Part shown: piece after piece, positions 1 to 64,000 of the stretch | How the letters are laid out: every line of letters begins with the position of its first letter | Position numbering within the stretch: the first letter of the stretch is position 1 | Origin: Natrialba swarupiae | GTDB taxonomy: Archaea > Halobacteriota > Halobacteria > Halobacteriales > Natrialbaceae | NCBI RefSeq assembly: GCF_008245225.1 | Contig: NZ_VTAW01000008.1 | Coordinates: 62,001-126,000, forward strand | Direction: 5' to 3' | Length of the DNA stretch: 64,000 bases | Made by a program: the position numbers and the translations under genes | The notes under the pieces: generated by a model | Database searches by the model: none | What the model saw: the letters and a program-made list of their open reading frames with translations, nothing else | What the model was told of the DNA's origin: nothing

Positions 1-911
1 TGGCGGTTGACCCACGCGAAATTGATCGCGGCGTTCATCGCCCCGTAGTAGTCTTCTGCGAGCTGTGAGCCGGCAGGTGCGGCCGCGAGCTCCTTGTCCG
101 GCAACTGATCCAGCAGGCCCTGATGTTGCTGCTCGATCTTGCGCAGGTAGTCGTTACACGTCTGGTGACCCAGTCCGCGCGAGCCACAGTGGATGAGGAC
201 GACGATCTGGTCCTTCTCGAGACCAAAGGCTGCACCCACCTCCTCGTCGAACACGTCCGTCACGCGCTGGACCTCGAGGAAGTGGTTGCCCGACCCCAGC
301 GAACCGATCTGGTTCTTGCCGCGGTCTTTGGCCTTCTGGCTGATCTTGTCCGCGTCGGCACCCGCGCGAACCCCCTCGTCCTCGCAGTGCAGCAGGTCTC
401 CCTCGACTGCGTGACCGTTCTCGAGAGCCCAGTCGACGCCTCGTTCCAGAATTTCCTCGACGGTGTCGACGCCGGACTCGACGATGCCGCCACCACCGAG
501 ACCTGACGGAATATTGGTAAAGAGGGAGTCAACGAGTTCCTCCTCGCGGCCCTGCAGGTCGTCGTACGTGAGATTCGTCCGCATCATCCGGACGCCGCAA
601 TTGATATCGTATCCGACAGATCCGGGCGAGATACAGCCATCTTCGGCGTCGATCGCGCCGACCCCACCGACCGGGAAGCCGTAGCCCTGGTGGCCGTCGG
701 GCATACAGATCGCGTAGTTCGTGATCCCCGGCAGATGGGTCGTGTTTTTGATCTGCTCGAGTGTCTTGTCCTCTTTGATCTCCTCGAGAAGCGCTTCGCT
801 TGCGAACACTCGCGCAGGTGCGCGCATGTCCCCCTCCGGGGGAATCTCCCAGACGTACTCACGCACTCTCTCGAGCGTGATGCCGTCGGCGTCGAACGTG
901 ACGTTGCTCAT
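1..911 (-). CDS. rtcB: RNA-splicing ligase RtcB (3' part cut by window edge)
   Basis: RtcB joins 2',3'-cyclic phosphate or 3'-phosphate RNA ends to 5'-OH ends, using GTP and Mn2+. In archaea it seals tRNA exon halves. The visible 303 residues run MSNVTFDADGITLERV..., then GHQGYGFPVGGVGA, the metal-site motif DINCGVRMM and LGSGNHFLEVQ, all in family order. The start at 911 gives the usual archaeal N-terminus. The C-terminal third, with the histidine that takes GMP, lies outside the window. Archease, its activating partner, is 1.4 kb away on the same strand, with a DoxX-type gene in between. Confidence 0.96.
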   Translation of the reverse strand, partial: MSNVTFDADGITLERVREYVWEIPPEGDMRAPARVFASEALLEEIKEDKTLEQIKNTTHLPGITNYAICMPDGHQGYGFPVGGVGAIDAEDGCISPGSVGYDINCGVRMMRTNLTYDDLQGREEELVDSLFTNIPSGLGGGGIVESGVDTVEEILERGVDWALENGHAVEGDLLHCEDEGVRAGADADKISQKAKDRGKNQIGSLGSGNHFLEVQRVTDVFDEEVGAAFGLEKDQIVVLIHCGSRGLGHQTCNDYLRKIEQQHQGLLDQLPDKELAAAPAGSQLAEDYYGAMNAAINFAWVNR

Positions 912-1033
912 ACGCGACACTCCGACCGCGACGATGAAAGATGTTCGTCTCTCCGGTCAGTTCGTTTCCAGTTCGGATCTGTCTCACGGACGGTAGCGAC
1001 TGGCACACGTTGCGTCGGAGTCGACCGGCGGGA

Positions 1034-2164
1034 TCAGTCGGCCTCCGTCGGCGTCGCATCCGCGCGCTCGAGGTTACTCTCGAGGCGCTCGAGGTGACTG
1101 TCCACCGCGTAGGGGCCGCTCCCCGTAATGAGAACTGCCGAGGCCATCCCGAACAGTGCGACGTGGGCGAGAACGGGGTCGTCGGGGAGGGCAAACAGCG
1201 TCAGCGTGAACATGCCGATCGCCGTCGCCGCGCTCGCGCGGGTGAAAACGCCGAATAGCAGCGCCAGTCCGAGCGCGGTTTCGGCCAGCCCAGCACCCAG
1301 CACCCACAACTCCGGCGCGACGGGGATGACAGCGGTGAGGTCGTACCGGTCGACGACCGAGAGCGCGAGTCCCGGCTGAAGGATCTTCTGGGTCACGCCG
1401 AGGAAGACGAACGTCGCCCCCAGCCCGATCCGCAGGATCGTCGGTAGAAACCGCTCTGTGGAGTCGATCCGCGACCGAAACGCTCGCGCGCGATCGTGGA
1501 TCGGATCGAGCCGCCGGGAGAGCGTTCCCGGCGATCCCGCCACTCGCCCGAGGACGTGGTCGGCACTCGGCCGTCCGGCCCCGATCAACGCAATCGCTGT
1601 GAATCCGCCGACGAACTCGAGTTGTAACAGCAACGTCGGCCAGATCGCGACGCCGACGAGATAGACGGCGAGGCCGAGAAGGGCAACGAGGCGGGTCGCG
1701 AGCCCGAACAGCAACAGGAACCCGAGCCCGACCTGGAGGATCCGAAACTCGACCTCGACGGCCGGACTGACGAAGTAGCCGCCGAATCCGGCACCGATCA
1801 GCGGGATGCCAATCGAGATCCGCAAGAGCCAGGGGACGTACTCGACGTACTCCCGCATCGCGGACCGAAACGCCGCGAGGTCACGCTGGAGTGGCCGAAA
1901 CGCGAGGTAGCCGGCGACGACGGCGAGGACGACGACGGCACCGCTCACCAGCGGCCCGACGACGGCGGGATCGGCCAGCGCGTCGCCGAGAAACTCCGAG
2001 AAGGCGACGTCTCGCTCCTCGTCGACGACGTACTCCTCGTGAGCGGCGGCCGGGACGACGGTCCAGACCAGCGTGGCGAGGACGAGTAACGCGAACCTGA
2101 CGCCGACCCTCGAAACGCGAGCGAAGCGGCTGATCACGCTCGAGGATATCACTGTGGGAGTCAA
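1034..2164 (-). CDS. DoxX-family membrane protein with two DoxX-like halves
   Basis: The protein has 376 residues. An N-terminal segment ending in VPAAAH looks like a signal or anchor. A further membrane helix lies near residues 65-90, followed by two four-helix blocks (about 115-205 and 240-355). Each block begins with a LRI-GL--F---G pattern typical of DoxX-type proteins. Family members are linked to quinone or thiol redox and to oxidative stress, but the function of this one is unknown. It sits between rtcB and archease on the same strand, so the three may be co-transcribed; the 122- and 127-base gaps leave this open. I saw no cofactor-binding motif. Confidence 0.8.
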   Translation of the reverse strand: MTPTVISSSVISRFARVSRVGVRFALLVLATLVWTVVPAAAHEEYVVDEERDVAFSEFLGDALADPAVVGPLVSGAVVVLAVVAGYLAFRPLQRDLAAFRSAMREYVEYVPWLLRISIGIPLIGAGFGGYFVSPAVEVEFRILQVGLGFLLLFGLATRLVALLGLAVYLVGVAIWPTLLLQLEFVGGFTAIALIGAGRPSADHVLGRVAGSPGTLSRRLDPIHDRARAFRSRIDSTERFLPTILRIGLGATFVFLGVTQKILQPGLALSVVDRYDLTAVIPVAPELWVLGAGLAETALGLALLFGVFTRASAATAIGMFTLTLFALPDDPVLAHVALFGMASAVLITGSGPYAVDSHLERLESNLERADATPTEAD

Positions 2165-2291
2165 ATAGCACCACCAGGCGGATCACTGCTCGAGAACGGA
2201 CAGCGATCACCACGACGGGCCCTTGAAGATTGTTCCCACACCACCACGACTCCCCGCCGATTGCACCGACAAACAGTTCCACCAGTCCATC

Positions 2292-2741
2292 TCAGACGTC
2301 GAAGACGACGTACGCCTCCCAGCCGCCGTCGACGCGCTCGAGTCGCATCTCCGAGTACGTGACCGCCTTGATCTCGCGGGCGTCGATCTCCGTCAGCGGG
2401 ACGCCGCGGGCGCTGGCCTCGAGTGACCACTCGTCGGTGCCGGTGTCCGACCGTTCTCCCGTACCGGATCCGGGGCCACTGACCGCGTCGACACGGTGAT
2501 CGACCGGGAGTTCGCCCCGAATGTCACGGCGGTAGATCAGTTCGTCGAGATAGTCGAACAACAGCGCCTCACGGCTCTCCGCGTCGACGGCGACCGAGAA
2601 TCGCTCGCCGCCGGCGTCTTCGAACTCGTCACAGGAGGCCGCCGCCAGGCCGTTTGCGACCGCCGCGAAGGCGGACTCGAGGGAATCCCCGGTGGCTGCG
2701 ACGGCGATGTCGGCGGTGTGATCGCACAGTTCGTACCTCAT
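2292..2741 (-). CDS. Archease, RtcB cofactor
   Basis: Archease accelerates RtcB guanylylation and allows multiple turnovers in tRNA ligation. The 149-residue protein starts MRYELCDHTADIAV, where DHTADI supplies the N-terminal metal-site Asp. It ends in RVDGGWEAYVVFDV, the family's C-terminal signature. An upstream in-frame extension exists, but the start at 2741 restores the canonical N-terminus. An acidic, Ser/Gly-rich insert (about residues 82-105) is longer than in bacterial archeases, a common haloarchaeal feature. Confidence 0.95.
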   Translation of the reverse strand: MRYELCDHTADIAVAATGDSLESAFAAVANGLAAASCDEFEDAGGERFSVAVDAESREALLFDYLDELIYRRDIRGELPVDHRVDAVSGPGSGTGERSDTGTDEWSLEASARGVPLTEIDAREIKAVTYSEMRLERVDGGWEAYVVFDV

Positions 2742-2893
2742 GACCACAACGTAGAACCGACGTGGTCGTATGCTCGTCGCTTCCGGTACCCAAGAGCGCA
2801 TCTACTCGTCCGTTTTGGCTCACAGTGTTCGGCGGTCGTCGGTTCCGTCTCGAGCCGTCGTTCTCGTGGTCGGTTTGCGATGAGTGGGTGCCA

Positions 2894-2921
2894 GTCGATC
2901 GCTCGCCGGTCTGCGATCGAC
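2894..2921 (+). repeat. 28-base palindromic element, left copy
   Basis: The arms gtcgatcgc and gcgatcgac surround the 10-base loop tcgccggtct. A second copy with the same arms but the loop reverse-complemented lies at 3656-3683, on the other side of the GNAT gene. The two 28-mers are exact reverse complements. Both are followed by cgggac. Confidence 0.85.
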
Positions 2922-2984
2922 CGGGACCGATACTGACTCCTGTCTCGACGTCCCGGTGCAGCCGCCGCCTAGGTCGTGGATGCG

Positions 2985-3013
2985 CCGGCACTGACTGACA
3001 GGGGACCGTATGA
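2985..3013 (+). repeat. Dispersed element, copy D (right part only clear)
   Basis: The right end, ggcactgactgacaggggac then cgtatga, matches copy C. The left boundary is unclear, perhaps near 2927 (cgatactgact). Confidence 0.5.
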
Positions 3014-3079
3014 CGGATCGCAGTCCGTATCAGTCGGTGGTGGATGTCCGACGTTACGGATCGCTGTCTGCCGGTGGAA

Positions 3080-3086
3080 TTATATT
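3080..3086 (+). promoter_or_regulatory. TATA box of the GNAT gene
   Basis: The sequence ttatatt is centred 27 bases before the GTG at 3110. That is the spacing for a leaderless archaeal transcript, and it favours 3110 over the in-frame GTG at 3104. Confidence 0.6.
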
Positions 3087-3109
3087 GACGACGGTGGTAG
3101 GGTGTGGTA

Positions 3110-3586
3110 GTGAGCGTCAACATCGACAGCCGCGTCGTCACGCCGGGGAGTGACGACTTTGTCGACGAAGCCTGGCAACTCAAAGAGGAGATCAACCGCC
3201 AGGAAGGCGTGCTCAAACAGCGGTACGACTTCTTTACGGACGCGTACCGTCGCTCGAAAGTACACTGCTACGTACGAGAGGGGGAACTGATCGGGTTCGC
3301 GGCGGTTCGACGCGATGGCTACGTTCTCTTTCTTGCCGTCAACCGCGAGTGTCGCGGCCAGGGGATCGGGAAGCGACTCATCGCACGGGTCGCCGACGAC
3401 CACGATACGATCACCTGCCACGCCCGGACGAGCAACGAGAACGCCCTCCAGTTTTACGAACACCTCGGGTTCGAGATCAAACGCCGAATCGATAACTACT
3501 ACGAGGACGGCGGAGACGCCTACTACCTAAAACTCGGCTCCGACGTCGGGATCACCGACCGAATCTCAGAGATGATGCGGCGGTGA
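3110..3586 (+). CDS. GNAT-family N-acetyltransferase (RimI-like)
   Basis: This is a 158-residue single-domain acetyltransferase. The acetyl-CoA-binding motif A reads LAVNRECRGQGIGKRLIARV (R/Q-GxGxxxL type). Motif B, NENALQFYEHLGFEI, follows, as in RimI-like enzymes that acetylate protein N-termini or small amines; the substrate is unknown. The N-terminal RVVTPGSDDFVDEAWQLKEEI block recurs in haloarchaeal homologues as I remember them. GTG 3110 was chosen because it lies 27 bases after a TATA box. The gene is bracketed by a pair of loop-inverted 28-base palindromes. Confidence 0.88.
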   Translation: MSVNIDSRVVTPGSDDFVDEAWQLKEEINRQEGVLKQRYDFFTDAYRRSKVHCYVREGELIGFAAVRRDGYVLFLAVNRECRGQGIGKRLIARVADDHDTITCHARTSNENALQFYEHLGFEIKRRIDNYYEDGGDAYYLKLGSDVGITDRISEMMRR

Positions 3587-3655
3587 TAGCCGTGTCGTCG
3601 GCGGCCGTCGATCCGCGGATCGGTCAGTGAGACGATCTGTGAGGACTGATTGCCG

Positions 3656-3683
3656 GTCGATCGCAGACCGGCGAGCGATCGAC
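3656..3683 (+). repeat. 28-base palindromic element, right copy (loop inverted)
   Basis: The arms gtcgatcgc and gcgatcgac surround the loop agaccggcga, the reverse complement of the loop in the copy at 2894-2921. It lies 70 bases after the GNAT stop codon, could also act as a terminator hairpin, and is followed by cgggac as in the other copy. Confidence 0.85.
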
Positions 3684-3790
3684 CGGGACAGACACATAGC
3701 GGCTCGTGTGGGGGACGCGATATCGTGTCCGTTTCCGATACAAACGATCGGCACGACAACCTATTGCACTGGAGGTCGTTAGTGCAGACG

Positions 3791-4078
3791 ATGCCCGAGA
3801 CGATCCGCGTCGGACGAAAGGAGCTCACGTCGACGGAAGTCCTCCGGGAGCTCAAGGATGGAAATCGTGTGATCGTGGAGATGAGCGTTCTCGGAAAGAC
3901 GATGAACATGGCCCTCAGACGCCACGCGGGGACCTACTACTGCGATACGCCGATGAAGTTGCTCACGTACGAAACCGACGAGGAGATGCAAGCCTGTCTC
4001 GAGCGATATCGCCTCGCCACACCGGATTCAGCGACACCAGCCGAGGAAACTAGCTCGTCGCCGTCTGCCAAGGAGTGA
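3791..4078 (+). CDS. Conserved haloarchaeal small protein of unknown function
   Basis: This is a 95-residue protein starting MPETIRVGRKELTSTEV. A conserved-looking core (ELKDGNRVIVE, RRHAGTYYCDTPMKLL) is followed by a low-complexity Ser/Pro/Glu tail. The basic, strand-rich core could bind nucleic acid, but no family is recognised with certainty. It precedes an HTH regulator gene on the same strand by 69 bases. ATG 3791 is the first start that gives haloarchaeal-like composition; the frame upstream of it reads as intergenic sequence. Confidence 0.7.
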   Translation: MPETIRVGRKELTSTEVLRELKDGNRVIVEMSVLGKTMNMALRRHAGTYYCDTPMKLLTYETDEEMQACLERYRLATPDSATPAEETSSSPSAKE

Positions 4079-4147
4079 TCACTCGTGGAAGCGACGAGAC
4101 GCGACGAACCTCCACAGACTTAGGTGCTGGCGCACGAATCACGGACT

Positions 4148-4519
4148 ATGTCCGACCGCGAGCAGCAGATGGAAGACCTCATGCTCGTCGAGCGGCCGGA
4201 GTTCGAACGGATCATGGAGTGTGTCTTCGGAGTCCAGGCCCACGAGACGCGCACGTACTTCCAGTTACACGAGCTTCCGGGGAGTACGGTCGCAGAGCTC
4301 GCCGACGAACTCGAGCGCGACAGGAGCAACGTCAACCGTTCGCTGTCGACGCTGCGAGAGACGAACCTGGTCGAGCGTGAACGACGCCTCCTCGACGGAG
4401 GTGGGTACGTCTACCAGTACTTCGCGATTCCGGTACCGGACGCACAGGAACGGATGCACGAAGCGGTCGACGAGTGGGCAGAAACCGTCCACGAACGGAT
4501 CGAGGAGTTCGGTCCGTGA
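4148..4519 (+). CDS. Winged-helix transcriptional regulator (MarR/TrmB-like)
   Basis: The protein has 123 residues. The helix-turn-helix is predicted around residues 45-75 (GSTVAELADELERDRSNVNRS), followed by the wing (LVERERRLLDGGGYVYQYF) and a C-terminal helix that probably dimerises. No sensor domain is present. The target is unknown. It follows a small conserved gene, and its 3' end abuts a copy of the dispersed ccgtatga element. ATG 4148 gives the N-terminus MSDREQQMEDLML. Confidence 0.85.
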   Translation: MSDREQQMEDLMLVERPEFERIMECVFGVQAHETRTYFQLHELPGSTVAELADELERDRSNVNRSLSTLRETNLVERERRLLDGGGYVYQYFAIPVPDAQERMHEAVDEWAETVHERIEEFGP

Positions 4520-4526
4520 ACTGACT

Positions 4527-4669
4527 TGATACGGTTTACTGTACGTCATTTCCGGCGCAACCGCCGCCCGGGTCGCGGTTGCAACGGTGGACTCGCTACA
4601 CTCCTCCACCGAGACTCGTCTCACACGGTTCGACTCACCGCCGGTACATCGGTACAGGAATCCGTATGA
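4527..4669 (+). repeat. Dispersed imperfect palindromic element, copy A (143 bases)
   Basis: It starts tgatacggtttactgta and ends tacaggaatccgtatga, so the ends form an imperfect inverted repeat. It has the longest interior of the six copies, apparently from extra sequence in the middle. It fills most of the gap between the HTH gene and the lipoprotein gene. Confidence 0.7.
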
Positions 4670-4741
4670 GTGGAGGGGTGTTTGGTATCGGTCACACACG
4701 ACCGGGATAGGTCCATTCTTCTAACTCCGGAATAGACGGGT

Positions 4742-5854
4742 ATGGTACCCGAACCCACACGCCCCGTCGACCGAAGACGACTGCTCGCTGCGATCGGAGC
4801 CGGCAGCGCCCTCACCATCGCAGGGTGTCTCGGCGAGGAGGAAACGGACGCCGAGACGGACGACGGCCCGAGAGAAGAGGACGAATCCGAAGGCGAAGCC
4901 GACGACGGAGACGAGGACGAAGCGGCCGAACTCACGAGCCTCGAGCCGGGTCCCGACGGTCAGTCGCTTTCCGAGGAAGATCTCGCGTCGCTCGTCGCCG
5001 ACTTCGACGACCAGCCGATGAACGACGACCAACACGAGATCGAGGGAGAGGACCGAAGCTACACGCCGCGACACGTCTGGAAGTGGGTCAGCGACGAAAC
5101 CCTGATCGGCCTCCATTTCGACGAGCCGAATCCGGAGGAAGCCACGGCGCTCGATTACATCACGATCGGCAAGAAGGGGGTGTTCACCGAAGAGAGTCAG
5201 CCTGACGAGGAGTTTACGCACTTCCACCAGCACACCGCCGACGGCTGGGAGGCCGGACACGGCGGCGAGACGGGCGACGAAGGGTACTGGCTGACCCACA
5301 TCGCTGTCCGCGAGATCGAGTACCCGTTCCACGACGAGCCCATCGAGCCGATGGTCGACTACGGCTTCATGCCGACCCCGCCCGAAGACGGAAGCGACGG
5401 TCACGACACCGACTGGGACGCACCCGGCGGCGGAGAAGGTGGACTCTCCGACGAGCAACGAGACGAACTCGTCGACGTCTTCGACGACGAGTGGGCGAAC
5501 GATGCCCAGCAGGAAGCGAACGGCTACACGCCGTCACACGTCTGGAAGTTCGTCGGTGATGACGTGCTGGTGTTCCTTCACTTCGACGAACCCAATCCGG
5601 AAGAAGCGAACGACCTCATCTACTTCGGGATCGGCGTTCGCGGCCAGTTCCTCGACGACGATCGTCCCCAGTCGGACGATTTTACCCACTTCCACCTCTG
5701 GGAGGCGGACAGCTGGGAAGCCGGCCACGGTGGACAGGATCCGGACCAGCACGGCTTCTGGCTCGTCCACCACGCCGTCCGTCCCCTCGAGATGCCGTGG
5801 GGTGACGTCGAGGTCGGCATCGACCGCGAGTTCATGCCGACCCCACCGGAGTAA
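4742..5854 (+). CDS. Tat-exported lipoprotein with tandemly duplicated His-rich domain
   Basis: The protein has 370 residues. The N-terminus has twin arginine (DRRRLLAAIGAG) and a lipobox (TIAGC, Cys about 29), then an acidic linker. Two copies of a roughly 130-residue domain follow (about 76-214 and 233-370). Shared landmarks are YTPxHVWKxV, LHFDEPNPEEA, FTHFH, WEAGHGG and FMPTPPE. The many conserved His residues suggest metal or heme binding, but no known family is recognised. The cupredoxin gene begins 6 bases downstream, so the two are surely co-transcribed, and a redox or copper role outside the membrane is plausible. The domain duplication is clear by eye. Confidence 0.85.
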   Translation: MVPEPTRPVDRRRLLAAIGAGSALTIAGCLGEEETDAETDDGPREEDESEGEADDGDEDEAAELTSLEPGPDGQSLSEEDLASLVADFDDQPMNDDQHEIEGEDRSYTPRHVWKWVSDETLIGLHFDEPNPEEATALDYITIGKKGVFTEESQPDEEFTHFHQHTADGWEAGHGGETGDEGYWLTHIAVREIEYPFHDEPIEPMVDYGFMPTPPEDGSDGHDTDWDAPGGGEGGLSDEQRDELVDVFDDEWANDAQQEANGYTPSHVWKFVGDDVLVFLHFDEPNPEEANDLIYFGIGVRGQFLDDDRPQSDDFTHFHLWEADSWEAGHGGQDPDQHGFWLVHHAVRPLEMPWGDVEVGIDREFMPTPPE

Positions 5855-5860
5855 CGACCG

Positions 5861-6445
5861 ATGGACGCTACTCGACCGAATCGTCGTCGGTTGTTGGCGG
5901 TCGTCGGCGGGGTTGTCACCTCGAGCGTTGCGTTCGCCGGCTGTCTCGACGATGGCCAGCAATCGGAAGAAAGCGACGGGAGGACGGCCGAGAACAGGGA
6001 TCCGGAGGGGACCGATGTGACGGCCGACGACGGGATGGAGGACGCTGCCGATGGAGAAAACGAGGAACGAGCTGCGGAAGGAAACGACGAGGGCTCGACC
6101 GACGCCGTCGAGGAAATCGACGAGGAGTTCGTCGACCGGACCGGCGAGGAGACCGTCGAAATCGAAACTCGCGAGGGGACGGGCGACGAACCCGCGTTCG
6201 TCTTCGATCCGGCGTTCGTCCGCGTCGACGAGGGATCCGTGGTCGAGTGGGTCAACACGGACGGCGTCTTCCACACCGTCACCTCGAGCGACTCCATCGA
6301 CGACCGAAGCGGCGGGGAGGAGTTCGACGAAACCATCGCGAGCGAGGGTGAGACGTTCGAGTGGGAGGCGACGGAGGCCGGCGTCCAGCCGTACTACTGC
6401 TCGCCTCACGCCGGATTCATGTACGGCGCACTCGAGATCGTGTAG
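5861..6445 (+). CDS. Halocyanin-like cupredoxin lipoprotein
   Basis: This is a 194-residue blue-copper protein. It has a Tat-type N-terminus (NRRRLLAVVGG) and a lipobox (AFAGC), then a long acidic linker. The C-terminal plastocyanin-like domain (about 100-194) carries the four copper ligands: His in VFHTVTS, and Cys, His and Met in YYCSPHAGFM. Such proteins carry electrons on the outer face of the haloarchaeal membrane. It begins 6 bases after the duplicated-domain lipoprotein and is probably its partner. Confidence 0.93.
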   Translation: MDATRPNRRRLLAVVGGVVTSSVAFAGCLDDGQQSEESDGRTAENRDPEGTDVTADDGMEDAADGENEERAAEGNDEGSTDAVEEIDEEFVDRTGEETVEIETREGTGDEPAFVFDPAFVRVDEGSVVEWVNTDGVFHTVTSSDSIDDRSGGEEFDETIASEGETFEWEATEAGVQPYYCSPHAGFMYGALEIV

Positions 6446-6549
6446 ACGATCGGATTCCGGTAATCGAGGTCTCGGATACGACGGACGACGCCTCGTCCGT
6501 GTCCGTCGAGAAGAGAAGGCACTTGCCCGCGCGGGCCGTCGGTCCGTCC

Positions 6550-7062
6550 GTGAGCGAGGTGTCCCCACGACGCGTCGAAGTCTATCCGGGCCGCGAGGTA
6601 GTCGTCGAGTTCGATCCCGACCTCACGTTCGAATGCGTCGACGACTGCACCTGGTGTTGTCACCACGGCGTCTTACTCTACGATCGGGACCTCCTCGAAC
6701 TCGCCCAGCGGGCGAACTTAGCGGAGACGACGACCGACTTCCGCGGCGAGAAGTTCGTCACTCGCGAGGCGAAAGACCGGGACGACCACGTCGCCGAGGA
6801 CGACCACGCCTGTGCCTTCCTCCGCGAGGATGGGCTCTGTTCGCTTCACCTCGAGGAAGGGTGGAAACCGACGCGGTGTTCGGTGTTTCCGCTTGCGGTC
6901 TGGCTCGAGAATGGCGACCTCCACGTCGACATTCGGGAGTCGGCACACGACCACTGTGAGGGGTTGAACGTCAGCGACCGCTCCGTCGTCGACAATTTGG
7001 AGGCGTTTCTCCCCGAATTGCTGTGGGAACTCGAGAACCCGGATTCGGATCGCGAACTCTGA
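6550..7062 (+). CDS. YkgJ-type Cys-cluster protein (metal-chelating)
   Basis: The 170-residue protein starts at GTG 6550 (MSEVSPRRVEVYPGREVVVEF). It has the YkgJ-like Cys cluster FECVDDCTWCCHHGVLLY, then CAFLREDGLCSLHLEEGWKP and RCSVFPLAVW. This is the usual arrangement of Fe-S or zinc-binding Cys in this family, which lacks a firmly known reaction. An open frame extends upstream to about 6361, but it overlaps the cupredoxin gene and lacks family-like sequence. Confidence 0.85.
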   Translation: MSEVSPRRVEVYPGREVVVEFDPDLTFECVDDCTWCCHHGVLLYDRDLLELAQRANLAETTTDFRGEKFVTREAKDRDDHVAEDDHACAFLREDGLCSLHLEEGWKPTRCSVFPLAVWLENGDLHVDIRESAHDHCEGLNVSDRSVVDNLEAFLPELLWELENPDSDREL

Positions 7063-7146
7063 GCGGAGGTCGGCTGTATCGGTACTCGACGTCCCTCCAC
7101 GCGCGAGACGCTAAGTACGAGGGTTGGTATCATGCATCTCCAATGA

Positions 7147-7152
7147 TTTAAA
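7147..7152 (+). promoter_or_regulatory. TATA box of the aIF-1A gene
   Basis: The sequence tttaaa is centred about 26 bases before the GTG at 7176, consistent with a leaderless transcript. Confidence 0.55.
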
Positions 7153-7175
7153 CGTACACCACCCGTAGTAAGTGT

Positions 7176-7460
7176 GTGACAGAAGAATCCGGGCGTCGGA
7201 ACCTCCGTATGCCCAACAGCGATGAAGTATTCGCCGTCGTAACCGAACACCTTGGTGGCAACCACGTGCAGCTCCGTTGTGAAGACGGTGAAGAGCGTCT
7301 GGGCCGAATTCCGGGTCGAATGAAGTACCGTACCTGGATCGAACAAGACGACATCGTCGTCGCCGAACCCTGGGACTGGCAGGACGAAAAGGCCACCATC
7401 GAGTGGCGCTACACCAGCCAGGACGCAGACCAGCTCCGCCGCGAAGGTCATATCGACTAA
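7176..7460 (+). CDS. Translation initiation factor aIF-1A
   Basis: aIF-1A binds the small ribosomal subunit A site and helps scanning and start selection. The 94-residue protein has the S1-like OB fold: [15 protein letters not shown], then [20 protein letters not shown] and [20 protein letters not shown]. Length and motif order match archaeal aIF-1A. The start is GTG, placed at leaderless distance from a TATA box. Confidence 0.97.
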
Positions 7461-7861
7461 AATTGCCGAATTCTCTCGAGTGCATCGCCCGATAGCGCGT
7501 GCTGTGTCGGTCCGTAAGAACGGGACCGAGACATCCTCGAACAACGACGGTCCAGTGGTCTCACCGGCGACGAGTTCCGACAGTTTCTGAGCCCCGCCGA
7601 AACGCCGTCCGAGAGCCCCTAGAACAGGGAACGATCAGCTAGCCCCAGCCAGGTATAAACCACATATCGAGATATAGAAAACGGTGAGTTGCCACTGAGT
7701 AAAGTCGAACAGGGTGATTTCTACGAACGTACCGCAACGAACGGGATCGCACCGGCCGTCGACGGGTTCGACTCGAGAAATGCATTCGGGACGGCCCGAA
7801 CCGAGCCGAACGGACCACTCCCCCGAACGTTATACGACCGACGAAGGAAATGTAACCGTTG
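7461..7861. other. Intergenic stretch, only a promoter recognised
   Basis: This gap of about 400 bases has no convincing gene. An A/T-rich part (7645-7690) includes tataaacc and cgagatatag. The TATA-like ttatac at 7830-7835 sits 29 bases before the DUF2339 start. Frames running through the gap lack haloarchaeal codon use. Confidence 0.5.
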
Positions 7862-9709
7862 ATGAACGACGACGAACTCCGTCGCGAGGTCGAACGACTT
7901 CGCAACGAGGTCGACGCCCTCCATCGTCGGCTCGAGGCGGTCGAGTCGGAACCACCGTCCGAGTCCGGCGAAAGTGACGGCGTCGACGGCCCGGACGAAC
8001 AAACTGCCACCGGGGAGATCGAGACAACAGAAGCCGAATCAGACGATCCGTCAGCGTCGCCGGACAGTGCGGTGACGAAGTCGACCGGCGGCGAGACGCT
8101 CAGCGACCGGCTGGCAGCCGACCGGGACTGGGAACTCGCGCTCGGGGTTCGCTGGCTCGGGCTCGTCGGCGCGCTCGCGCTCGTCGTCGGCGTCGTCTTC
8201 TTCGTTCGCCTCGCGATCGAGATCGGGCTGCTCGGACCGGGCGGACGAGTTGCACTCGGTACGCTCACCGGCGTCGGGTTGCTTGCAGGTGGCCGCTTCG
8301 CGGCCACCCGACAGGGATACCGTCGCTGGGGACGCATCGCCGCAGGGACCGGGCTGGCGATCGCCTACTTCAGCGTTTACGCCGCCTACGGCTTCGAGAG
8401 CTATCGCGACGCGATCGGAACACCGCTGTGGGCAGCCCTCGCCGCGCTGACGGCGCTCGTTGCGGTCGCAGCGATCGTTTCGGTCCGCGACCGAGCCCCG
8501 TTCGTCGTCGGCGAGGCCTTCTTGCTCGGCTACGTGACTGCCACGCTGAGTACCGACGCCGCTACTGTCGTCCTGACCCCAGCGTACGTCCTCTTGCTCG
8601 GCGGGGGGATCGTCGCAATCGCGACGGTCCGACCTTGGGGTCGGCTCCTCAGCGCCAGCACGTTCGCCACATACGGCGTCCTGTTGTTGTGGCTCGTCGA
8701 TCTCGAGCCACCCGCCACCGCCATCGGTGTGGCCGGCGTCGCCGCCTTCGCTCTCTTCTTGGTCGGGGCGTACGTGCTCCGCCGGTCGGATGTCGACCCC
8801 GAACTCGAGTCCACGCACAGCCGGATCCATCGCGCCCGGTTGGCCGTCACCACCGTCGCCAACGCCGGTTTCGCGACGCTGTTTCTCGAGATCGCTCTCC
8901 GGGAAGGGTTTCCCGAGGTAGCGATCGACGGGGTCGGTGCGATCGCGGTCGCCCTCGCGCTCGCCGCGACCTACGTCGTGACGGACCGCGCCCCGGTTCG
9001 ACGCGACGGAGCGGCGGCCGCGGGGTCCGTCGCCTTCCTCGCCGGCGGGGTCGCGATGGCCGTCGGAACGTTCGCGACCACCGTCGGCGCACTTGCCGTG
9101 ATCTGTGGCGCAGTGATCGTTTCGAGAATCGCCGACGCGCCGGCGTTTCGGGTCGGCGCCCACGTCGTCGCGGGGGCGCTCGTCCTGAAACTGCTCACCG
9201 TCGACGCGACGGATCTCCCGGCGTTCGATCCCACCGAGCCGATGGCGACGCTTTTCGGTCGTCCCGTTGCGTTCGCGCTCGCGACCGGCGCGTTCTACGC
9301 GCTCGCGTGGTGGTACTCACGAACCGACGTGCTGACCGATCTCGAGCGTCGGTTCCTGCCCGCGACGGTCGCGAACTACGCGATCGTTGCGACGGGACTC
9401 GGCGTGATCGTCTTCGCCCTCGAGCTATCGGGGCTCGGCGTGTCGGTGGCGTGGATACTGTTCGGCTCCGTCCTCCTCGGAATCGGACTGGCGACCGACG
9501 TTCGGGGCGTCCGCGCGCTCGGAATTGCCGTCCTGGGACTCGCCACCGCGAAGGTGTTTCTCTTCGACACGCGGGATCTCGACACCGTCGCCCGGACGCT
9601 CTCGTTTCTCGTCCTCGGGGCCGTGCTGTTGATCGCCTCCTACGTCTACGCGCGGTCGCGGGGCGACCTCGAGATCGGTCTCGAGTTGCCGGAACGCCGG
9701 GAGGAGTAG
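7862..9709 (+). CDS. DUF2339-family polytopic membrane protein
   Basis: This is a 615-residue protein. A cytoplasmic N-terminal coiled coil (DELRREVERLRNEVDALHRR) and an acidic linker are followed by LGVRWLGLVGALALVVGVVF, the family's first membrane segment. Many further hydrophobic helices run to near the C-terminus, in Ala/Val/Leu-rich blocks. DUF2339 proteins are widespread large membrane proteins without an assigned function. ATG 7862 was chosen over TTG 7859. A TATA-like ttatac lies 29 bases upstream. The stop is one base from the stop of the convergent SDR gene. Confidence 0.88.
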   Translation: MNDDELRREVERLRNEVDALHRRLEAVESEPPSESGESDGVDGPDEQTATGEIETTEAESDDPSASPDSAVTKSTGGETLSDRLAADRDWELALGVRWLGLVGALALVVGVVFFVRLAIEIGLLGPGGRVALGTLTGVGLLAGGRFAATRQGYRRWGRIAAGTGLAIAYFSVYAAYGFESYRDAIGTPLWAALAALTALVAVAAIVSVRDRAPFVVGEAFLLGYVTATLSTDAATVVLTPAYVLLLGGGIVAIATVRPWGRLLSASTFATYGVLLLWLVDLEPPATAIGVAGVAAFALFLVGAYVLRRSDVDPELESTHSRIHRARLAVTTVANAGFATLFLEIALREGFPEVAIDGVGAIAVALALAATYVVTDRAPVRRDGAAAAGSVAFLAGGVAMAVGTFATTVGALAVICGAVIVSRIADAPAFRVGAHVVAGALVLKLLTVDATDLPAFDPTEPMATLFGRPVAFALATGAFYALAWWYSRTDVLTDLERRFLPATVANYAIVATGLGVIVFALELSGLGVSVAWILFGSVLLGIGLATDVRGVRALGIAVLGLATAKVFLFDTRDLDTVARTLSFLVLGAVLLIASYVYARSRGDLEIGLELPERREE

Positions 9710-9710
9710 C

Positions 9711-10409
9711 TCACCGGCTTGCACGTCGCCACGCCTTCAGGTCGACGACGGCGCCGTCGATCGAGGACGGATCGGCCTCGGTCGCCGCCCAGACGAACAT
9801 CGGCGCGACGGTCTCGGGGTCGCGTCCGGTTCCGTCCGTCAGCTCCGTCGCGACCTGTCCGGGATCGAGACAGCCCACGGTCGCGTCGGTATCGGCGGCG
9901 AACCCCCGGACGATCGCCTCGGCGGCGGCCTTCGAGACGGCGTACGATCCGTATCCCGGCCGGCCCTCGCGTGCGACGGCACCCGTCGGAACGAGGACCC
10001 GTGCACCGTCGTTTAAGTGTGCGAGCGCTTCCCGGACGGTCGCGAAGACGCCGCGCGCGTTCGTCCGCCAGTGGTCGTCGATAGAGGAGTACGACTCTTC
10101 GTCCGTCGGCGTCTCGCCCGGATCGCCGTGATAGACGCCGGCGGCAGCGACGACGACATCGATCCCGGACCCGTCTCCCGCTTTCGACGCAACCTCGACG
10201 AGGCGTTCGACGTCGAACTCGTCGCGAACGTCCGTTCGAACGCCCGCCGCGTTCCCGCCGGTTTCCTCGAGTGCCTCGACCGTCCGCTCGAGCGCCTCGC
10301 CGTCTCGAGCGCCGACGACGACGGTTGCACCCTCGGTCGCGAACGCGCCCGCGACGGCGCGGCCGATGCCTCGGGTCCCACCGGTGACGACGGCAGTTCG
10401 TCCGTTCAT
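9711..10409 (-). CDS. Short-chain dehydrogenase/reductase (SDR)
   Basis: This 232-residue classical SDR has the nucleotide-binding motif TGGTRGIGRAV, with GARDGE at the end of the second strand. VAAAGVYHG is the NNAG-like motif, and the catalytic YxxxK lies in YGSYAVSKAAAE, with a preceding Ser/Thr (VPTGAV). The substrate is unknown. The gene is divergent from the carotenoid cluster with a 315-base gap, so a link to carotenoids is possible but unsupported. The ATG at 10409 gives MNGRTAVVTGG directly. Confidence 0.9.
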   Translation of the reverse strand: MNGRTAVVTGGTRGIGRAVAGAFATEGATVVVGARDGEALERTVEALEETGGNAAGVRTDVRDEFDVERLVEVASKAGDGSGIDVVVAAAGVYHGDPGETPTDEESYSSIDDHWRTNARGVFATVREALAHLNDGARVLVPTGAVAREGRPGYGSYAVSKAAAEAIVRGFAADTDATVGCLDPGQVATELTDGTGRDPETVAPMFVWAATEADPSSIDGAVVDLKAWRRASR

Positions 10410-10724
10410 AACGCTCGTACGACCGCGAGCATCAAGGAACCACCTGTGATCGAAGCCGACGTGGACGATCGATTCCGGTGCGAGCCGATTGGCGTCCCGA
10501 ACGACCCAGCCGTCGACGGCTCGCGACGGGCTCGAGAACGAGCGGTACGGAGCACGGCCGGCAAACCACAGGCCATTCGCCATCGGATCACCAGTGACTG
10601 ACGGCAACCCGGACGAAACAGACCGTCCCGGACGAAGCGGACGACGCGAATCCGAGCCGTGAATCGCCGACACCCTACATTCGTGTGAAACAGATTTATC
10701 ACCGTACATATGGTCACTCGAGAT
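10410..10724. other. Divergent promoter region, SDR / carotenoid cluster
   Basis: This 315-base gap holds the TATA element of crtD (tttatc, 10695-10700). Nothing else is recognised; the remainder reads as ordinary high-GC spacer. Confidence 0.5.
10695..10700 (+). promoter_or_regulatory. TATA element of the crtD-lyeJ-cruF operon
   Basis: The sequence tttatc is centred about 28 bases before ATG 10725 but only 13 before ATG 10710, so it points to 10725 as the leaderless start. Confidence 0.5.
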
Positions 10725-12266
10725 ATGCAATCGCTGGCCGACGAGTCCGTCGTCGTGATCGGAGCCGGAATCGGGGGACTCTCGACGGCGTGTTACCTCG
10801 CTGACGCGGGTGCCGACGTTCGCGTCGTCGAGAAAAACGAGCAACTCGGCGGCCGGGCGAGTCGCCTCGAGCGCGACGGCTTCCGGTTCGACATGGGGCC
10901 ATCGTGGTATCTGATGCCCGACGTCTTCGAGCGCTTTTTCGCCGACTTCGACCGGACGCCGAGTGAGTACTACGAGCTGACTCACCTGGATCCTCACTAC
11001 CGGATTTTCTTCAAGGACGGTGACGGACGTGGAGTTTCGGACGGATCGAACGAGTCGGAAAACGCCGAGTACGTCGACATCACCCCCGATCTCGAGCGAA
11101 CGAAGGAGCTGTTCGAGGCGTACGAACCGGGTGCGGGTGAGAGGCTAGAACGGTACCTCGAGACGTCCCGGGAGAACTACGAGGTGGGGATGAAACACTT
11201 CGTCTACGAGGACCGGTCTCGACTGCGGGACTACGTCGACCTCGACGTCGCCCGCCACGCGAGGGGGTTGACGCTGCTCGGCTCGATGCAGGGCCACGTC
11301 GAGAACTACTTCGACCATCCACGGCTTCAACAGATCATGCAGTACACGCTGGTGTTTCTCGGCGGTTCGCCGTCGAACACGCCGGCGCTGTATAACCTGA
11401 TGAGTCACGTCGACTTCAACCTCGGCGTCTGGTATCCCGACGGCGGGATCGGTGCGGTGATCGACGCCGTGGCAGCGCTCGGCGGCGAACTGGGCGTCGA
11501 GTACGAGACCGGTCGACCGGTGAGTGAGATCAAGGGCCGGGAAGGTGCGTTCCTCCTCGAGACACCTGACGGACCGATTCGGGCGGATCTGGTCGTCAGC
11601 AACGCCGACTACGCTCACACCGAACGCGAGTTGCTCACGCCGGAACGGCGAGGCTACGACGCCGACTACTGGGAGTCCCGGACGTACGCCCCCTCTGCAT
11701 TCTTGCTCTATCTGGGCGTCGAGGGCGAGGTCGACGAACTCGCCCACCACACGCTCGTCCTCCCCGCGGAGTGGGAGGACCACTTCGATCGGATCTTCGA
11801 GGAACCGGCGTGGCCCGAGGATCCGGCGTACTACCTCTGCGTTCCTTCCGAGACGGACGACTCCGTCGCGCCGGACGGCCACAGCGCCCTGTTCGTCCTC
11901 GTCCCGATCGCACCCGGACTCGAGGACACTCCGGAGATTCGCGACCGGTATCGCGAGAAGATTCTCGCGGACATCGCCGAGAACACCGGTGCCGACCTCC
12001 GCGACCGGATCGTTCTCGAGGAGCGATTTTGCATCGAGGAGTTCGCCGACCGCTACAACAGCTTCCAGGGGACGGCACTTGGACTGGCGCACACGCTCCG
12101 ACAGACGTCGCTGTTCCGCCCGCCACACCGCTCGGAGGCGGTCGACGGACTCTACTTCGTCGGCGGCGACACCACTCCCGGAATCGGGATGCCGATGTGT
12201 CTCATCAGCGGCGAGTTGACCGCCGAGGCGGTGCTCGAGGATTACGGTCGGCAGGACCGGCGGTGA
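10725..12266 (+). CDS. crtD: Carotenoid 3,4-desaturase, CrtI/CrtD family
   Basis: This 513-residue FAD-dependent carotenoid desaturase has the dinucleotide motif VVVIGAGIGGLSTACYLADA, then GGRASR and RFDMGPSWYLMP. The C-terminal YFVGGDTTPGIGMPMCLISG motif is typical of CrtI enzymes. In haloarchaea the order desaturase-elongase-hydratase is that of crtD-lyeJ-cruF described in Haloarcula japonica. There CrtD introduces the 3,4 double bond after lycopene elongation. The assignment as CrtD rather than phytoene desaturase CrtI rests mainly on this gene order. ATG 10710 is an alternative start. LyeJ begins 9 bases downstream. Confidence 0.88.
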   Translation: MQSLADESVVVIGAGIGGLSTACYLADAGADVRVVEKNEQLGGRASRLERDGFRFDMGPSWYLMPDVFERFFADFDRTPSEYYELTHLDPHYRIFFKDGDGRGVSDGSNESENAEYVDITPDLERTKELFEAYEPGAGERLERYLETSRENYEVGMKHFVYEDRSRLRDYVDLDVARHARGLTLLGSMQGHVENYFDHPRLQQIMQYTLVFLGGSPSNTPALYNLMSHVDFNLGVWYPDGGIGAVIDAVAALGGELGVEYETGRPVSEIKGREGAFLLETPDGPIRADLVVSNADYAHTERELLTPERRGYDADYWESRTYAPSAFLLYLGVEGEVDELAHHTLVLPAEWEDHFDRIFEEPAWPEDPAYYLCVPSETDDSVAPDGHSALFVLVPIAPGLEDTPEIRDRYREKILADIAENTGADLRDRIVLEERFCIEEFADRYNSFQGTALGLAHTLRQTSLFRPPHRSEAVDGLYFVGGDTTPGIGMPMCLISGELTAEAVLEDYGRQDRR

Positions 12267-12275
12267 CGAACGATC

Positions 12276-13145
12276 GTGTCGAACCCGGAATCGACGGAAC
12301 GACCGGCGACGCTCGAGGCGCTCTCGTACCTGCTGGTGCTCTCGCGGCCGCGCTTTTGGCTCTATCTCGCGGGGCCGGTACTCGTCGGTGTCGCGTACGG
12401 CGCTGAGACGGTGAGTGAGCTGGGTTCGCCGGCCGGGATCGCGCTCGTTGCGTACTTCCTGCTCCCGGCGAACGTCTACCTCTACGGGGTAAACGACGTC
12501 TACGACCGCGGGATCGACGCGACAAACCCGAAAAAAGACGGTCGCGAGACGCGGTATCGCGGCCAGCGGTACGTCCCGGTCGCTGTCGTCGTCTGCGGGG
12601 CGCTTGCGCTTCCGGTCGCTGCCATCGTCCCGCGGGTGGCCTGGCCGTGGATCGGCACGTTTCTCGTCCTCGGTGCGGCCTACAGCGCGCCGCCGACCCG
12701 GTTCAAGACGACCCCGTTCCTGGATTCGCTCTCGAACGGGCTCTACGTCGTTCCGGGCGCGGCGGCCTACGCGGCGGTCGCCGGCGTCCAGCCACCTCTA
12801 CTGGCCGTCCTGGGAGGCTGGCTCTGGGCGATGGGAATGCACACGTTCTCGGCGATCCCTGACATCGAACCCGACCGCAAGGCGGGTATCCGGACGACCG
12901 CGACGCTCCTCGGGGAACGCCGGACCTACGCCTACTGCGGCGCGTGCTGGCTCGCGAGCGCCGGTGCGTTCGCGCTTCTCGACCCGCGGTTCGGGGCAGT
13001 GCTACTCGTCTACCCGGTCCTCGTGGTGGCCATCACCGCCTCGAGCGTCGCCGTCGACCGAGCCTACTGGTGGTTTCCGGCGATCAACACCGTCGTCGGC
13101 ACGGTACTGACACTGGGCGGCCTGTGGGGGATGACGTATGGATAA
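12276..13145 (+). CDS. lyeJ: Lycopene elongase/hydratase, UbiA prenyltransferase family
   Basis: This 289-residue integral membrane prenyltransferase adds C5 isoprenoid units to lycopene on the way to C50 bacterioruberin. The first Asp-rich motif is NDVYDRGIDATNPKK, and the second is DIEPDRKAGIRTTATLLGE. About eight hydrophobic helices alternate with these loops. It is the middle gene of the carotenoid operon. The GTG start at 12276 follows crtD by 9 bases, and its stop overlaps the cruF start by 8 bases, indicating translational coupling. Confidence 0.93.
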   Translation: MSNPESTERPATLEALSYLLVLSRPRFWLYLAGPVLVGVAYGAETVSELGSPAGIALVAYFLLPANVYLYGVNDVYDRGIDATNPKKDGRETRYRGQRYVPVAVVVCGALALPVAAIVPRVAWPWIGTFLVLGAAYSAPPTRFKTTPFLDSLSNGLYVVPGAAAYAAVAGVQPPLLAVLGGWLWAMGMHTFSAIPDIEPDRKAGIRTTATLLGERRTYAYCGACWLASAGAFALLDPRFGAVLLVYPVLVVAITASSVAVDRAYWWFPAINTVVGTVLTLGGLWGMTYG

Positions 13146-14001
13146 CCGAGTCTCGGGCGTTCGCGACGGGATCGACTCGAGGGCGGCCGTCCAGCGTCGC
13201 CTCGAGGAGATCGTTCGGGAGAACCGCTTTACCATCGCGGTCATCTTTCCGTTCGTCGGCGCGGTGACGCTCGTCGCGAGCGCGGAGGGACTGTTGCCAC
13301 CGGCACTCGAGTACAACCCGCTGTTGATCCTCTTCGGGACGGCCGTCATGCGCTCGCCGCTGATCGTCGGTTTGCTTCCGCGGATCGGGTGGTGGGCGCT
13401 CGGCTATCTCGGTGTTCTCACCGCCTACACGTACGTGATCGAGGTCGTCGGTGTGCGGACCGACTGGCCCTACGGCGCCTTCGAGTACACGATCCAACTG
13501 GGTCCGATGCTGTTCGGCGAGGTGCCCCTCGCGCTCCCGCTGTTTTTCATCCCGCTGGTCCTGAACGCGTACCTGCTGACGCTGTTGGTGCTCGGTCGCT
13601 GGAGCGAGCGCATTCTGGTTCGGGTTCCGGTCGCGATCGTCGCCGTCGTCGCCATCGACCTCGTTCTCGACCCCGCAGCGGTGGCGATCGGCTTCTGGGC
13701 GTTCGTTCCACCCGGCGTCTACTACGGCGTCCCGGTCTCGAACTACGTCGGCTGGGTGATCTCGGGGACCGTCGCCGTCGTCCTCGTCGACCTCGCGTTC
13801 GACCGCGAGGCGGTACTCGAGCGCGTTCGCGACTGCGAGTTCGTCCTCGACGATCTGGTGAGCTTCGTCTTGCTCTGGGGGACGATCAACCTCCTGTACG
13901 GCAACTGGGTGGCGGCGGCCGTCGCCGGCGCGTTCTGTCTCGGCCTGTTCAGGACGGACCGCTACGACCTCGAGATGGTGCGGACGGCACTCCCCGGATG
14001 A
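13138..14001 (+). CDS. cruF: Bisanhydrobacterioruberin hydratase, CruF family
   Basis: CruF hydrates the ends of bisanhydrobacterioruberin to give bacterioruberin. The 287-residue membrane protein has the family's conserved block TDWPYGAFEYTIQLGPMLFG and further polar loops (PPGVYYGVPVSNYVGW) between hydrophobic helices. It is last in the desaturase-elongase-hydratase operon, overlapping lyeJ by 8 bases. It converges with crtB across 67 bases. Confidence 0.92.
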   Translation: MDNRVSGVRDGIDSRAAVQRRLEEIVRENRFTIAVIFPFVGAVTLVASAEGLLPPALEYNPLLILFGTAVMRSPLIVGLLPRIGWWALGYLGVLTAYTYVIEVVGVRTDWPYGAFEYTIQLGPMLFGEVPLALPLFFIPLVLNAYLLTLLVLGRWSERILVRVPVAIVAVVAIDLVLDPAAVAIGFWAFVPPGVYYGVPVSNYVGWVISGTVAVVLVDLAFDREAVLERVRDCEFVLDDLVSFVLLWGTINLLYGNWVAAAVAGAFCLGLFRTDRYDLEMVRTALPG

Positions 14002-14068
14002 TCGGGAGGCCGATATCGGCGCAACCGGGAGATCGCGGTTCTCTCCGCGACTCCTGGACCGGTCCGTT

Positions 14069-15025
14069 TCACCGGGTCGGCACGCCCCCGCCGTGGCCCG
14101 ACCCTCGAGCGTCCGCCTCTCCCTCGGCCATCGGAACCGCAGAGACCCGTTGAAACACTGCTTCGGGATCGCGGTTCCAGTGCCAGTGCCAGCGCGTTTT
14201 CGCGACGCAAACGAGCTTTCGCGTCGTCGACAGCGACGGCTCGGTCGAGAGAACGTCGTACCCCTGCTCTCGGATGAGGGCGTGGTGTTCGGCGTAGAGG
14301 ACGGCGGCGAGCAAGACCGGAAGCTGACAGTCGGCGGGCAGGTAGCGAATACCGGCGACGCCCTCCCGGTAGAGGCGTTCTGCCCGGTCGAGTTCGTCTG
14401 CCATCGCCGTGGCGAACTCCTCGGAGAACTCGAGGCGCTCGATCTGTTCGCTCGAGGCGCCGTGGGTTCGGAGCGTCTCCTGTGGAAGGTAGATCCGGTC
14501 GCGGTCGACGACGTCCTCGCGGACGTCGCGAAGGAAGTTGGTAAGCTGGAATGCCTCCCCGAGTTTGATCGCGTGGGGGAGCGCCGTCTCCTCCATCTCC
14601 GGTTCCATGATCGCGGTCATCATCACGCCGACCGCGGCCGCCGAACCGCGCATGTACGACTCGAGGTCGTCGTACGTCTCGTACCGGCTCGTGGTGATGT
14701 CGGTCGCCATCGCGTCGAGAAACTCCGCGACCTCCTCGTCAGCGATACCGTATCGGGATTTCAGTTCGACGAACGCCTCGAGGACCGGCTCGTCGGGCTC
14801 GGTCTCGCCGAGTGCCTGTGCGCGAAGCGACTCGAGTTCGGCCCGCTGTCGGTCCGGGGAGACGCCTTCCGCGTCGTCGACGACTTCGTCCGCGATACGG
14901 AAGAACGCGTAGAGCACGTGCGTGGCGTGTCGAACCCGCTTCGGGAGAAACCGCGTTGCGAGGTAGAACGTCTTTCCGGTCCGCTTCTGTATTTCCTTCC
15001 CTGCGTCGATGTGTTCCTGTTGCAT
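14069..15025 (-). CDS. crtB: Phytoene synthase
   Basis: Phytoene synthase condenses two geranylgeranyl diphosphates into phytoene, the first committed carotenoid step. The 318-residue protein has both Asp-rich motifs: FFRIADEVVDDAEG and NFLRDVREDVVDRDRIYLPQ. The start at 15025 gives MQQEHIDAGKEIQKRTGKTF. An upstream GTG at 15076 lies too near the A/T-rich promoter (15076-15096) to be likely. It faces the crtD-lyeJ-cruF operon, so all four genes form one pigment locus. Confidence 0.95.
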   Translation of the reverse strand: MQQEHIDAGKEIQKRTGKTFYLATRFLPKRVRHATHVLYAFFRIADEVVDDAEGVSPDRQRAELESLRAQALGETEPDEPVLEAFVELKSRYGIADEEVAEFLDAMATDITTSRYETYDDLESYMRGSAAAVGVMMTAIMEPEMEETALPHAIKLGEAFQLTNFLRDVREDVVDRDRIYLPQETLRTHGASSEQIERLEFSEEFATAMADELDRAERLYREGVAGIRYLPADCQLPVLLAAVLYAEHHALIREQGYDVLSTEPSLSTTRKLVCVAKTRWHWHWNRDPEAVFQRVSAVPMAEGEADARGSGHGGGVPTR

Positions 15026-15075
15026 TCTCTTTCTCGCTGGCTCCGCCCGATAGCAGCCGGATAGCGGGCATACCA

Positions 15076-15096
15076 CAAATAGACATAAAATAACTT
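15076..15096 (-). promoter_or_regulatory. A/T-rich core promoter of crtB
   Basis: Read on the minus strand it contains ttattttatgtc, an archaeal TATA region that would start transcription around 15055-15062, leaving a leader of roughly 30 bases before ATG 15025. Confidence 0.45.
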
Positions 15097-15237
15097 GCCC
15101 TCACTAGTAGGGCCGTCCCCGCGTTCCAGTCGATCGACCTCCCACACGAGCACCCAGCGAGTCGAACAGTTTCGTACGTTGAGTGGCCGGGTAATACTTT
15201 TATACGCGGTCGTGGACAGCCTCGACGGAGATCACAC

Positions 15238-15813
15238 GTGCAGAACACAGACCCTTCATCTCGGACTGTCGAGTTGTGGATCCGATCGTTCGCGCCGGCG
15301 ACGACCGGCCCGACACAGGAGCGTGCACTCGAACGCCTCGAGCGACTCGAAGCGACGACGAGCGTCGAGGTCGCCGACGTCCGGATCTGGGGTCCGAAGG
15401 TCGAACACACGGGTCGGTCGGAGCGAATTCCACAACTAGCCCGAATCCAGAACCGCCTCGAGGCGTTCGAATCGTGGGCGGCACAGACCGGGCGACGACT
15501 GGAACCGTTTTTCAAACGGAGTCGCTGCGAATCGACGATCACGGGCGACCGCCACGACGTCCACCGCCTCCCCACCATCGCACTCGCCGAGTTCGAAGAC
15601 GGGGAACTCGTCCACGTCGCTCCCTGCGTCGACGGCGATCGGGCGATCGACGTCTTCGACCGGTTCGACGCCCTCGAGTGCGGCCGCTCGGACGATTCGG
15701 TCGTTCGGTTCAGCGACGGTCGAGCGACCGACGGCGTGGTCTCCGATCGGAGCGACGCGAAATCGGATCGATCGACAGCCGCAGTAGAGTCGTCTCCACC
15801 CGACCCAACCTGA
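15238..15813 (+). CDS. Conserved haloarchaeal protein, possible HTH-associated regulator
   Basis: The 191-residue protein has an N-terminal strand-helix unit (TVELWIRSFAPATTGPTQER, then VADVRIWG). A central part around LPTIALAEFEDGELVHVAPC resembles proteins found throughout haloarchaea that lack a known function. The tail is acidic and low in complexity. The GTG start at 15238 follows the TATA region taatacttttata (about 15192-15204). It is divergent from crtB with a 212-base gap, so control of carotenoid genes is a possibility and no more than that. Confidence 0.7.
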   Translation: MQNTDPSSRTVELWIRSFAPATTGPTQERALERLERLEATTSVEVADVRIWGPKVEHTGRSERIPQLARIQNRLEAFESWAAQTGRRLEPFFKRSRCESTITGDRHDVHRLPTIALAEFEDGELVHVAPCVDGDRAIDVFDRFDALECGRSDDSVVRFSDGRATDGVVSDRSDAKSDRSTAAVESSPPDPT

Positions 15814-16000
15814 TGCAGCCACGTATACCGCCGACTCCACGGTCCGCCCATGCGGTCGCCGGTATCGAATCACAGCGGGTCCGACGAGTACCTGTCATAC
15901 TCGTATTACGAACTGTCACACGCTCGCTGTCGTGACGTCTGGCTTCGCGTTCGCACCGGTCGTGGGAACATATATGACGTACGGTATCGTAGCACACAGC

Positions 16001-16162
16001 ATGTCCAGTGAGACAGCCACGGCGAATCAATCGCGGTGTCGAAACTGCGGGTTCGAAGCACCGGGTGGCAGCGAGGAGTGGCTCCGGCTCGAGGTGCCAA
16101 AGCTGGGCCGGATGACGCAGTGTCCGAACTGTGAAAGCACCGATATTATAACGGCCCGGTGA
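16001..16162 (+). CDS. Small zinc-finger protein with two Cys pairs (53 residues)
   Basis: The protein starts [20 protein letters not shown], and a second knuckle in the C-terminal third reads [11 protein letters not shown]. Two CxxC pairs imply one zinc site, as in haloarchaeal zinc-finger micro-proteins, some of which affect biofilm and motility; which one this matches is not established. ATG 16001 lies about 29 bases after a TATA box (catatat, 15970-15976). Codon use is haloarchaeal throughout. Confidence 0.82.
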
Positions 16163-16223
16163 GCGGAAACGGGCGACCGACGTCGAGGACAGACTCTTGG
16201 TCGTCTCGGTTCTAGAGGTGCGT

Positions 16224-16649
16224 ATGAGTCACGAATCCGAGCGACAGGAGGAATCCGGTGTGGATCGCCGGGGCGAATCCGACGGCGAGTGGCGGTCGAA
16301 GCTCAGCGACGAGGAGTACCACGTCCTTCGGGAAGCCGGAACCGAACAGCCGTTCAGCGGCGAGTACGTCGACCACAAGGAAGACGGAAGCTACGCCTGT
16401 GCCGGCTGTGGCGCGACCCTGTTCGACTCCGAGACGAAGTTCGACTCGGGCTGTGGCTGGCCGAGTTTCTACGACACCGACGACGACCGGATCGAGACGA
16501 GACTCGACACCAGCCACGGAATGCGCCGCACCGAAGTGTTGTGTGCCGAGTGTGGCGGCCACCTCGGCCACGTCTTCGACGACGGCCCCGAGCCGACGGG
16601 GAAGCGCTACTGTATCAACTCGGTAGCACTCGAGTTCGACGACGAGTAA
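16224..16649 (+). CDS. msrB: Peptide-methionine (R)-S-oxide reductase
   Basis: MsrB reduces the R epimer of methionine sulfoxide in proteins. The 141-residue protein has the two zinc CxxC pairs ([11 protein letters not shown] and [14 protein letters not shown]), the substrate motif [11 protein letters not shown] and the catalytic Cys in [14 protein letters not shown] 16224 is the first start that gives a haloarchaeal acidic N-terminus. Confidence 0.96.
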
Positions 16650-16673
16650 CCCGTCGGCCGCGTTCTGACGTCC

Positions 16674-17006
16674 TCACCAGCAGTGGCTACGATAGAACGT
16701 AGCGAGTGCACCAGGCGAGGGCCCGGACGACCCGGCGTCCTCCCAGATCATGTACGCGAGAAAGACGAACAGCGCTACGATTGCCATTTTCTCGATCGGT
16801 GAGTGCCGTTCCGCCCAGCGATCGAACCGAGGTGAACGGTCCCTGGCGACACCGGTGAACCCGGCAAACGCCATAAACCCACTCGCGAACGTCGAAACGA
16901 CAGTTCCCATCCACACGCCCTGAATGAGACCAATCGAACCCGCTATTGCGATGAAAGCCCAGGCTCGAGTCGACATCGACTCCCTCTCACGATCCGGGTT
17001 CGCCAT
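16674..17006 (-). CDS. Small membrane protein of unknown function
   Basis: The 110-residue protein has hydrophobic segments about 12-32 (STRAWAFIAIAGSIGLIQGV), 34-53 and 70-88 (IEKMAIVALFVFLAYMIWED). No family is recognised. The last seven residues (FYRSHCW) are encoded within a 16-base sequence that recurs at 38884, so the 3' end may have been altered by a repeat. The start may instead be the second Met (residue 11). Confidence 0.6.
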   Translation of the reverse strand: MANPDRERESMSTRAWAFIAIAGSIGLIQGVWMGTVVSTFASGFMAFAGFTGVARDRSPRFDRWAERHSPIEKMAIVALFVFLAYMIWEDAGSSGPSPGALATFYRSHCW

Positions 17007-17179
17007 CGATGGTACCGACGGCTACGCAATGGACGCCCAAAACAGTTCACGATGCCAACGTGTTCTCGGTCGCGAACTCGATTCCGGGACGGTGTGATCG
17101 CGGGCGGAGGGCACTCGAATTCACCGAGAGACGTACTGCGATCCGAAATCGCTACTTCGAGGGCCTGGTAGCCGAGACG

Positions 17180-19132
<1,953 letters not shown>

Positions 19133-19492
19133 GGATGTGAGGGTTCCGGTGGGTCGTCCGCGACCGGGTTCGTCGCCCGGACCGTCCGCTGATCGTCGTC
19201 GGAGTTCGAGTTCGACACAGCGCACGGTAGGTGTGAGTTAAAAGCGGGCTGACGCCCCTGTAAAGCGGACACCTACCATCGTAGCTATTGATAAACTCGT
19301 TCGGGATAAAAGCGTTGTGATGGTGTACGATCGACCGGCTCGATCGGATCCCGGACCGCCCTCGTTCCGTCAGAGTGGCCCAGACCGGGTTCGAAGCGTT
19401 CGCCATGTCGGCCAGTCCACCGACTCGAGCGGGCGTCGCCTGGGGGCGAACGACCGGTACTCGTTTTGCGTCTCGGTGAACACGAGACACAT
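19133..19492. other. Divergent intergenic stretch, thrS / HAD gene
   Basis: This 360-base gap contains A/T-rich pieces (gagttaaaag near 19230, ttgataaactcg and gggataaaag at 19287-19315) that could serve as promoters. A small hairpin, gtctcg...cgagac (19470-19488), lies just before the HAD start codon. No gene is seen. Confidence 0.5.
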
Positions 19493-20203
19493 ATGACCGT
19501 AACGACCGTGTTGCTCGACCTCGACGACACGCTCTATCCGTACCCGCCGTGTAAGACGGCAGGAATGGAGGCGGCGCTCGAGGAGGCTCGCGACCTGGGC
19601 TACGATCTCGACCGAACCGAGTTCGAGGCGTTCTACCAGTCCGGCCGACGCGAGGTGAAACGCGAACTCTCGGGAACTGCCGCGACCCACGAGCGCTTTC
19701 TCTACTTCAAGCGTGCGCTCGAGGAACACACCGGCGAACCGCGAGCCGGCGACGCCCTGGCGCTCGGCGAGGCGTTCTGGCAGGCCTACCTCGAGGAGAT
19801 GGAACTCTTTCCGGGCGTCGAGGAGACTCTGACAACATTCGGCGAGACGGGCGTCGACGTCGCCGTCGTGACGAACCTCACGACGCGCATTCAGCTCGCG
19901 AAGGTCGAACGGCTGGGCCTCGAGGCCCAGATCGACGTGCTTCTCACCTCCGAGGAGACCGGCCGCGAGAAGCCCGGATCAGTCATGTTCACGCTCCCGC
20001 TGGCTCGCCTCGAGCGGACGCCGTCGGAGGCGATGATGGTCGGTGACAACGTCGACGCGGATATCGTCGGGGGCAACGCAGCCGGGATCGAAACAGTGCT
20101 GTTCGATCCCGACGACGAGTGGGCTGGCGAGCGCCTGGAGGGACGCCGGAACCCCGATCACAGAATAGATGCGTTCGGGGAGCTAACGGAGCTGGTAGGA
20201 TGA
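19493..20203 (+). CDS. HAD-superfamily hydrolase
   Basis: The 236-residue haloacid-dehalogenase-fold phosphatase has motif [13 protein letters not shown] (nucleophile Asp), motif [10 protein letters not shown], motif III Lys in [10 protein letters not shown] and motif [16 protein letters not shown] helical cap lies at about 20-95. The substrate is probably a small sugar phosphate or nucleotide. Its stop codon overlaps the aldolase start (ATGA), so the two are made together and may act on the same sugar phosphate. A gtctcg/cgagac hairpin immediately precedes the ATG. Confidence 0.9.
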
Positions 20204-20841
20204 TCCTCGAGTCCCAGCGGCGGGCCGTCGTCGACGGTGCACCCGACCTCGCCGCGCTGACGCCGGGGCGGACCGGCAACCTGAGCGTTCGGGACGGCCG
20301 CGACGGCGACGCGTTCGCGATCACCCCGACCGGCGTCCCCTACGACGGGTTCGACGCCGCGGACGTGCCGGTCGTCGGCCTCGACGGCGACCAGCGCGGC
20401 GGCGAGATGGCCCCGAGCAGCGAGGTGCCGATGCACACCTCGATCTACCGGCGCGAGGACGTCGGCGCGATCGTTCACACCCATTCGCCGTGGTCGACGG
20501 CGATGGCGGTCGCCCGCGAGCCACTGCCGTCGATCCACTACATGATCGTCGCCGTCGGAAAACGGGTTCCCGTCGCCGAGTACGCACCCTACGGCACCGA
20601 CGAACTGGCCGAAAACATCGTTCGCGCGATGGACGAGGCCGACGCGACGGCTTCGTTCATCGAGAATCACGGCCTCGTCGTCACCGCACCAGACCTCGAG
20701 ACCGCCGTAGAGAACACCCACCACGTCGAGAGTCTCGCGCGACTCTACCTTCAGACGCGGGCGGCTGGGCTCGAGCCGACGACGCTGTCGGACGACCAGT
20801 TGGAGACGGTCCTCGAGAAGTTCGAGTCGTACGGACAGTAA
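20200..20841 (+). CDS. Class II aldolase/adducin-family protein (FucA-like)
   Basis: The 213-residue zinc-dependent aldolase or epimerase resembles L-fuculose-1-phosphate aldolase. It has the substrate loop TGNLSVR, the catalytic Glu in [13 protein letters not shown], zinc ligands in IVHTHSPWS and a third His in [11 protein letters not shown]. The exact substrate cannot be told. It overlaps the HAD phosphatase gene by four bases (ATGA), a pairing that suggests aldol cleavage linked with dephosphorylation. Confidence 0.9.
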
Positions 20842-20862
20842 CGCGTTCGTCGCTGGGAACGT

Positions 20863-21393
20863 CTATTCGTCCCGGTCCGCGAGCAACTCGCTTGCGGTCA
20901 CGAGCGCCTCCATCTCGACTCCGGTCTCCTCGACTGCCTCTCGGCCGCCTTCCTCGCGGTCGGCGACGACCAGCGCGCGCTCGACCGTCGCGCCGGCGTC
21001 GCGAAGCGCCTCGATCGCGTCGACGAGGCTCTTTCCCGTCGTGACGACGTCCTCGAGGACGACGACTTCCTCGCCCTCCTCGAGTCGCCCCTCGATCAGG
21101 TTGCCGGTGCCGTGATCCTTGCGCTGTTTGCGGGCGATGACGTAGGGGACGCCCGCCTCGACGCTGGTCGCCGCCGCGAGGGGGACGCCGCCGAGGGCGA
21201 CGGCACCCAGCGTGTCGTCTTCCTCGAGGTGGTCGGCGAACGCCTCCGCGACCGCCTCGAGAGAGCGCGGATCCGTCTCGAAGAGATACTTGTCGATGTA
21301 GTACTCGCTGGTGTCGCCGGAAGACAGTTCGAACTCGCCGAACGACACCGCGTCCGCTGCTCGGAGCGCGTCGATGAGATCCTGGTTGACCAT
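20863..21393 (-). CDS. pyrE: Orotate phosphoribosyltransferase
   Basis: PyrE makes OMP from orotate and PRPP in pyrimidine synthesis. The 176-residue protein has the PRPP motif [20 protein letters not shown], the basic substrate loop [15 protein letters not shown] and the N-terminal [23 protein letters not shown] 21393 follows a TATA element (read on the minus strand cttattt, 21418-21424) at 28 bases, so the transcript is probably leaderless. Longer in-frame upstream sequence is not family-like. Confidence 0.97.
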
Positions 21394-21497
21394 CGCTCGA
21401 AGGGCCGCTCCGAACCGAAATAAGTGGTGTGAAACGGACCGGCGGGAGCAGTCCGGGTGACGACCTTTTTGCGCGACGGCGAAGAACGTCTGAGGGT

Positions 21498-22502
21498 ATG
21501 ACGACACGCGCCGACGAACTCCACCCCGACGTTCGGGAGTTCCTCGAGCGGTACGAATCGATCGACGCCCCGCCTCTGTCCGAACTCGCGCCCGCCGACG
21601 CCCGTCGGATGATAGAGCAGTTCCGAGCGCCCGCGGAGCCGACGGTCGATCTGCCGACGGAAGATCGGACGATCGACGGCCCGAACGGCGAGATCACGAT
21701 TCGGATCTACGAGCCCGAAACCGACGGAAGCGACGATCACCTCGAGCCCAACAGAACTGAGGCGGGAACGAGCAACGAGATCGGTAGACCCGTCGTCCTC
21801 TACGTTCATGGCGGCGGCTGGGTGATCGGGAGCCTCGAGACCCACGACGGAACCTGCCGCAAACTCGCCGCCGACTCGGGCTATCCAGTCGTTAGCGTCG
21901 ACTACCGCCTCGCCCCCGAACACCCGTTTCCCGCAGGGCTGCTGGACTGTTATGCCTCCCTCGAGTGGCTCGCAGAGACCGCACCGGACTTCGGTGGCGA
22001 TCCCGACCGGATCGTCCTCGCGGGCGACAGCGCCGGCGGCAACCTGGCGGCCGCGACGGCGCTACTCGCCCGCGATCGCGGCGGGCCCGAAGCTGCCTAC
22101 CAGCTGTTGATCTACCCGAGTACGGGCGACCTCGAGTCGGCCGATTCCGACGAAGAAAACGCCGAGGGGCACTTCTTGACAACCGACGACATACAGTGGT
22201 TCAGCGATCACTACTTCGAGCGCGAGATCGATCGCGGGAACCTCTACGCGGCCCCCCGCCGCGCGGCGGACCTCTCTGGACTCCCGCCTGCGACGGTCGT
22301 CACGGCCGGCTTCGATCCGCTCCGGGACGACGGCGCCGCCTACGCCGACCGACTCGAGGCTGCCGGCGTTCCCGTCACGTATCGGAACTACGACGACGTG
22401 ATCCACGGCTTCTTCAGTATGGTCTCGGAGCCGGCGAACTTCGAGCGAGCCCACGAAGCCTACGACGACGTGATCGGAGATCTACGGACGGCACTCGAGT
22501 GA
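21498..22502 (+). CDS. Alpha/beta hydrolase, hormone-sensitive-lipase family
   Basis: The 334-residue esterase/lipase has the oxyanion motif [12 protein letters not shown], the nucleophile elbow [13 protein letters not shown], the catalytic Asp in [10 protein letters not shown] and the catalytic His in DVIHGFFSM, all in family order and spacing. The N-terminal cap (about 1-75) is typical of HSL esterases. The natural substrate is unknown. ATG 21498 is the first start with good codon use. Confidence 0.92.
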
Positions 22503-22583
22503 GGCGAGGACGCCGTCTCTCGAGTAACTCGCGAAACGAACCGTGACCCAATACTCATATCAGGCGAGGACGTACGTCCGGCC

Positions 22584-22862
22584 ATGGCAGACAAGCCGAC
22601 CTCCGGAGAGATCCTCGGAGTACCGTACAACTTCGACCGACCGAGCCTGAGCCGTCTGATCTCGGCGTACTGGCAGCCCGGCGAGGGGATGCTCGTCGAG
22701 AAGCCCTTCGGCGTCGGCTACTCTCTGAACCTCGCGAACTGGCGCTCGTGGGTCGTCGTCGCCGTCGCGGGTGCACTCCTCTGGCAGCAAGAACAGAGTT
22801 CATCGACGAGCGCGGACGAGAGCGAGGACGAACCGGTCGAGGTCATCGTCGACGACGACTGA
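22584..22862 (+). CDS. Small membrane protein, DUF5808-like
   Basis: The 92-residue protein starts MADKPTSGEILGVPYNFDRP. The block GEGMLVEKPFGVGYSLNLAN leads into one membrane helix (WRSWVVVAVAGALLW), followed by an acidic Ser-rich tail. The N-terminal block matches what I know as the DUF5808 family, common in haloarchaea and also seen in bacteria, where it often reads as a short domain next to a membrane helix. The function is unknown. It converges on nuoCD across 107 bases. Confidence 0.75.
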   Translation: MADKPTSGEILGVPYNFDRPSLSRLISAYWQPGEGMLVEKPFGVGYSLNLANWRSWVVVAVAGALLWQQEQSSSTSADESEDEPVEVIVDDD

Positions 22863-22969
22863 TCTGACGGGCAGTCCCAACCGACTGATCGAGTCGCGAC
22901 CGCCCTGCAGTTTTTCGAACCCACGTCCAGCGACCCCCACTGGCGGTTGGAAGACCGCCAGTAACGCCG

Positions 22970-24673
22970 TCATCGGTCGACCTCGCCCATGATACAGTCG
23001 AGACTCCCGATCGCCGCGATGAGGTCGGGGAGATACTCGCCGCGAACGATCTCGGGGAGCACGGAGAGGTTCGAAAAGGATGGGCTCCGAATTTTGAATC
23101 GGGCGGGCGTCTCCGTTCCATCGGCGCGGACGTAGATCCCGAGTTCGCCTTTCGCCCCTTCGACGGCGCGGTAGAGCTCCGCGTCGGGATCGGGTTTCAG
23201 GGTCCGCGGGACGTTCGACTGGATCTCGCGGTCGCCTTCGGGCCACTCCTCGAGTACGTCGAGACACTGCTCGACGATCTTCGCCGACTCCTCGAGTTCG
23301 CCCATCCGGACGAGCAGGCGCGCGTAGTTGTCGCCGGCGGACTCGGTGACGACGTCCCACTCGAGTCGGTCGTAGTAGCCGTAGGGATCGTCCCGTCGGA
23401 GGTCGTAGTCGACCCCCGAGCCGCGGGCGACCGGTCCGGTACAGCCGTACTGTTTGGCGACGTCGGCCTCGAGAACGCCGGTGTCGACGCAGCGGGCCTG
23501 GAATATCTCGTTGGTCACCACCAGGTCGTGGTACTCGTCGATCTTGGCCGGGAGATCCTCGAGGAGGTCCCGGACCCCCTCGAGAAACTCCTCGCGGGGT
23601 TCGGGCAGATCCCAGGCGACGCCGCCCAGTCGGAGGTAGTTGAACATCATCCGCTGGCCGGTCAGCTCCTCGAGACAGTCGAGGACGAGTTCCCGGTCGC
23701 GAAAGGCATACTGGAAGGTGGCGGTGAACTCGCCGTGGACGTCGAGCGCGTAGGTGCCGAGTGCGACGAAGTGGGCCGCCATCCGGGAGAGTTCCGCGCC
23801 CATGGTGCGGATCACCTGCGCGTACTCGGGAACCTCGAGGTCGGCGAGGTCCTCGGCGACGCGGGCGTAGGCCCACTCGTTCAGCAATCCGGAAGAGACC
23901 CAGTCCCAGCGGTCGGGGTAGGGCATGATCTGGTGGCGGTAGGTACTTTGCTGGCACATCTGCTCCTCACAGCGGTGCATGTAGCCGATATCTGGGTCGG
24001 CGTCGACGACGGTCTCGCCGTCCAGCACCACCTTGACGTGCATGACGCCGTGGGTCGCCGGGTGGTGTGGTCCGACGTTCAAAAAGAGCGTCTCCGGTTC
24101 GGATCCGTCTTCCCCGGCTACGGTCGGGGAGTCGTGTTCGGAGAGCGTGACGATCTGGGGCGTTTCCCGATCATACTCGAGCGACAGCGGGTGACCCTGC
24201 CAGGTTTCGGGCAGGAGGATGCGGCGGAGATCGGGGTGGCCCTCGTACTCGATCCCCACGAGGTCGTACGCCTCGCGTTCGTGCCAGTTTGCCGTCTCGA
24301 AGACGGGTGTCACAGACCGGCTCACGGGATCGTCGATCGGCGTCGGCACGACGACGCTCACCTCCTGGGTCGGATCGGCGTACGACCGGAGGTGGTAGAT
24401 CGTCTCGTACCGGTCCTCGTATTGCTGGGCGGTGACGCAGGCACAGTGGTCGAACCCGGCCTCGTCGCGGAGATCGGCCAGTGCCGCCGTAACCTCGTCG
24501 GGCCGGATCACGAACGCGGGTGCGTTCAGGTGATCGTCCCGGCCGAGTGCGTACGCCTCGAGGACGGATTCGGCCGCGGTAGACGATTCGGTAGCTGAAG
24601 ACGACGCACCCGTTTCGAGTCCCGTCTGCGAAGACATCCCGTTCGTTTCTCGAGACCGATACCGGGAATTCAT
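22970..24673 (-). CDS. Respiratory complex I-type subunit NuoCD (fused C and D)
   Basis: The protein has 567 residues. The N-terminal third is NuoC-like (NWHEREAYDLVGIEYEGHPD, RRILLPETWQGHPL). The remainder is the 49-kDa/NuoD subunit (GPHHPATHGVMH, GYMHRCEEQMCQ, RTMGAELSRMAAHF, GCTGPVARGSGVDYDLRRDD, IRSPSFSNL). Quinone-site residues, His in HHPATHG and Tyr in NEWAYA, are present. No other nuo genes are nearby, so this is a solitary copy, possibly a paralogue of one in the main cluster. ATG 24673 fits a TATA element 25 bases upstream; ATG 24637 is an alternative. Confidence 0.93.
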   Translation of the reverse strand: MNSRYRSRETNGMSSQTGLETGASSSATESSTAAESVLEAYALGRDDHLNAPAFVIRPDEVTAALADLRDEAGFDHCACVTAQQYEDRYETIYHLRSYADPTQEVSVVVPTPIDDPVSRSVTPVFETANWHEREAYDLVGIEYEGHPDLRRILLPETWQGHPLSLEYDRETPQIVTLSEHDSPTVAGEDGSEPETLFLNVGPHHPATHGVMHVKVVLDGETVVDADPDIGYMHRCEEQMCQQSTYRHQIMPYPDRWDWVSSGLLNEWAYARVAEDLADLEVPEYAQVIRTMGAELSRMAAHFVALGTYALDVHGEFTATFQYAFRDRELVLDCLEELTGQRMMFNYLRLGGVAWDLPEPREEFLEGVRDLLEDLPAKIDEYHDLVVTNEIFQARCVDTGVLEADVAKQYGCTGPVARGSGVDYDLRRDDPYGYYDRLEWDVVTESAGDNYARLLVRMGELEESAKIVEQCLDVLEEWPEGDREIQSNVPRTLKPDPDAELYRAVEGAKGELGIYVRADGTETPARFKIRSPSFSNLSVLPEIVRGEYLPDLIAAIGSLDCIMGEVDR

Positions 24674-24694
24674 TCTGCGTCACTCACGAGGGCA

Positions 24695-24700
24695 TTTATA
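24695..24700. promoter_or_regulatory. Single TATA element midway between two divergent genes
   Basis: The sequence tttata on the plus strand reads tataaa on the minus strand. Its centre (24697.5) is 25.5 bases from ATG 24723 and 24.5 from ATG 24673. Both divergent genes could therefore be leaderless from one TATA element. Confidence 0.65.
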
Positions 24701-24722
24701 CCGGGCGTTCGAACCACGATCG

Positions 24723-25373
24723 ATGAAGTCAGTTCGGTTGACACTCCAGCACGGTCCGGAGAACGTCCACCCGATGCACCGGTTCGTCGCGGAGCACGAC
24801 GGGTTCGACCGCTACCGCATGGTCGCCTCGAACTTCGCCCACGAGGGACACAACGCCTTCATCTTCCACGTCGTCGGCGACCGGGAAGCCTACCGCGACC
24901 GACTCGAGACACTCGGGGGGTTCATTTCGGTCGACGTCACCGCCGGCGACGGCGACGCCTTTTACGTCTACGTCCGCGAGGAGCCCGGGGAACTCAGCGA
25001 GCAGCTGATCGCGGCGTTCTCCCGAGAGAGTCTGGTTCCGATCCCGCCTCTCGAGTACCGGATGGACTGGTCGGTCCGGTTCGGGCTGGTCGGCGAACCC
25101 GACGACATTCGAGCGGCGCTCGAGGCTGTCCCCGACGGGATCGAGACGACGGTCGAGCGCGTCGGCGAGTACCGCGGTGGCGACCACGCGGTCGAGACGC
25201 TGACCGAGCGCCAGCGGGAGGCCCTGCGCGTCGCCCGAGACCGAGGCTACTTCGCAGTGCCGCGGGAGGCGAGCGTCGAGGAGGTCGCCGACGAACTCGG
25301 CTGTGCGCCGGGGACGGCCGCCGAACACCTCCGGAAGGCACAGCAGCGGGTCGTCGGCCGGCTCGATCTGTAA
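24723..25373 (+). CDS. HTH_10 (bacterio-opsin activator-type) transcriptional regulator
   Basis: The protein has 216 residues. An N-terminal sensor-like region (about 1-150) is followed by the HTH_10 DNA-binding domain: LTERQREALRVARDRGYFAVP, EASVEEVADELGCAPGTAAE, then HLRKAQQRVVG. This C-terminal domain is shared by Bat-type regulators of haloarchaea. It shares one TATA element with the divergent nuoCD gene and may regulate it and itself. Confidence 0.9.
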   Translation: MKSVRLTLQHGPENVHPMHRFVAEHDGFDRYRMVASNFAHEGHNAFIFHVVGDREAYRDRLETLGGFISVDVTAGDGDAFYVYVREEPGELSEQLIAAFSRESLVPIPPLEYRMDWSVRFGLVGEPDDIRAALEAVPDGIETTVERVGEYRGGDHAVETLTERQREALRVARDRGYFAVPREASVEEVADELGCAPGTAAEHLRKAQQRVVGRLDL

Positions 25374-25414
25374 AGACAACAGCAGTTATTGGGGACGGCT
25401 CTCTACTCGAGCGT

Positions 25415-26278
25415 ATGCGCCCTCCGAGGCGTGAGCGCCTCGCTCTCGCCGCCGCCGCAGTTCGCCGGTCCCCGCTTTTCGGAGCGACAGTCGGCGGGCT
25501 CGCCCTCCCGGCCGCGGCGACGGCGTACTTCGTCGCGACGGGGTACGGTCTCGAGGGGATCGTCCCACCCGGGGCCCTCGGCGCGTTGCTCGTCGCCCTC
25601 GGCGCGTTGCTCGGCGGGGCAGCCGTCATGGGATACCCGGCAACCGTCGGCCTGTCGGTTCTCGCCCTCGTCGTGCTCGGTTCGCTCTTGACCGTTCCGG
25701 TGGACCTGCCACCGTCAGAACCCACGGCCGCGGCCGCGACCGCGCCGGTGCTCGCGGCGACGATCCTCGCGATCTACCTCTTCGCGGGGGAGTGTGCGGT
25801 TCGAAATCGACGCGCGGTGCTCGCGTCGCTCACACCGCGGACGGTCTCCGTGGGCGTCGCTGCCGGCGCGGTTCACGCGCTCGCAACCATGTGGGCGAGC
25901 GCGTACGTTCGCCAGGAGCCGGTCCTCGAGGCGGTCGTGCCGACCCACCCACTCGAGGCCATCGCGCTCGTCTACGTCGTGGTGGGTCTCGGCCTCCTCG
26001 GCGCGGTCCCCGCCGTCGCGCTGTACCGGCTCCGGCTGGTGACGCCGACGGTCGCACTCGTGGCGTCGTTCTCGTGGACGTATCGAACCGCCTGGGACTC
26101 CCTTGCGGTCCACCGAGAAACGGGCGGGGCCGCGGCCAGCATTTCGCCGGAGGTCGACACGATTTATACCGTTCTGTGGATGGTTCCGCTCGCAGTCGTC
26201 CTCGCGGTCGGGTTCCTCGAGTACGCCCTTCGATCGGTCGTTCCCGACCGCCGACGGCTCACGTCCCGGGAGGGGTGA
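25415..26278 (+). CDS. Polytopic membrane protein of unknown function
   Basis: The 287-residue protein has about seven or eight hydrophobic segments (for example 27-46, 52-72, 76-95, 109-125, 143-160, 178-203, 250-270). Charged loops are rich in Arg. No transporter or enzyme motif is recognised. It follows the HTH_10 gene by 41 bases on the same strand. The stop codon TGA forms the first bases of a copy of the dispersed ccgtatga element (26276-26353). Confidence 0.65.
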   Translation: MRPPRRERLALAAAAVRRSPLFGATVGGLALPAAATAYFVATGYGLEGIVPPGALGALLVALGALLGGAAVMGYPATVGLSVLALVVLGSLLTVPVDLPPSEPTAAAATAPVLAATILAIYLFAGECAVRNRRAVLASLTPRTVSVGVAAGAVHALATMWASAYVRQEPVLEAVVPTHPLEAIALVYVVVGLGLLGAVPAVALYRLRLVTPTVALVASFSWTYRTAWDSLAVHRETGGAAASISPEVDTIYTVLWMVPLAVVLAVGFLEYALRSVVPDRRRLTSREG

Positions 26279-26353
26279 TACGGAACGCTGTTCCGGTGTG
26301 ACCGCAGAACGGGTCGCGGTCGCCCCGCAACTGACTGACGGCAGACCGTATGA
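26276..26353 (+). repeat. Dispersed imperfect palindromic element, copy C (78 bases)
   Basis: It begins tgatacggaacgctgttcc at the upstream gene's stop codon and ends ctgactgacggcagaccgtatga. The right end closely matches that of copy D (2985-3013: ctgactgacaggggaccgtatga). Confidence 0.7.
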
Positions 26354-26409
26354 CAGAGCGCCGGCGCGCAACCGACGACTATATTCGCCCGGAGCGCGCC
26401 GCCTCGCAC

Positions 26410-26958
26410 ATGTCCGTACGGTTCGTCACCGGAAACGAGGGGAAAGTCAAGGAAGCCCGCGAGTATCTCGAGGGGATCGAGCCCGTCGAGCAGGTCGAGT
26501 ACGACTACACGGAGATCCAAAGCGACTCGCTCGAGGAGATCGCCGCCCGCGGCGCGCGGGAGGCCTACGAGGGAGGAGACGAGGGGGAACCGGTTCTGGT
26601 CGGGGACGCGGGGCTGTTCGTCGACGCCCTCGACGGCTTTCCGGGGCCGTACTCGGCGTACGTCGAGGAGACGGTCGGCGTCGAGCGCCTCTGGCGACTC
26701 GTGCGCGAGGAAGAGAACAGGCGGGCACGGTTCCGAACGGTGCTCGCGTTCGCGGACGGGGAGCAGACGGAGACGTTCGAGGGCTCGGTCGCCGGCACGA
26801 TCGTCGCCCCCCGCGGTGAGGGCGGGTTCGGCTACGATCCGATCTTCGAGTACAACGGGCAGACGTTGGCCGAGATGAGCACCGAGGAGAAAAACGCGAT
26901 CTCCCACCGGGGGCGGGCGCTTTCGACGTTCGCCGAGTGGTACGCCGATCAGCACTGA
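26410..26958 (+). CDS. XTP/dITP pyrophosphatase (HAM1/RdgB family)
   Basis: This enzyme removes non-canonical purine nucleoside triphosphates. The 182-residue protein starts MSVRFVTGNEGKVKEAREYL, the signature N-terminus. Next come VLVGDAGLFVDALDGFPGPY, GFGYDPIFEYNGQTLAEM and EEKNAISHRGRAL, all conserved substrate-binding segments. ATG 26410 lies 28 bases after a TATA box (ctatatt, 26379-26385), so the transcript is probably leaderless. Confidence 0.95.
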   Translation: MSVRFVTGNEGKVKEAREYLEGIEPVEQVEYDYTEIQSDSLEEIAARGAREAYEGGDEGEPVLVGDAGLFVDALDGFPGPYSAYVEETVGVERLWRLVREEENRRARFRTVLAFADGEQTETFEGSVAGTIVAPRGEGGFGYDPIFEYNGQTLAEMSTEEKNAISHRGRALSTFAEWYADQH

Positions 26959-27180
26959 CGTATCGGCTATTCTCAATCTGTCGTGCAGTAGCGTTCGAAG
27001 ATACCGTCTCCCGACAGGACATCCAAGCGTGCAATCGTCCCGCCTCGTGGCCAAACTCTGTTCAGACCGAGCTCTGACCGAGGCCAAACCCTGGCCATAG
27101 GTCGGAATCTGGTTTCAACGGAAACGGTTATATTGAAGAACGTCGTTTTTGCTGTCGACGTTAAATCGGAAATTCACAAT

Positions 27181-27567
27181 ATGAGTGATGGAACGGATAC
27201 CCTCGAGCAGGCCTGTCGAGCGCTCGAGGACCTGTACGAAGATGACGATCCGATCGCTGGTCTCGAAGCCCGACGACCAGACGACGACGCGGTCGCGACG
27301 CAGGCGACCGTCTTCGGCGCACTGGCGAACGAACACCGCATTCGACTCCTCGAGGCGCTCCGGGAGGGAGAACTCTGTGGCTGCGAACTGCAGGTGGTTC
27401 TCGAGGCTCCGCAGTCGACGGTCGCGAGCCACCTCCGGACGCTGCGTGAGGCAGGGCTGGTGAAGAGCCGAAAGAACGGCCGGTGGACGTACTACCGGAT
27501 CGCCGACACGGCTGTCTTCGAACTGCTCGACGTCGCCGAGGCCGTCGACGTCCCGCTCGAGAAGTGA
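27181..27567 (+). CDS. ArsR-family metal(loid)-responsive repressor
   Basis: The 128-residue winged-helix regulator has ALANEHRIRLLEALREGELC, with the metal-site motif ELCGCELQ (CxC) in the sensing helix. The recognition helix is PQSTVASHLRTLREAGLVKS, and the wing is RKNGRWTYYRI. ArsR proteins release DNA on binding As(III) or Sb(III). The arsM gene begins 18 bases downstream, which makes arsenic the likely signal. A TATA box (ttatatt, about 27127-27133) lies upstream. Confidence 0.93.
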   Translation: MSDGTDTLEQACRALEDLYEDDDPIAGLEARRPDDDAVATQATVFGALANEHRIRLLEALREGELCGCELQVVLEAPQSTVASHLRTLREAGLVKSRKNGRWTYYRIADTAVFELLDVAEAVDVPLEK

Positions 27568-27585
27568 CCGATACGACCAGAACTG

Positions 27586-28404
27586 ATGACCGACTCATCC
27601 ACCACCGACGACGCGACCGACCGGAGTACCGACGGAGAGACCACCCGACCGACGAACCGACGTAGTCACGTCCGCGAGGAGTACGGGGAGATCGCCGCGA
27701 CGACCGACGGCTGCTGTGGATCGTCCGCGGCCGACGCGACGAACGAACCGGAACCGACGGCGGCCGACGATCGCGCCCGCTCGATCGGGTACGAGGCGGA
27801 CGACCTCGAGACCGCCCCCGAGGGCGCGAACCTCGGGTTGGGCTGTGGCAACCCGGTGGCGATCTCGCGACTCGAGGCCGGGAAGACGGTGCTCGATCTC
27901 GGATCCGGCGGCGGGTTCGATTGTTTTCTCGCGGCGCGCGAGGTGGGCCCCGAAGGCCGGGTGATCGGGGTCGACATGACACCGGAAATGATCGACAGAG
28001 CGCGAGGGAACGCCCGCGAAAGCGAGTTCGAGAACGTCGAGTTCCGCCTCGGCGAGATCGAACACCTGCCGGTCGCCGACGGCACCGTCGATACGATCAT
28101 CTCGAACTGCGTTCTGAACCTTTCACCGGAAAAACCACGAGTGCTCGCGGAGGCGTTTCGCGTCCTCGACGCCGGCGGATCGCTCTCGATTTCGGATCTC
28201 GTCGCGACCGCGCCGTTACCCCAGGAGGTCCGGGAGGACCCGGACGCGATCGCCGACTGCGTCGGGGACGCAGCGCAGATCGAGTCACTCGAAGCGTGGC
28301 TCGAGGACGCGGGATTCGTCGACGTCTCGATCGTGACGGAAGACGACTGGAGCGAGGCGTTGCCGGTCGTCTCGGCGCGAATCGAGGCCAGAAAGCCAGC
28401 GTAG
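27586..28404 (+). CDS. arsM: Arsenite S-adenosylmethionine methyltransferase ArsM
   Basis: ArsM methylates As(III) to volatile or less retained forms. The 272-residue protein has an acidic, Thr-rich N-terminal extension, a CC pair (TDGCCGSSA), LGLGCGNPVA, the SAM motif VLDLGSGGGFDCFLAAREVG and GVDMTPEMIDRAR. The catalytic-site Cys lies in IISNCVLNLSPEK. Cys in NPVA-adjacent, SNCVLNL and DCVGDA positions fit As(III) binding by ArsM-type enzymes. It is co-transcribed with the ArsR repressor just upstream. Confidence 0.92.
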   Translation: MTDSSTTDDATDRSTDGETTRPTNRRSHVREEYGEIAATTDGCCGSSAADATNEPEPTAADDRARSIGYEADDLETAPEGANLGLGCGNPVAISRLEAGKTVLDLGSGGGFDCFLAAREVGPEGRVIGVDMTPEMIDRARGNARESEFENVEFRLGEIEHLPVADGTVDTIISNCVLNLSPEKPRVLAEAFRVLDAGGSLSISDLVATAPLPQEVREDPDAIADCVGDAAQIESLEAWLEDAGFVDVSIVTEDDWSEALPVVSARIEARKPA

Positions 28405-28436
28405 GCTGGGTGGTCGGCGAACGGGTCGACGAGTGG

Positions 28437-28910
28437 TTACACACGCGGATCGCAGTCGGGTCCCGGATACTCGCCGTCCTCGACCGCCTCGTAGAGGCTC
28501 TCGGGAACGAACAGTCGCGCGAACGCGTCCGGCGGACGGGCGCTGACCGACACCCTGGGTTGGATCGTGAGGCCGGCTTTCGCCGACGTGAGCCGGTCGT
28601 CGTACGTGAGGAGATGCGCGGCACCTCCCTGGTAGGCCGACGCCAGCGCTGGATGGTCCTCCGGCGGATGCTCGACGGGAACGCGTTCGTCCTCGAGTCG
28701 CGTTCGGTGGTCCGCCGCGAGGGCGGCGTCGCCGAGTTCGGCGACGAGCCGTTCGGTCTCCTCGAGTAACGGATCGCTCGCGACGAGGTCGACCCACGAG
28801 TGACGACGGACGTGGTCGAGGGCGTCTCGAGCCGCTCCATCGACGAAGAGGTCGGCGGCGAGGACGGCGGGATCGGCGACGACGCGTGCGGGGTTTGGCT
28901 TTTCAGCCAT
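28437..28910 (-). CDS. PIN-like domain protein (possible nuclease)
   Basis: The 157-residue protein starts MAEKPNPARVVADPAVLAADLF, where an early Asp is set as in PIN domains. Later acidic or polar positions (VDLVASDPLLEETERLVAEL, ALASAYQGGAAHLLTYDDRL) match the PIN layout of strand, helix and Asp cluster. PIN proteins are usually RNases, often toxins. The family is known only as a haloarchaeal protein of unknown function. Its start overlaps the stop of a 59-residue gene by 8 bases, giving a two-gene unit like a toxin-antitoxin pair. The DUF7384 name may apply. Confidence 0.7.
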   Translation of the reverse strand: MAEKPNPARVVADPAVLAADLFVDGAARDALDHVRRHSWVDLVASDPLLEETERLVAELGDAALAADHRTRLEDERVPVEHPPEDHPALASAYQGGAAHLLTYDDRLTSAKAGLTIQPRVSVSARPPDAFARLFVPESLYEAVEDGEYPGPDCDPRV

Positions 28911-29082
28911 CGTCACCCTCCTCCGCCGCGTTGCCACGGGTTGCCGTCGAACCGTCACCAGCCGCCGTCGAATCGTCGCTCGCTCGCTGTCTCTCGAGGC
29001 CGTCGTACGTGCTCCGAACGCGGTCGTCGTCGACGTCGTACGCCCCAGCACGGTCGAACAGATCGCCCCAGCTCGCGGTCAT
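28903..29082 (-). CDS. Small protein overlapping the PIN-like gene (59 residues)
   Basis: It starts MTASWGDLFDRAGAYDVDDD and continues with an Arg/Asp/Ser-rich, probably disordered tail. The N-terminal block resembles small proteins I recall next to PIN-like genes in haloarchaea. The last 8 bases overlap the PIN-like start (ATGGCTGA), so the two are translationally coupled. The upstream-small, downstream-PIN order matches classic antitoxin-toxin operons, but no DNA-binding fold is visible. Confidence 0.6.
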   Translation of the reverse strand: MTASWGDLFDRAGAYDVDDDRVRSTYDGLERQRASDDSTAAGDGSTATRGNAAEEGDDG

Positions 29083-29163
29083 CGATCGAGGTTGGTGCTC
29101 GAGGGCCAAAGAACGACTGGCTTCGACCGGCGACCTCGTTTCTCCGGCTACGAGTGTCACCGG

Positions 29164-30267
29164 TTACGTCTCACGTGAGAGCAACCAGAACGCGACGGCG
29201 CCGAGAACGAACGCGACGCCGACGTTGACGGCGAGTCCGACCGCACCGACGCCGACCACGACCGCGAGCGACCGGCGTCCCGAGACTGGCTCGAACGCGG
29301 CCCGCGCCAGTTCGACGGCGACGACGACGAGTAACGCGCCGAGGACGGCCATCGGGAACGCCGCGAGCACCGCCCCGGCGGCGACCAGCGCGATCGCGAG
29401 GTAGCCGACGCCGAGCAGGACGTTCGCGCCACCGGTTCGCGCGCCGAAAGCGTGCTTACCGGCTAACCCGCCGCTCCCGTGACACATCGGGACCCCGCCG
29501 ATCGGGACCGCAGCGAGACAGGTTACGCCCATACTCTTCGAGAGCGAGTCCGCAGAGACGTCCCGGTCGTAGAGATCGCCACAGAGAAGTTCGGTCGCGA
29601 TCGCCGCGTTGCCGAGTGTCATCCCCAGCTGAGCGACCGTCCCCTCGAGGGCCGCAGTCGATAGCGTCGGCGTTCCGGCGGGAAACAGCGCGGCTGCCGG
29701 GAGTCGCGGCGTCGGCACACCGGCCGTCACGAGCGCCGCGAGCCCGCCCAGCGCGAGCACGATCAGGATGCTCACGCTTCGATAGCCAGCGACGGCGAAG
29801 AGACCGACGACGGCGAGTCCGGCCACCGCGACGGGAACGTTACCCGCGGAGAGTCCAACCGCCGCCTCGAGCAACAGCAAGGCGACCGCGAACTGGACGC
29901 CCCGGACGACGGGTTCGCCGACGACTCGCTGGAGGTGTCCGACGAGCCCGAACGATCCGATCGCGAGCAAGACGGCCCCGGCGAGCAATCCGGCCGCGGC
30001 GAGTTCGGGATACGAGAGCGATCCCACGATGGCGAGGCCGACTAACGCCTTCATCGGTTCGATCGAGAGCGGCATCCCGTAGTACACCCCCCATACGATC
30101 TGGAAGATTCCGAACCCGACCAGGACGTGGGGAAGCGAGACGGACGTCGTCGCCGCGAGCGCGACGAGCAGCGGGAGAACAGTAACCGAATCCCCTAGCG
30201 CACCCGTGAGTTCCGAGCTCGAAAACTCGAGACCCGAATCGACGGATCTGCCGATCAGGTACGCCAT
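29164..30267 (-). CDS. MOT1-type molybdate/sulfate transporter
   Basis: The 367-residue protein has about ten membrane helices. The N-terminal motif ELTGALGDSVTVLPLLVALA and the late motif GGVPMCHGSGGLAGKHAFGA are diagnostic of the MOT1/SulP-related molybdate transporters. Molybdate or sulfate uptake is therefore likely. No molybdenum cofactor genes are nearby. The start at 30267 gives MAYLIGRSVDSGLEFSSSEL. Confidence 0.88.
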   Translation of the reverse strand: MAYLIGRSVDSGLEFSSSELTGALGDSVTVLPLLVALAATTSVSLPHVLVGFGIFQIVWGVYYGMPLSIEPMKALVGLAIVGSLSYPELAAAGLLAGAVLLAIGSFGLVGHLQRVVGEPVVRGVQFAVALLLLEAAVGLSAGNVPVAVAGLAVVGLFAVAGYRSVSILIVLALGGLAALVTAGVPTPRLPAAALFPAGTPTLSTAALEGTVAQLGMTLGNAAIATELLCGDLYDRDVSADSLSKSMGVTCLAAVPIGGVPMCHGSGGLAGKHAFGARTGGANVLLGVGYLAIALVAAGAVLAAFPMAVLGALLVVVAVELARAAFEPVSGRRSLAVVVGVGAVGLAVNVGVAFVLGAVAFWLLSRET

Positions 30268-30394
30268 CGACAGTGGATTTAACGAGTAACTGTTTCACTG
30301 TTTCGAGTAACCAAAAGTGGTGTCTCTCTCCGGCCGACGAACCGACGTCCGGTTACGGGCACGCACGGATCTGCCGTCCAACCACGACGGGGAC

Positions 30395-32014
30395 TCACCG
30401 TGGCTCGTCCGACGCGTGAGGGATCGTTTCGGGCGTCGGCTCGGCCGTCGAGACCGCCTCCGGATCGACGTCGTCTGCGGCTCTCGCCTCGGGTAGATCG
30501 TAGCCGCGTTCGGTATCGTATCGCTCGAGGTGGCGATTTAGCTGCCCGGACTGGTCGGCGAGGACGGTCGCACTGTGGGCGACGTGGGAGAGCGCATCGG
30601 CCTGTGCGGACGCCCGCCGGGCCGCTCGCTGTGCCGACAGGGCGGTCTCGTCGCTCGTCTCCGCCGCCCCCTCGACCATCGCGACGACTTCCTCGGTCGA
30701 CGCCGCCTGCTGTTGGGTCGCCGCCGAAATCTCCTGGATTCCCTCGTTCGTGCGTTCGGAGAGGTCAGCGATCCGCTCGAGTGCCTCGGCGGCGTCCTCG
30801 ACGTCGTCGACACTCCCCTCGATACGTTCACGACTCCGCCGCACCTCGTCGGCCGCCGACAGCGCCCGCGTTCGAAGCCCCTCGAGGCGTTCCTCGACGT
30901 CTTTGACCGAGTCGTAGACCTCCTCGGAGAGGTTCTGAATCTCGTCGGCGACGGCAGTGAAGCCTCCCTCGCCACCCTGTGTCGATCGAGAGGCTTCGAT
31001 GTTAGCGTTCAACGCAAGCATGTTCGTCTGTTCGGCGATTCCGCTGATCGAGTCGATGAGACCGTCGATTCGTTCCGCCTCGTCCTCGAGCGCTTCGATC
31101 TCCGCGACGGCGCGTTCGGTCTCCTCTTCGATCACCGCCATTCCCTCGATGGCGTCGGACGCGGAGCGACCGCCATCCTGTCCGACGCGAGCCGTTTCGT
31201 CCGCGGTGTCGGCGACCTCGGACGCCGTCGCGGCGATCTCCTCGATCGTCGTCGAGAGCGACTCCATCTCCGCCGTCGCCGACCTGAGCTGTTCGTTCTG
31301 TTCGTCCGTGTCGTCGGCGACCGTCGAGAGGGCTTCACGGGTCCGCTCGCCCTCCGCCCGGACGGTCTCGATGCTCATGTTGAGTTCGCGGCTGTACGTG
31401 ACGACCTCCCCGGAGAACGACTTCAGCGTCGAGAACGTCTCCTCGATCTCCGCGAGCATCTCGTTTGAGTTCCGTGCGAGGTCGCCGATCACGTCGTGGC
31501 TTCCCTCGGGATCGAACCGCTCCGTTAGATCGCCGTCAGCGACCGACCGCGTCACGTCCGCGTGGACACCGACCGTTCGCTCGAGATCCGAGAGCGTCCG
31601 ATCGGTCCGCTCACTCTCCTCGAGTCGGTCCCGGATCGACGCGAGGTCCGTTGCGAGGTCGGCGACGACGTCACTCCGGTCCGTCTCGAACTCAACGTCG
31701 TGGTCTCCGTCTTCGAGTCGAGTCGTTCGCTCGCAAAGCTCCGCGACCGCGGTTCGGAGTTCGTCGCGTTCCTGTGGGGCCGACTTCGCATCCGAAACCG
31801 ACGCGATCAGTATCGCGATGAACCCGGTCGCGACGACACCGCCCACACCGGCGGCAAGCGTCGGCGTGGCAGGTTCGCCGAGTCCGAACGCGACTCCGGT
31901 GGCGACGGCCACTCCGACGAGCACGATGACGACGCCGAATCCGAACGGGCGGTCGGTCTGGATCGCCGCGGGAAGCGGCGACGTCGAGCCGGTACTCGAG
32001 TGCTGTGCGGTCAT
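30395..32014 (-). CDS. Methyl-accepting chemotaxis-type transducer coupled to H-NOX
   Basis: The 539-residue protein has two closely spaced N-terminal membrane helices (about 21-44 and 48-67) with almost no outer loop, so it has no extracellular sensor. A HAMP-like and coiled-coil region follows, then the MCP signalling hairpin with ISGIAEQTNMLALNANIEAS, and a C-terminal acidic tail. Its ATG overlaps the H-NOX stop (ATGA), which indicates that H-NOX supplies the signal. Its role is to relay gas-ligand binding to CheA/CheW-type kinases, or to act as a non-motility transducer. Confidence 0.92.
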   Translation of the reverse strand: MTAQHSSTGSTSPLPAAIQTDRPFGFGVVIVLVGVAVATGVAFGLGEPATPTLAAGVGGVVATGFIAILIASVSDAKSAPQERDELRTAVAELCERTTRLEDGDHDVEFETDRSDVVADLATDLASIRDRLEESERTDRTLSDLERTVGVHADVTRSVADGDLTERFDPEGSHDVIGDLARNSNEMLAEIEETFSTLKSFSGEVVTYSRELNMSIETVRAEGERTREALSTVADDTDEQNEQLRSATAEMESLSTTIEEIAATASEVADTADETARVGQDGGRSASDAIEGMAVIEEETERAVAEIEALEDEAERIDGLIDSISGIAEQTNMLALNANIEASRSTQGGEGGFTAVADEIQNLSEEVYDSVKDVEERLEGLRTRALSAADEVRRSRERIEGSVDDVEDAAEALERIADLSERTNEGIQEISAATQQQAASTEEVVAMVEGAAETSDETALSAQRAARRASAQADALSHVAHSATVLADQSGQLNRHLERYDTERGYDLPEARAADDVDPEAVSTAEPTPETIPHASDEPR

Positions 32015-32610
32015 TGCGTCACCTCGGTTCGGCGTTCGGTCGACGCCTCGTCCGCCGACGCGCCCTCCGCGACGGGCCGTTCGACGACGAACCGACAGGC
32101 GTCGTCGCCCTCGAACATGCACGTCGTCTCCTCGACGAGGAGCGTCGCGTCGAAGTGGTCGGCGACCCCCTGGATCGCACCGCGGGCGATATCACACAGC
32201 TGTCGATCCGAATCGTACGTGATTCGAACCCGGTTCTCGTCCAGCCACTCGGTTTTGACACGCGGTGTCGTCAACTCGGTGAGATCGCGCGTCCGCAACG
32301 ACGTGTGAAATCGCTGGATATTCGCGAGCAGTTCGAGGGCGTCCCACTCCTCGTCGATGTGCAGGTCGTACGTCTCGAGCAGGGCCGGGACGACCCAGCG
32401 GCCGTACTCTGAGAGGATCGTTCGCGGGCTCTCACCCGTCAGGCTTCCCGCAGCACGAACGAGTTCGTAGACGTCACCGTCGGGATAGACCGTCACGGGA
32501 ACGTACACCTTCTCGTCGACGTCTGCTTCGCGTTGAATCTCGAGCCACCTCTCCTCGTCGTACGTGTCGACGACGAAATCACGAAGCGTTTTCAGTATGA
32601 TTCCGTGCAT
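32011..32610 (-). CDS. H-NOX heme-based NO/O2 sensor
   Basis: This 199-residue protein of the heme NO-binding family starts MHGIILKTLRDFVVDTYDEE. His102 (NIQRFHTSLR) is at the position of the axial heme ligand. Pro116 follows (TTPRVK), and YDSDR (Y132, S134, R136) is the YxSxR signature that binds heme propionates. The following helix is RGAIQGVADHF. The C-terminal tail is acidic. The gene overlaps the transducer by four bases (ATGA), the typical bacterial arrangement of an H-NOX with its MCP partner. A 66-base palindrome lies upstream. Confidence 0.92.
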   Translation of the reverse strand: MHGIILKTLRDFVVDTYDEERWLEIQREADVDEKVYVPVTVYPDGDVYELVRAAGSLTGESPRTILSEYGRWVVPALLETYDLHIDEEWDALELLANIQRFHTSLRTRDLTELTTPRVKTEWLDENRVRITYDSDRQLCDIARGAIQGVADHFDATLLVEETTCMFEGDDACRFVVERPVAEGASADEASTERRTEVTQ

Positions 32611-32647
32611 TCCTCACCCCCCGATCGTCTCCAGCAGTGCGCTTGCC

Positions 32648-32713
32648 AAACTGTTACTCGATCCATGTTCCATAATATTTTACTCGTTTTAGACGAAAAC
32701 ATAATAACAGTTT
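32648..32713. promoter_or_regulatory. A/T-rich divergent promoter region with 9-base inverted repeat
   Basis: aaactgtta (32648-32656) and taacagttt (32705-32713) form a perfect inverted repeat around an A/T-rich core containing cataatattttactcg. It lies between the H-NOX gene and the AIR-synthase-like gene and could be an operator. Confidence 0.5.
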
Positions 32714-32824
32714 CGGGAATAGTGTCATCTTAACTATGTCTGTCTGGCGAACGACAGCTGCGGGTGACGGAGGCCACGAAACTGGAACGGACGATATAAG
32801 GTGTCGAGTCCAGATCGGTCGAAC

Positions 32825-33832
32825 GTGACCAACCTCGGCAAGATCGATCGGACGGTCTTCGAGAACGCCGTCGCGGCGAACCTCGGTGCCAGCCGCGACG
32901 ACGTCGCCCTCGGACCGCAACACGGTGTCGACTTTGGCGTGATCGATGTCGACGGAACGGCGCTCGTGACCGCGACGGATCCGCTCTCGATCCTCCCGGC
33001 GCTTGGCCTCGAGCGCGCGGCGCGGTTCGCCCTCGATCTCGTGCTCGCGGACGTCGCCGTCAGCGGCGTTTCCCCGTCGCATCTCTCGATCTGTTTCACC
33101 CTCCCGGCGACGATGACCGACGACGAGTTCGCGACGATCCAGTCGACGATCCACGAGGGGTGTGTCGACCTCGGCGTCGCCGTCGTCACCGGACACACTG
33201 CCCGCTACTCCGATTCGTCTCACCCCTGGGTCGGCGCGGCGACCGCGATGGGCGTCGGCGGCCACGACGAGATCGTTTGCCCCGACGGCGCACGGCCCGG
33301 TGACAGACTCCTGTTGACGACCGGCCCCGCCGTCGAGTCGGTCGGCCTCCTGAGCACCCTGTTCGGCGATCGAATCGCCGTTTCCGAAGACGTGCTGGCC
33401 GACGCCCAGGAACGCCTCGAGGACGTCTACTGCGTCCGAGACGCCCTCACGGCGGCCGCCGCGGGACCGGTGACGGCGATGCACGACGTGACCGAAGGTG
33501 GCCTCGCGGGCGCACTGAACGAGATGGCCGACGGCGCCGGCGCCCGCTTCGAGATCGACCGCGAGGCCGTCCCGATGCGTCCTGGCGTCCGCGAAGTGTG
33601 TGAGACACTCGAGATCGATCCGTGGGCCGCCACAAGCTGTGGGTCACTCGCCATCGCGGTCGATCCGGCGGGCGTCGACGCCGTTCGCGGAGCGCTCGAG
33701 GATCGCGGGACCGTCGTCGCCGAAATCGGACGCGTCACCGAGGGAAAAGGCGTCCTCGTCGACGGTGATCAGCTCGAGCATCCGAGCGTCGATCCGTCGT
33801 GGGCGGCCTATGCGGAACTGGCATCGCAGTAA
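32825..33832 (+). CDS. AIR-synthase-related protein (PurM/HypE/ThiL fold)
   Basis: The 335-residue protein starts at GTG 32825 (MTNLGKIDRTVFENAVAANL). It has the PurM-like N-terminal domain with VDFGVIDVDGTALVTATDPL and RAARFALDLVLADVAVSGVS. A central glycine-rich segment follows (VVTGHTARYS), and a C-terminal domain carries VTAMHDVTEGGLAGALNEMA. These match HypE/ThiL-like ATP-binding enzymes, but the reaction is unknown. thiD follows by 112 bases, so a thiamine link is possible. A TATA box (gatata, 32793-32798) lies 29 bases upstream, suggesting a leaderless start. Confidence 0.87.
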   Translation: MTNLGKIDRTVFENAVAANLGASRDDVALGPQHGVDFGVIDVDGTALVTATDPLSILPALGLERAARFALDLVLADVAVSGVSPSHLSICFTLPATMTDDEFATIQSTIHEGCVDLGVAVVTGHTARYSDSSHPWVGAATAMGVGGHDEIVCPDGARPGDRLLLTTGPAVESVGLLSTLFGDRIAVSEDVLADAQERLEDVYCVRDALTAAAAGPVTAMHDVTEGGLAGALNEMADGAGARFEIDREAVPMRPGVREVCETLEIDPWAATSCGSLAIAVDPAGVDAVRGALEDRGTVVAEIGRVTEGKGVLVDGDQLEHPSVDPSWAAYAELASQ

Positions 33833-33944
33833 CGCACTCGAGACGGAGAGGATGGCGGTACTACCACTGGAACAACGGCGGCACCATCTCCGGAGAAACG
33901 CTGGGACCATCATCGATTTGTATAACCGAGGTATACACGGAGGT

Positions 33945-34772
33945 ATGCGAACGCCCACACCCGAATCCAGACCGGTCGCGTTGACGATCGCGGGCAGCGA
34001 CTCCGGCGGCGGCGCCGGGATCCAGGCCGACCTCGCGACGTTCGCGACCCACGGCGTCTACGGCACGTCGGCGATCACCGCCGTCACCGCCCAGCACACC
34101 CGCGGCGTCGACTCGTCGTTCGTCCTGCCGACCGACGAGATCGCCGCCCAGATCGACGCCGTCGTCGGCGACGTCGAGGTCGGCGCGGCGAAGACGGGGA
34201 TGCTCGCGACGACCGAGGTCGTCGAACTGGTCGCCGACCGCGCTCGAGGGTTCGCGTTCCCGCTCGTCGTCGACCCCGTGATGGTCGCCACCTCGGGTGA
34301 CCGGTTGCTCGACGAAGCGGCCGAGCGCGCCTACGAGAACCTGATCGCCGAGGCCGCGGTCGTGACGCCGAACGCCGACGAGGCCGACGTGCTGACCGGG
34401 ATCGAGATCGACGGCGAAGAGAGCGCTCGCGAGGCCGGTGAGACGTTACTCGAGATGGGTGCCGACGCCGCGCTGATCAAAGGTGGTCACGTCCCCGGCG
34501 AGACGGTCCGGGACGTGCTGGTCCGTCCCGGCGACGGCCCAGCGGGCGTCGAGGGATCGACGAGTACAGTGTTCGAACACGAGCGCGTCGACACCGACGC
34601 AACCCACGGCTCCGGCTGTACGCTCGCGGCCGCCATCGCCGCGAGGCTCGCGTCCGGCGACGGACTCGAGTCCGCCGTCGAGGGCGCGACGGACTTTCTG
34701 GCTCGAGCGATCGAACACCACTACGACGTCGGGCGCGGACCAGGGGCGGTCAATCACTCGGTCGATCGGTGA
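33945..34772 (+). CDS. thiD: Hydroxymethylpyrimidine (phosphate) kinase
   Basis: ThiD phosphorylates hydroxymethylpyrimidine in thiamine synthesis. The 275-residue protein has ALTIAGSDSGGGAGIQADLA at its N-terminus, then YGTSAITAVTAQHTRGV, VVDPVMVATSGDRLL, VVTPNADEADVLTG and THGSGCTLAAAIAARL (anion hole), in family order. It lacks the fused ThiN domain seen in some archaeal ThiD proteins. ATG 33945 lies about 23 bases after gtataa (33920-33925), so the transcript is probably leaderless. Confidence 0.95.
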   Translation: MRTPTPESRPVALTIAGSDSGGGAGIQADLATFATHGVYGTSAITAVTAQHTRGVDSSFVLPTDEIAAQIDAVVGDVEVGAAKTGMLATTEVVELVADRARGFAFPLVVDPVMVATSGDRLLDEAAERAYENLIAEAAVVTPNADEADVLTGIEIDGEESAREAGETLLEMGADAALIKGGHVPGETVRDVLVRPGDGPAGVEGSTSTVFEHERVDTDATHGSGCTLAAAIAARLASGDGLESAVEGATDFLARAIEHHYDVGRGPGAVNHSVDR

Positions 34773-34860
34773 GCACCGTCGGATTCGCGGACGGCAACCC
34801 AAAGAGCGTTGGTGAAGCGCTCGAGCGCCGTTTTCCTCGAGGGGTATCGCCCGACAGAAG

Positions 34861-35877
34861 TCACTTCATCCCGGCGAACGTCCGGTAGGCCGTCTTCGCG
34901 AGCGACATCTCGAGGCCAGAGGATTCGACGACGTAGTAGGGGCGCAACTCGCCGTTGAACTTCCCTTTGTACTCACAGAGACGTTCGGTGTTCGCGCCGA
35001 CGAGATCGTAGCCGGTCACCGACTCGAGGTCGGGGTCAGTGACGACGTCCTCCAGGATGGCACGGTGGAGGAGGTTGTTCACGCTGACGTGGTCGTAGGA
35101 GGCGGTGACGCCGCCCTGCCAGTAGTAGGCGAGTTCCGGCGCGAACAGCGTGATGATGCCGCTCTGGTAGGTTCCGTCCGGTGCTCGAGCGACGTAGACG
35201 CGCCACTGATCGTCCTCGAGCGTCGAGAGGAGATCCCGCAGGAAGGGACGAGACATCGGCGCGGTGTCGTCGTACTCGGCGTACTGGTCGACGACGTCGT
35301 CGTACACCCGCAGCGCCGCGTCGATTCCCTCGGTCTGGATCGTGAGATCCACGTCGTCGATCCGGCGCATCTCGTTTCGCAGGCTCTTGCTGAAGCCGGC
35401 CATGGCGTCCTCGACATCGGAACAGCCCTGGAGGTCGACGACGTAGGTGAACTTCGGTTCGACGGAGAGGTCGTTCCAGGCGAACGGTCTCGGATCGTCG
35501 TAGTAGATGTGACAGGACGATCGGAAGAGCGTCGATCGGTTGGCGACCGCGAGGTCGTCGACGACGGCGGAGATCAGTTCGCCGTTGATCCGTTCGGCCT
35601 TGCGGGGTTTCGGGCTATTGGGGTCGAGGATCGGGCCCAGACGAGGAACGCCCAGCGAGACGGGTGGCGAGAATGCCGTCCGCCCGATCGAGCGCTCGCC
35701 GACGAAGACGGGGAGGAGACCGACCGACTGCTGTCCCTTGTAGGCGCCGTACAACCGAAGCGTCGCGTCAGTGTGATCGTCGAGAACGCGGAGTGCGTCT
35801 GGCTCGTGGAAGATCTCGTATCCGGACGACGGGAGGGCCTCGCGCCAGTCCTCGAGATCGATTCGTGTGACGTCCAT
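34861..35877 (-). CDS. FemAB/BioF2-like GNAT-fold acyl- or aminoacyltransferase
   Basis: The 338-residue protein has the FemAB-type two-part GNAT fold. A central segment reads FSKSLRNEMRR, and the C-terminal half (SGIITLFAPELAYYWQGGVT, YDLVGANTERLCEYKGKFNG) is typical of proteins that bear a second, CoA-type fold. Such enzymes in bacteria add amino acids to peptidoglycan and in haloarchaea are found among surface-glycan genes. The substrate is unknown. The start at 35877 gives MDVTRIDLEDWREALPSSGY. It is in a block with polysaccharide-acting genes (36075-41495). Confidence 0.8.
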   Translation of the reverse strand: MDVTRIDLEDWREALPSSGYEIFHEPDALRVLDDHTDATLRLYGAYKGQQSVGLLPVFVGERSIGRTAFSPPVSLGVPRLGPILDPNSPKPRKAERINGELISAVVDDLAVANRSTLFRSSCHIYYDDPRPFAWNDLSVEPKFTYVVDLQGCSDVEDAMAGFSKSLRNEMRRIDDVDLTIQTEGIDAALRVYDDVVDQYAEYDDTAPMSRPFLRDLLSTLEDDQWRVYVARAPDGTYQSGIITLFAPELAYYWQGGVTASYDHVSVNNLLHRAILEDVVTDPDLESVTGYDLVGANTERLCEYKGKFNGELRPYYVVESSGLEMSLAKTAYRTFAGMK

Positions 35878-36074
35878 GCTGGGACACCGTTTGGCTCCCG
35901 ACGACGTTGTTATCCACACAGTAATCGGCCGAAGAGTGTCACGAAATCCGTTTGGCGCGTGCGTACCTCGCTGTCAGTCGAGTCACAACAAAGAGCATAC
36001 TCGAGCGGACGACCTCGACGATCGGTTGCAGAGAACTGAACGGACGATGCTACCGTCTCAAACCGTCCTACCAC

Positions 36075-37331
36075 TCAAACCGACGGAAAACGGTCCGACT
36101 CACTGCGGGCGAGGAGGTACTCCGAGAGCGCGTAGGCCATCCACCCCTGACACCACCGCATCAGCGTGACTCGCTTGGTGTGGTGGCGAAACTGGCGGTA
36201 GTAGAATCGCCCCTCCTCGACCTGCAGGTTCGCGAGCACCCACCGGAGGATTCTGTCGGCGAGTTCGAGGTCGCCCTCGCGGGTGAACACCAGCATGCCC
36301 TGCGTGCTCGCGTGGATGTCGCGGGGGTAGCCGTTGGATTCGTCGAAGTTGGGCGCACCGTCGAGTTCGAACAGTTCGGTGCGGTAGAACTCGAGAGCGT
36401 CCTCGAGCGTCTCGCTGTACCGATCTTCGTCGACGACGTCGCGATAGCGCTGGAAGGACTCGATGATGAAGCCGTTGTGGTGGCTGTCCATCGAGAGATG
36501 TGAGGCGTCGGCCGGAAGCCGGTAGGGCCAGCCGCCCACGTCGGTCTGGTTGGCGGCGACGTGATCTAAGATCTTCGTCGCGCGGTCGCGAAGCGCTTCG
36601 TTTCCGGTCCGGTCGTAGAGGTCGACGAACATCCCGGCCCCGAGGGCGGCGGCGTTCAGCGTGTAGGAGTCGTCGGGGTGGTTCATGTGGTAGTCGATCT
36701 TCGCACCGTCGGGGACCTCCCGGTAGTTCAGGTCCTCGATCACGAACGACGGTGCGGTGCGTGCGAGTTCGGCGTACTCGGGGTCGAGATCGGCGGCCTG
36801 AAGGAGCGCCCTGACGGCGTACGTCGTCGAGACGACGTCCGGATCGCTCGGGACGCCTTTGGTATGAACGTGTTGCATCTCGTGGCGATGCCCCCCACAG
36901 AAGCCACTGTACCCCGTGATCCGTTCCTCGACGAGCCAGTTTGCGAGCCTGTCGGCTTCGCCGATCGGGTCGAACGCCGGCTCGAGCGGGGCGTCGTACT
37001 CGCGGATCAATCGGTGGTAGTTCAGGTTGGCCATCGCGAACAGCGCGGCTCCCTTGTAGTTTCGCCGGTGTTCGACGCCCAACAGCGGTCTGACGTCGAC
37101 CGGCGTCCGCTTGACGACCTCCTGGACGACCAGGTTGAGCACCCGGTTTTCGAACGGAAGCGACTGGAGGAGCTGGCTGCTCATTCCGTCGCCGTAATCG
37201 GGGCCGATGTAGTCTCGTCTGCGTGCGTACGCAAGCGTCGAATCGAGGACGGAGGCGTACGACTCGAGCGCTCGAGTCCGCGTTTCCGCCGGTTCCGCCG
37301 GGTTCGTCTCTGAAACGCCGTATGACTGCAT
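36075..37331 (-). CDS. Probable alpha-barrel enzyme of a glycan locus, function unknown
   Basis: The protein has 418 residues and is helical throughout, with repeated patterns such as LNAAALGAGMFVDLYDRTGN, then DHVAANQTDVGGWPYRLPAD, that recall alpha/alpha-barrel glycosidases, lyases or cyclases. A striking His-rich motif is FCGGHRHEMQHVHTKGVPSD, possibly metal-binding. Homologues carry unreliable names in annotations. The start at 37331 follows a TATA element (tataataat on the minus strand, about 37358-37366) at about 28-32 bases. It is divergent from a DUF354 glycosyltransferase. Confidence 0.75.
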   Translation of the reverse strand: MQSYGVSETNPAEPAETRTRALESYASVLDSTLAYARRRDYIGPDYGDGMSSQLLQSLPFENRVLNLVVQEVVKRTPVDVRPLLGVEHRRNYKGAALFAMANLNYHRLIREYDAPLEPAFDPIGEADRLANWLVEERITGYSGFCGGHRHEMQHVHTKGVPSDPDVVSTTYAVRALLQAADLDPEYAELARTAPSFVIEDLNYREVPDGAKIDYHMNHPDDSYTLNAAALGAGMFVDLYDRTGNEALRDRATKILDHVAANQTDVGGWPYRLPADASHLSMDSHHNGFIIESFQRYRDVVDEDRYSETLEDALEFYRTELFELDGAPNFDESNGYPRDIHASTQGMLVFTREGDLELADRILRWVLANLQVEEGRFYYRQFRHHTKRVTLMRWCQGWMAYALSEYLLARSESDRFPSV

Positions 37332-37529
37332 CTACCGTCCTCTGGAAACATATCCACATTATTATACGCTTGCTACCCCTCGACACGAGGTCGCCGTGAC
37401 GCCGTCGCCGGCGTCTGAATCCGAGTACTCGCGGACTGTAGTCGATCCACCGAGTCGTTCCGGAGGGTATGTCCCAGATAACAAACCGCGCTCTCCCCCA
37501 CTCGTCGAACAGGATACCGTGGGCTCCAC

Positions 37530-38648
37530 ATGAGATACCTGTTTTTCACCAACACACCGGCACACGTCCACCTGTACAAACACGCGGTACAGCGGCTTCG
37601 CGACCAGGGCAACGAGGTGCTGGTTCTGGCTCGCGATTACACTTGCACCGTCGACCTGCTCGAGTGGTACGACCTGCCCTACGAGGTGTACGGCAGCTGC
37701 GGGACGACGAAGGGGTCGCTCCTGAGCCGTCTCCCGGCACACTACGCCCGGGCGATCCGTCTCGCACACCGGTTCGATCCCGACCTCGTCTTCGGGATGG
37801 GCGGGTACGCGGCCCACACGGGCGCGGTCGTCGGGACGCCGACGGTGTTGCTCATCGACTCCGAACCCGCGTCGTTCGATCACACGATCTCGACGCCGTT
37901 CGCCCGGACGATCATCACGCCAAACACGTTTCGAAAAGACCTCGGCGATCGACACTACGTCTTCCCCGGGTTCAAGGAGTGTGCCTACCTCCACCCGGAG
38001 ATTTACGAACCGGATCCGACGATCAGGGATCGACTCGGCGTCACACGAGACGAACCGTACGTCATCCTCCGGCTCAACGCGTTCGGCTCCCAACACGACG
38101 TCGGAAAGCGCGGAATCACCGGGAGCGCCCGTCGACGAATCGTCGAACGACTCGACGAGCACGCGACCGTCCTCGTCTCCGACGAGGGTGAGAACACCGA
38201 CCTCAAGGCGCTCCCCGCTCGGCCGTTCGACCTTCACCCAGCACTGATACACGACGCGCTCGCCGAGGCGGCGTTGCTGGTCGCTGACACACAGACGATG
38301 GTCACCGAGGCGGCGTTGCTCGGGACGCCCGCGATCCGCTCGAACTCGTTCGTCGGCGACGACGACATGGGTAACTTCGTCGAACTCGAGAACCAGGGGC
38401 TGATTCACAACGTCGCCTCCGTATCGGAGATCGTCGACCGATCGCGGACCGTCCTCGACTCGGACGGCGTCGGCGAGACGTGGCAACGGAAACGCGACGA
38501 GTTCCTCGCCGACAAGGCGAACCTGACGGACGTCATCGTCGACGTCGCGACGGCTCACGGCCGCGTCGGCGCACTCGATTCACTCCAGCGGTTTGGCGGA
38601 GCCTCGAGGCCAGAACCCACCGGATCGGTCGGCGTCGGGAGCGACTGA
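37530..38648 (+). CDS. DUF354-family glycosyltransferase-like protein (GT-B fold)
   Basis: The 372-residue protein starts MRYLFFTNTPAHVHLYKHAV, the typical N-terminal Rossmann strand and helix. It has a GMGGYAAHTG loop, a second domain with VILRLNAFGSQHD and a sugar-nucleotide-like tail motif TQTMVTEAALLGTPAIRSNS. DUF354 is related to UDP-GlcNAc 2-epimerases and GT-B transferases. It probably makes part of a surface polysaccharide or N-glycan. Its stop codon TGA starts copy F of the dispersed ccgtatga element. Confidence 0.85.
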   Translation: MRYLFFTNTPAHVHLYKHAVQRLRDQGNEVLVLARDYTCTVDLLEWYDLPYEVYGSCGTTKGSLLSRLPAHYARAIRLAHRFDPDLVFGMGGYAAHTGAVVGTPTVLLIDSEPASFDHTISTPFARTIITPNTFRKDLGDRHYVFPGFKECAYLHPEIYEPDPTIRDRLGVTRDEPYVILRLNAFGSQHDVGKRGITGSARRRIVERLDEHATVLVSDEGENTDLKALPARPFDLHPALIHDALAEAALLVADTQTMVTEAALLGTPAIRSNSFVGDDDMGNFVELENQGLIHNVASVSEIVDRSRTVLDSDGVGETWQRKRDEFLADKANLTDVIVDVATAHGRVGALDSLQRFGGASRPEPTGSVGVGSD

Positions 38649-38727
38649 GACGGACTGCTGTCCGTCACTGGCGGTAGGTCTCCAGGGAGTCGCGGGCCTC
38701 CCGAGATATCGTAAGCACACTGTATGC
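38646..38727 (+). repeat. Dispersed element, copy F (degenerate)
   Basis: It starts tgagacggactgctgtccgt at the stop codon of the DUF354 gene and ends cacactgtatg. The resemblance to the other copies is weaker and its assignment is tentative. Confidence 0.4.
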
Positions 38728-39075
38728 GAGAAATCGGTGTCGGGTTCCGGTGCAACCGTCGGCCGATCGCGGTGTACCGACAGGTACGAATCACGTTCTC
38801 TCCGCCCCAGACCGGCGGGTTGGAGAAATTCTCGAGTACGAACTGACCGAACGAGCGTCGTGCGATCAGGTGTGAATTGACGTGCAGTGGCTACGATAGT
38901 ACTTCGCCCCGCGTCGACTGCCGGGTCGAACCGACCCGACGCCACCGAGTTCGAGCCTGCAGTGATACGGTTTACTGTAAGTCGTTACCGCCGAAACCGC
39001 GACCCGTCTGCGGGTTCGCCGGTACATTGTTACAGCAATCCGTATGAGGCGTGGGACGCCACTAGTCCGAGGCCG
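38649..39075. other. Gap holding two copies of the dispersed element
   Basis: No gene is seen in these 427 bases. Copies F (38646-38727) and B (38963-39047) lie here, as does a 16-base sequence (gcagtggctacgatag, 38884-38899) that recurs at 16680-16695. Confidence 0.5.
38963..39047 (+). repeat. Dispersed element, copy B (85 bases, best-conserved)
   Basis: It starts tgatacggtttactgtaa and ends ttacagcaatccgtatga. The two ends form an imperfect inverted repeat with one mismatch cluster. It lies 28 bases past the stop of the downstream minus-strand gene. Confidence 0.75.
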
Positions 39076-40398
39076 CTATCGGTCCCCTCGGTACCGCCGC
39101 GTCACTGCGGCGAGTGCCAGCAGCGTCGCGATGGAAACGGCGACGTGGGCAACTCCTGGGGAGGGGAGTGCGTCGGACTCCTCGTCGATCGGCTCTGCAT
39201 CCTGTGTGGGTGCGATCACGAGAGCCTCGAGCGAGTCGACGTCCGCTTCGAACTGGTAGCTCCCGCCGGAGTCGTCGACAACCGTCGCGTTCGACTCGGT
39301 CCACTCGGTTCCGTCAGTCGCGTAGAGTGCGACGTCCTCGGGGTGGTAGCCGATCTCCTCGAGGGTGTCGGCCGAGACGCTGAACGCCACCGTCGCCGAG
39401 ACGTCGTCGTGGTCGCTCGTCACCGTCAGGTTCGACAGCGACGCGACCTCGTGGGGTGAGTCGGTCCCGGCCGGTTGTCCGTTCTCGAAGGAGAACGCCG
39501 CGTCCTCCTCGAGGCCGGTGACGTCGATCCGGTCGAAGCTACCGTTGTCGTTCGAGTCGTTCGACGGACGGAGGGTGATTGGATCGCCGCCAGATACTCC
39601 GGTCACACTGGCAGTGAACCCATCGTCCGTCCGGTCGTACGTGACCGACGGTTCGTCACATGCACCCGTACGGATGGTTACCGGCTCGTCGAGTGCCAGT
39701 TCGAACCGTTCCGGATCGTCGGCGTCTCCCGAGAGGAACTCCCAGCTGTCGATCTCGCCGTCTTCGTGCCACTCGGGGTCGTGAAGGGACTCGTTCTCGT
39801 GGAAGTCCGACGCCTCGTTGAATCCGGGCTGGATCGTCACGGCGAACTCGTCGCCGAGTCCGCCCTGGATCGCGCCGCCGTCGGTTCTGGCGTCTCGCCA
39901 GATCCAGGAGGCGTACGCCCAGCCGTCGCCGCTATCCCATTCGACCATGTTCGTCTCGGCCTCGTACTTGTCGTCCTGGACGACCCACTCCGACTCCGAG
40001 GGGAGCCCGACGATATCGAACGTCACGATGCCACCACTCGAGTTGCCGTGGAGCTGGTCGTGGACCATCACGAGGCTCATCCCGTCGGTCCCCTCGTGGA
40101 GCATCAGGATGCTCGTGTCGTCCTCCTGGAGGTGTGTCGTCCCGTAGGAGCTGTACTGTCTATCCTCGGGATCGGTGTCGGGATGAGTCACGTGGTTCCG
40201 ATAGTCGTAGAACGATTCGACCGTCTGAGACGTCTGAAGCGGTTCGATCGGCTCGCAGTACGTCCCTTGCTCGATGACGTACGACTCCGGCGACGCGTCC
40301 TGGGCGGTGTTACCGGCCGCGAGCGGAGCGACCCCCGTAATCGCACTCGCCGCGAGCAGTCCGGCAACGAACACGACCAACAGTCGATTCCCGCTCAT
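39076..40398 (-). CDS. Secreted, C-terminally anchored protein of a polysaccharide locus
   Basis: The 440-residue protein has a Sec-type signal (LLVVFVAGLLAASAITGVAP) and a large acidic ectodomain with several Asn-x-Ser/Thr sites for N-glycosylation. A C-terminal membrane helix with an Arg-rich end follows (HVAVSIATLLALAAVTRRYR); the preceding LPSPG resembles archaeosortase-type sorting signals but is not the canonical PGF. Cys residues (TYCEPIE, GACDEPS) may pair. Its start overlaps the polysaccharide deacetylase stop (ATGA), so the two are coupled. Confidence 0.8.
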   Translation of the reverse strand: MSGNRLLVVFVAGLLAASAITGVAPLAAGNTAQDASPESYVIEQGTYCEPIEPLQTSQTVESFYDYRNHVTHPDTDPEDRQYSSYGTTHLQEDDTSILMLHEGTDGMSLVMVHDQLHGNSSGGIVTFDIVGLPSESEWVVQDDKYEAETNMVEWDSGDGWAYASWIWRDARTDGGAIQGGLGDEFAVTIQPGFNEASDFHENESLHDPEWHEDGEIDSWEFLSGDADDPERFELALDEPVTIRTGACDEPSVTYDRTDDGFTASVTGVSGGDPITLRPSNDSNDNGSFDRIDVTGLEEDAAFSFENGQPAGTDSPHEVASLSNLTVTSDHDDVSATVAFSVSADTLEEIGYHPEDVALYATDGTEWTESNATVVDDSGGSYQFEADVDSLEALVIAPTQDAEPIDEESDALPSPGVAHVAVSIATLLALAAVTRRYRGDR

Positions 40399-41495
40399 GG
40401 TTCACCGCGAGCTTTCGCCGGTTCGTTCGTCGCCGTCGGTTGCTCGACATCGTACTCGTCGTCGGGGAGACGGTCGCCGACGGATTCTCTCGACGTACTC
40501 GCTCGCTCCACCGGTTCGGTCGCCGGACGCCGATCTGGCCCCCGACTCGAGGCCGCCGCGGAGTCGCCTCGTGCTCGCTCGTACGCGTCGACCAGTCGGG
40601 CGGGCGAGCCGACCCAGGCGTCGAGCTCCTGGGCCCGTTCGACGAGCCAGCGGTAGAGTCGGCGGTGACCGGGAAACTCCCGTTCGTTGAAAAATCGTGG
40701 ATGCCAGAGGACCGTCATGACGGCGTCGTTCTCGGCCGCCTCGAGCAGGAGCCGATCACAGACGCGACGCGCGGCGTTCGGCCGCGTTCCGGGGTCCGGA
40801 AGCGCCTGGTCCATGATCGTCAGCGGGAAGACGAGGAACTCGTCGTCGAACGGTCGGATCGGTCGGTATCCCGCGTGGAACCCACACTCCGTCGTCGAGC
40901 CGAGACTCGCGTCGTACTCGAGACCGATCCGGCGGTGGTGTCGCCAGGTGTCGGAGCCGAGCCGAAGGTGGTGTTGGCGTCCACCAGTCACGGGACCGTC
41001 GAGCAGCGACTCGAGGATAGCCTTCTCCTCCCGGAGTCGGTGCGGATCGTCGGGGGAGTGATAGGAACCGTGGAGTCCGACCTCCCAGCCCCCGTCCTCG
41101 AGGTCGCAGACGACGCGAGCGATCTCGTCGCTTCGGACGTCGTACCGGCCAAGATGTTGGATCCAGTTCGACGGGGACAGCCAGTCGCTCATCGGGCGGT
41201 TCGCGAGCAGATGCTGTTCGTTCAGGAAGTAAAACGCCGAACGGACGCCCAGTTTCTCCTCCAACGTCATCAGACTCTCGAACTGCCAGTAGGGGTTCGT
41301 GTCCGAGAGCGCAGTCCGGAGGTGGTAGGTCGGTCGCCCGTTCGCCGCGTAGTAAAGCGACCGAAACCCCTTGTACGGGCGGTCGACGTCGTGGGTGAGA
41401 CAGAGTGCAAACTCCCCATCGACGGGCACCGTCTCGACGCGGGAGCCCTGCGTCCACGCCCCCGGAGAGTCCTGGCTTCGAGTCGTATCGCTCAT
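40395..41495 (-). CDS. Polysaccharide deacetylase-like protein
   Basis: The 366-residue protein starts at 41495 (MSDTTRSQDSPGAWTQGSRV). It has the NodB-fold motifs ALCLTHDVDRPYKG (Asp-Asp metal site), then VGLHGSYHSPDDPHRLREEK (HxxxxH-like second motif). TVLWHPRFFNE lies near the C-terminus. The family removes N- or O-acetyl groups from glycans. It is translationally coupled to the secreted anchored protein and lies near the DUF354 and FemAB-like genes. Confidence 0.87.
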   Translation of the reverse strand: MSDTTRSQDSPGAWTQGSRVETVPVDGEFALCLTHDVDRPYKGFRSLYYAANGRPTYHLRTALSDTNPYWQFESLMTLEEKLGVRSAFYFLNEQHLLANRPMSDWLSPSNWIQHLGRYDVRSDEIARVVCDLEDGGWEVGLHGSYHSPDDPHRLREEKAILESLLDGPVTGGRQHHLRLGSDTWRHHRRIGLEYDASLGSTTECGFHAGYRPIRPFDDEFLVFPLTIMDQALPDPGTRPNAARRVCDRLLLEAAENDAVMTVLWHPRFFNEREFPGHRRLYRWLVERAQELDAWVGSPARLVDAYERARGDSAAASSRGPDRRPATEPVERASTSRESVGDRLPDDEYDVEQPTATNEPAKARGEP

Positions 41496-41663
41496 CACGT
41501 CTGTACACTCATCCGTACCGATACGATAGTAAATGACAACGTACCCGAAAGACCCCGATTGCACACGGACGTTCGATCCGGTAGCTCCGGCCTACTCGAG
41601 GGTCAGCCTCGATGAACGGTCAGGTATTCGCCGATGAACAGTCGGCTGCTCGTCGACGACCGG

Positions 41664-42293
41664 TCACTCTCGTTCTTTAGTCGCCGCGTCGGGGCGGCTC
41701 GATCGGCCGATCACCGTCCCGAGAGTCCGCCGTCCGAAGCCGAGACACTCCCGGAGCACCGGGGCACCGTCGGCGAGCCACAGCAAAAATACGAATCCAG
41801 CGAGGCCGAGTTGGACCCACATGTACGTCGTTAGTTCGCCGGCGAGAAGGGCCTCCTGATAGGTTCCGAACAGTCGAGTAAACTCCCCGACGAATCCGGC
41901 GGGTTCGCCCGGCGATTCGATTGGATCGACAGGCCAGAGCATCACCTCGGTTCGAACGCCTTCGCCCCCGATCGAGTGATAGAGGACGTCGGACGGAAGG
42001 TGAAGCAGGTAGCCGAGTCCGAACGCGACGCCGACAGCCGGCCGGCCGATCCGTTTCGCGAGCAGCCCCACGAGTATCGACAGCGGAACCGCGAAGAATA
42101 TCGAGTGTCCCAGGGCGTATCCCGACTCGAAGACGCCGAACTCCCACGCCAGCGGTTTGTCGATGAGATCCGGCAACAGCGACGCGAAGACGACCGCGAA
42201 CGCCTCGAGTCCGGTTGGCGCTCGCCGGTAGTACGCGCGGCTGAACAGAGAGTACGCGAGATAGCCGACGATCGCGTGTTCCCATGGCCACAT
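41664..42293 (-). CDS. Membrane-bound metal-dependent hydrolase family protein (DUF457-like)
   Basis: The 209-residue protein starts MWPWEHAIVGYLAYSLFSRA. Four or five hydrophobic helices carry the family's polar residues: SLLPDLIDKPLAW, YALGHSIFFAVP and HLPSDVLYHSI. These His and Asp residues form the metal site postulated for the YdjM/DUF457 group. The function is unknown; it may act on lipids or a membrane substrate. Confidence 0.85.
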   Translation of the reverse strand: MWPWEHAIVGYLAYSLFSRAYYRRAPTGLEAFAVVFASLLPDLIDKPLAWEFGVFESGYALGHSIFFAVPLSILVGLLAKRIGRPAVGVAFGLGYLLHLPSDVLYHSIGGEGVRTEVMLWPVDPIESPGEPAGFVGEFTRLFGTYQEALLAGELTTYMWVQLGLAGFVFLLWLADGAPVLRECLGFGRRTLGTVIGRSSRPDAATKERE

Positions 42294-42441
42294 CGGCGTG
42301 AACTCGCGCCCTCGAGGGGTTAGTTATGGAGGTTCTACGGCCGTTCCTGGCTGGCTATAGCTCCGGCAGTCGGCGAATCACCCGGACGGCCGTCGGGGCG
42401 AACCGGCAACGGTTACGGGCTGGCGCGCCACCGTTTACAGG

Positions 42442-43155
42442 ATGGTCGAGCATCACGAGGTACCGGTCGCCGGCGGCGAGTCGATCGCGGCAGTCCACCA
42501 CGAGGCGCCGTCGGACCGCTGGTTCGTCTGCTGTCACGGCTTTCTCAGCGACAAGTCGGGGAGCCACGAGCGACGGTGCAGGCGGGCGGTCCAGGAAGGA
42601 TACAACGGCGTCAGGTTCGACTTCAGAGGGTGTGGCGAGTCCGACGGCGCGTTCGTCGACCAGGGGGTAAGCGAGAAGATCGCCGACCTCGAGGCGGTCG
42701 TCGACGACGTCGAGCCGTCGTCGATCGTCCTGTTCGGCTCGAGTTTCGGCGGGAAGGTGGCGTTTCACGCGGCGACCGGCCTCGATCGGGTCGAGGCGGT
42801 CGTGACGCGAGCGCCCGTGACGGACAACCGAGCGTTCGACGATTACCGATCGAGCGTCGCCGCCGACGGCGAGCACCGCTTCGAAACGGGGGATCGGATC
42901 GACGACCGCTTCTTCGAGGACCTCGATCGCTACCCCTTCGACGACGTGGTGTCGACGCTCGATGTGCCGGTCGCCATCTTCCACGGCGCGGCGGACGAAT
43001 CCGTCGACGTCGACGACAGCATCGACGCGACGCGGCGACTCGAGACGGACGTTCTCCTCCAGACGTTCTCGGCGGAGGGACACCGGTTTTCGGCCGCCGC
43101 CGAGAGCCGACTGCTCGCGCTGACGTTCGACTGGCTCGAGTCGATCCAAAGCTGA
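42442..43155 (+). CDS. Alpha/beta hydrolase
   Basis: The 237-residue serine hydrolase has RWFVCCHGFLSDKSGSHERR near the oxyanion site, DFRGCGESDGAF, the nucleophile elbow VLFGSSFGGKVAF, the catalytic Asp in FHGAADESVDV and the His in SAEGHRFSAA. The substrate is unknown. A TATA box is not obvious. Confidence 0.9.
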   Translation: MVEHHEVPVAGGESIAAVHHEAPSDRWFVCCHGFLSDKSGSHERRCRRAVQEGYNGVRFDFRGCGESDGAFVDQGVSEKIADLEAVVDDVEPSSIVLFGSSFGGKVAFHAATGLDRVEAVVTRAPVTDNRAFDDYRSSVAADGEHRFETGDRIDDRFFEDLDRYPFDDVVSTLDVPVAIFHGAADESVDVDDSIDATRRLETDVLLQTFSAEGHRFSAAAESRLLALTFDWLESIQS

Positions 43156-43355
43156 CTAACCGACCGTCGACTGGCGCTGGTCGACTCGAGGTCGATAGGG
43201 ATCAGCGTAAACCCTCGTACGTTCCAGTCTGCCAAATATCGATCCCGTTCATCGTAGAAACGGCTATTCTTCTCCGTAGTGTGCAATCGTGATCATGGTC
43301 GAGGAGTTGTAAGTAAAGCCGTTCGAGTTACCCGACAAGACGGTCACATTCGACA

Positions 43356-43808
43356 GTGGTCAAGGCAAAAAAGGTGCAATGTGGGGACGGAACGGTCTGG
43401 CTGTACAGGCTCGGTTCGGGACGGCAACGCCGACGACTTGCTCGTGACCGCCAAGAGGCGGGACGTCTCGGTTCTCGCGTCGCCCACGACCTCGATGGCA
43501 CACCCGACGGGAGCGAACTGATCGACACCCCCTTCGGCCGCCTGCGAGTACGCCGGCGTGGGCAAACTCGCCGTAACGGCCGGACCGCAAGCGGACACGT
43601 CGCGCTGCTCGCGGTTATCCACCGCCTCGTTAGCGACAGCAAGACCGTCGCGATGGCGCCGATGGCCGAGGCTGGCCGTCACACCCGGACCCATCACCCC
43701 TGTCCGCGGTTCGCGGTCATCTACGCACCCATCGATCCCACCAATGCAACCGCCTCCGGACAGTACGACCTCGAGACGCTCGCGGGGCTTGTGTCAGACC
43801 TCAGTTAG
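43356..43808 (+). pseudogene. Questionable gene or gene remnant (150 codons)
   Basis: The frame opens at GTG 43356 and ends at 43808, with good GC at third codon positions in its second half. The product (ending VIYAPIDPTNATASGQYDLE and a short tail) matches no family I know. Its first half is basic and low in acidic residues, unlike haloarchaeal proteins, while another frame reads better there (43279-43521). A frame shift within an ancestral gene would explain this; an unknown small gene or chance frame is equally possible. Confidence 0.3.
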
Positions 43809-43910
43809 GCCTCGTCCCACGGCCAGTCCGTCCGGTTCGCCGGGTCGTTTTTGAAAAGTAACGGCTTTCGTCACGGTAATGATTCTATACCAATAGGTGG
43901 TTTCGGCGTA

Positions 43911-43916
43911 GGAGGT
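43911..43916 (+). promoter_or_regulatory. Strong Shine-Dalgarno site
   Basis: ggaggt lies 3 bases before ATG 43920. A leadered gene start with a ribosome binding site contrasts with the leaderless starts common elsewhere in the window. Confidence 0.5.
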
Positions 43917-43919
43917 CGT

Positions 43920-44732
43920 ATGCAGACGACAGTAACAGATCTTCTCAAGTCGATTCGGCGTCCGGAGTACACGGGTGAGAACCGGTGTCTCCCTTGTACC
44001 ACCGTAAACGCGCTCATCGCCGTTGCTCTGGCAGGACTAATTTCAGTTTTTGCGAACCCGATAATCGGAGGAGTAACCTTCATCACCTTCGTGGCCGCGA
44101 TCTACCTCCGAGGATACCTCGTCCCGGGCACGCCAACGCTCACGAAGCGATACCTCCCCGACCGCGTCCACCGACTGTTCGACAGCCACGTCGAGGACAC
44201 TGAAACTGCCGTCGACGGGGAGGATGAGGACGACGTCGAATCCCTGCTCCGTGCTACTGGCGCCGTGATCGATTGCCCCGAAGCAGACGACCTGTGTCTC
44301 GAGACGACGTTCCAGATCGCCTGGCACGACCGAATCGCCGCGCTGGAAGACGAAGAGAAACGACTCGAGGCCCTGGCCGCGCGTCTCGACCTCGAGACGG
44401 CGGATCTGGCCCTCGAGGAATCGACTGGCGGGTACATCGCCCGGTACGAGAGCGATCGGATCGGCGTCTGGCCGTCCGAAGCGGCGTTTCTCGCCGACCT
44501 CGCGGGCGCGCCGACCCTGGACGAACACGGCTCTGGCTGGCAGGAACTAACGGCCGATGAACAGGGAGTCGTGTTGACTGGTCTTCGGGCGTTCCTCGAG
44601 AAATGTCCGACCTGCGGGGGCGAGATCGACGGCAACGAAGAGACCGTCGAGTCGTGTTGTTCGACGGCGATGCAAGCGACCGTCGAGTGTGGACGGTGCA
44701 GTGGAACACTCCTTCGAAGCACCTACCGATAG
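43920..44732 (+). CDS. Membrane protein with C-terminal zinc ribbon
   Basis: The protein has 270 residues. Two hydrophobic helices (about 30-65) sit after a Cys-containing N-terminus (GENRCLPCTTVN). A long acidic, Leu-rich soluble part follows, then a Cys cluster (EKCPTCGGEID, SCCSTAM, CGRCSGTLL) that looks like a zinc ribbon. Because it begins the block of TasA/DUF1102-type genes it may be a regulator or assembly factor there, but no known function is assigned. A GGAGGT ribosome binding site precedes the ATG. Confidence 0.75.
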   Translation: MQTTVTDLLKSIRRPEYTGENRCLPCTTVNALIAVALAGLISVFANPIIGGVTFITFVAAIYLRGYLVPGTPTLTKRYLPDRVHRLFDSHVEDTETAVDGEDEDDVESLLRATGAVIDCPEADDLCLETTFQIAWHDRIAALEDEEKRLEALAARLDLETADLALEESTGGYIARYESDRIGVWPSEAAFLADLAGAPTLDEHGSGWQELTADEQGVVLTGLRAFLEKCPTCGGEIDGNEETVESCCSTAMQATVECGRCSGTLLRSTYR

Positions 44733-44773
44733 TCCACCTCGGCGTTATGCCGTGGCAGGCCTCCGTGGAGGGA

Positions 44774-45856
44774 CTATTCGACTACGCCATGAAGGGCGAT
44801 TATGAGTTCGTCACCCTCACTAAGGTTCTCGCGGACATCATCGAGAGGTATGGTGTACTGCATCGCACCGGGGTCGTACTCGTCTGACGTATTTTTGTAG
44901 TCGAACGCACCGGGTGCGGCTTTGATTTGTCGGAGTCTGTCGGTATCCGTATCGACGTAGAGTTGGCTCTCGGTCAACGTGAACTCAGGGTCCATCTCGA
45001 TGTCGACGACGAGGTCGTCACCGTCGTCGGAGATTTCGACATCGCCAACGTCCGTTCCGGCGTTGAGGTTATTCCTACCTGCGCCCGCGTAGAACTCGGC
45101 GAGTACCGGGTCGGTGTCAGAACCCGAACTGATGTCGTAGGGCATGAACCAACCCCACTTGGAAATGTTGGTGAGGGAGTTTAGCCGGTTCTCGTCCGGA
45201 TCGGGCTCGTCGTTCAGGATCGCCCATGCGGTTTGCCCGCTCACTGGCGGTTCATCGACCGGACAGTCCTCGTCGGCGTGGATGACGATTTCGTCACCGA
45301 GATCGGAGAGGAGCTGCTCGCTGTCACTCAGTCCTTTCGTGTTCGTATGGATCCCGATGCAGATACATTCGCCGACACCGAGGAAGAAAGCGTTCTCCGA
45401 GCCGAGAATCGACTGCTCCCTGTTGTCGCCGACGTAGAAATCGACCCGGAGATCACCGTCGTACTCCGAGTAATCACCCTCGAGTTCACCGTCATCTACT
45501 TTCGGCCAGTTTTCATCGTCGATCCAGACACAGATGTCCTGCTTTCCCTGATTACAGATCTGGAAGACGTTGTCGAACCAGGTTCTCGAGTCCGAATTGA
45601 TCCCCTCTCCACCGGCGTCGGTGGGGTTCTCCGACGACATGTCGACCTCGAGGTGACCGCTCTCGTCGATGTTCGTATAACTCGCGTTCGGCGAGTCGGG
45701 ACAGCCGTCAAGGCCGAGATATGCGTGAGGATCCTTGGCGACCTCGATCTTCACCCGTCGTTGCGATTCGATCCGACTGAACGCGCCGGAACCGATGAGC
45801 ATGCTCGCACCGATGCCCGAGCCGCCCACGCCGGCTATGAAGGTACGTCGTTTCAT
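44774..45856 (-). CDS. DUF1102-type secreted subunit with bacterial-type beta-sandwich tail
   Basis: The 360-residue protein starts MKRRTFIAGVGGSGIGASML, a short signal with RR followed by GSGAFS. The DUF1102-type head (about 30-210) has AYLGLDGCPDSPNASY, TWFDNVFQICNQGKQD and VGECICIG. The second half has LTESQLYVD, AAPGAFDYKN, YTIPLDDV and LIIALHGVVE, the landmarks of an extracellular bacterial beta-sandwich domain (LTETHLYV...PGxFxY...YTIPL...AAHAVV). It lies with a signal peptidase and other head-bearing genes. A gtgtatacac palindrome is upstream. Confidence 0.82.
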   Translation of the reverse strand: MKRRTFIAGVGGSGIGASMLIGSGAFSRIESQRRVKIEVAKDPHAYLGLDGCPDSPNASYTNIDESGHLEVDMSSENPTDAGGEGINSDSRTWFDNVFQICNQGKQDICVWIDDENWPKVDDGELEGDYSEYDGDLRVDFYVGDNREQSILGSENAFFLGVGECICIGIHTNTKGLSDSEQLLSDLGDEIVIHADEDCPVDEPPVSGQTAWAILNDEPDPDENRLNSLTNISKWGWFMPYDISSGSDTDPVLAEFYAGAGRNNLNAGTDVGDVEISDDGDDLVVDIEMDPEFTLTESQLYVDTDTDRLRQIKAAPGAFDYKNTSDEYDPGAMQYTIPLDDVRENLSEGDELIIALHGVVE

Positions 45857-45926
45857 GTGTGGTTTACTAGCGCAGCCCGCAAGATTGGACCGTGCGTACA
45901 CCTGAAGCGACGAGAACATCCGGTAT

Positions 45927-45936
45927 GTGTATACAC
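45927..45936. promoter_or_regulatory. gtgtatacac palindrome upstream of a DUF1102 gene
   Basis: The same 10-base palindrome occurs at 47163-47172. It is 71-80 bases before the start at 45856 and contains a TATA-like core, so it may be a shared promoter or operator of the fibre-like genes. Confidence 0.5.
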
Positions 45937-46123
45937 CGCGTGCAGTCACGGAAGAGAACGCGTACAAGAATTTTAGGTTGCGACCAACGAATCGAAGTAA
46001 GGTCGTATCCTCGAGAACGTGGTTCGTTCTAGAAACTGAGTCTACCGATTATCGGTCGGAGTGGTACAGTTCAAACGGTCTACGACGGGGAGAGTGGCAG
46101 TTGAACAGTCGCGCTCTTCGCGC

Positions 46124-46798
46124 TCACTCGTCCGTCTCCGCGTCGGCCTGGTCGATCACTTCGGAACTGGATTCGTCCGTCGCGTTGATCTCGTCCGTTG
46201 ATTCGGTCTCCGACTCGCGGTCTGTGTCAGGCTCCGTACTCGATTCCGCTTGCGCGTCGGATTCCTCTCCACCGTCGGTATCAGTGTTAGGCCCTGGGGG
46301 AGACGGGCAGCTCTCTTTCGTGGCTTCGGGGTTACTGAAACCGTCGTCGTACTCGAGTTTGGTCCCCGTTTCGCCCTTGCAGGGCGACGGTGGACAGCGG
46401 TTGGAGTCGTCCCCTTCGACCCGGTTAGGCCAGTCAGGAGAGATCAGAACGCCACCGTCCTCTTCAGCCATGATTGCCGTCCCAGACGTCGCACCTGCGG
46501 TGTCGAACCGGTACCATTCCTGTTCTCCTTTGAGAATTACTTCGTCCACGGGGTCGTCGGTCGACCACTCGATCTCGACCGGTTCGCCCTCGTCGTTGGC
46601 GGTCAGAACCTCGATGCTCTCGATTCCGACCTCACCACAGAACGCGACGAAACTGATGCCCGTCAGGTCCATGACCGGAGCCACCTCGAGTTTCACGCGA
46701 CGCTGTGCTTCGATTCGAGAGACGCTCTCTGTTCCAACGAGTGCACCTGCAGTAATGCTTCCAGCACCGATCGCAGAGAGGAACGTTCTTCGTTTCAT
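46124..46798 (-). CDS. Short DUF1102-related secreted protein with acidic tail
   Basis: The 224-residue protein starts MKRRTFLSAIGAGSITAGAL and continues with VGTESVSRIEAQRRVKLEVA, clearly related to the head-bearing proteins. The remainder lacks the AYLGL, ICNQGKQ and ECICIG landmarks. It has other Cys (AFCGEVG, NRCPPSPCKGE, ESCPSPPG) and ends in a very acidic Ser/Thr/Asp/Glu-rich tail. It may be a divergent minor subunit or a decayed one. It is not a standard family member, so the call rests on the signal region and the neighbourhood. Confidence 0.7.
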   Translation of the reverse strand: MKRRTFLSAIGAGSITAGALVGTESVSRIEAQRRVKLEVAPVMDLTGISFVAFCGEVGIESIEVLTANDEGEPVEIEWSTDDPVDEVILKGEQEWYRFDTAGATSGTAIMAEEDGGVLISPDWPNRVEGDDSNRCPPSPCKGETGTKLEYDDGFSNPEATKESCPSPPGPNTDTDGGEESDAQAESSTEPDTDRESETESTDEINATDESSSEVIDQADAETDE

Positions 46799-47271
46799 CG
46801 TCTCACCGCGCCCGAGAACCGACGCCCTCGTGTCGGTGCATCCAGTTTCATACCAGGACGAGCGATACGTGAAGTCTTTTGTATTGACTGCATGTCGAAC
46901 TGACAGGTCGTCCAAAACGATTTTCAGAACCTCCGTACCCTCATTGATCTGTGAAAAATCAGCACCGTTACCACTCACCCAGTAGTCGATGCCGGCTGCA
47001 CGTCTCCCGACAACTCGCCGAGCTGTCTAACGGTCGGTGGATAGAAGCGCTGGTGGGAAACAACATTTCTGTATAAGAGAACGTAATGAGTTCGAATCTC
47101 TCCCGGCTGCAGTTAGTTGTGCGATAGAGACCTGCACCCACTGTTTGTCGAACCTCCTGTCAGTGTATACACAAGGTACATACCAGCATCACGATCAACC
47201 GACGCGTTCGCCTCCCACGGGCCGCCGCGAGGGCAGGCCAGAACGGAGGGACGAACGCGAGGATGATACAT
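46799..47271. other. A/T-rich divergent spacer between two DUF1102-type genes
   Basis: This 473-base gap holds the gtgtatacac palindrome (47163-47172). A tRNA-like T-arm motif near 47089-47110 was examined and rejected. A Shine-Dalgarno-like gagg precedes ATG 47272. No gene is seen. Confidence 0.5.
47163..47172. promoter_or_regulatory. gtgtatacac palindrome upstream of the beta-helix DUF1102 gene
   Basis: It is identical to the palindrome at 45927-45936. It lies about 100-109 bases before ATG 47272 and has a TATA-like core. Confidence 0.5.
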
Positions 47272-48630
47272 ATGGATCGACGAAAGTTCCTGTACGGTAT
47301 CGGTGGCAGTGCGATCGGCGGCAGTGCACTCATCGGTTCCGGCGCGTTCAGTCGGATCGAATCGCAACGGCGGGTGAAGATCGAGGTGGCCGGGGATCCC
47401 GACGCCTACCTGGGGTTGGATCGCTGTCCAACCAGCCCAAACAACAGCTACGTAGACTTCGACGACAGTGGTCACCTCGCTGTCGAGATGTCGGAGGACA
47501 ATCCGACTGAGGAAGGTGGACAGGGGGTTAACTCGGACTCATTTACCTGGTTCGACGACGTTTTCCAGATCTGTAATCAGGGCAAGCAGCCGGTTTCCGT
47601 CTGGATCGAAGCTGAGGCGAGTGAGGAAGCTGATAAATATTTCGACTCCGACAACTACGGAGAATATGGACCAGTCACCTTCTACCTCGGGGACGACGAC
47701 GAGGAGATACTGAGCGAGGACAATCCCCAACTACTTCAGGTCGGTGAGTGCCTGTGTGTCGGTATCCGAGTAGTCACGAAGGGACTCAAGGAAGGCCAGC
47801 AGCTCGTCGATGACGATGAGATCGTCATCCATGCCGACGCAGATCAGGAGCTCGCAACCGGTCCGGTGACGAACCAAACCCAGGGAACGACTCACGACGA
47901 TGTCCACGATGCGATTGATGCTGCCAAGGATAACGATACGATCAAAGTATACGAAGATCAGTCGGGGCTCGTTGAGGTCGATAAGCAGTTGAACATCGTC
48001 GGTGTCGGAATGCCCACGCTAGAAGACGGTGTGAATATCACCGCCGATAACGTCCGGGTGAGTTCGTTTAACATTCTCGATAGTGGGGACGCACTCTGGG
48101 CAGAGTTCGCTGTTCGATTGGAACCAGGCGTGTCTGGAATTACAATCGAAGATAATTCGATCGAGTCTGACTGGTATGCAATCGCAGACGAAAGTAGTGC
48201 TCAAACGACGAGTGACGTCACGATTGAAAATAACGACATCTTCGGGACTGCCGAATCGGGAGTTCAGGTCGTGTACATCAACGGAGAGCAAAGTGGTCCA
48301 CCAAGCGCTGAAGATGCAGAGAACATCAACTTGATTGATAACACAATCGGCGCCAACGACCTAGATGGTGGTCTCCTGGTAGGACTCGAGGCCGACGGAG
48401 GCGAAGTCAGCGGGAACACTTTCGACGATCCGCCAACCGACTACGGCCACCTCGAGCTATGGGGTCCGAACCTGGAGGTCGAAGATAACGACTTCTTCGG
48501 TGATAACCTCGGCACGAACGCGTTCTACGTGCGTAACTCGGACAATACGTACACCCTGAGCGAGATTCTCGGGGCCAACACCTTCGACCCCACTGCGGAG
48601 GTCGTCGGCGACGACATCCGCCCAGAGTAA
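47272..48630 (+). CDS. DUF1102-type secreted subunit fused to a beta-helix domain
   Basis: The 452-residue protein starts MDRRKFLYGIGGSAIGGSAL and GSGAFSRIESQRRVKIEV. The head (about 30-205) has AYLGLDRCPTSPNNSY, TWFDDVFQICNQGKQPV and LQVGECLCVGIRV. From about 210 the sequence repeats a pattern like right-handed parallel beta-helices (VRVSSFNILDSGD, ITIEDNSIESD, VTIENNDIFGTAE, INLIDNTIGAND, VEDNDFFGDN). The N-term of this part (THDDVHDAIDAAKDNDTIKV) resembles PbH1/NosD-type starts. The beta-helix part has lower GC (27 of 60 bases at 48181-48240 versus 36 of 60 at 47281-47340). Confidence 0.85.
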   Translation: MDRRKFLYGIGGSAIGGSALIGSGAFSRIESQRRVKIEVAGDPDAYLGLDRCPTSPNNSYVDFDDSGHLAVEMSEDNPTEEGGQGVNSDSFTWFDDVFQICNQGKQPVSVWIEAEASEEADKYFDSDNYGEYGPVTFYLGDDDEEILSEDNPQLLQVGECLCVGIRVVTKGLKEGQQLVDDDEIVIHADADQELATGPVTNQTQGTTHDDVHDAIDAAKDNDTIKVYEDQSGLVEVDKQLNIVGVGMPTLEDGVNITADNVRVSSFNILDSGDALWAEFAVRLEPGVSGITIEDNSIESDWYAIADESSAQTTSDVTIENNDIFGTAESGVQVVYINGEQSGPPSAEDAENINLIDNTIGANDLDGGLLVGLEADGGEVSGNTFDDPPTDYGHLELWGPNLEVEDNDFFGDNLGTNAFYVRNSDNTYTLSEILGANTFDPTAEVVGDDIRPE

Positions 48631-48958
48631 CCGATTTTCCAGCGGCGAATCCCTTTTATTTTCTCGAGTCTCGTGGAACCGGAGAACGATATCGTCGGGA
48701 ACGTCTATTCCCTGCACAGACTCGATACCTCCTGGGCAGGCGAACGACCTGCCGAGCCTGCTCGAGTTCGCCAGTGGTGAATGGACGAAATACAGCCTCG
48801 AGTGACGAAACGGCTGTTTAACAGGTTTGGACTAGCCACCGTTCCGGCGGCATATACCAAAGTCGGATCCGTCGATATACTGAGCACATGGCCCCGACGA
48901 CACCGGTAACCGGCGCACAACTTCCTGGGACCCGAATACTACCGAAACCCTGACCGTC
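48631..48958. other. Spacer with T-rich possible terminator and TATA-like sites
   Basis: A T-rich run (48651-48663, cccttttattttct) follows the beta-helix gene and may terminate its transcript. TATA-like catatacc (near 48850) and gatatact (near 48875) may start the next gene with a leader of roughly 60-80 bases. No gene is seen. Confidence 0.5.
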
Positions 48959-49597
48959 ATGAATCGACGAACACTCCTCCTCGCGGTCGGCGGCGGCGGG
49001 ATCGGGGCGAGTGCGCTGATCGGCTCCGGTGCATTCACGGCCGCTGGCTCACAGCGAGGAACGACGATCGAGGTCGCCGGCGATCCCGACGCCTATCTCG
49101 GCCTCGAGCCTTGCCCCGACTCGCCGAACGCGAGTTACACCCGGTTCGACGACAGCGGGCACCTCGGGATCGAGATGTCGCCCTCGAACCCGACCATCGG
49201 GAAGGGCAAGCGGGGAACAGGGCTGGGCGTCAACTCGGACTCGTTCACGTACTTCCACGACGTGTTCCAGGTCTGCAATCAGGGCAAACAACCCGTAAAG
49301 ATCTGGATCGAAGTGCACGCTCGAGAGCCCGCGGGCCGACTCAAGACCGACGACGAGTACAAGGAGTACGCCGGCGAGGATCGCGTCGTGTTCTACGGGA
49401 GCGACGACCCGGACCGTCGGGTCGATCAGGAGACGACACCGATCGGACTCCCCGTTGGGGAATGTACGTGTATCGGCCTCCGGACGATGACCAAGGGACT
49501 CGAGGCAGGCGACCGACTGCTGAAAGACGACGAGATCGTCATCCAGGCCGACACGGTCGACGAGCTGCCAGCCAAGAGAGGGAAAAAGAACGAATAA
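48959..49597 (+). CDS. DUF1102-type secreted protein, head only (possible major fibre subunit)
   Basis: The 212-residue protein starts MNRRTLLLAVGGGGIGASAL and has GSGAFTAAGSQRGTTIEV. The rest is only the head: AYLGLEPCPDSPNASY, FTYFHDVFQVCNQGKQPV and LPVGECTCIGLRT, then DDEIVIQADTVDELP. With no added C-terminal domain it could be the repeating subunit of a fibre, by analogy with TasA/AbpA, which are held together by N-terminal donor strands. This role is an inference from similarity of type and locus, not from identity. Confidence 0.83.
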   Translation: MNRRTLLLAVGGGGIGASALIGSGAFTAAGSQRGTTIEVAGDPDAYLGLEPCPDSPNASYTRFDDSGHLGIEMSPSNPTIGKGKRGTGLGVNSDSFTYFHDVFQVCNQGKQPVKIWIEVHAREPAGRLKTDDEYKEYAGEDRVVFYGSDDPDRRVDQETTPIGLPVGECTCIGLRTMTKGLEAGDRLLKDDEIVIQADTVDELPAKRGKKNE

Positions 49598-49651
49598 CGC
49601 CGCTGCGGTCCGCGACGGACCGCTTTCGGTAACCACTCCGCGCGAGCAGCG

Positions 49652-50878
49652 TCAGTCGTCGTCCGATTCGCTCGAGTCGTTCCGCTCCGGCTCCGACTCG
49701 ATTTCGGCGTCAGCCTTAGCATCGCTATCGCTCCCCGAGTCGAACTCGATTTCGTCGTCAGCCCCGTTGCGTTCGCCATCGACGAACGTCTCGCCGAACT
49801 CGTCCGCGTTCGGATCCGGAACTTCCTCGAACTCGTAGACGTACAACAGGTCGCCGTCGACGACGTAGTAGGCTGTCCCGCCTTCCTCTGTCTCGTCTTC
49901 GATCACGCGCCGATCACAATCGATCGCGACGTCGACCAAATCCTCGAGCGAGGCGACCGTCACGCGGGATCGCTCCCTGACCTCGTCTGGGAGCGTGCCG
50001 GCCGAGACCCACTCGTCGAACTCCTCGCGTTCGCCCGTGACCCGGAGTCGCTCGAGTTCCGCCTCGGAGGGTGCGAGGGTGCCGTTCACTTTCCGCTTCG
50101 AGAGGACGCCGATCGCCGCGATCGAGCCGAGCAGCAGAGCCATGCCGAACATGGGGGTCGAGCCGCTCTCGGCCGTCGGATCGACCTCTTCGACGCGCTC
50201 CTGCGTATATCGCTCGGCGACCGGTCCCTCCACGCTGTAGGTATCGCCATCGGGTTCGATCAGGAGCTCGTACCGATCCGTATGCTGAACCGGTTCGCCC
50301 TCGATCGTCCCCTCCATCGTGACCTCGGCGACGACGACCGCCTCGGTAGTGCCGGGCGAATCGCCCAGGCTCGATTCGGTCCGTTCGATCTCCTCCTCGA
50401 GCGCGGGAACGTCGATTGCGAACGAACTCCCAACCCGGTCGCCCGGTTCGACGCCCGTCGCAGTACTCTCGTTCAGCGGCTCGCTCGTCGACCAGTACTC
50501 GGTATCGTCGTCAACTGCGCGTATCTCTCGCTCGAGGTCGAGGTCGACGGTGACGTCGCCGTTCTGGGCGTTGTACTGGTGCGTGAACTCACCGTCGACT
50601 TCGGGCGCGATCTGGGTGAAGTAGACCTCCTGTCGCGGTAGCTCCTCACCGACCTCGAAGACTTCGTTTTCGGACTGAACCGTCGCGTAGTGATCGAAGC
50701 CACCGGTCGTCGACCACGTGTCGACCGTCCGCTGGTCGGTGTCGGCGGTGGTGTCGGCATTGGCCGCGAGAACGGTCCACCCCCCGAACAGGGCCAGTAC
50801 CAGCAACACGATCACGACCGGGCCGAACCATCGGTCGATCCCGGCTCGCACGCGAGCCAGTCGTCGTTCAGTGTTCAT
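49652..50878 (-). CDS. DUF5305-type membrane protein
   Basis: The protein has 408 residues. An N-terminal membrane helix (FGPVVIVLLVLALFGGWTVL) is followed by a large extracellular beta-rich part (about 40-245), then a second helix (STPMFGMALLLGSIAAIGVL) and a cytoplasmic acidic tail. The fold and position next to a signal peptidase match DUF5305 proteins of TasA/SipW-type loci. It may anchor or help assemble the fibre. The start at 50878 is ATG; a TTG six bases upstream is less likely. It is on the same strand as, and downstream of, the signal peptidase gene. Confidence 0.75.
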   Translation of the reverse strand: MNTERRLARVRAGIDRWFGPVVIVLLVLALFGGWTVLAANADTTADTDQRTVDTWSTTGGFDHYATVQSENEVFEVGEELPRQEVYFTQIAPEVDGEFTHQYNAQNGDVTVDLDLEREIRAVDDDTEYWSTSEPLNESTATGVEPGDRVGSSFAIDVPALEEEIERTESSLGDSPGTTEAVVVAEVTMEGTIEGEPVQHTDRYELLIEPDGDTYSVEGPVAERYTQERVEEVDPTAESGSTPMFGMALLLGSIAAIGVLSKRKVNGTLAPSEAELERLRVTGEREEFDEWVSAGTLPDEVRERSRVTVASLEDLVDVAIDCDRRVIEDETEEGGTAYYVVDGDLLYVYEFEEVPDPNADEFGETFVDGERNGADDEIEFDSGSDSDAKADAEIESEPERNDSSESDDD

Positions 50879-50930
50879 CGGCAATACCCCCCCTTCCGTG
50901 TGAATCGGTTTCGAGTGTTGTGTTCGCTAC

Positions 50931-52109
50931 TCATGATCGGAGAATCCTCCGTACGAAGCCGCGTTTGTGATCGGTGCGCTGTCTCGAGCGCGTCCGTATC
51001 GTCCCGGTTCCGAGCAGTATCGCAAACGGGAGGACGAACGCGCCGACGATGACGCCGGTTGTAGCGCCCATCGCTAACCACGGATGGATCGCGTGTAAGC
51101 CGGCGATGACGGGCGTCGGGAGCACCGCGAAGTAGCGGTACTCGGCGAACGAACGCAAGTAATACCCCGTCTCCGGCGGCGCGGTAACCGCCACGGTCTC
51201 GTTCACCGAGTCACCTCGGTGTAACGTCTGTGCGTCGCTATCTACCGCGACGCCGTCGCTCGCTGGCTCGATGATCGTCGTCACGGGCAATACGCCGTCG
51301 TTCCGAACTTCGTAGGTGTGTTCCTCGGTATCACCCGTGGGAATGACGTGAGGCGCATCCGACTCGAACTCGGCACTGACGATGCCGGCTTCCGTCGTAT
51401 CCGACATTGCGACCATCGTCCCGGCCGACACGAGACAGAGCAACACCACCATACCGAACACGGCCAGCCGCGCGTCGAAGACGCCGCGGCGCGACCGCGT
51501 TCGCGTTCGATCCCGGTCGCTCGCTCGCGACTCGAGGATCGCAGTGAGAGCGAGAACCCCGAGTCCGAATACGAGCAGGAGCGTGGCGAGTCCCTCCGAG
51601 CCGAGCAGCGTCCCGGTCCCGAGCGTCGTGGCCAGCTCGAGTTGGATCGTTTCCAGCCCGCTCTGAACGCCCATCACCGCAGTTCCCAGGTGCGGAATCG
51701 TGACGACCTCACCGTTGATCTGCAACGCCTTCGCGGCGATCTGCCCGTCGGTAACCGGCGGTTCGGCTCCGTCCTGGTCAGTGACGACGTTCGCGTCCCC
51801 GCGTGTCAGGTAGCCGTGGTCGGTCTCGTCGACGACGCGATGGGTCGTGAGTTCGCCGCCCTCGATCTCCTGTGGTTCGTAGACGACGACGTCACCTGTT
51901 TCGACGGGGGCCGCGACCGCGTCCGGGATGACAACGAACCCATCGCCGCGGTCGATTGTCGGCTCCATACTATCCGATTCAGCGTAACTGATCAGGATCG
52001 GAACGCCGAGGAGATGTCCGGCAACGAGTGCTGCGAGAACGAGCCCCGCGATGACCATTGCTGCTCGTCCGACTGCTGTACCCCCGGTCAACGGCTGTGG
52101 GTTCCCCAT
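50931..52109 (-). CDS. ER-type (SipW/Sec11-like) signal peptidase with C-terminal extension
   Basis: The 392-residue protein has a membrane helix (about 15-40), then ESDSMEPTI with the catalytic Ser47, TTHRVVDE with His90 (in place of the bacterial Lys) and LTRGDANVV with Asp105. A second helix and an Arg-rich loop lead to an extra domain (about 245-360, beta-rich) and a last helix. Such Ser-His peptidases process TasA-type precursors. The start at 52109 (MGNPQPL) has a GGAGGA ribosome binding site upstream. Its likely substrates are the four nearby secreted proteins. Confidence 0.9.
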   Translation of the reverse strand: MGNPQPLTGGTAVGRAAMVIAGLVLAALVAGHLLGVPILISYAESDSMEPTIDRGDGFVVIPDAVAAPVETGDVVVYEPQEIEGGELTTHRVVDETDHGYLTRGDANVVTDQDGAEPPVTDGQIAAKALQINGEVVTIPHLGTAVMGVQSGLETIQLELATTLGTGTLLGSEGLATLLLVFGLGVLALTAILESRASDRDRTRTRSRRGVFDARLAVFGMVVLLCLVSAGTMVAMSDTTEAGIVSAEFESDAPHVIPTGDTEEHTYEVRNDGVLPVTTIIEPASDGVAVDSDAQTLHRGDSVNETVAVTAPPETGYYLRSFAEYRYFAVLPTPVIAGLHAIHPWLAMGATTGVIVGAFVLPFAILLGTGTIRTRSRQRTDHKRGFVRRILRS

Positions 52110-52357
52110 TGGCGATCCTCCGTGGGCGTCTGCGTCGCCGGCTGAGACGGAGCCCGGCACGCAGCACACGGTCATCCCATCAGGAAATTCACGTTTTGCT
52201 ATGAATCGCCTATACTGCCTTCACAAACGTTAATTGGTGTCTACCGCGGATGAGCGCCACCGGTTCGGAGATCATCGTGGTTGTTCGGCCAGGCCGATCT
52301 GGTTACAGGTGACAATTTACAGCACTCAAAGACTGTCTGACAGAGCGTAGTGTGTCC

Positions 52358-53002
52358 ATGTTTAACACGATACGGAATGACCGATCCGACGCGCAGAGGA
52401 TCGCCTCTGGGGGGGATAGTGTGAGCCATACCGAAGCCGCTTTCGAGACGAGGGGGAACGGGTCCGAAACCGACGAGATCACGCGGGATCAGACGTTTAC
52501 GATGCTGAGCAACCGCCGTCGTCGATGGGTCATTCATTACCTGAAACGACGCGACGGCGGGCCAGTCAGCCTCCGAACGTTGGTCAATACGATATCCGCC
52601 TGGGAACACGGCGTCGAGGTCGAGAAACTGTCGTGGAAACAACGGAAGCGCGTCTACACGGCGCTTCGGCAATCACATCTGCCGAAGCTGGATGACGCAG
52701 GAGTGGTCGAATACGATTCGAACAGGGGCGAGATCGTGCTTACCGAGGAGGCCGAAAAACTCCAGCTCTACCTCGAGTACGTTCCCGAACGTGACATCCC
52801 CTGGCATCAGTACTATCTCGGCCTCGCGACGATCGCGACGGCACTGACCCTCGTTACCTGGCTTTCGCTTCCACCGGTGAGCGAACTTTCGGGACTGGCC
52901 CTGTCCAGTATCATCACGGCGATGATCGTCGTTTCGGCGATCACCCACGTCTACCACGCTCGGAATAGTCGACTTGGCAGTGCGGAAGAGCCCCCGCGGT
53001 AA
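52358..53002 (+). CDS. HTH regulator with two C-terminal membrane helices (DUF7344-like)
   Basis: The 214-residue protein has a winged-helix part at about 40-130 (TFTMLSNRRRRWVIHYLKRR, LSWKQRKRVYTALRQSHLPK, VEYDSNRGEIVLTEEAEKL), typical of haloarchaeal regulators I know as DUF7344. Two hydrophobic helices follow at about 150-195. A membrane-bound regulator at this point may sense the assembly state. GTG 52352 is an alternative start. It is divergent from the signal peptidase gene, with a 248-base gap. Confidence 0.8.
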   Translation: MFNTIRNDRSDAQRIASGGDSVSHTEAAFETRGNGSETDEITRDQTFTMLSNRRRRWVIHYLKRRDGGPVSLRTLVNTISAWEHGVEVEKLSWKQRKRVYTALRQSHLPKLDDAGVVEYDSNRGEIVLTEEAEKLQLYLEYVPERDIPWHQYYLGLATIATALTLVTWLSLPPVSELSGLALSSIITAMIVVSAITHVYHARNSRLGSAEEPPR

Positions 53003-53387
53003 AAACTCGACCACGGAGACACGGTCAAGTCACAGAGGCACTCTCGTGAACATCAACAGAAGGCAGCATACAGCGCGGAAACGACAGAGCCGAAATCGCC
53101 ACATCCGCACTGTGGATTCAGCAGACCCCACCCCTCGACTACTGGATAGGAATGGACCACACTATGAGTTGCATTGCTAATCCACATGACTAATCGACTG
53201 GCGGATGATTCCGGCTGACCCGGATCTGACCAGTCGAGTTCGACGGCCCCAGCGCCCGCTGTGGCGAAGCGTCCGCCGTTCTGCGCCGAGACCCGGTCGT
53301 CGACGGTCGGTTCCGAGGCTGCCGGTGTTTTCTCGATCAGAGAAACCGGACCGCTTTTCATAGCGATGGCAGAACGATCAGCTACAA
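53003..53387. other. Spacer without recognisable features
   Basis: These 385 bases contain no frame with haloarchaeal codon use and no clear repeat. They end near the GTG start at 53388. Confidence 0.4.
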
Positions 53388-53735
53388 GTGAGTGAGGAGA
53401 TCGACCTATCCACGGTGCTCTCGGTTCTCGACGACGAGTACGCACGGGAGATCCTCACCCACACGAGCGTCGAACCCATGTCTGCTAGTACCCTGAGCGA
53501 ACGGTGTGACGCCTCCCTGCCGACGATCTATCGACGACTGGATCGCCTCGAGGAGTGTCGACTCGTGACCGAAGAGACGGAGCTCGCGGCCGATGGTAAC
53601 CACTACAGCGTCTACAGTGCGAACCTTGATCGACTGGAGCTCAGCCTCGAGGACGGTGCGTTCGACCTCGAATTGACCTACCGTGAAGAGGACGTCGCCG
53701 ACAGGTTCACGAGGATGTGGGAGGGGATGCGATGA
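53388..53735 (+). CDS. Winged-helix transcriptional regulator
   Basis: The 115-residue protein starts at GTG 53388 (MSEEIDLSTVLSVLDDEYAR). The recognition segment is SASTLSERCDASLPTIYRRL, and the wing is VTEETELAADGNHYSVYSA. It resembles small ArsR/HTH_20-type regulators of haloarchaea. Its stop overlaps the next gene's start (ATGA), so it is co-translated with a small membrane protein, perhaps as a sensor-regulator pair. Confidence 0.83.
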   Translation: MSEEIDLSTVLSVLDDEYAREILTHTSVEPMSASTLSERCDASLPTIYRRLDRLEECRLVTEETELAADGNHYSVYSANLDRLELSLEDGAFDLELTYREEDVADRFTRMWEGMR

Positions 53736-54043
53736 CTACAAGTTCGGTCCGGATCGGCGAGACGAGCGTCTTCGAACTGTTCACCATCGCTAGCCTCTTT
53801 CTCGTCGCGCTCATGGGTGCGATCATCGCCTACCAGGCCTACCGTGGATACCGGCGCAACGACGCGACGTCCATGCTCTATCTCGCCCTCGGGCTGTTGT
53901 TGCTCACGGTCTGTCCGTTTCTCGTCAACGTCACGATCACGACGGTCACGAACGCGGACCATCTCGTCACGGTGTTCTTCGAGAACGTGAGTCGACTGCT
54001 CGGATTGGTCGCGATCATGTACTCGCTGTACGGACGTCACTGA
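53732..54043 (+). CDS. Small membrane protein coupled to the winged-helix regulator
   Basis: The 103-residue protein has three hydrophobic helices (about 12-36, 46-68, 78-100) and short charged loops (YRGYRRNDATSMLYLALGLL). The ATGA overlap with the regulator gene argues for functional coupling. Proteins of this kind next to a winged-helix gene recur in haloarchaea (perhaps those called DUF7521), with unknown function. Confidence 0.7.
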   Translation: MTTSSVRIGETSVFELFTIASLFLVALMGAIIAYQAYRGYRRNDATSMLYLALGLLLLTVCPFLVNVTITTVTNADHLVTVFFENVSRLLGLVAIMYSLYGRH

Positions 54044-54612
54044 CGCGGCTTCGACACCACCGTCTGCCGTCCGAAACACCACTCCGTCCCTGGTACGAAA
54101 TTTCGACTCCTTTCGTGGCACAGCGGTTCGACGCTGTTTTGCGATACGAGACTCGACGCCGTTTCAGACCAGACGGTCGGACGAACCCGGTTGTGAAACG
54201 CGCCTGAGACGGTCTACAGTCAGTGCCGGCGCACCCGCGATCGTTCGGCGGGTACGTCGGAACATCGGAACAACGAACCGTACGAGACCGTGGGAGGGCC
54301 GAAGCAAATGCGGAAGGGTGTGGCCAGGTCTCCACCGGGTGGTGTACGGGTGGGCGCCACGCCGGTGAAACGGGCGTGGGACCGACAACGGAGGGGCTAC
54401 GTCCACGAGGGCCGTCGTCGGACCCACACGTCGGGTAGCGGGGGACCAACGAGGTGCTTCGATCGCGCCTCGTTCCGTCCCCTACAGGTGACTATCGGCT
54501 GTCCCCTATTAGTGACCCCAGTGGATTCTCTGGGTCGGAAAATCCGCCCTCGAGAAACACCTACACGCGACGAGCCCACGACACTGACGTGACTCGAGTT
54601 CCGAGAACGACC
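54044..54612. other. Long spacer with copy E of the dispersed element
   Basis: These 569 bases include copy E (54205-54286). The rest is G-rich with many short frames but none gene-like. A structured RNA cannot be excluded in 54290-54520. Confidence 0.4.
54205..54286 (+). repeat. Dispersed element, copy E (82 bases)
   Basis: It starts tgagacggtctacagtcagt and ends aacatcggaacaacgaaccg then tacga. The interior cggcgcacccgcgatcgttcg matches the general pattern of the other copies. Confidence 0.55.
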
Positions 54613-55026
54613 ATGCAGTATCTCGTCGGAACCGAATCGGTTCACACGACCGCATCGATCTGTGACTATCTCGACGGACGCATCGATACGTCGGATTCGA
54701 TCACCGTCGTCGCGGTCGTCGACGATCCGTCCGCCCGCCGTGATCGACAGGAAGCGTTGAACGTCGCCGCCGTCCGACTCGCGGCTGCGGGATCCGTCGA
54801 CACGGAACTCCGGGAACCCGACGACGCGGACGACGGCGTGACGGTGGCGAGCGCGTTACGAGACTCCGCAGCGATGCTCGAGGCGGACGAGATCGTGATC
54901 GGGGCACGTGGATGGCGTCCGGTCGATGACAATCGAGAAGAGCCGTCCGGTCTCGGCTCGACCGCTCGAGAACTCCTCGGCGGCGCGACCCGTCCGGTCG
55001 TCGTCGTTCCGGGAGCGATTCCCTAG
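54613..55026 (+). CDS. Universal stress protein (UspA) family, short form
   Basis: The 137-residue protein starts MQYLVGTESVHTTASICDYL. The ATP-binding motif is at the C-terminus: EIVIGARGWRPVD, then GLGSTARELLGGATRPVVVV (GxxG-9x-G-S/T pattern). Some single-domain USP proteins bind ATP; this one probably does. No neighbour pinpoints its role. Confidence 0.85.
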   Translation: MQYLVGTESVHTTASICDYLDGRIDTSDSITVVAVVDDPSARRDRQEALNVAAVRLAAAGSVDTELREPDDADDGVTVASALRDSAAMLEADEIVIGARGWRPVDDNREEPSGLGSTARELLGGATRPVVVVPGAIP

Positions 55027-55257
55027 GATCACGATTCCGTGCCGACACCATTGCCGTCGACCACAGGCCCGACCGCGAACGGCACGCGTTCACCGGCTGA
55101 TTCCTACCACCCCACCAGCCGTCTCAGCGGGGCTGTTGGTTCGACTGTGACCATTGTGGGGTACAGCTTAGTGACCCCAGGTTTGTGTGACCGCCTGGAT
55201 CGAGTCGTGACAGAACGGATATCTTTCCATCCACCGAAGGTTCGAAATAGCCGAATA

Positions 55258-56574
55258 TCAGTCCTCGGAACCGGTTTTGCTGGCCTCGAGGTCGACCGAT
55301 GGTGGTTCGTGTGTTCCGAGTTCTGGATGGGTTTCCTCCATCCAGAGGACGACCAACCCGCCCGAGAGAAACATCGCGATAGCGGTACCGTAGAAGGCGG
55401 CCTCGATCGAGAGCAGATCGACGGAGAGACCGATGAGGACGGCTCCAACGGCGTAGCCAAGGTCACGCCAGAGCCGATAGACCCCGAGGCCCGTCGAACG
55501 CCACAACGGGTGGGCCGCGTCGCTGGCGACTGCGATCAGGTTGGGGTAGTGCAGTGCCATCCCAACACCCGAGAGCGCCGACAAAAGGATCCAGAGGTAA
55601 TACCCCTCCACGAGAACCATCCCGAGGACGCCCACTCCGGCGAGGAAAAAGCCGACGACGATCGGCGGCTTACGTCCGACTCGGTCACCGAGGCGGCCGG
55701 TGTAGACCTGCAGGAAGTACGCGGCACTGTGGACGCCGACGACGACTCCGACCTGGGCAACACCGAGACCCTGGGAGACGAGGAAGATGGGGAAGGCGAT
55801 CCAGACGAGCGTGTCGACGAAGTTCTCGACGTGTCCCGCCTGCGCTGCGGTAAAGAGCGTCCGGTCCTTGTAGGTCGCGCGTTTGACGATCTCGGTGAAC
55901 GAGAGGTCGGCCTCACTCGTTCCGCCGTCAGCTTCGACGCCGTCACCATCGTCGTCGAGACCTGCCGCCTCTGCCTTCGCGTAGGGGAGAGTCTCCTCGA
56001 TCAGGACGATCGCGATGAGCAAGGCGACGACGATCACCGCCGCGAGGAAGTAGAACGGTTCCGGCCGGAGGCTGTACTGAGCCGCGATCACGCCGGTGAG
56101 CCACGCGCCGGCGGCGACGCCGGTGTATCCGAAGGCCTCGTCGAGCCCTGCGGCGAGCCCACGCTGGTCGGGGCCGGCGAGTTCGATCTTCGAGATCATG
56201 CTCATGCTCCAGGCGACGCCCTGGTTGACCCCGAGCAAGACGTTCCCGACGGCGATCCAGCTCCAACTCGGCGCGTAGATCAGGATGAACGGGATCGGGA
56301 TCGCAGCGATCCAACCCGCGATCAGGATCGGCTTGCGCCCGTAGGCGTCGGCCCACTTCCCCGAATACAGGTTGAGTACGGCCTTGACGATCCCGAAGCT
56401 CACGACGAACGAGCCGATCACCAGCAGGGACTCGACGCCGAAGGTCTCCTCGCCCATGATAGGCACGACGTTTCGCTGAGAGCCCATCGTGAGCCCGACG
56501 GCGAAGACCGTGAATATCTGGAGAGTAAACTGTCGCCAGTTTCGGCGGATACCCTGTGCGTACTCGCCGCTCAT
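55258..56574 (-). CDS. MFS transporter (drug/metabolite:H+ type)
   Basis: The 438-residue major facilitator protein has twelve hydrophobic segments. The conserved loop motif GKWADAYGRKPILIAGW lies between helices 2 and 3, and a repeat, GRLGDRVGRKPPIVVGFFLA, lies between helices 8 and 9. The substrate is unknown. It starts 3 bases after the stop of the rhodanese-metallo-hydrolase gene, so it belongs to that operon. A role in export of a sulfur compound or oxidised metabolite is a reasonable guess. Confidence 0.9.
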   Translation of the reverse strand: MSGEYAQGIRRNWRQFTLQIFTVFAVGLTMGSQRNVVPIMGEETFGVESLLVIGSFVVSFGIVKAVLNLYSGKWADAYGRKPILIAGWIAAIPIPFILIYAPSWSWIAVGNVLLGVNQGVAWSMSMISKIELAGPDQRGLAAGLDEAFGYTGVAAGAWLTGVIAAQYSLRPEPFYFLAAVIVVALLIAIVLIEETLPYAKAEAAGLDDDGDGVEADGGTSEADLSFTEIVKRATYKDRTLFTAAQAGHVENFVDTLVWIAFPIFLVSQGLGVAQVGVVVGVHSAAYFLQVYTGRLGDRVGRKPPIVVGFFLAGVGVLGMVLVEGYYLWILLSALSGVGMALHYPNLIAVASDAAHPLWRSTGLGVYRLWRDLGYAVGAVLIGLSVDLLSIEAAFYGTAIAMFLSGGLVVLWMEETHPELGTHEPPSVDLEASKTGSED

Positions 56575-56577
56575 GGG

Positions 56578-57690
56578 TTATTCGGCCGCACAGCGGTTGG
56601 GGCCGAGTTCGAGTTCGTCCGCCTCTTCGTCCGAAATCTCCTTGGTGCCGACGTTGGCGAGCTTGATCCGCTCGAAGTTCGCCGGCTGGTCAGGGATATC
56701 GCCGGCCAGTGCCGCGACTAACGTCTCCCGGTCCTGGCCGAATGCTTCGTTGCGCTCTTCGACCTCGCTCAGACGGGCGACAACCGGCGGCTGGGGGCTC
56801 CCGGGGTCGTGAGCCGGCAACACGAGCGGGTCGCCCTCGACGGTGCGCAGGCGCTCTAAGCTCTCGTAGAGCGTCTCAGCGTTGTCCTCGACGTCCGTCT
56901 CCTCGAGTCCAGCGTCGACACCGAGTTCGACCCGACCGACGCTGTCGTGAAAGAGCGTGTCGCCGGTCAGGAGTGCCTCGTCCTCGAGAGCGTAGGTGAC
57001 GCTGCCTGGGCTGTGACCGGGCGTGTGAATCACGTCGATCGTTACGGCACCGACCTCGAGACCGTCTCCCTCCTCGACGTGGGCGGCACCGATTCCGTCG
57101 TCGTCGGCCGGGTGGAGGTAGTAGGGGACGTCGTGAATCTCAGCGAGTTTCTGCCCGCCGGAGACGTGGTCGGCGTGGGCGTGAGTGTCGAAGACACCCG
57201 CCAAATCGGCGTCGTGCGCCTCGAGAATCGCCTCGTACTCCTCGGTGTACTGCGAGGGTTCGAAGACCGCGGCCTCGCCCTCGGAGATCAGAACGTGAGA
57301 GAGACAGCCCGTGCCAGGGCGGGCGACCTGGATCAACTCGCCCTCGAGGTCCACATCGAGGGGTGCCGTGCGGTGGACACGTGCCCAGCCGTTCATGCCG
57401 TCTACCAGGGTTTTGGCGTCGTGGCCCTGTTCCTGGAGCAAGTCTGTCGCGTCGGCTGCGAGTACCCCCGCTGCACAGATGGTGACGACCTCACCGTGTT
57501 CCGGCAAGTCGGCCAGCTCCTCGGCTGCCGCGTCGGGATCGTCTTTCAGTTCGTCGTAGACGTCGACGTTTTCACTTCCCGGAATGTGCCACTCACGAAA
57601 GTCCGTCTCGTCGCGGACGTCGACGAGTCTGAGGTCGTCGTCTCCTCGTTCGAGCCGTTCTGCGACTGTTTCCGGCGTGATTTTTGCCAT
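56578..57690 (-). CDS. Rhodanese domain fused to metallo-beta-lactamase (persulfide dioxygenase-like)
   Basis: The protein has 370 residues. The N-terminal rhodanese domain (about 1-105) carries catalytic Cys in VVTICAAGVLAADA. The metallo-beta-lactamase domain (about 115-370) has the metal motif FDTHAHADHVSGG, VIHTPGHSPGSV, LLTGDTLFHDS and LVLPAHDPGS. Such fusions (ETHE1/CstB-like) oxidise glutathione or low-molecular-weight persulfides and so handle sulfide. The MFS gene follows by 3 bases. Alternative starts lie at 57696 and 57723. The promoter is enclosed in an 8-base inverted repeat. Confidence 0.92.
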   Translation of the reverse strand: MAKITPETVAERLERGDDDLRLVDVRDETDFREWHIPGSENVDVYDELKDDPDAAAEELADLPEHGEVVTICAAGVLAADATDLLQEQGHDAKTLVDGMNGWARVHRTAPLDVDLEGELIQVARPGTGCLSHVLISEGEAAVFEPSQYTEEYEAILEAHDADLAGVFDTHAHADHVSGGQKLAEIHDVPYYLHPADDDGIGAAHVEEGDGLEVGAVTIDVIHTPGHSPGSVTYALEDEALLTGDTLFHDSVGRVELGVDAGLEETDVEDNAETLYESLERLRTVEGDPLVLPAHDPGSPQPPVVARLSEVEERNEAFGQDRETLVAALAGDIPDQPANFERIKLANVGTKEISDEEADELELGPNRCAAE

Positions 57691-58045
57691 CGACATCCCG
57701 TAGGGACAGTAGGGGCATATCACCGGTGCCAGCTATAACTGGCACCTCTGGTTCCCTGGTAAACGGGGGTGGAAGGCAGTGACGGCCCAATCGTAGCCTG
57801 GGGTTCCACCGGTAATCCTAGTATCCGACGGTAGGACGATCGAGCCCGGAACCGGCGACCCGATCGGTACCGGGGAAGAGACTCGCCAGCGCACAAACGA
57901 CGACGAAGGGGTTGGTGCAGCCCCGTCAGCGGCTGGCGCCGCTCGAGAGGGCAACGCCTCTCGGAGAAGTCACGACGCACCCCCTGTCTGGTCGGAGCCG
58001 GTCATAGCCGGCAACACTATTGACTGTCGAATCCTCATACTACGT
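57691..58045. other. Divergent promoter region, persulfide operon / HTH_10 gene
   Basis: The 355-base gap contains the 22-base palindrome around TATA (57725-57746), and a TATA-like cactatt (58015-58021) 28 bases before ATG 58046. No gene is seen. Confidence 0.5.
57725..57746. promoter_or_regulatory. TATA box enclosed in a perfect inverted repeat (operator)
   Basis: ggtgccag (57725-57732) and ctggcacc (57739-57746) are exact reverse complements and surround the 6-base core ctataa. Because the core is the TATA element for the minus-strand persulfide operon, a dimeric protein bound here would block the TATA-binding protein. Confidence 0.7.
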
Positions 58046-58780
58046 ATGGGAATGTACGAAGTGTCGTTCAAACTCCGCCACGAGTGTCCCTATCGAGAGA
58101 TCTCCGAGCAGTTTCCGGGGGTGTCGATCCGCGAGTGGTACCTTCAGGACTGCCAGGTCCTCGAGATCACCGCGTTGGACGCCGACGATGGCGAGTTGCT
58201 CGAGGTGATCGACGGTCTCGGGACGGTTCTGCACACCGCAGTCGACGGTTCGGACCTGAACGTGATCGTCCAGTCGTGTTCCTGCCCCATCGAGGAGTCC
58301 ATCGTCCGGAAGTTCGAACGTCACAACTGCGTACATCTCCCGCCGACGGTGTACCGAAACGGCTGGGAACACTATTCTGTGATCGGATTCGACGAGAACG
58401 ACGTCACTGCCCTGTTAGCGGAACTCGACGAGGACCGGGAGATCGACATCCTCTCGAAGACGTCGATCGAGGAGCGCCACGTTCCCCACAGTTCGTTGCT
58501 CTCGATCGACCGGCTGTTCGACGGACTCACGGAACGCCAACTCGAGGCCCTGCGGATCGCGCTGGATGCGGGCTACTACAATCAGCCCCGGGACGCGTCG
58601 ATCGAGGAGCTTGCCGAAGAGACGACCGTCGCCCGAGCGACCTTCGAAGAACATCTGCGGAAAGCCGAAAACAAACTCGTCGAGAACGCCGGCCAGTTCG
58701 TTCGCCTCCTGACCGAAACCCAGGAGGATGTGTTACGGGCGGGACCACAGCGTGCGCCGACGACCGCTGATAGTGATTGA
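58046..58780 (+). CDS. Cys-rich HTH_10 (bacterio-opsin activator-type) regulator
   Basis: The protein has 244 residues. An N-terminal sensor region (about 1-150) contains five Cys (HECPYRE, LQDCQVLE, SCSCPIE, HNCVHLPP). The C-terminal DNA-binding HTH_10 domain is LTERQLEALRIALDAGYYNQ, then VDASIEELAEETTVARATFE and HLRKAENKLVE in part. Cys clusters suggest a redox or metal sensor. It is divergent from the persulfide/MFS operon, whose TATA box lies in a palindrome, so it may be its regulator. ATG 58046 is at leaderless distance (28 bases) from a TATA-like site. Confidence 0.88.
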   Translation: MGMYEVSFKLRHECPYREISEQFPGVSIREWYLQDCQVLEITALDADDGELLEVIDGLGTVLHTAVDGSDLNVIVQSCSCPIEESIVRKFERHNCVHLPPTVYRNGWEHYSVIGFDENDVTALLAELDEDREIDILSKTSIEERHVPHSSLLSIDRLFDGLTERQLEALRIALDAGYYNQPRDASIEELAEETTVARATFEEHLRKAENKLVENAGQFVRLLTETQEDVLRAGPQRAPTTADSD

Positions 58781-58860
58781 TCGAGCCTGTCTCGAGTAAG
58801 TTCTCGAGTCAATTTTCACCGACCGGTCAAACAGCAAGACCTGGAAGCGGTCGCCGGACG

Positions 58861-58925
58861 GCTCTCTCGGAGAACGATCACGGACCAGCTCTCTTGGCCA
58901 ACGATCACGGGCCAGCTCTCTCGGC
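58861..58925 (+). repeat. Tandem repeat, 27-base unit, about 2.4 copies
   Basis: Units are 58861-58887 (gctctctcggagaacgatca then cggacca), 58888-58914 (gctctcttggccaacgatca then cgggcca) and a partial 58915-58925. They differ at a few positions. It lies between the HTH_10 gene and a convergent hypothetical gene. Confidence 0.8.
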
Positions 58926-58942
58926 GCTCGAGTCGTTCCGTC

Positions 58943-59488
58943 TCAGTTCTCCGGACCGGTACGAAACGGATCGTCGAGTTCACCTGGCCCGTCGTACGAC
59001 GCGCGGATCGCGTCGACGTGCGACGGTGCATCGGGGTTCGACGCCGAGACGTCTCCAGCGCCCGGGACGACCGGCGATCCGTTCAGGAACCCTTCGACGC
59101 CGGTAATCACCGGGCCGTACGCGAACTCACCGAACTCCTCGTGGGCGCAGACGACGCGTCCGCCGTCGACGCGACCGACCGGTTCCGAAATCGTCCCGAC
59201 GAGTCCGGACTCGTCCCACCAGCACAGCGAGACGATCACGTCCTCGAGATCGCCATCGATTCGCACGCTATCCCGGTCGGGAAACTCGATCACGGGCGAT
59301 TCGGTCATCGATTCACAGCGGACGACGCCATCCGGTCGTCCCCACTCGCCTCGAGTTTCGGCACTGTCGTCGGATTCTGCCCACGGAACGGCGGCCGCCG
59401 GAGTCTTTCGATCGGGGTAGACGGTGCTGTTCGCTGTGAACAACTGGCGAACATACCTCACGATAGTTCGACCGGACGTATCAATCAT
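58943..59488 (-). CDS. Hypothetical protein
   Basis: The 181-residue frame starts MIDTSGRTIVRYVRQLFTAN, with a basic N-terminal part followed by the acidic part (ESPVIEFPDRDSVRIDGDLE, EPVGRVDGGRVVCAHEEFGE). No family is recognised. A shorter start at residue 61 (59308) would remove the basic portion; which start is used is not clear. Codon use supports the acidic part more than the N-terminal part. Confidence 0.5.
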   Translation of the reverse strand: MIDTSGRTIVRYVRQLFTANSTVYPDRKTPAAAVPWAESDDSAETRGEWGRPDGVVRCESMTESPVIEFPDRDSVRIDGDLEDVIVSLCWWDESGLVGTISEPVGRVDGGRVVCAHEEFGEFAYGPVITGVEGFLNGSPVVPGAGDVSASNPDAPSHVDAIRASYDGPGELDDPFRTGPEN

Positions 59489-59613
59489 TGGTCACGAGTC
59501 GATGACTCTCACACAACGAGCAACGGACCATTCGCGGAGCGCGGACGCCGGTCCACTCGAGTCGTCTCGCTCGCGCTCGTCGGGTTTTTGTGGGCCGGTC
59601 GCCCACTCGGCGT

Positions 59614-59943
59614 ATGGTCGAGAATCCGTTCGACGCGGAGATCCGCGTCGGTGAGGTCCTCGAGGCCGAATCGTTCCCGGAGGCGAACAAACCGAAGATG
59701 ACGAAGCTGTGGATCGACCTCGGCGAGGAACACGGCGAGATCCAGTCCGCTGGACAGCTGGATCACCACTACGATCCGGACGAACTCGAGGGAAAACAGG
59801 TGTTGTGCGCGACGACTCTCGGCTCCGTCCGGATCGCGGGGTTCAACTCCGAGGCGTTGACGGTCGGTGTCCCCGACGAGGAGGGATTTCCGGTACTCGT
59901 CGAGCCGGAGACCGACGTGCCACTCGGCGGCGTACTGTTCTGA
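59614..59943 (+). CDS. tRNA-binding-domain protein (CsaA-like)
   Basis: The 109-residue protein has the OB-fold EMAPII/tRNA-binding type seen in CsaA: DAEIRVGEVLEAESFPEANK, then KMTKLWIDLGEEHGEIQSAG, VLCATTLGSVRIAGFNSEAL and VEPETDVPLGGVLF. CsaA is a secretion-associated chaperone-like protein; a function in tRNA or protein handling is likely. Length and order match the family. Confidence 0.93.
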   Translation: MVENPFDAEIRVGEVLEAESFPEANKPKMTKLWIDLGEEHGEIQSAGQLDHHYDPDELEGKQVLCATTLGSVRIAGFNSEALTVGVPDEEGFPVLVEPETDVPLGGVLF

Positions 59944-60582
59944 CCGAACCGCGATACTCACCGCTGATACGGAGAGCCGAACGGTTTCCGGCCAGAGCCG
60001 AACAGGTTCGCCCCACCATTTCGGCGCGAACGTAACGGCTTCACTCCGTGAATTAATCCTACGATCAACCCGCCTTATTTTCCCCAACAGTTGTCCTTAT
60101 GTCGACAACACATTACAGAATTAAAATCATCAACGGTGGAGAATAAACATTTGGCGAAAATGTTTATTGTACCGAGAGACGGTGATCCCCGTATGTCGCA
60201 TCAGGACGGGGCGAACCGAAGGTTCGCCGACCATTGGAGAGCTAGCTCTCCAAGAGGCTGCACGAGAACTTCGTTCTCGTGAACGCCATCGGCCTGTCAT
60301 GCCGACAGGTCGTAAACCAGCAAATATCCCAACTCGGCGGTGCAGTGCCGTGGGAAGTCGTTCGAAAGATCGGAGATCTTTCGTGATCACGAGAGAACTC
60401 CGTTCTCTCGGACGACCTCGCCGTCGTCGGGCTTTGCCCGACTGCCTGAGGGATCTTCGATCCCTCTCCGTTTACGGCGAGGTGGAGGTCACCTGATGGC
60501 AGTCCCGATCAGTACGAGGACGAACACTTTCGTGAGTCAGAAATAGCAGTAAACCTATCCGTCGGGCGAGAGCACAACCAGT
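59944..60582. other. Large spacer containing a run of perfect hairpins
   Basis: This 639-base gap has no convincing gene. An A/T-rich part (60040-60170) carries an aataaacatt/aatgtttatt hairpin. Then nine further perfect inverted repeats lie within 60211-60466, listed separately. Confidence 0.7.
60142..60466. repeat. Cluster of ten perfect hairpins with mostly 3-base loops
   Basis: Stems include aataaacatt/aatgtttatt (60142-60168), gcgaacc/ggttcgc with loop gaa (60211-60227), ttggagag/ctctccaa (60234-60253), cacgagaac/gttctcgtg with loop ttc (60261-60281), cctgtc/gacagg (60293-60309), cgaaagatc/gatctttcg (60363-60383), cgagagaac/gttctctcg (60390-60410), gtcgggc/gcccgac (60426-60442) and gagggatc/gatccctc (60448-60466). 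Loops are usually three bases, often ttc, gaa, gga or tcc. A weaker cggc/gccg stem lies near 60335-60350. It may be a structured RNA or the remains of a mobile element. Confidence 0.75.
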
Positions 60583-62019
60583 ATGGACGGCGATCCGCCA
60601 CCGACGCAGGGACCGTCGGCCGAGGGAACCAACGTAGAAGGGGAGTCACCGCAGGTCGAGCAGACGGTCGAAACCGAGGAGGCGACGATTACCGACGACG
60701 CGGAACTCGAGCGAACGCTCGGACTTACCGGCGGCCTCGCGATCGGAATCGGGACGATGATCGGCGCGGGTATCTTCGTCTTCCCGGGCCTGGCGGCGGG
60801 TAACGCCGGGCCGGCCGCGTCGGTCTCGTTCGCCATCGGTGCCGTCGTCGCGTTGCTGGTGGCGTTGCCGGCGTCGGAACTCGCGACGGCGATGCCGAAA
60901 AGCGGCGGCGGCTACTACTTCATCTCGCGGGGACTCGGGTCGCTTGCCGGGGCCGTCGTCGGGCTCTCGCTGTGGTTCGGACTGGTGTTCGCCTCGGCGT
61001 TTTACCTCGTCGGCTTCGGCTATTACGCCGTCGACACGCTGGCCGAACTCGGTATCGCGGTCGGGACGGAGCTGGTCATCCCGGTCGCGTTGTTGTTCGG
61101 TGCAGGATTCATCGCGTTGAACGTCACGGGGACCGAAAACGCGGCGAAACTCCAGAACGGCGTCGTCGCGTTGTTGCTGTCGATACTGGTCGTGTTTCTC
61201 GGATACGGCGGGCTCGATGCCGTCGGGCTCCTGGGCGAGCCGACGGCGCCCGAACAGTTCACACCGGCAGGAACCCTCCCCGTGTTCACGACGGCGGCGC
61301 TGGTTTTCACCTCGTATCTCGGCTTCGCACAGGTGGCGACCGTCGCCGGCGAGATGAAAGACCCGGGTCGAAATCTGCCGCTGGCGATGGTCGGATCGGT
61401 GCTCATCGTCGGTGTCCTCTACGTGGTGACGATCTTCGTCGCGACGAGCGCGTTCGGAAGCGATCAACTCCAGCGGTTCGGCGAGACGGCGATGGTCGAG
61501 GTCGGCCGCCACTACCTCGGCTCGATCGGCGCGTTCGCGATCGTCTTCGGCGGCTTACTCGCGACGATGTCGAGTGCCAACGCGTCGGTGCTCAGTACGT
61601 CTCGAGCCATCTACGCGGTCTCGCGGGACGCTCTCTTGCCCCAGCGAGCGAGCCGGATCAACCTCCGGTATGGAACGCCACACGTCGCGCTGGGTCTTGC
61701 GGGCGGACCGATTCTGGTGTTGACGGCGACGGGGCGCGTCGAACTGCTCGCCGAGGTCGCGTCGTTTCTCCACCTCATCATGTACGGGCTGATCTGCGTC
61801 GCGCTCATCGCGTTGCGTCGTGACGAACCTGAGTGGTACGACCCAGACTTCCGGGTGCCCGGTTATCCCGTCGTCCCGGCGCTCGGTGCGATCAGTAGTT
61901 TCGCGTTGATCGCGTTCATGCAACCCGCCTCCCGGTACGTCGGCGGCGGGATCATGCTCTTGACCGTCGGCTGGTATTTCTACTACGCCCGCGACGTCGA
62001 ACTCAAAGGTGCACTATGA
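60583..62019 (+). CDS. APC-superfamily amino acid permease
   Basis: The protein has 478 residues. An acidic cytoplasmic N-terminus of about 45 residues precedes [20 protein letters not shown], the APC consensus of helix 1. Twelve helices follow, with [20 protein letters not shown] between helices 6 and 7 and [20 protein letters not shown]. It transports amino acids or polyamines. Its stop overlaps the USP gene's start (ATGA), so a stress-linked permease-USP operon is likely, a common haloarchaeal layout. Confidence 0.92.
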
Positions 62020-62738
62020 CACGCATACTCGTCCCGCTGGAAATACTCGAGGGTGAATCGATCTCGGCCGGGCTGACAGCGTTGCTCGAGCCGATGAACG
62101 TGACCGTGCTGGGCTATCACGTCCTGCCAGAACAGACGCCGCCGGACCAGGCCCGGTTGCAGTACGAAGAGCGCGCGACGGACGCCCTCGAGGATCTCGC
62201 GATGGAGTTCGGGGCCGGCGAGGGGACCGCCGACTATCGTCTCGTCTTCACCCACAATCGCAAGCAGACGTTCGACCGGATCGCCGCGGAGACGGCATCG
62301 GACGTCTACGCCATTCCGGGAGCGACCGGTCCGGTCGAACGACTCCTCGTGGCGCTTTCGGGCGACGTCGCCGTCAACCGGATCGTCTCGTTCGTCGCGC
62401 AACTGGTCGGCGACCGCGAGATCGACGTCACGCTCTTTCTGGCGACCGACGAGGAGGACGCCGGTCGAGAACTCCTCGAGACGAGCGCTCAGGTGCTCTC
62501 CGAAGACGGAATCGCGGTTCGAACCGAACTCGCGGTCGACGAACCGCCGCTCGAGGCGCTCGTGGCCGCCGCCGTCGATCACGACGCCATCGTCATGGGC
62601 GAACGCGCGCCGTCACTCCGGACGCTCGTTTTCGGCGAGGAAGCCGAACGCGTCGCGACCGAGTCGGTCGGCCCGGTACTCGTCGTTCGACGTGGCGAGG
62701 AGGCCCGCGACCGATCCGCGAGCACCGGTGGGCCCTGA
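62016..62738 (+). CDS. Universal stress protein, tandem-type, coupled to the permease
   Basis: The 240-residue protein starts [20 protein letters not shown]. It has two USP-like parts: an N-terminal half with [20 protein letters not shown], and a C-terminal half ending [20 protein letters not shown] and [10 protein letters not shown]. It overlaps the APC permease gene by four bases. Permease-linked USP proteins probably tune transport according to energy or stress. A convergent USP gene lies 46 bases away (62785-63567). Confidence 0.85.
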
Positions 62739-62784
62739 TCGAGAAGTTCCGTCAAACCGATGGTGTGTCGTCGATCGCAACGGG

Positions 62785-63567
62785 TCAAGGAGCGTCGTCG
62801 TGTTCGTCCCCGGTAGCGGCCGATTCCTCTGCATCTTCGACCTCGAGGTACTCTCCACGGATCACGAGCACGGGATCGACGGTCTTTCTGGCCAGCGTTT
62901 TCGCCCGGTCGCGGAAGATGAACCGACGAATCGACGGGCGACTCTCGCCGACGACGAGCAGGTCGTACTCGCTCGCCACGTTCAGGATCTCCCGCGACGG
63001 CGAGCCGTCGACGCTGAGCGCCGTGTCGACTCGATCGCGATCGACTCCGACTGCGATCAGTTCGTCGACGGCATCGTCGAGAAGTTCGGACCCACGGTCG
63101 CGGTCACCCTCGTCGGAGGTGACGTGGAAGAAGGTCACATCGAGGTCGGTGCCGGCGACTAGTGCGCCGAGTAACTGGGCGATGTACTCGAGGTTGACGT
63201 CGCTTCGGATCGCGACGAGGACCGACTCGAGAACGGGTGCGGGATTGACCAGCAGGACGCCGTCACACTCCGTCTCGACGGCGACCCGCTCGAAGGTCTC
63301 GAGGCGATCGTGGGTGAAGACGATCCGGGTGGAGACGTCGAGGCAGCCGGCGTCTTCGAACGTTTGCTGGACGTCGTCGAGTTCGTCGCGAACGCGGGAC
63401 TCGTACTGGTCACGTGCCTGGCCGGGACCGGTCTGGTCGGGAACCACCCGGTAGCCGAGCAACACGACGGGAACGGACGCGAACGCGTCGACGACCGTCC
63501 GGGGAACGGACTCGCCGCCGAGGACGTCGATCGGGATCAGGACGCGATGGTCGCGGGGTGCAGCCAT
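62785..63567 (-). CDS. Universal stress protein, tandem-type (convergent)
   Basis: The 260-residue protein starts at 63567 (MAAPRDHRVLIPIDVLGGES) and ends in an acidic tail. The first half has GYRVVPDQTGPGQARDQYES, clearly similar to the neighbouring USP ([20 protein letters not shown]). The second has EYDLLVVGESRPSIRRFIFR. The two USP genes are therefore paralogues from a duplication with inversion. The function is presumably related to the permease operon next door. Confidence 0.83.
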   Translation of the reverse strand: MAAPRDHRVLIPIDVLGGESVPRTVVDAFASVPVVLLGYRVVPDQTGPGQARDQYESRVRDELDDVQQTFEDAGCLDVSTRIVFTHDRLETFERVAVETECDGVLLVNPAPVLESVLVAIRSDVNLEYIAQLLGALVAGTDLDVTFFHVTSDEGDRDRGSELLDDAVDELIAVGVDRDRVDTALSVDGSPSREILNVASEYDLLVVGESRPSIRRFIFRDRAKTLARKTVDPVLVIRGEYLEVEDAEESAATGDEHDDAP

Positions 63568-63828
63568 TCTGGGAGTCGTTTCACGAGATAGGACGGCGAC
63601 CGTAATAGAACCGGCACGAACGCAGTGATTAGTGTCACAGCTACCGATATGTGACACGAGAAAACCGTGTTCGTACGTCGTGGCAACGATGTGCCGACAC
63701 GACCGTGGCCGTTCCCGGTCGCGTCGGTATTGCGTGAGGACAGCCCGCCCAGACCGCCGGAGGCTCGAGACGGTCACTTCCACCGCGGATCCCGCAGGGT
63801 TTTTGGCGTGGCCCGCCAGTCACCGCAC

Positions 63829-64000
63829 ATGACCGAGGCGACGGGGATCGTCGGGGAGTTCTTCTCGCTCAAAGAGGGGACCGACGCGGAGTTGTTGGCG
63901 ATGCAGTGTGGCGACTTCTACGAATTCTTCGGCGAGGACGCTGAATTCGTTAGCGACGAACTCGATCTGAAAGTCTCCCAGAAGTCCTCCCACGGCTCGT
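63829..64000 (+). CDS. mutS: MutS-family DNA mismatch repair protein (5' part only)
   Basis: The visible 57 residues start MTEATGIVGEFFSLKEGTDA, then LLAMQCGDFYEFFGEDAEFV and LDLKVSQKSSHGS. The GDFYEFFGEDA segment is the mismatch-recognition-domain signature of MutS, although the Met-Gln-Cys before it differs from the usual Phe-Arg-Met/Gln-Val. The rest lies past the window end. Several MutS paralogues occur in haloarchaea, and which one this is cannot be told from the 5' part. Confidence 0.85.
   Translation, partial: MTEATGIVGEFFSLKEGTDAELLAMQCGDFYEFFGEDAEFVSDELDLKVSQKSSHGS

Follow-up and report, generated by a model that had tools for sequence, protein, structure and literature searches.

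A haloarchaeal locus related to the Tat-fimbriae as a probable donor-strand surface fiber module of a new subtype

The window analyzed here, a stretch of 64,000 nucleotides from Natrialba swarupiae, harbors eight genes that we term A to H (Table 1). All of them were found at the coordinates that an earlier note on this DNA had given, and its description of the main proteins holds. The motifs RR, GSGAFS/T, AYLGL, CNQGKQ and GEC-C-G are all located in B, D and E. The same signal region is present in C, which carries the variant GTESVSRIEAQRRVKLEVA of the signal-region motif and has no head. The two arginines are residues 3-4 in B, C, D and E, and read from the sequence the signals of these four proteins are of the twin-arginine type. 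The ER-type Ser-His peptidase was recovered in G, with S47, H90, D105 and D111 invariant in 38/38 full-length relatives. F is a DUF5305-type protein (1.4e-52), and the HTH regulator with membrane helices, H, belongs to DUF7344 (8e-30).

Table 1. Genes and palindromes of the locus; positions are those of the window.
Feature	Position	Strand	Description
A	43920..44732	+	zinc ribbon and membrane helices; boundary gene
B	44774..45856	-	Tat signal, donor-type strand, DUF1102/TafE-type head, C-terminal domain (~residues 206-360)
Palindrome GTGTATACAC	45927..45936		70 bp upstream of B
C	46124..46798	-	headless; Tat-type signal and donor-type strand SRIEAQRRVKLEVA joined straight to a domain
Palindrome GTGTATACAC	47163..47172		99 bp upstream of D
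D	47272..48630	+	Tat signal, donor-type strand, head, right-handed beta-helix; candidate tip or adhesin
E	48959..49597	+	head-only subunit, candidate pilin
F	49652..50878	-	DUF5305 membrane protein (PF17231, 178.7 bits, 1.4e-52); candidate assembly or anchor protein
G	50931..52109	-	Ser-His signal peptidase and second conserved extracytoplasmic domain; candidate dedicated peptidase for the heads
H	52352..53002	+	DUF7344 winged-helix regulator (PF24035, 103.5 bits, 8e-30), two likely C-terminal membrane helices

In a Pfam scan the heads of B (31.1 bits) and D (26.2 bits) lie above the gathering cut-off of DUF1102 (PF06510, 22.2 bits), and E sits right at it, with 22.1 bits at full length and 22.6 bits in the mature form. 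DUF1102 is the only Pfam model that recurs among 22 heads; the TasA/camelysin family model does not recur among them. The haloarchaeal Tat-fimbriae (tafi) go back to Galeva et al. (2025, iScience, doi 10.1016/j.isci.2025.111793; cited here via PMC12687288), and NCBIfam holds the models TafA, TafC, TafE and TafF. With the TafE model (NF052522, cut-off 155) B scores 63.5, D 62.2, E 48.8 and C 27.4 bits, all of which are below the cut-off. B, C, D and E also match the TafA model (NF052520, cut-off 190), but in the signal region only; the best of these matches reaches 32.8 bits, and the best in the whole genome is 44.8 bits. The TafC and TafF models have zero matches among the window proteins. In a tree of 86 signal-bearing proteins, many inner branches of which are weak, B, D and E group with heads from other loci and apart from TafA and TafE. 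One scan of genome contigs gave a single close locus, L018, and a scan of viral contigs for heads found none.

Behind the heads the proteins diverge. The beta-helix of D is matched by the Pfam Beta_helix model (3.2e-8). The C-terminal domain of B (44774-45286) has the motifs TAWA, WGW and AGAGRN, which are conserved in L018, and belongs to no Pfam family. From locus to locus the C-terminal extensions of the heads are unrelated and mostly without Pfam matches, and Pfam scans of head C-terminal domains gave nothing over the cut-off. In tafi, TafC contains a laminin-G domain of lectin-like type. We infer that variable domains for ligand binding or anchoring are exposed on these fibers.

The nearest known system is the Tat-fimbriae, with the solved pilus of Natrinema sp. 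J7-2 (PDB 9P0A). In a sequence search of the PDB, E matches the tafi pilin chain 9p0a_C with an E-value of 1.2e-5. Since the signal accounts for part of this match, the search was repeated with a signal-free profile. Built from 22 mature heads, this profile finds 9p0a_C at an E-value of 2.8e-8, and this is the only significant PDB match; the second one is at chance level (0.63) and was rejected. The fold was modeled as well, from an alignment of six sequences and with a mean pLDDT of 59.5 for the full-length and 67.0 for the mature form of E. AbpA, the bundling pilus of Pyrobaculum calidifontis, is a donor-strand pilin, and the thread of Sulfolobus acidocaldarius is a donor-strand filament. 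When the two models of E were compared by Foldseek with 350,542 chains, AbpA (7ueg) came out on top in both cases (prob 0.99), followed in second place by the tafi pilin (prob 0.93-0.94). High ranks were also reached by FimA variants and by the Sulfolobus thread. The TM-scores are low (0.37-0.46, and 0.37-0.43 for AbpA) and the model confidence is moderate, and hence the fold match counts as support by rank and by its agreement with the sequence search rather than as a confident superposition. By rank, the predicted fold of E is nearest to donor-strand pilins.

A second line of evidence comes from the N-terminus. When 85 proteins are aligned at GAF, the mature N-terminus reads S/T-x-V-E-A/S-x-R-x-V-x-V/I-x-V-A-x-D, with the arginine in 82/85 and the aspartate in 78/85 of the proteins and with alternating V/I/L. 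Variability climbs sharply beyond about 26 residues past GAF. Because RR and GAF had served to collect the proteins, solely the part behind GAF is counted as evidence here. The alternating hydrophobic pattern fits what a donor strand needs, and this makes the segment a candidate donor strand. Part of this conservation could instead reflect recognition of the segment by the peptidase. In this respect C is of particular value. By pairwise blastp, mature C shares 39% identity (E 6e-17) with the C-terminal domain of L047_8073, a protein that bears the C-type domain behind a complete head. The N-terminal strands of the two proteins are identical at 11/14 positions, and C has no head between strand and domain. 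Retention of the strand without a head of its own is best explained by its insertion into another subunit. It is conceivable, and we put it forward tentatively, that C is a headless donor-strand carrier that plugs the last open groove and thereby serves as an exchangeable unit for terminating the fiber or for displaying a domain. If true, domains would be mounted on donor-strand fibers either behind a head or on a bare strand.

The peptidase G scores 48.6 bits with TIGR02228 (cut-off 51.85) and 28.4 bits with the SipW model NF046067 (cut-off 190). Its second extracytoplasmic domain (approximately residues 236-352) is likewise conserved, with G259 in 38/38 and P331 and H342 in 37/38 relatives, and has no Pfam family match. 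This domain might assist assembly. The idea that it, or DUF5305, is a disguised head found no support in a profile comparison (probability <1%). Further archaeal-type peptidases exist in the genome; judged from its linkage, G is probably dedicated to this locus.

The linkage was counted in 61 haloarchaeal genomes, namely that of N. swarupiae and 60 relatives, which contain 82 G-type peptidases. A DUF5305 gene lies within 3 kb of 74/82 of these peptidases, where chance would give about 0.3%, and conversely 74/82 DUF5305 genes sit within 3 kb of a G-type peptidase. TafE-type heads are found within 10 kb of at least 70 of the 82 peptidases, compared with at most about 2% by chance. Peptidase, DUF5305 and head occur together in at least 44/61 genomes. 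Among the matches listed, 11/61 genomes have none of the three, and not one of the 61 has heads without the peptidase. In 14 control genomes, Haloferax volcanii being one of those named, the models for DUF5305, TafA and TafE gave no match. The earlier note had named co-occurrence no greater than chance as an argument against its proposal; the co-occurrence found is far above chance. Across 41 mapped loci the same order recurs, with a DUF7344 gene, usually divergent from at least one head, then the peptidase and then DUF5305, and a homolog of H is present in nearly every one. Since most of these loci were picked by their heads, the genome-wide count is the unbiased test.

Taken together, the region 44774-53002 is likely a donor-strand surface fiber module of the tafi type, with the fibers deduced from genes and predicted folds. 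While the tafi class itself is already known, the subtype at this locus is new. It shares with tafi the RR signal with a GTGAFS-type end, the mature N-terminal strand and a head homologous to the solved pilin. Its accessory genes are likewise those of a tafi locus, as can be seen at L040, where TafA, TafC, TafE and TafF proteins above the cut-off stand with the same peptidase, DUF5305 and DUF7344 genes. We set the subtype apart from tafi proper because TafA, TafC and TafF are absent, and because the heads stay under the TafE cut-off and group in a clade of their own, in which cysteines are conserved (CNQGK, GEC-C-G). Also different from tafi are the several heads whose C-terminal domains are unrelated, the presence of a strand protein that lacks a head, and the upstream palindrome.

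The earlier note had proposed a donor-strand fiber resembling AbpA, served by a Ser-His peptidase of its own that is comparable to SipW, and this is supported by the Foldseek ranks, by the sequence match to the tafi pilin and by the co-occurrence. AbpA (7UEG) remains the first structural match of E, but no sequence match to it was found and the identity in the structural alignment is 13%. The Sulfolobus acidocaldarius thread (7PNB; PMC9715654) is among the best structural matches of E, yet the match is weaker (prob 0.47-0.63) and again no sequence match was found. The parallel with Bacillus TasA and SipW that the note had drawn is supported as regards a probable fiber with a probably dedicated peptidase. 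Sec export and SipW-type processing very probably do not apply, the nearest known system being the Tat-fimbria. DUF1102 had been a family without described function, and our analysis suggests that DUF1102 proteins are fiber subunits.

The same genome contains a second tafi-like locus (L039, G000:C9:22000-41999, at about 7490-13927 and thus at about 30-36 kb of contig C9). This locus is closer to tafi: it has a TafE-like head with 123.6 bits, a peptidase, DUF5305 and DUF7344, and next to its regulator lies a protein in which a TafC-like N-terminal part is joined to a bactofilin domain.

Its presence bears on the question of which protein builds the fiber. The window heads might be TafE-like adapters or tips that decorate a fiber of a pilin encoded elsewhere, for instance at the C9 locus with its closer TafE-like head and its full set of accessory genes. 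E, D and B match TafE (48.8, 62.2 and 63.5 bits), and TafA in the signal region only. We consider this unlikely, given that every locus has its own peptidase and DUF5305 and that the window heads are homologous to the solved tafi pilin. A TafE-like score is also compatible with a pilin, since the tafi-type pilin L062, which is nearly identical to the solved tafi pilin across the aligned N-terminal part, scores TafE-like as well. E is a candidate pilin. The note's assignment of E as the main subunit and of B, C and D as tips or minor subunits stays a proposal, since the TafE model, which stands for an adapter, is matched by E, D and B alike.

Even less probable is that the products are separate secreted or surface-anchored beta-sandwich proteins, which share a signal and a processing enzyme and do not polymerize at all. 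Such an explanation would agree with the fact that no fiber has been seen for this subtype and that the C-terminal domains differ widely among loci. It is at odds with the homology to a solved pilin, with the alternating conserved N-terminal strand retained in headless C, and with gene neighbors that are the same as at the tafi locus. A fiber of the Bacillus TasA type, exported by Sec and processed by SipW, appears very improbable. TasA fibers are reported to form by donor-strand exchange (PMC9674648), and as in Bacillus subtilis a dedicated signal peptidase adjoins a subunit gene. G weakly matches the SipW model (28.4 bits), and AbpA, called TasA-like in the earlier note, is the top structural match. 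However, the signals are twin-arginine and not Sec signals, no TasA-family match was found and DUF1102 is the sole recurring Pfam model in the heads, the SipW score is far under the cut-off of 190, G has an extra domain, and the closest relative in sequence is tafi.

For the favored reading, a tafi-type donor-strand fiber, the following sequence of events can be envisaged. The regulator H would control the head genes, perhaps via the GTGTATACAC element. The subunits would leave the cell in a folded state through Tat, using their RR signals, and the signal would keep them anchored. G would then cut near GSGAF and free the N-terminal strand, and the freed strand would fill the open groove of the next head, giving rise to a chain of subunits. 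E, and possibly also D and B via their heads, would form or join the fiber, and the extra C-terminal domains of B and D would be exposed along its length or at its end. Having a donor strand but no head, C could be added at just one place, the final open groove, which its strand would fill; it would therefore cap or decorate one end of the fiber. At the membrane, F probably serves to anchor the fiber or to help in its assembly, as does the extra domain of G.

The analysis ties DUF1102, DUF5305 and the DUF7344 regulator to one fiber-building module, which is present in most of the haloarchaeal genomes of the sample. It is suggested that the published tafi are one subtype within a larger set. 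The locus also offers a pointer to how donor-strand fibers acquire different end domains, and the headless member C opens the donor-strand idea to direct testing.

The 4.2 Mb genome contains the palindrome GTGTATACAC just twice, each time within this locus. About 2 copies per genome are expected, as estimated from base composition, and therefore it is the placement and not the copy number that is unusual. Of 17 near-exact copies in 41 other loci, 8 are located no more than 150 bp upstream of a head, although such stretches make up just 1.5% of the sequence (binomial p 7e-11; 2/8 are from the close relative L018). It may serve H as an operator, or it may act as a promoter element.

The zinc-ribbon protein A, which the earlier note had counted among the neighbors of the heads, is present, while its membership in the system is doubtful. 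It belongs to a large family of haloarchaeal paralogs, which has 6 matches in this genome and occurs in 7/11 genomes that are free of the module. Among about 10 loci with window-type heads, A is carried by 7. We have rejected A as a core part because of its family in module-free genomes and because a paralog adjoins aroD elsewhere in the genome. Just upstream of A, at 43411-43805, aroD (3-dehydroquinate dehydratase) survives as a decayed fragment that is split over two frames and has one stop. On contig C45 of the same genome an aroD without internal stops adjoins another zinc-ribbon paralog, and in L047 aroD immediately precedes a zinc-ribbon gene. From this recurrent adjacency, A is probably an aroD-linked neighbor, a matter of synteny, and probably lies outside the fiber system. 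Beyond the other end of the locus, at 53388-54043, a small HTH gene overlaps the beginning of a gene for a DUF7521 membrane protein; this pair is probably unrelated.
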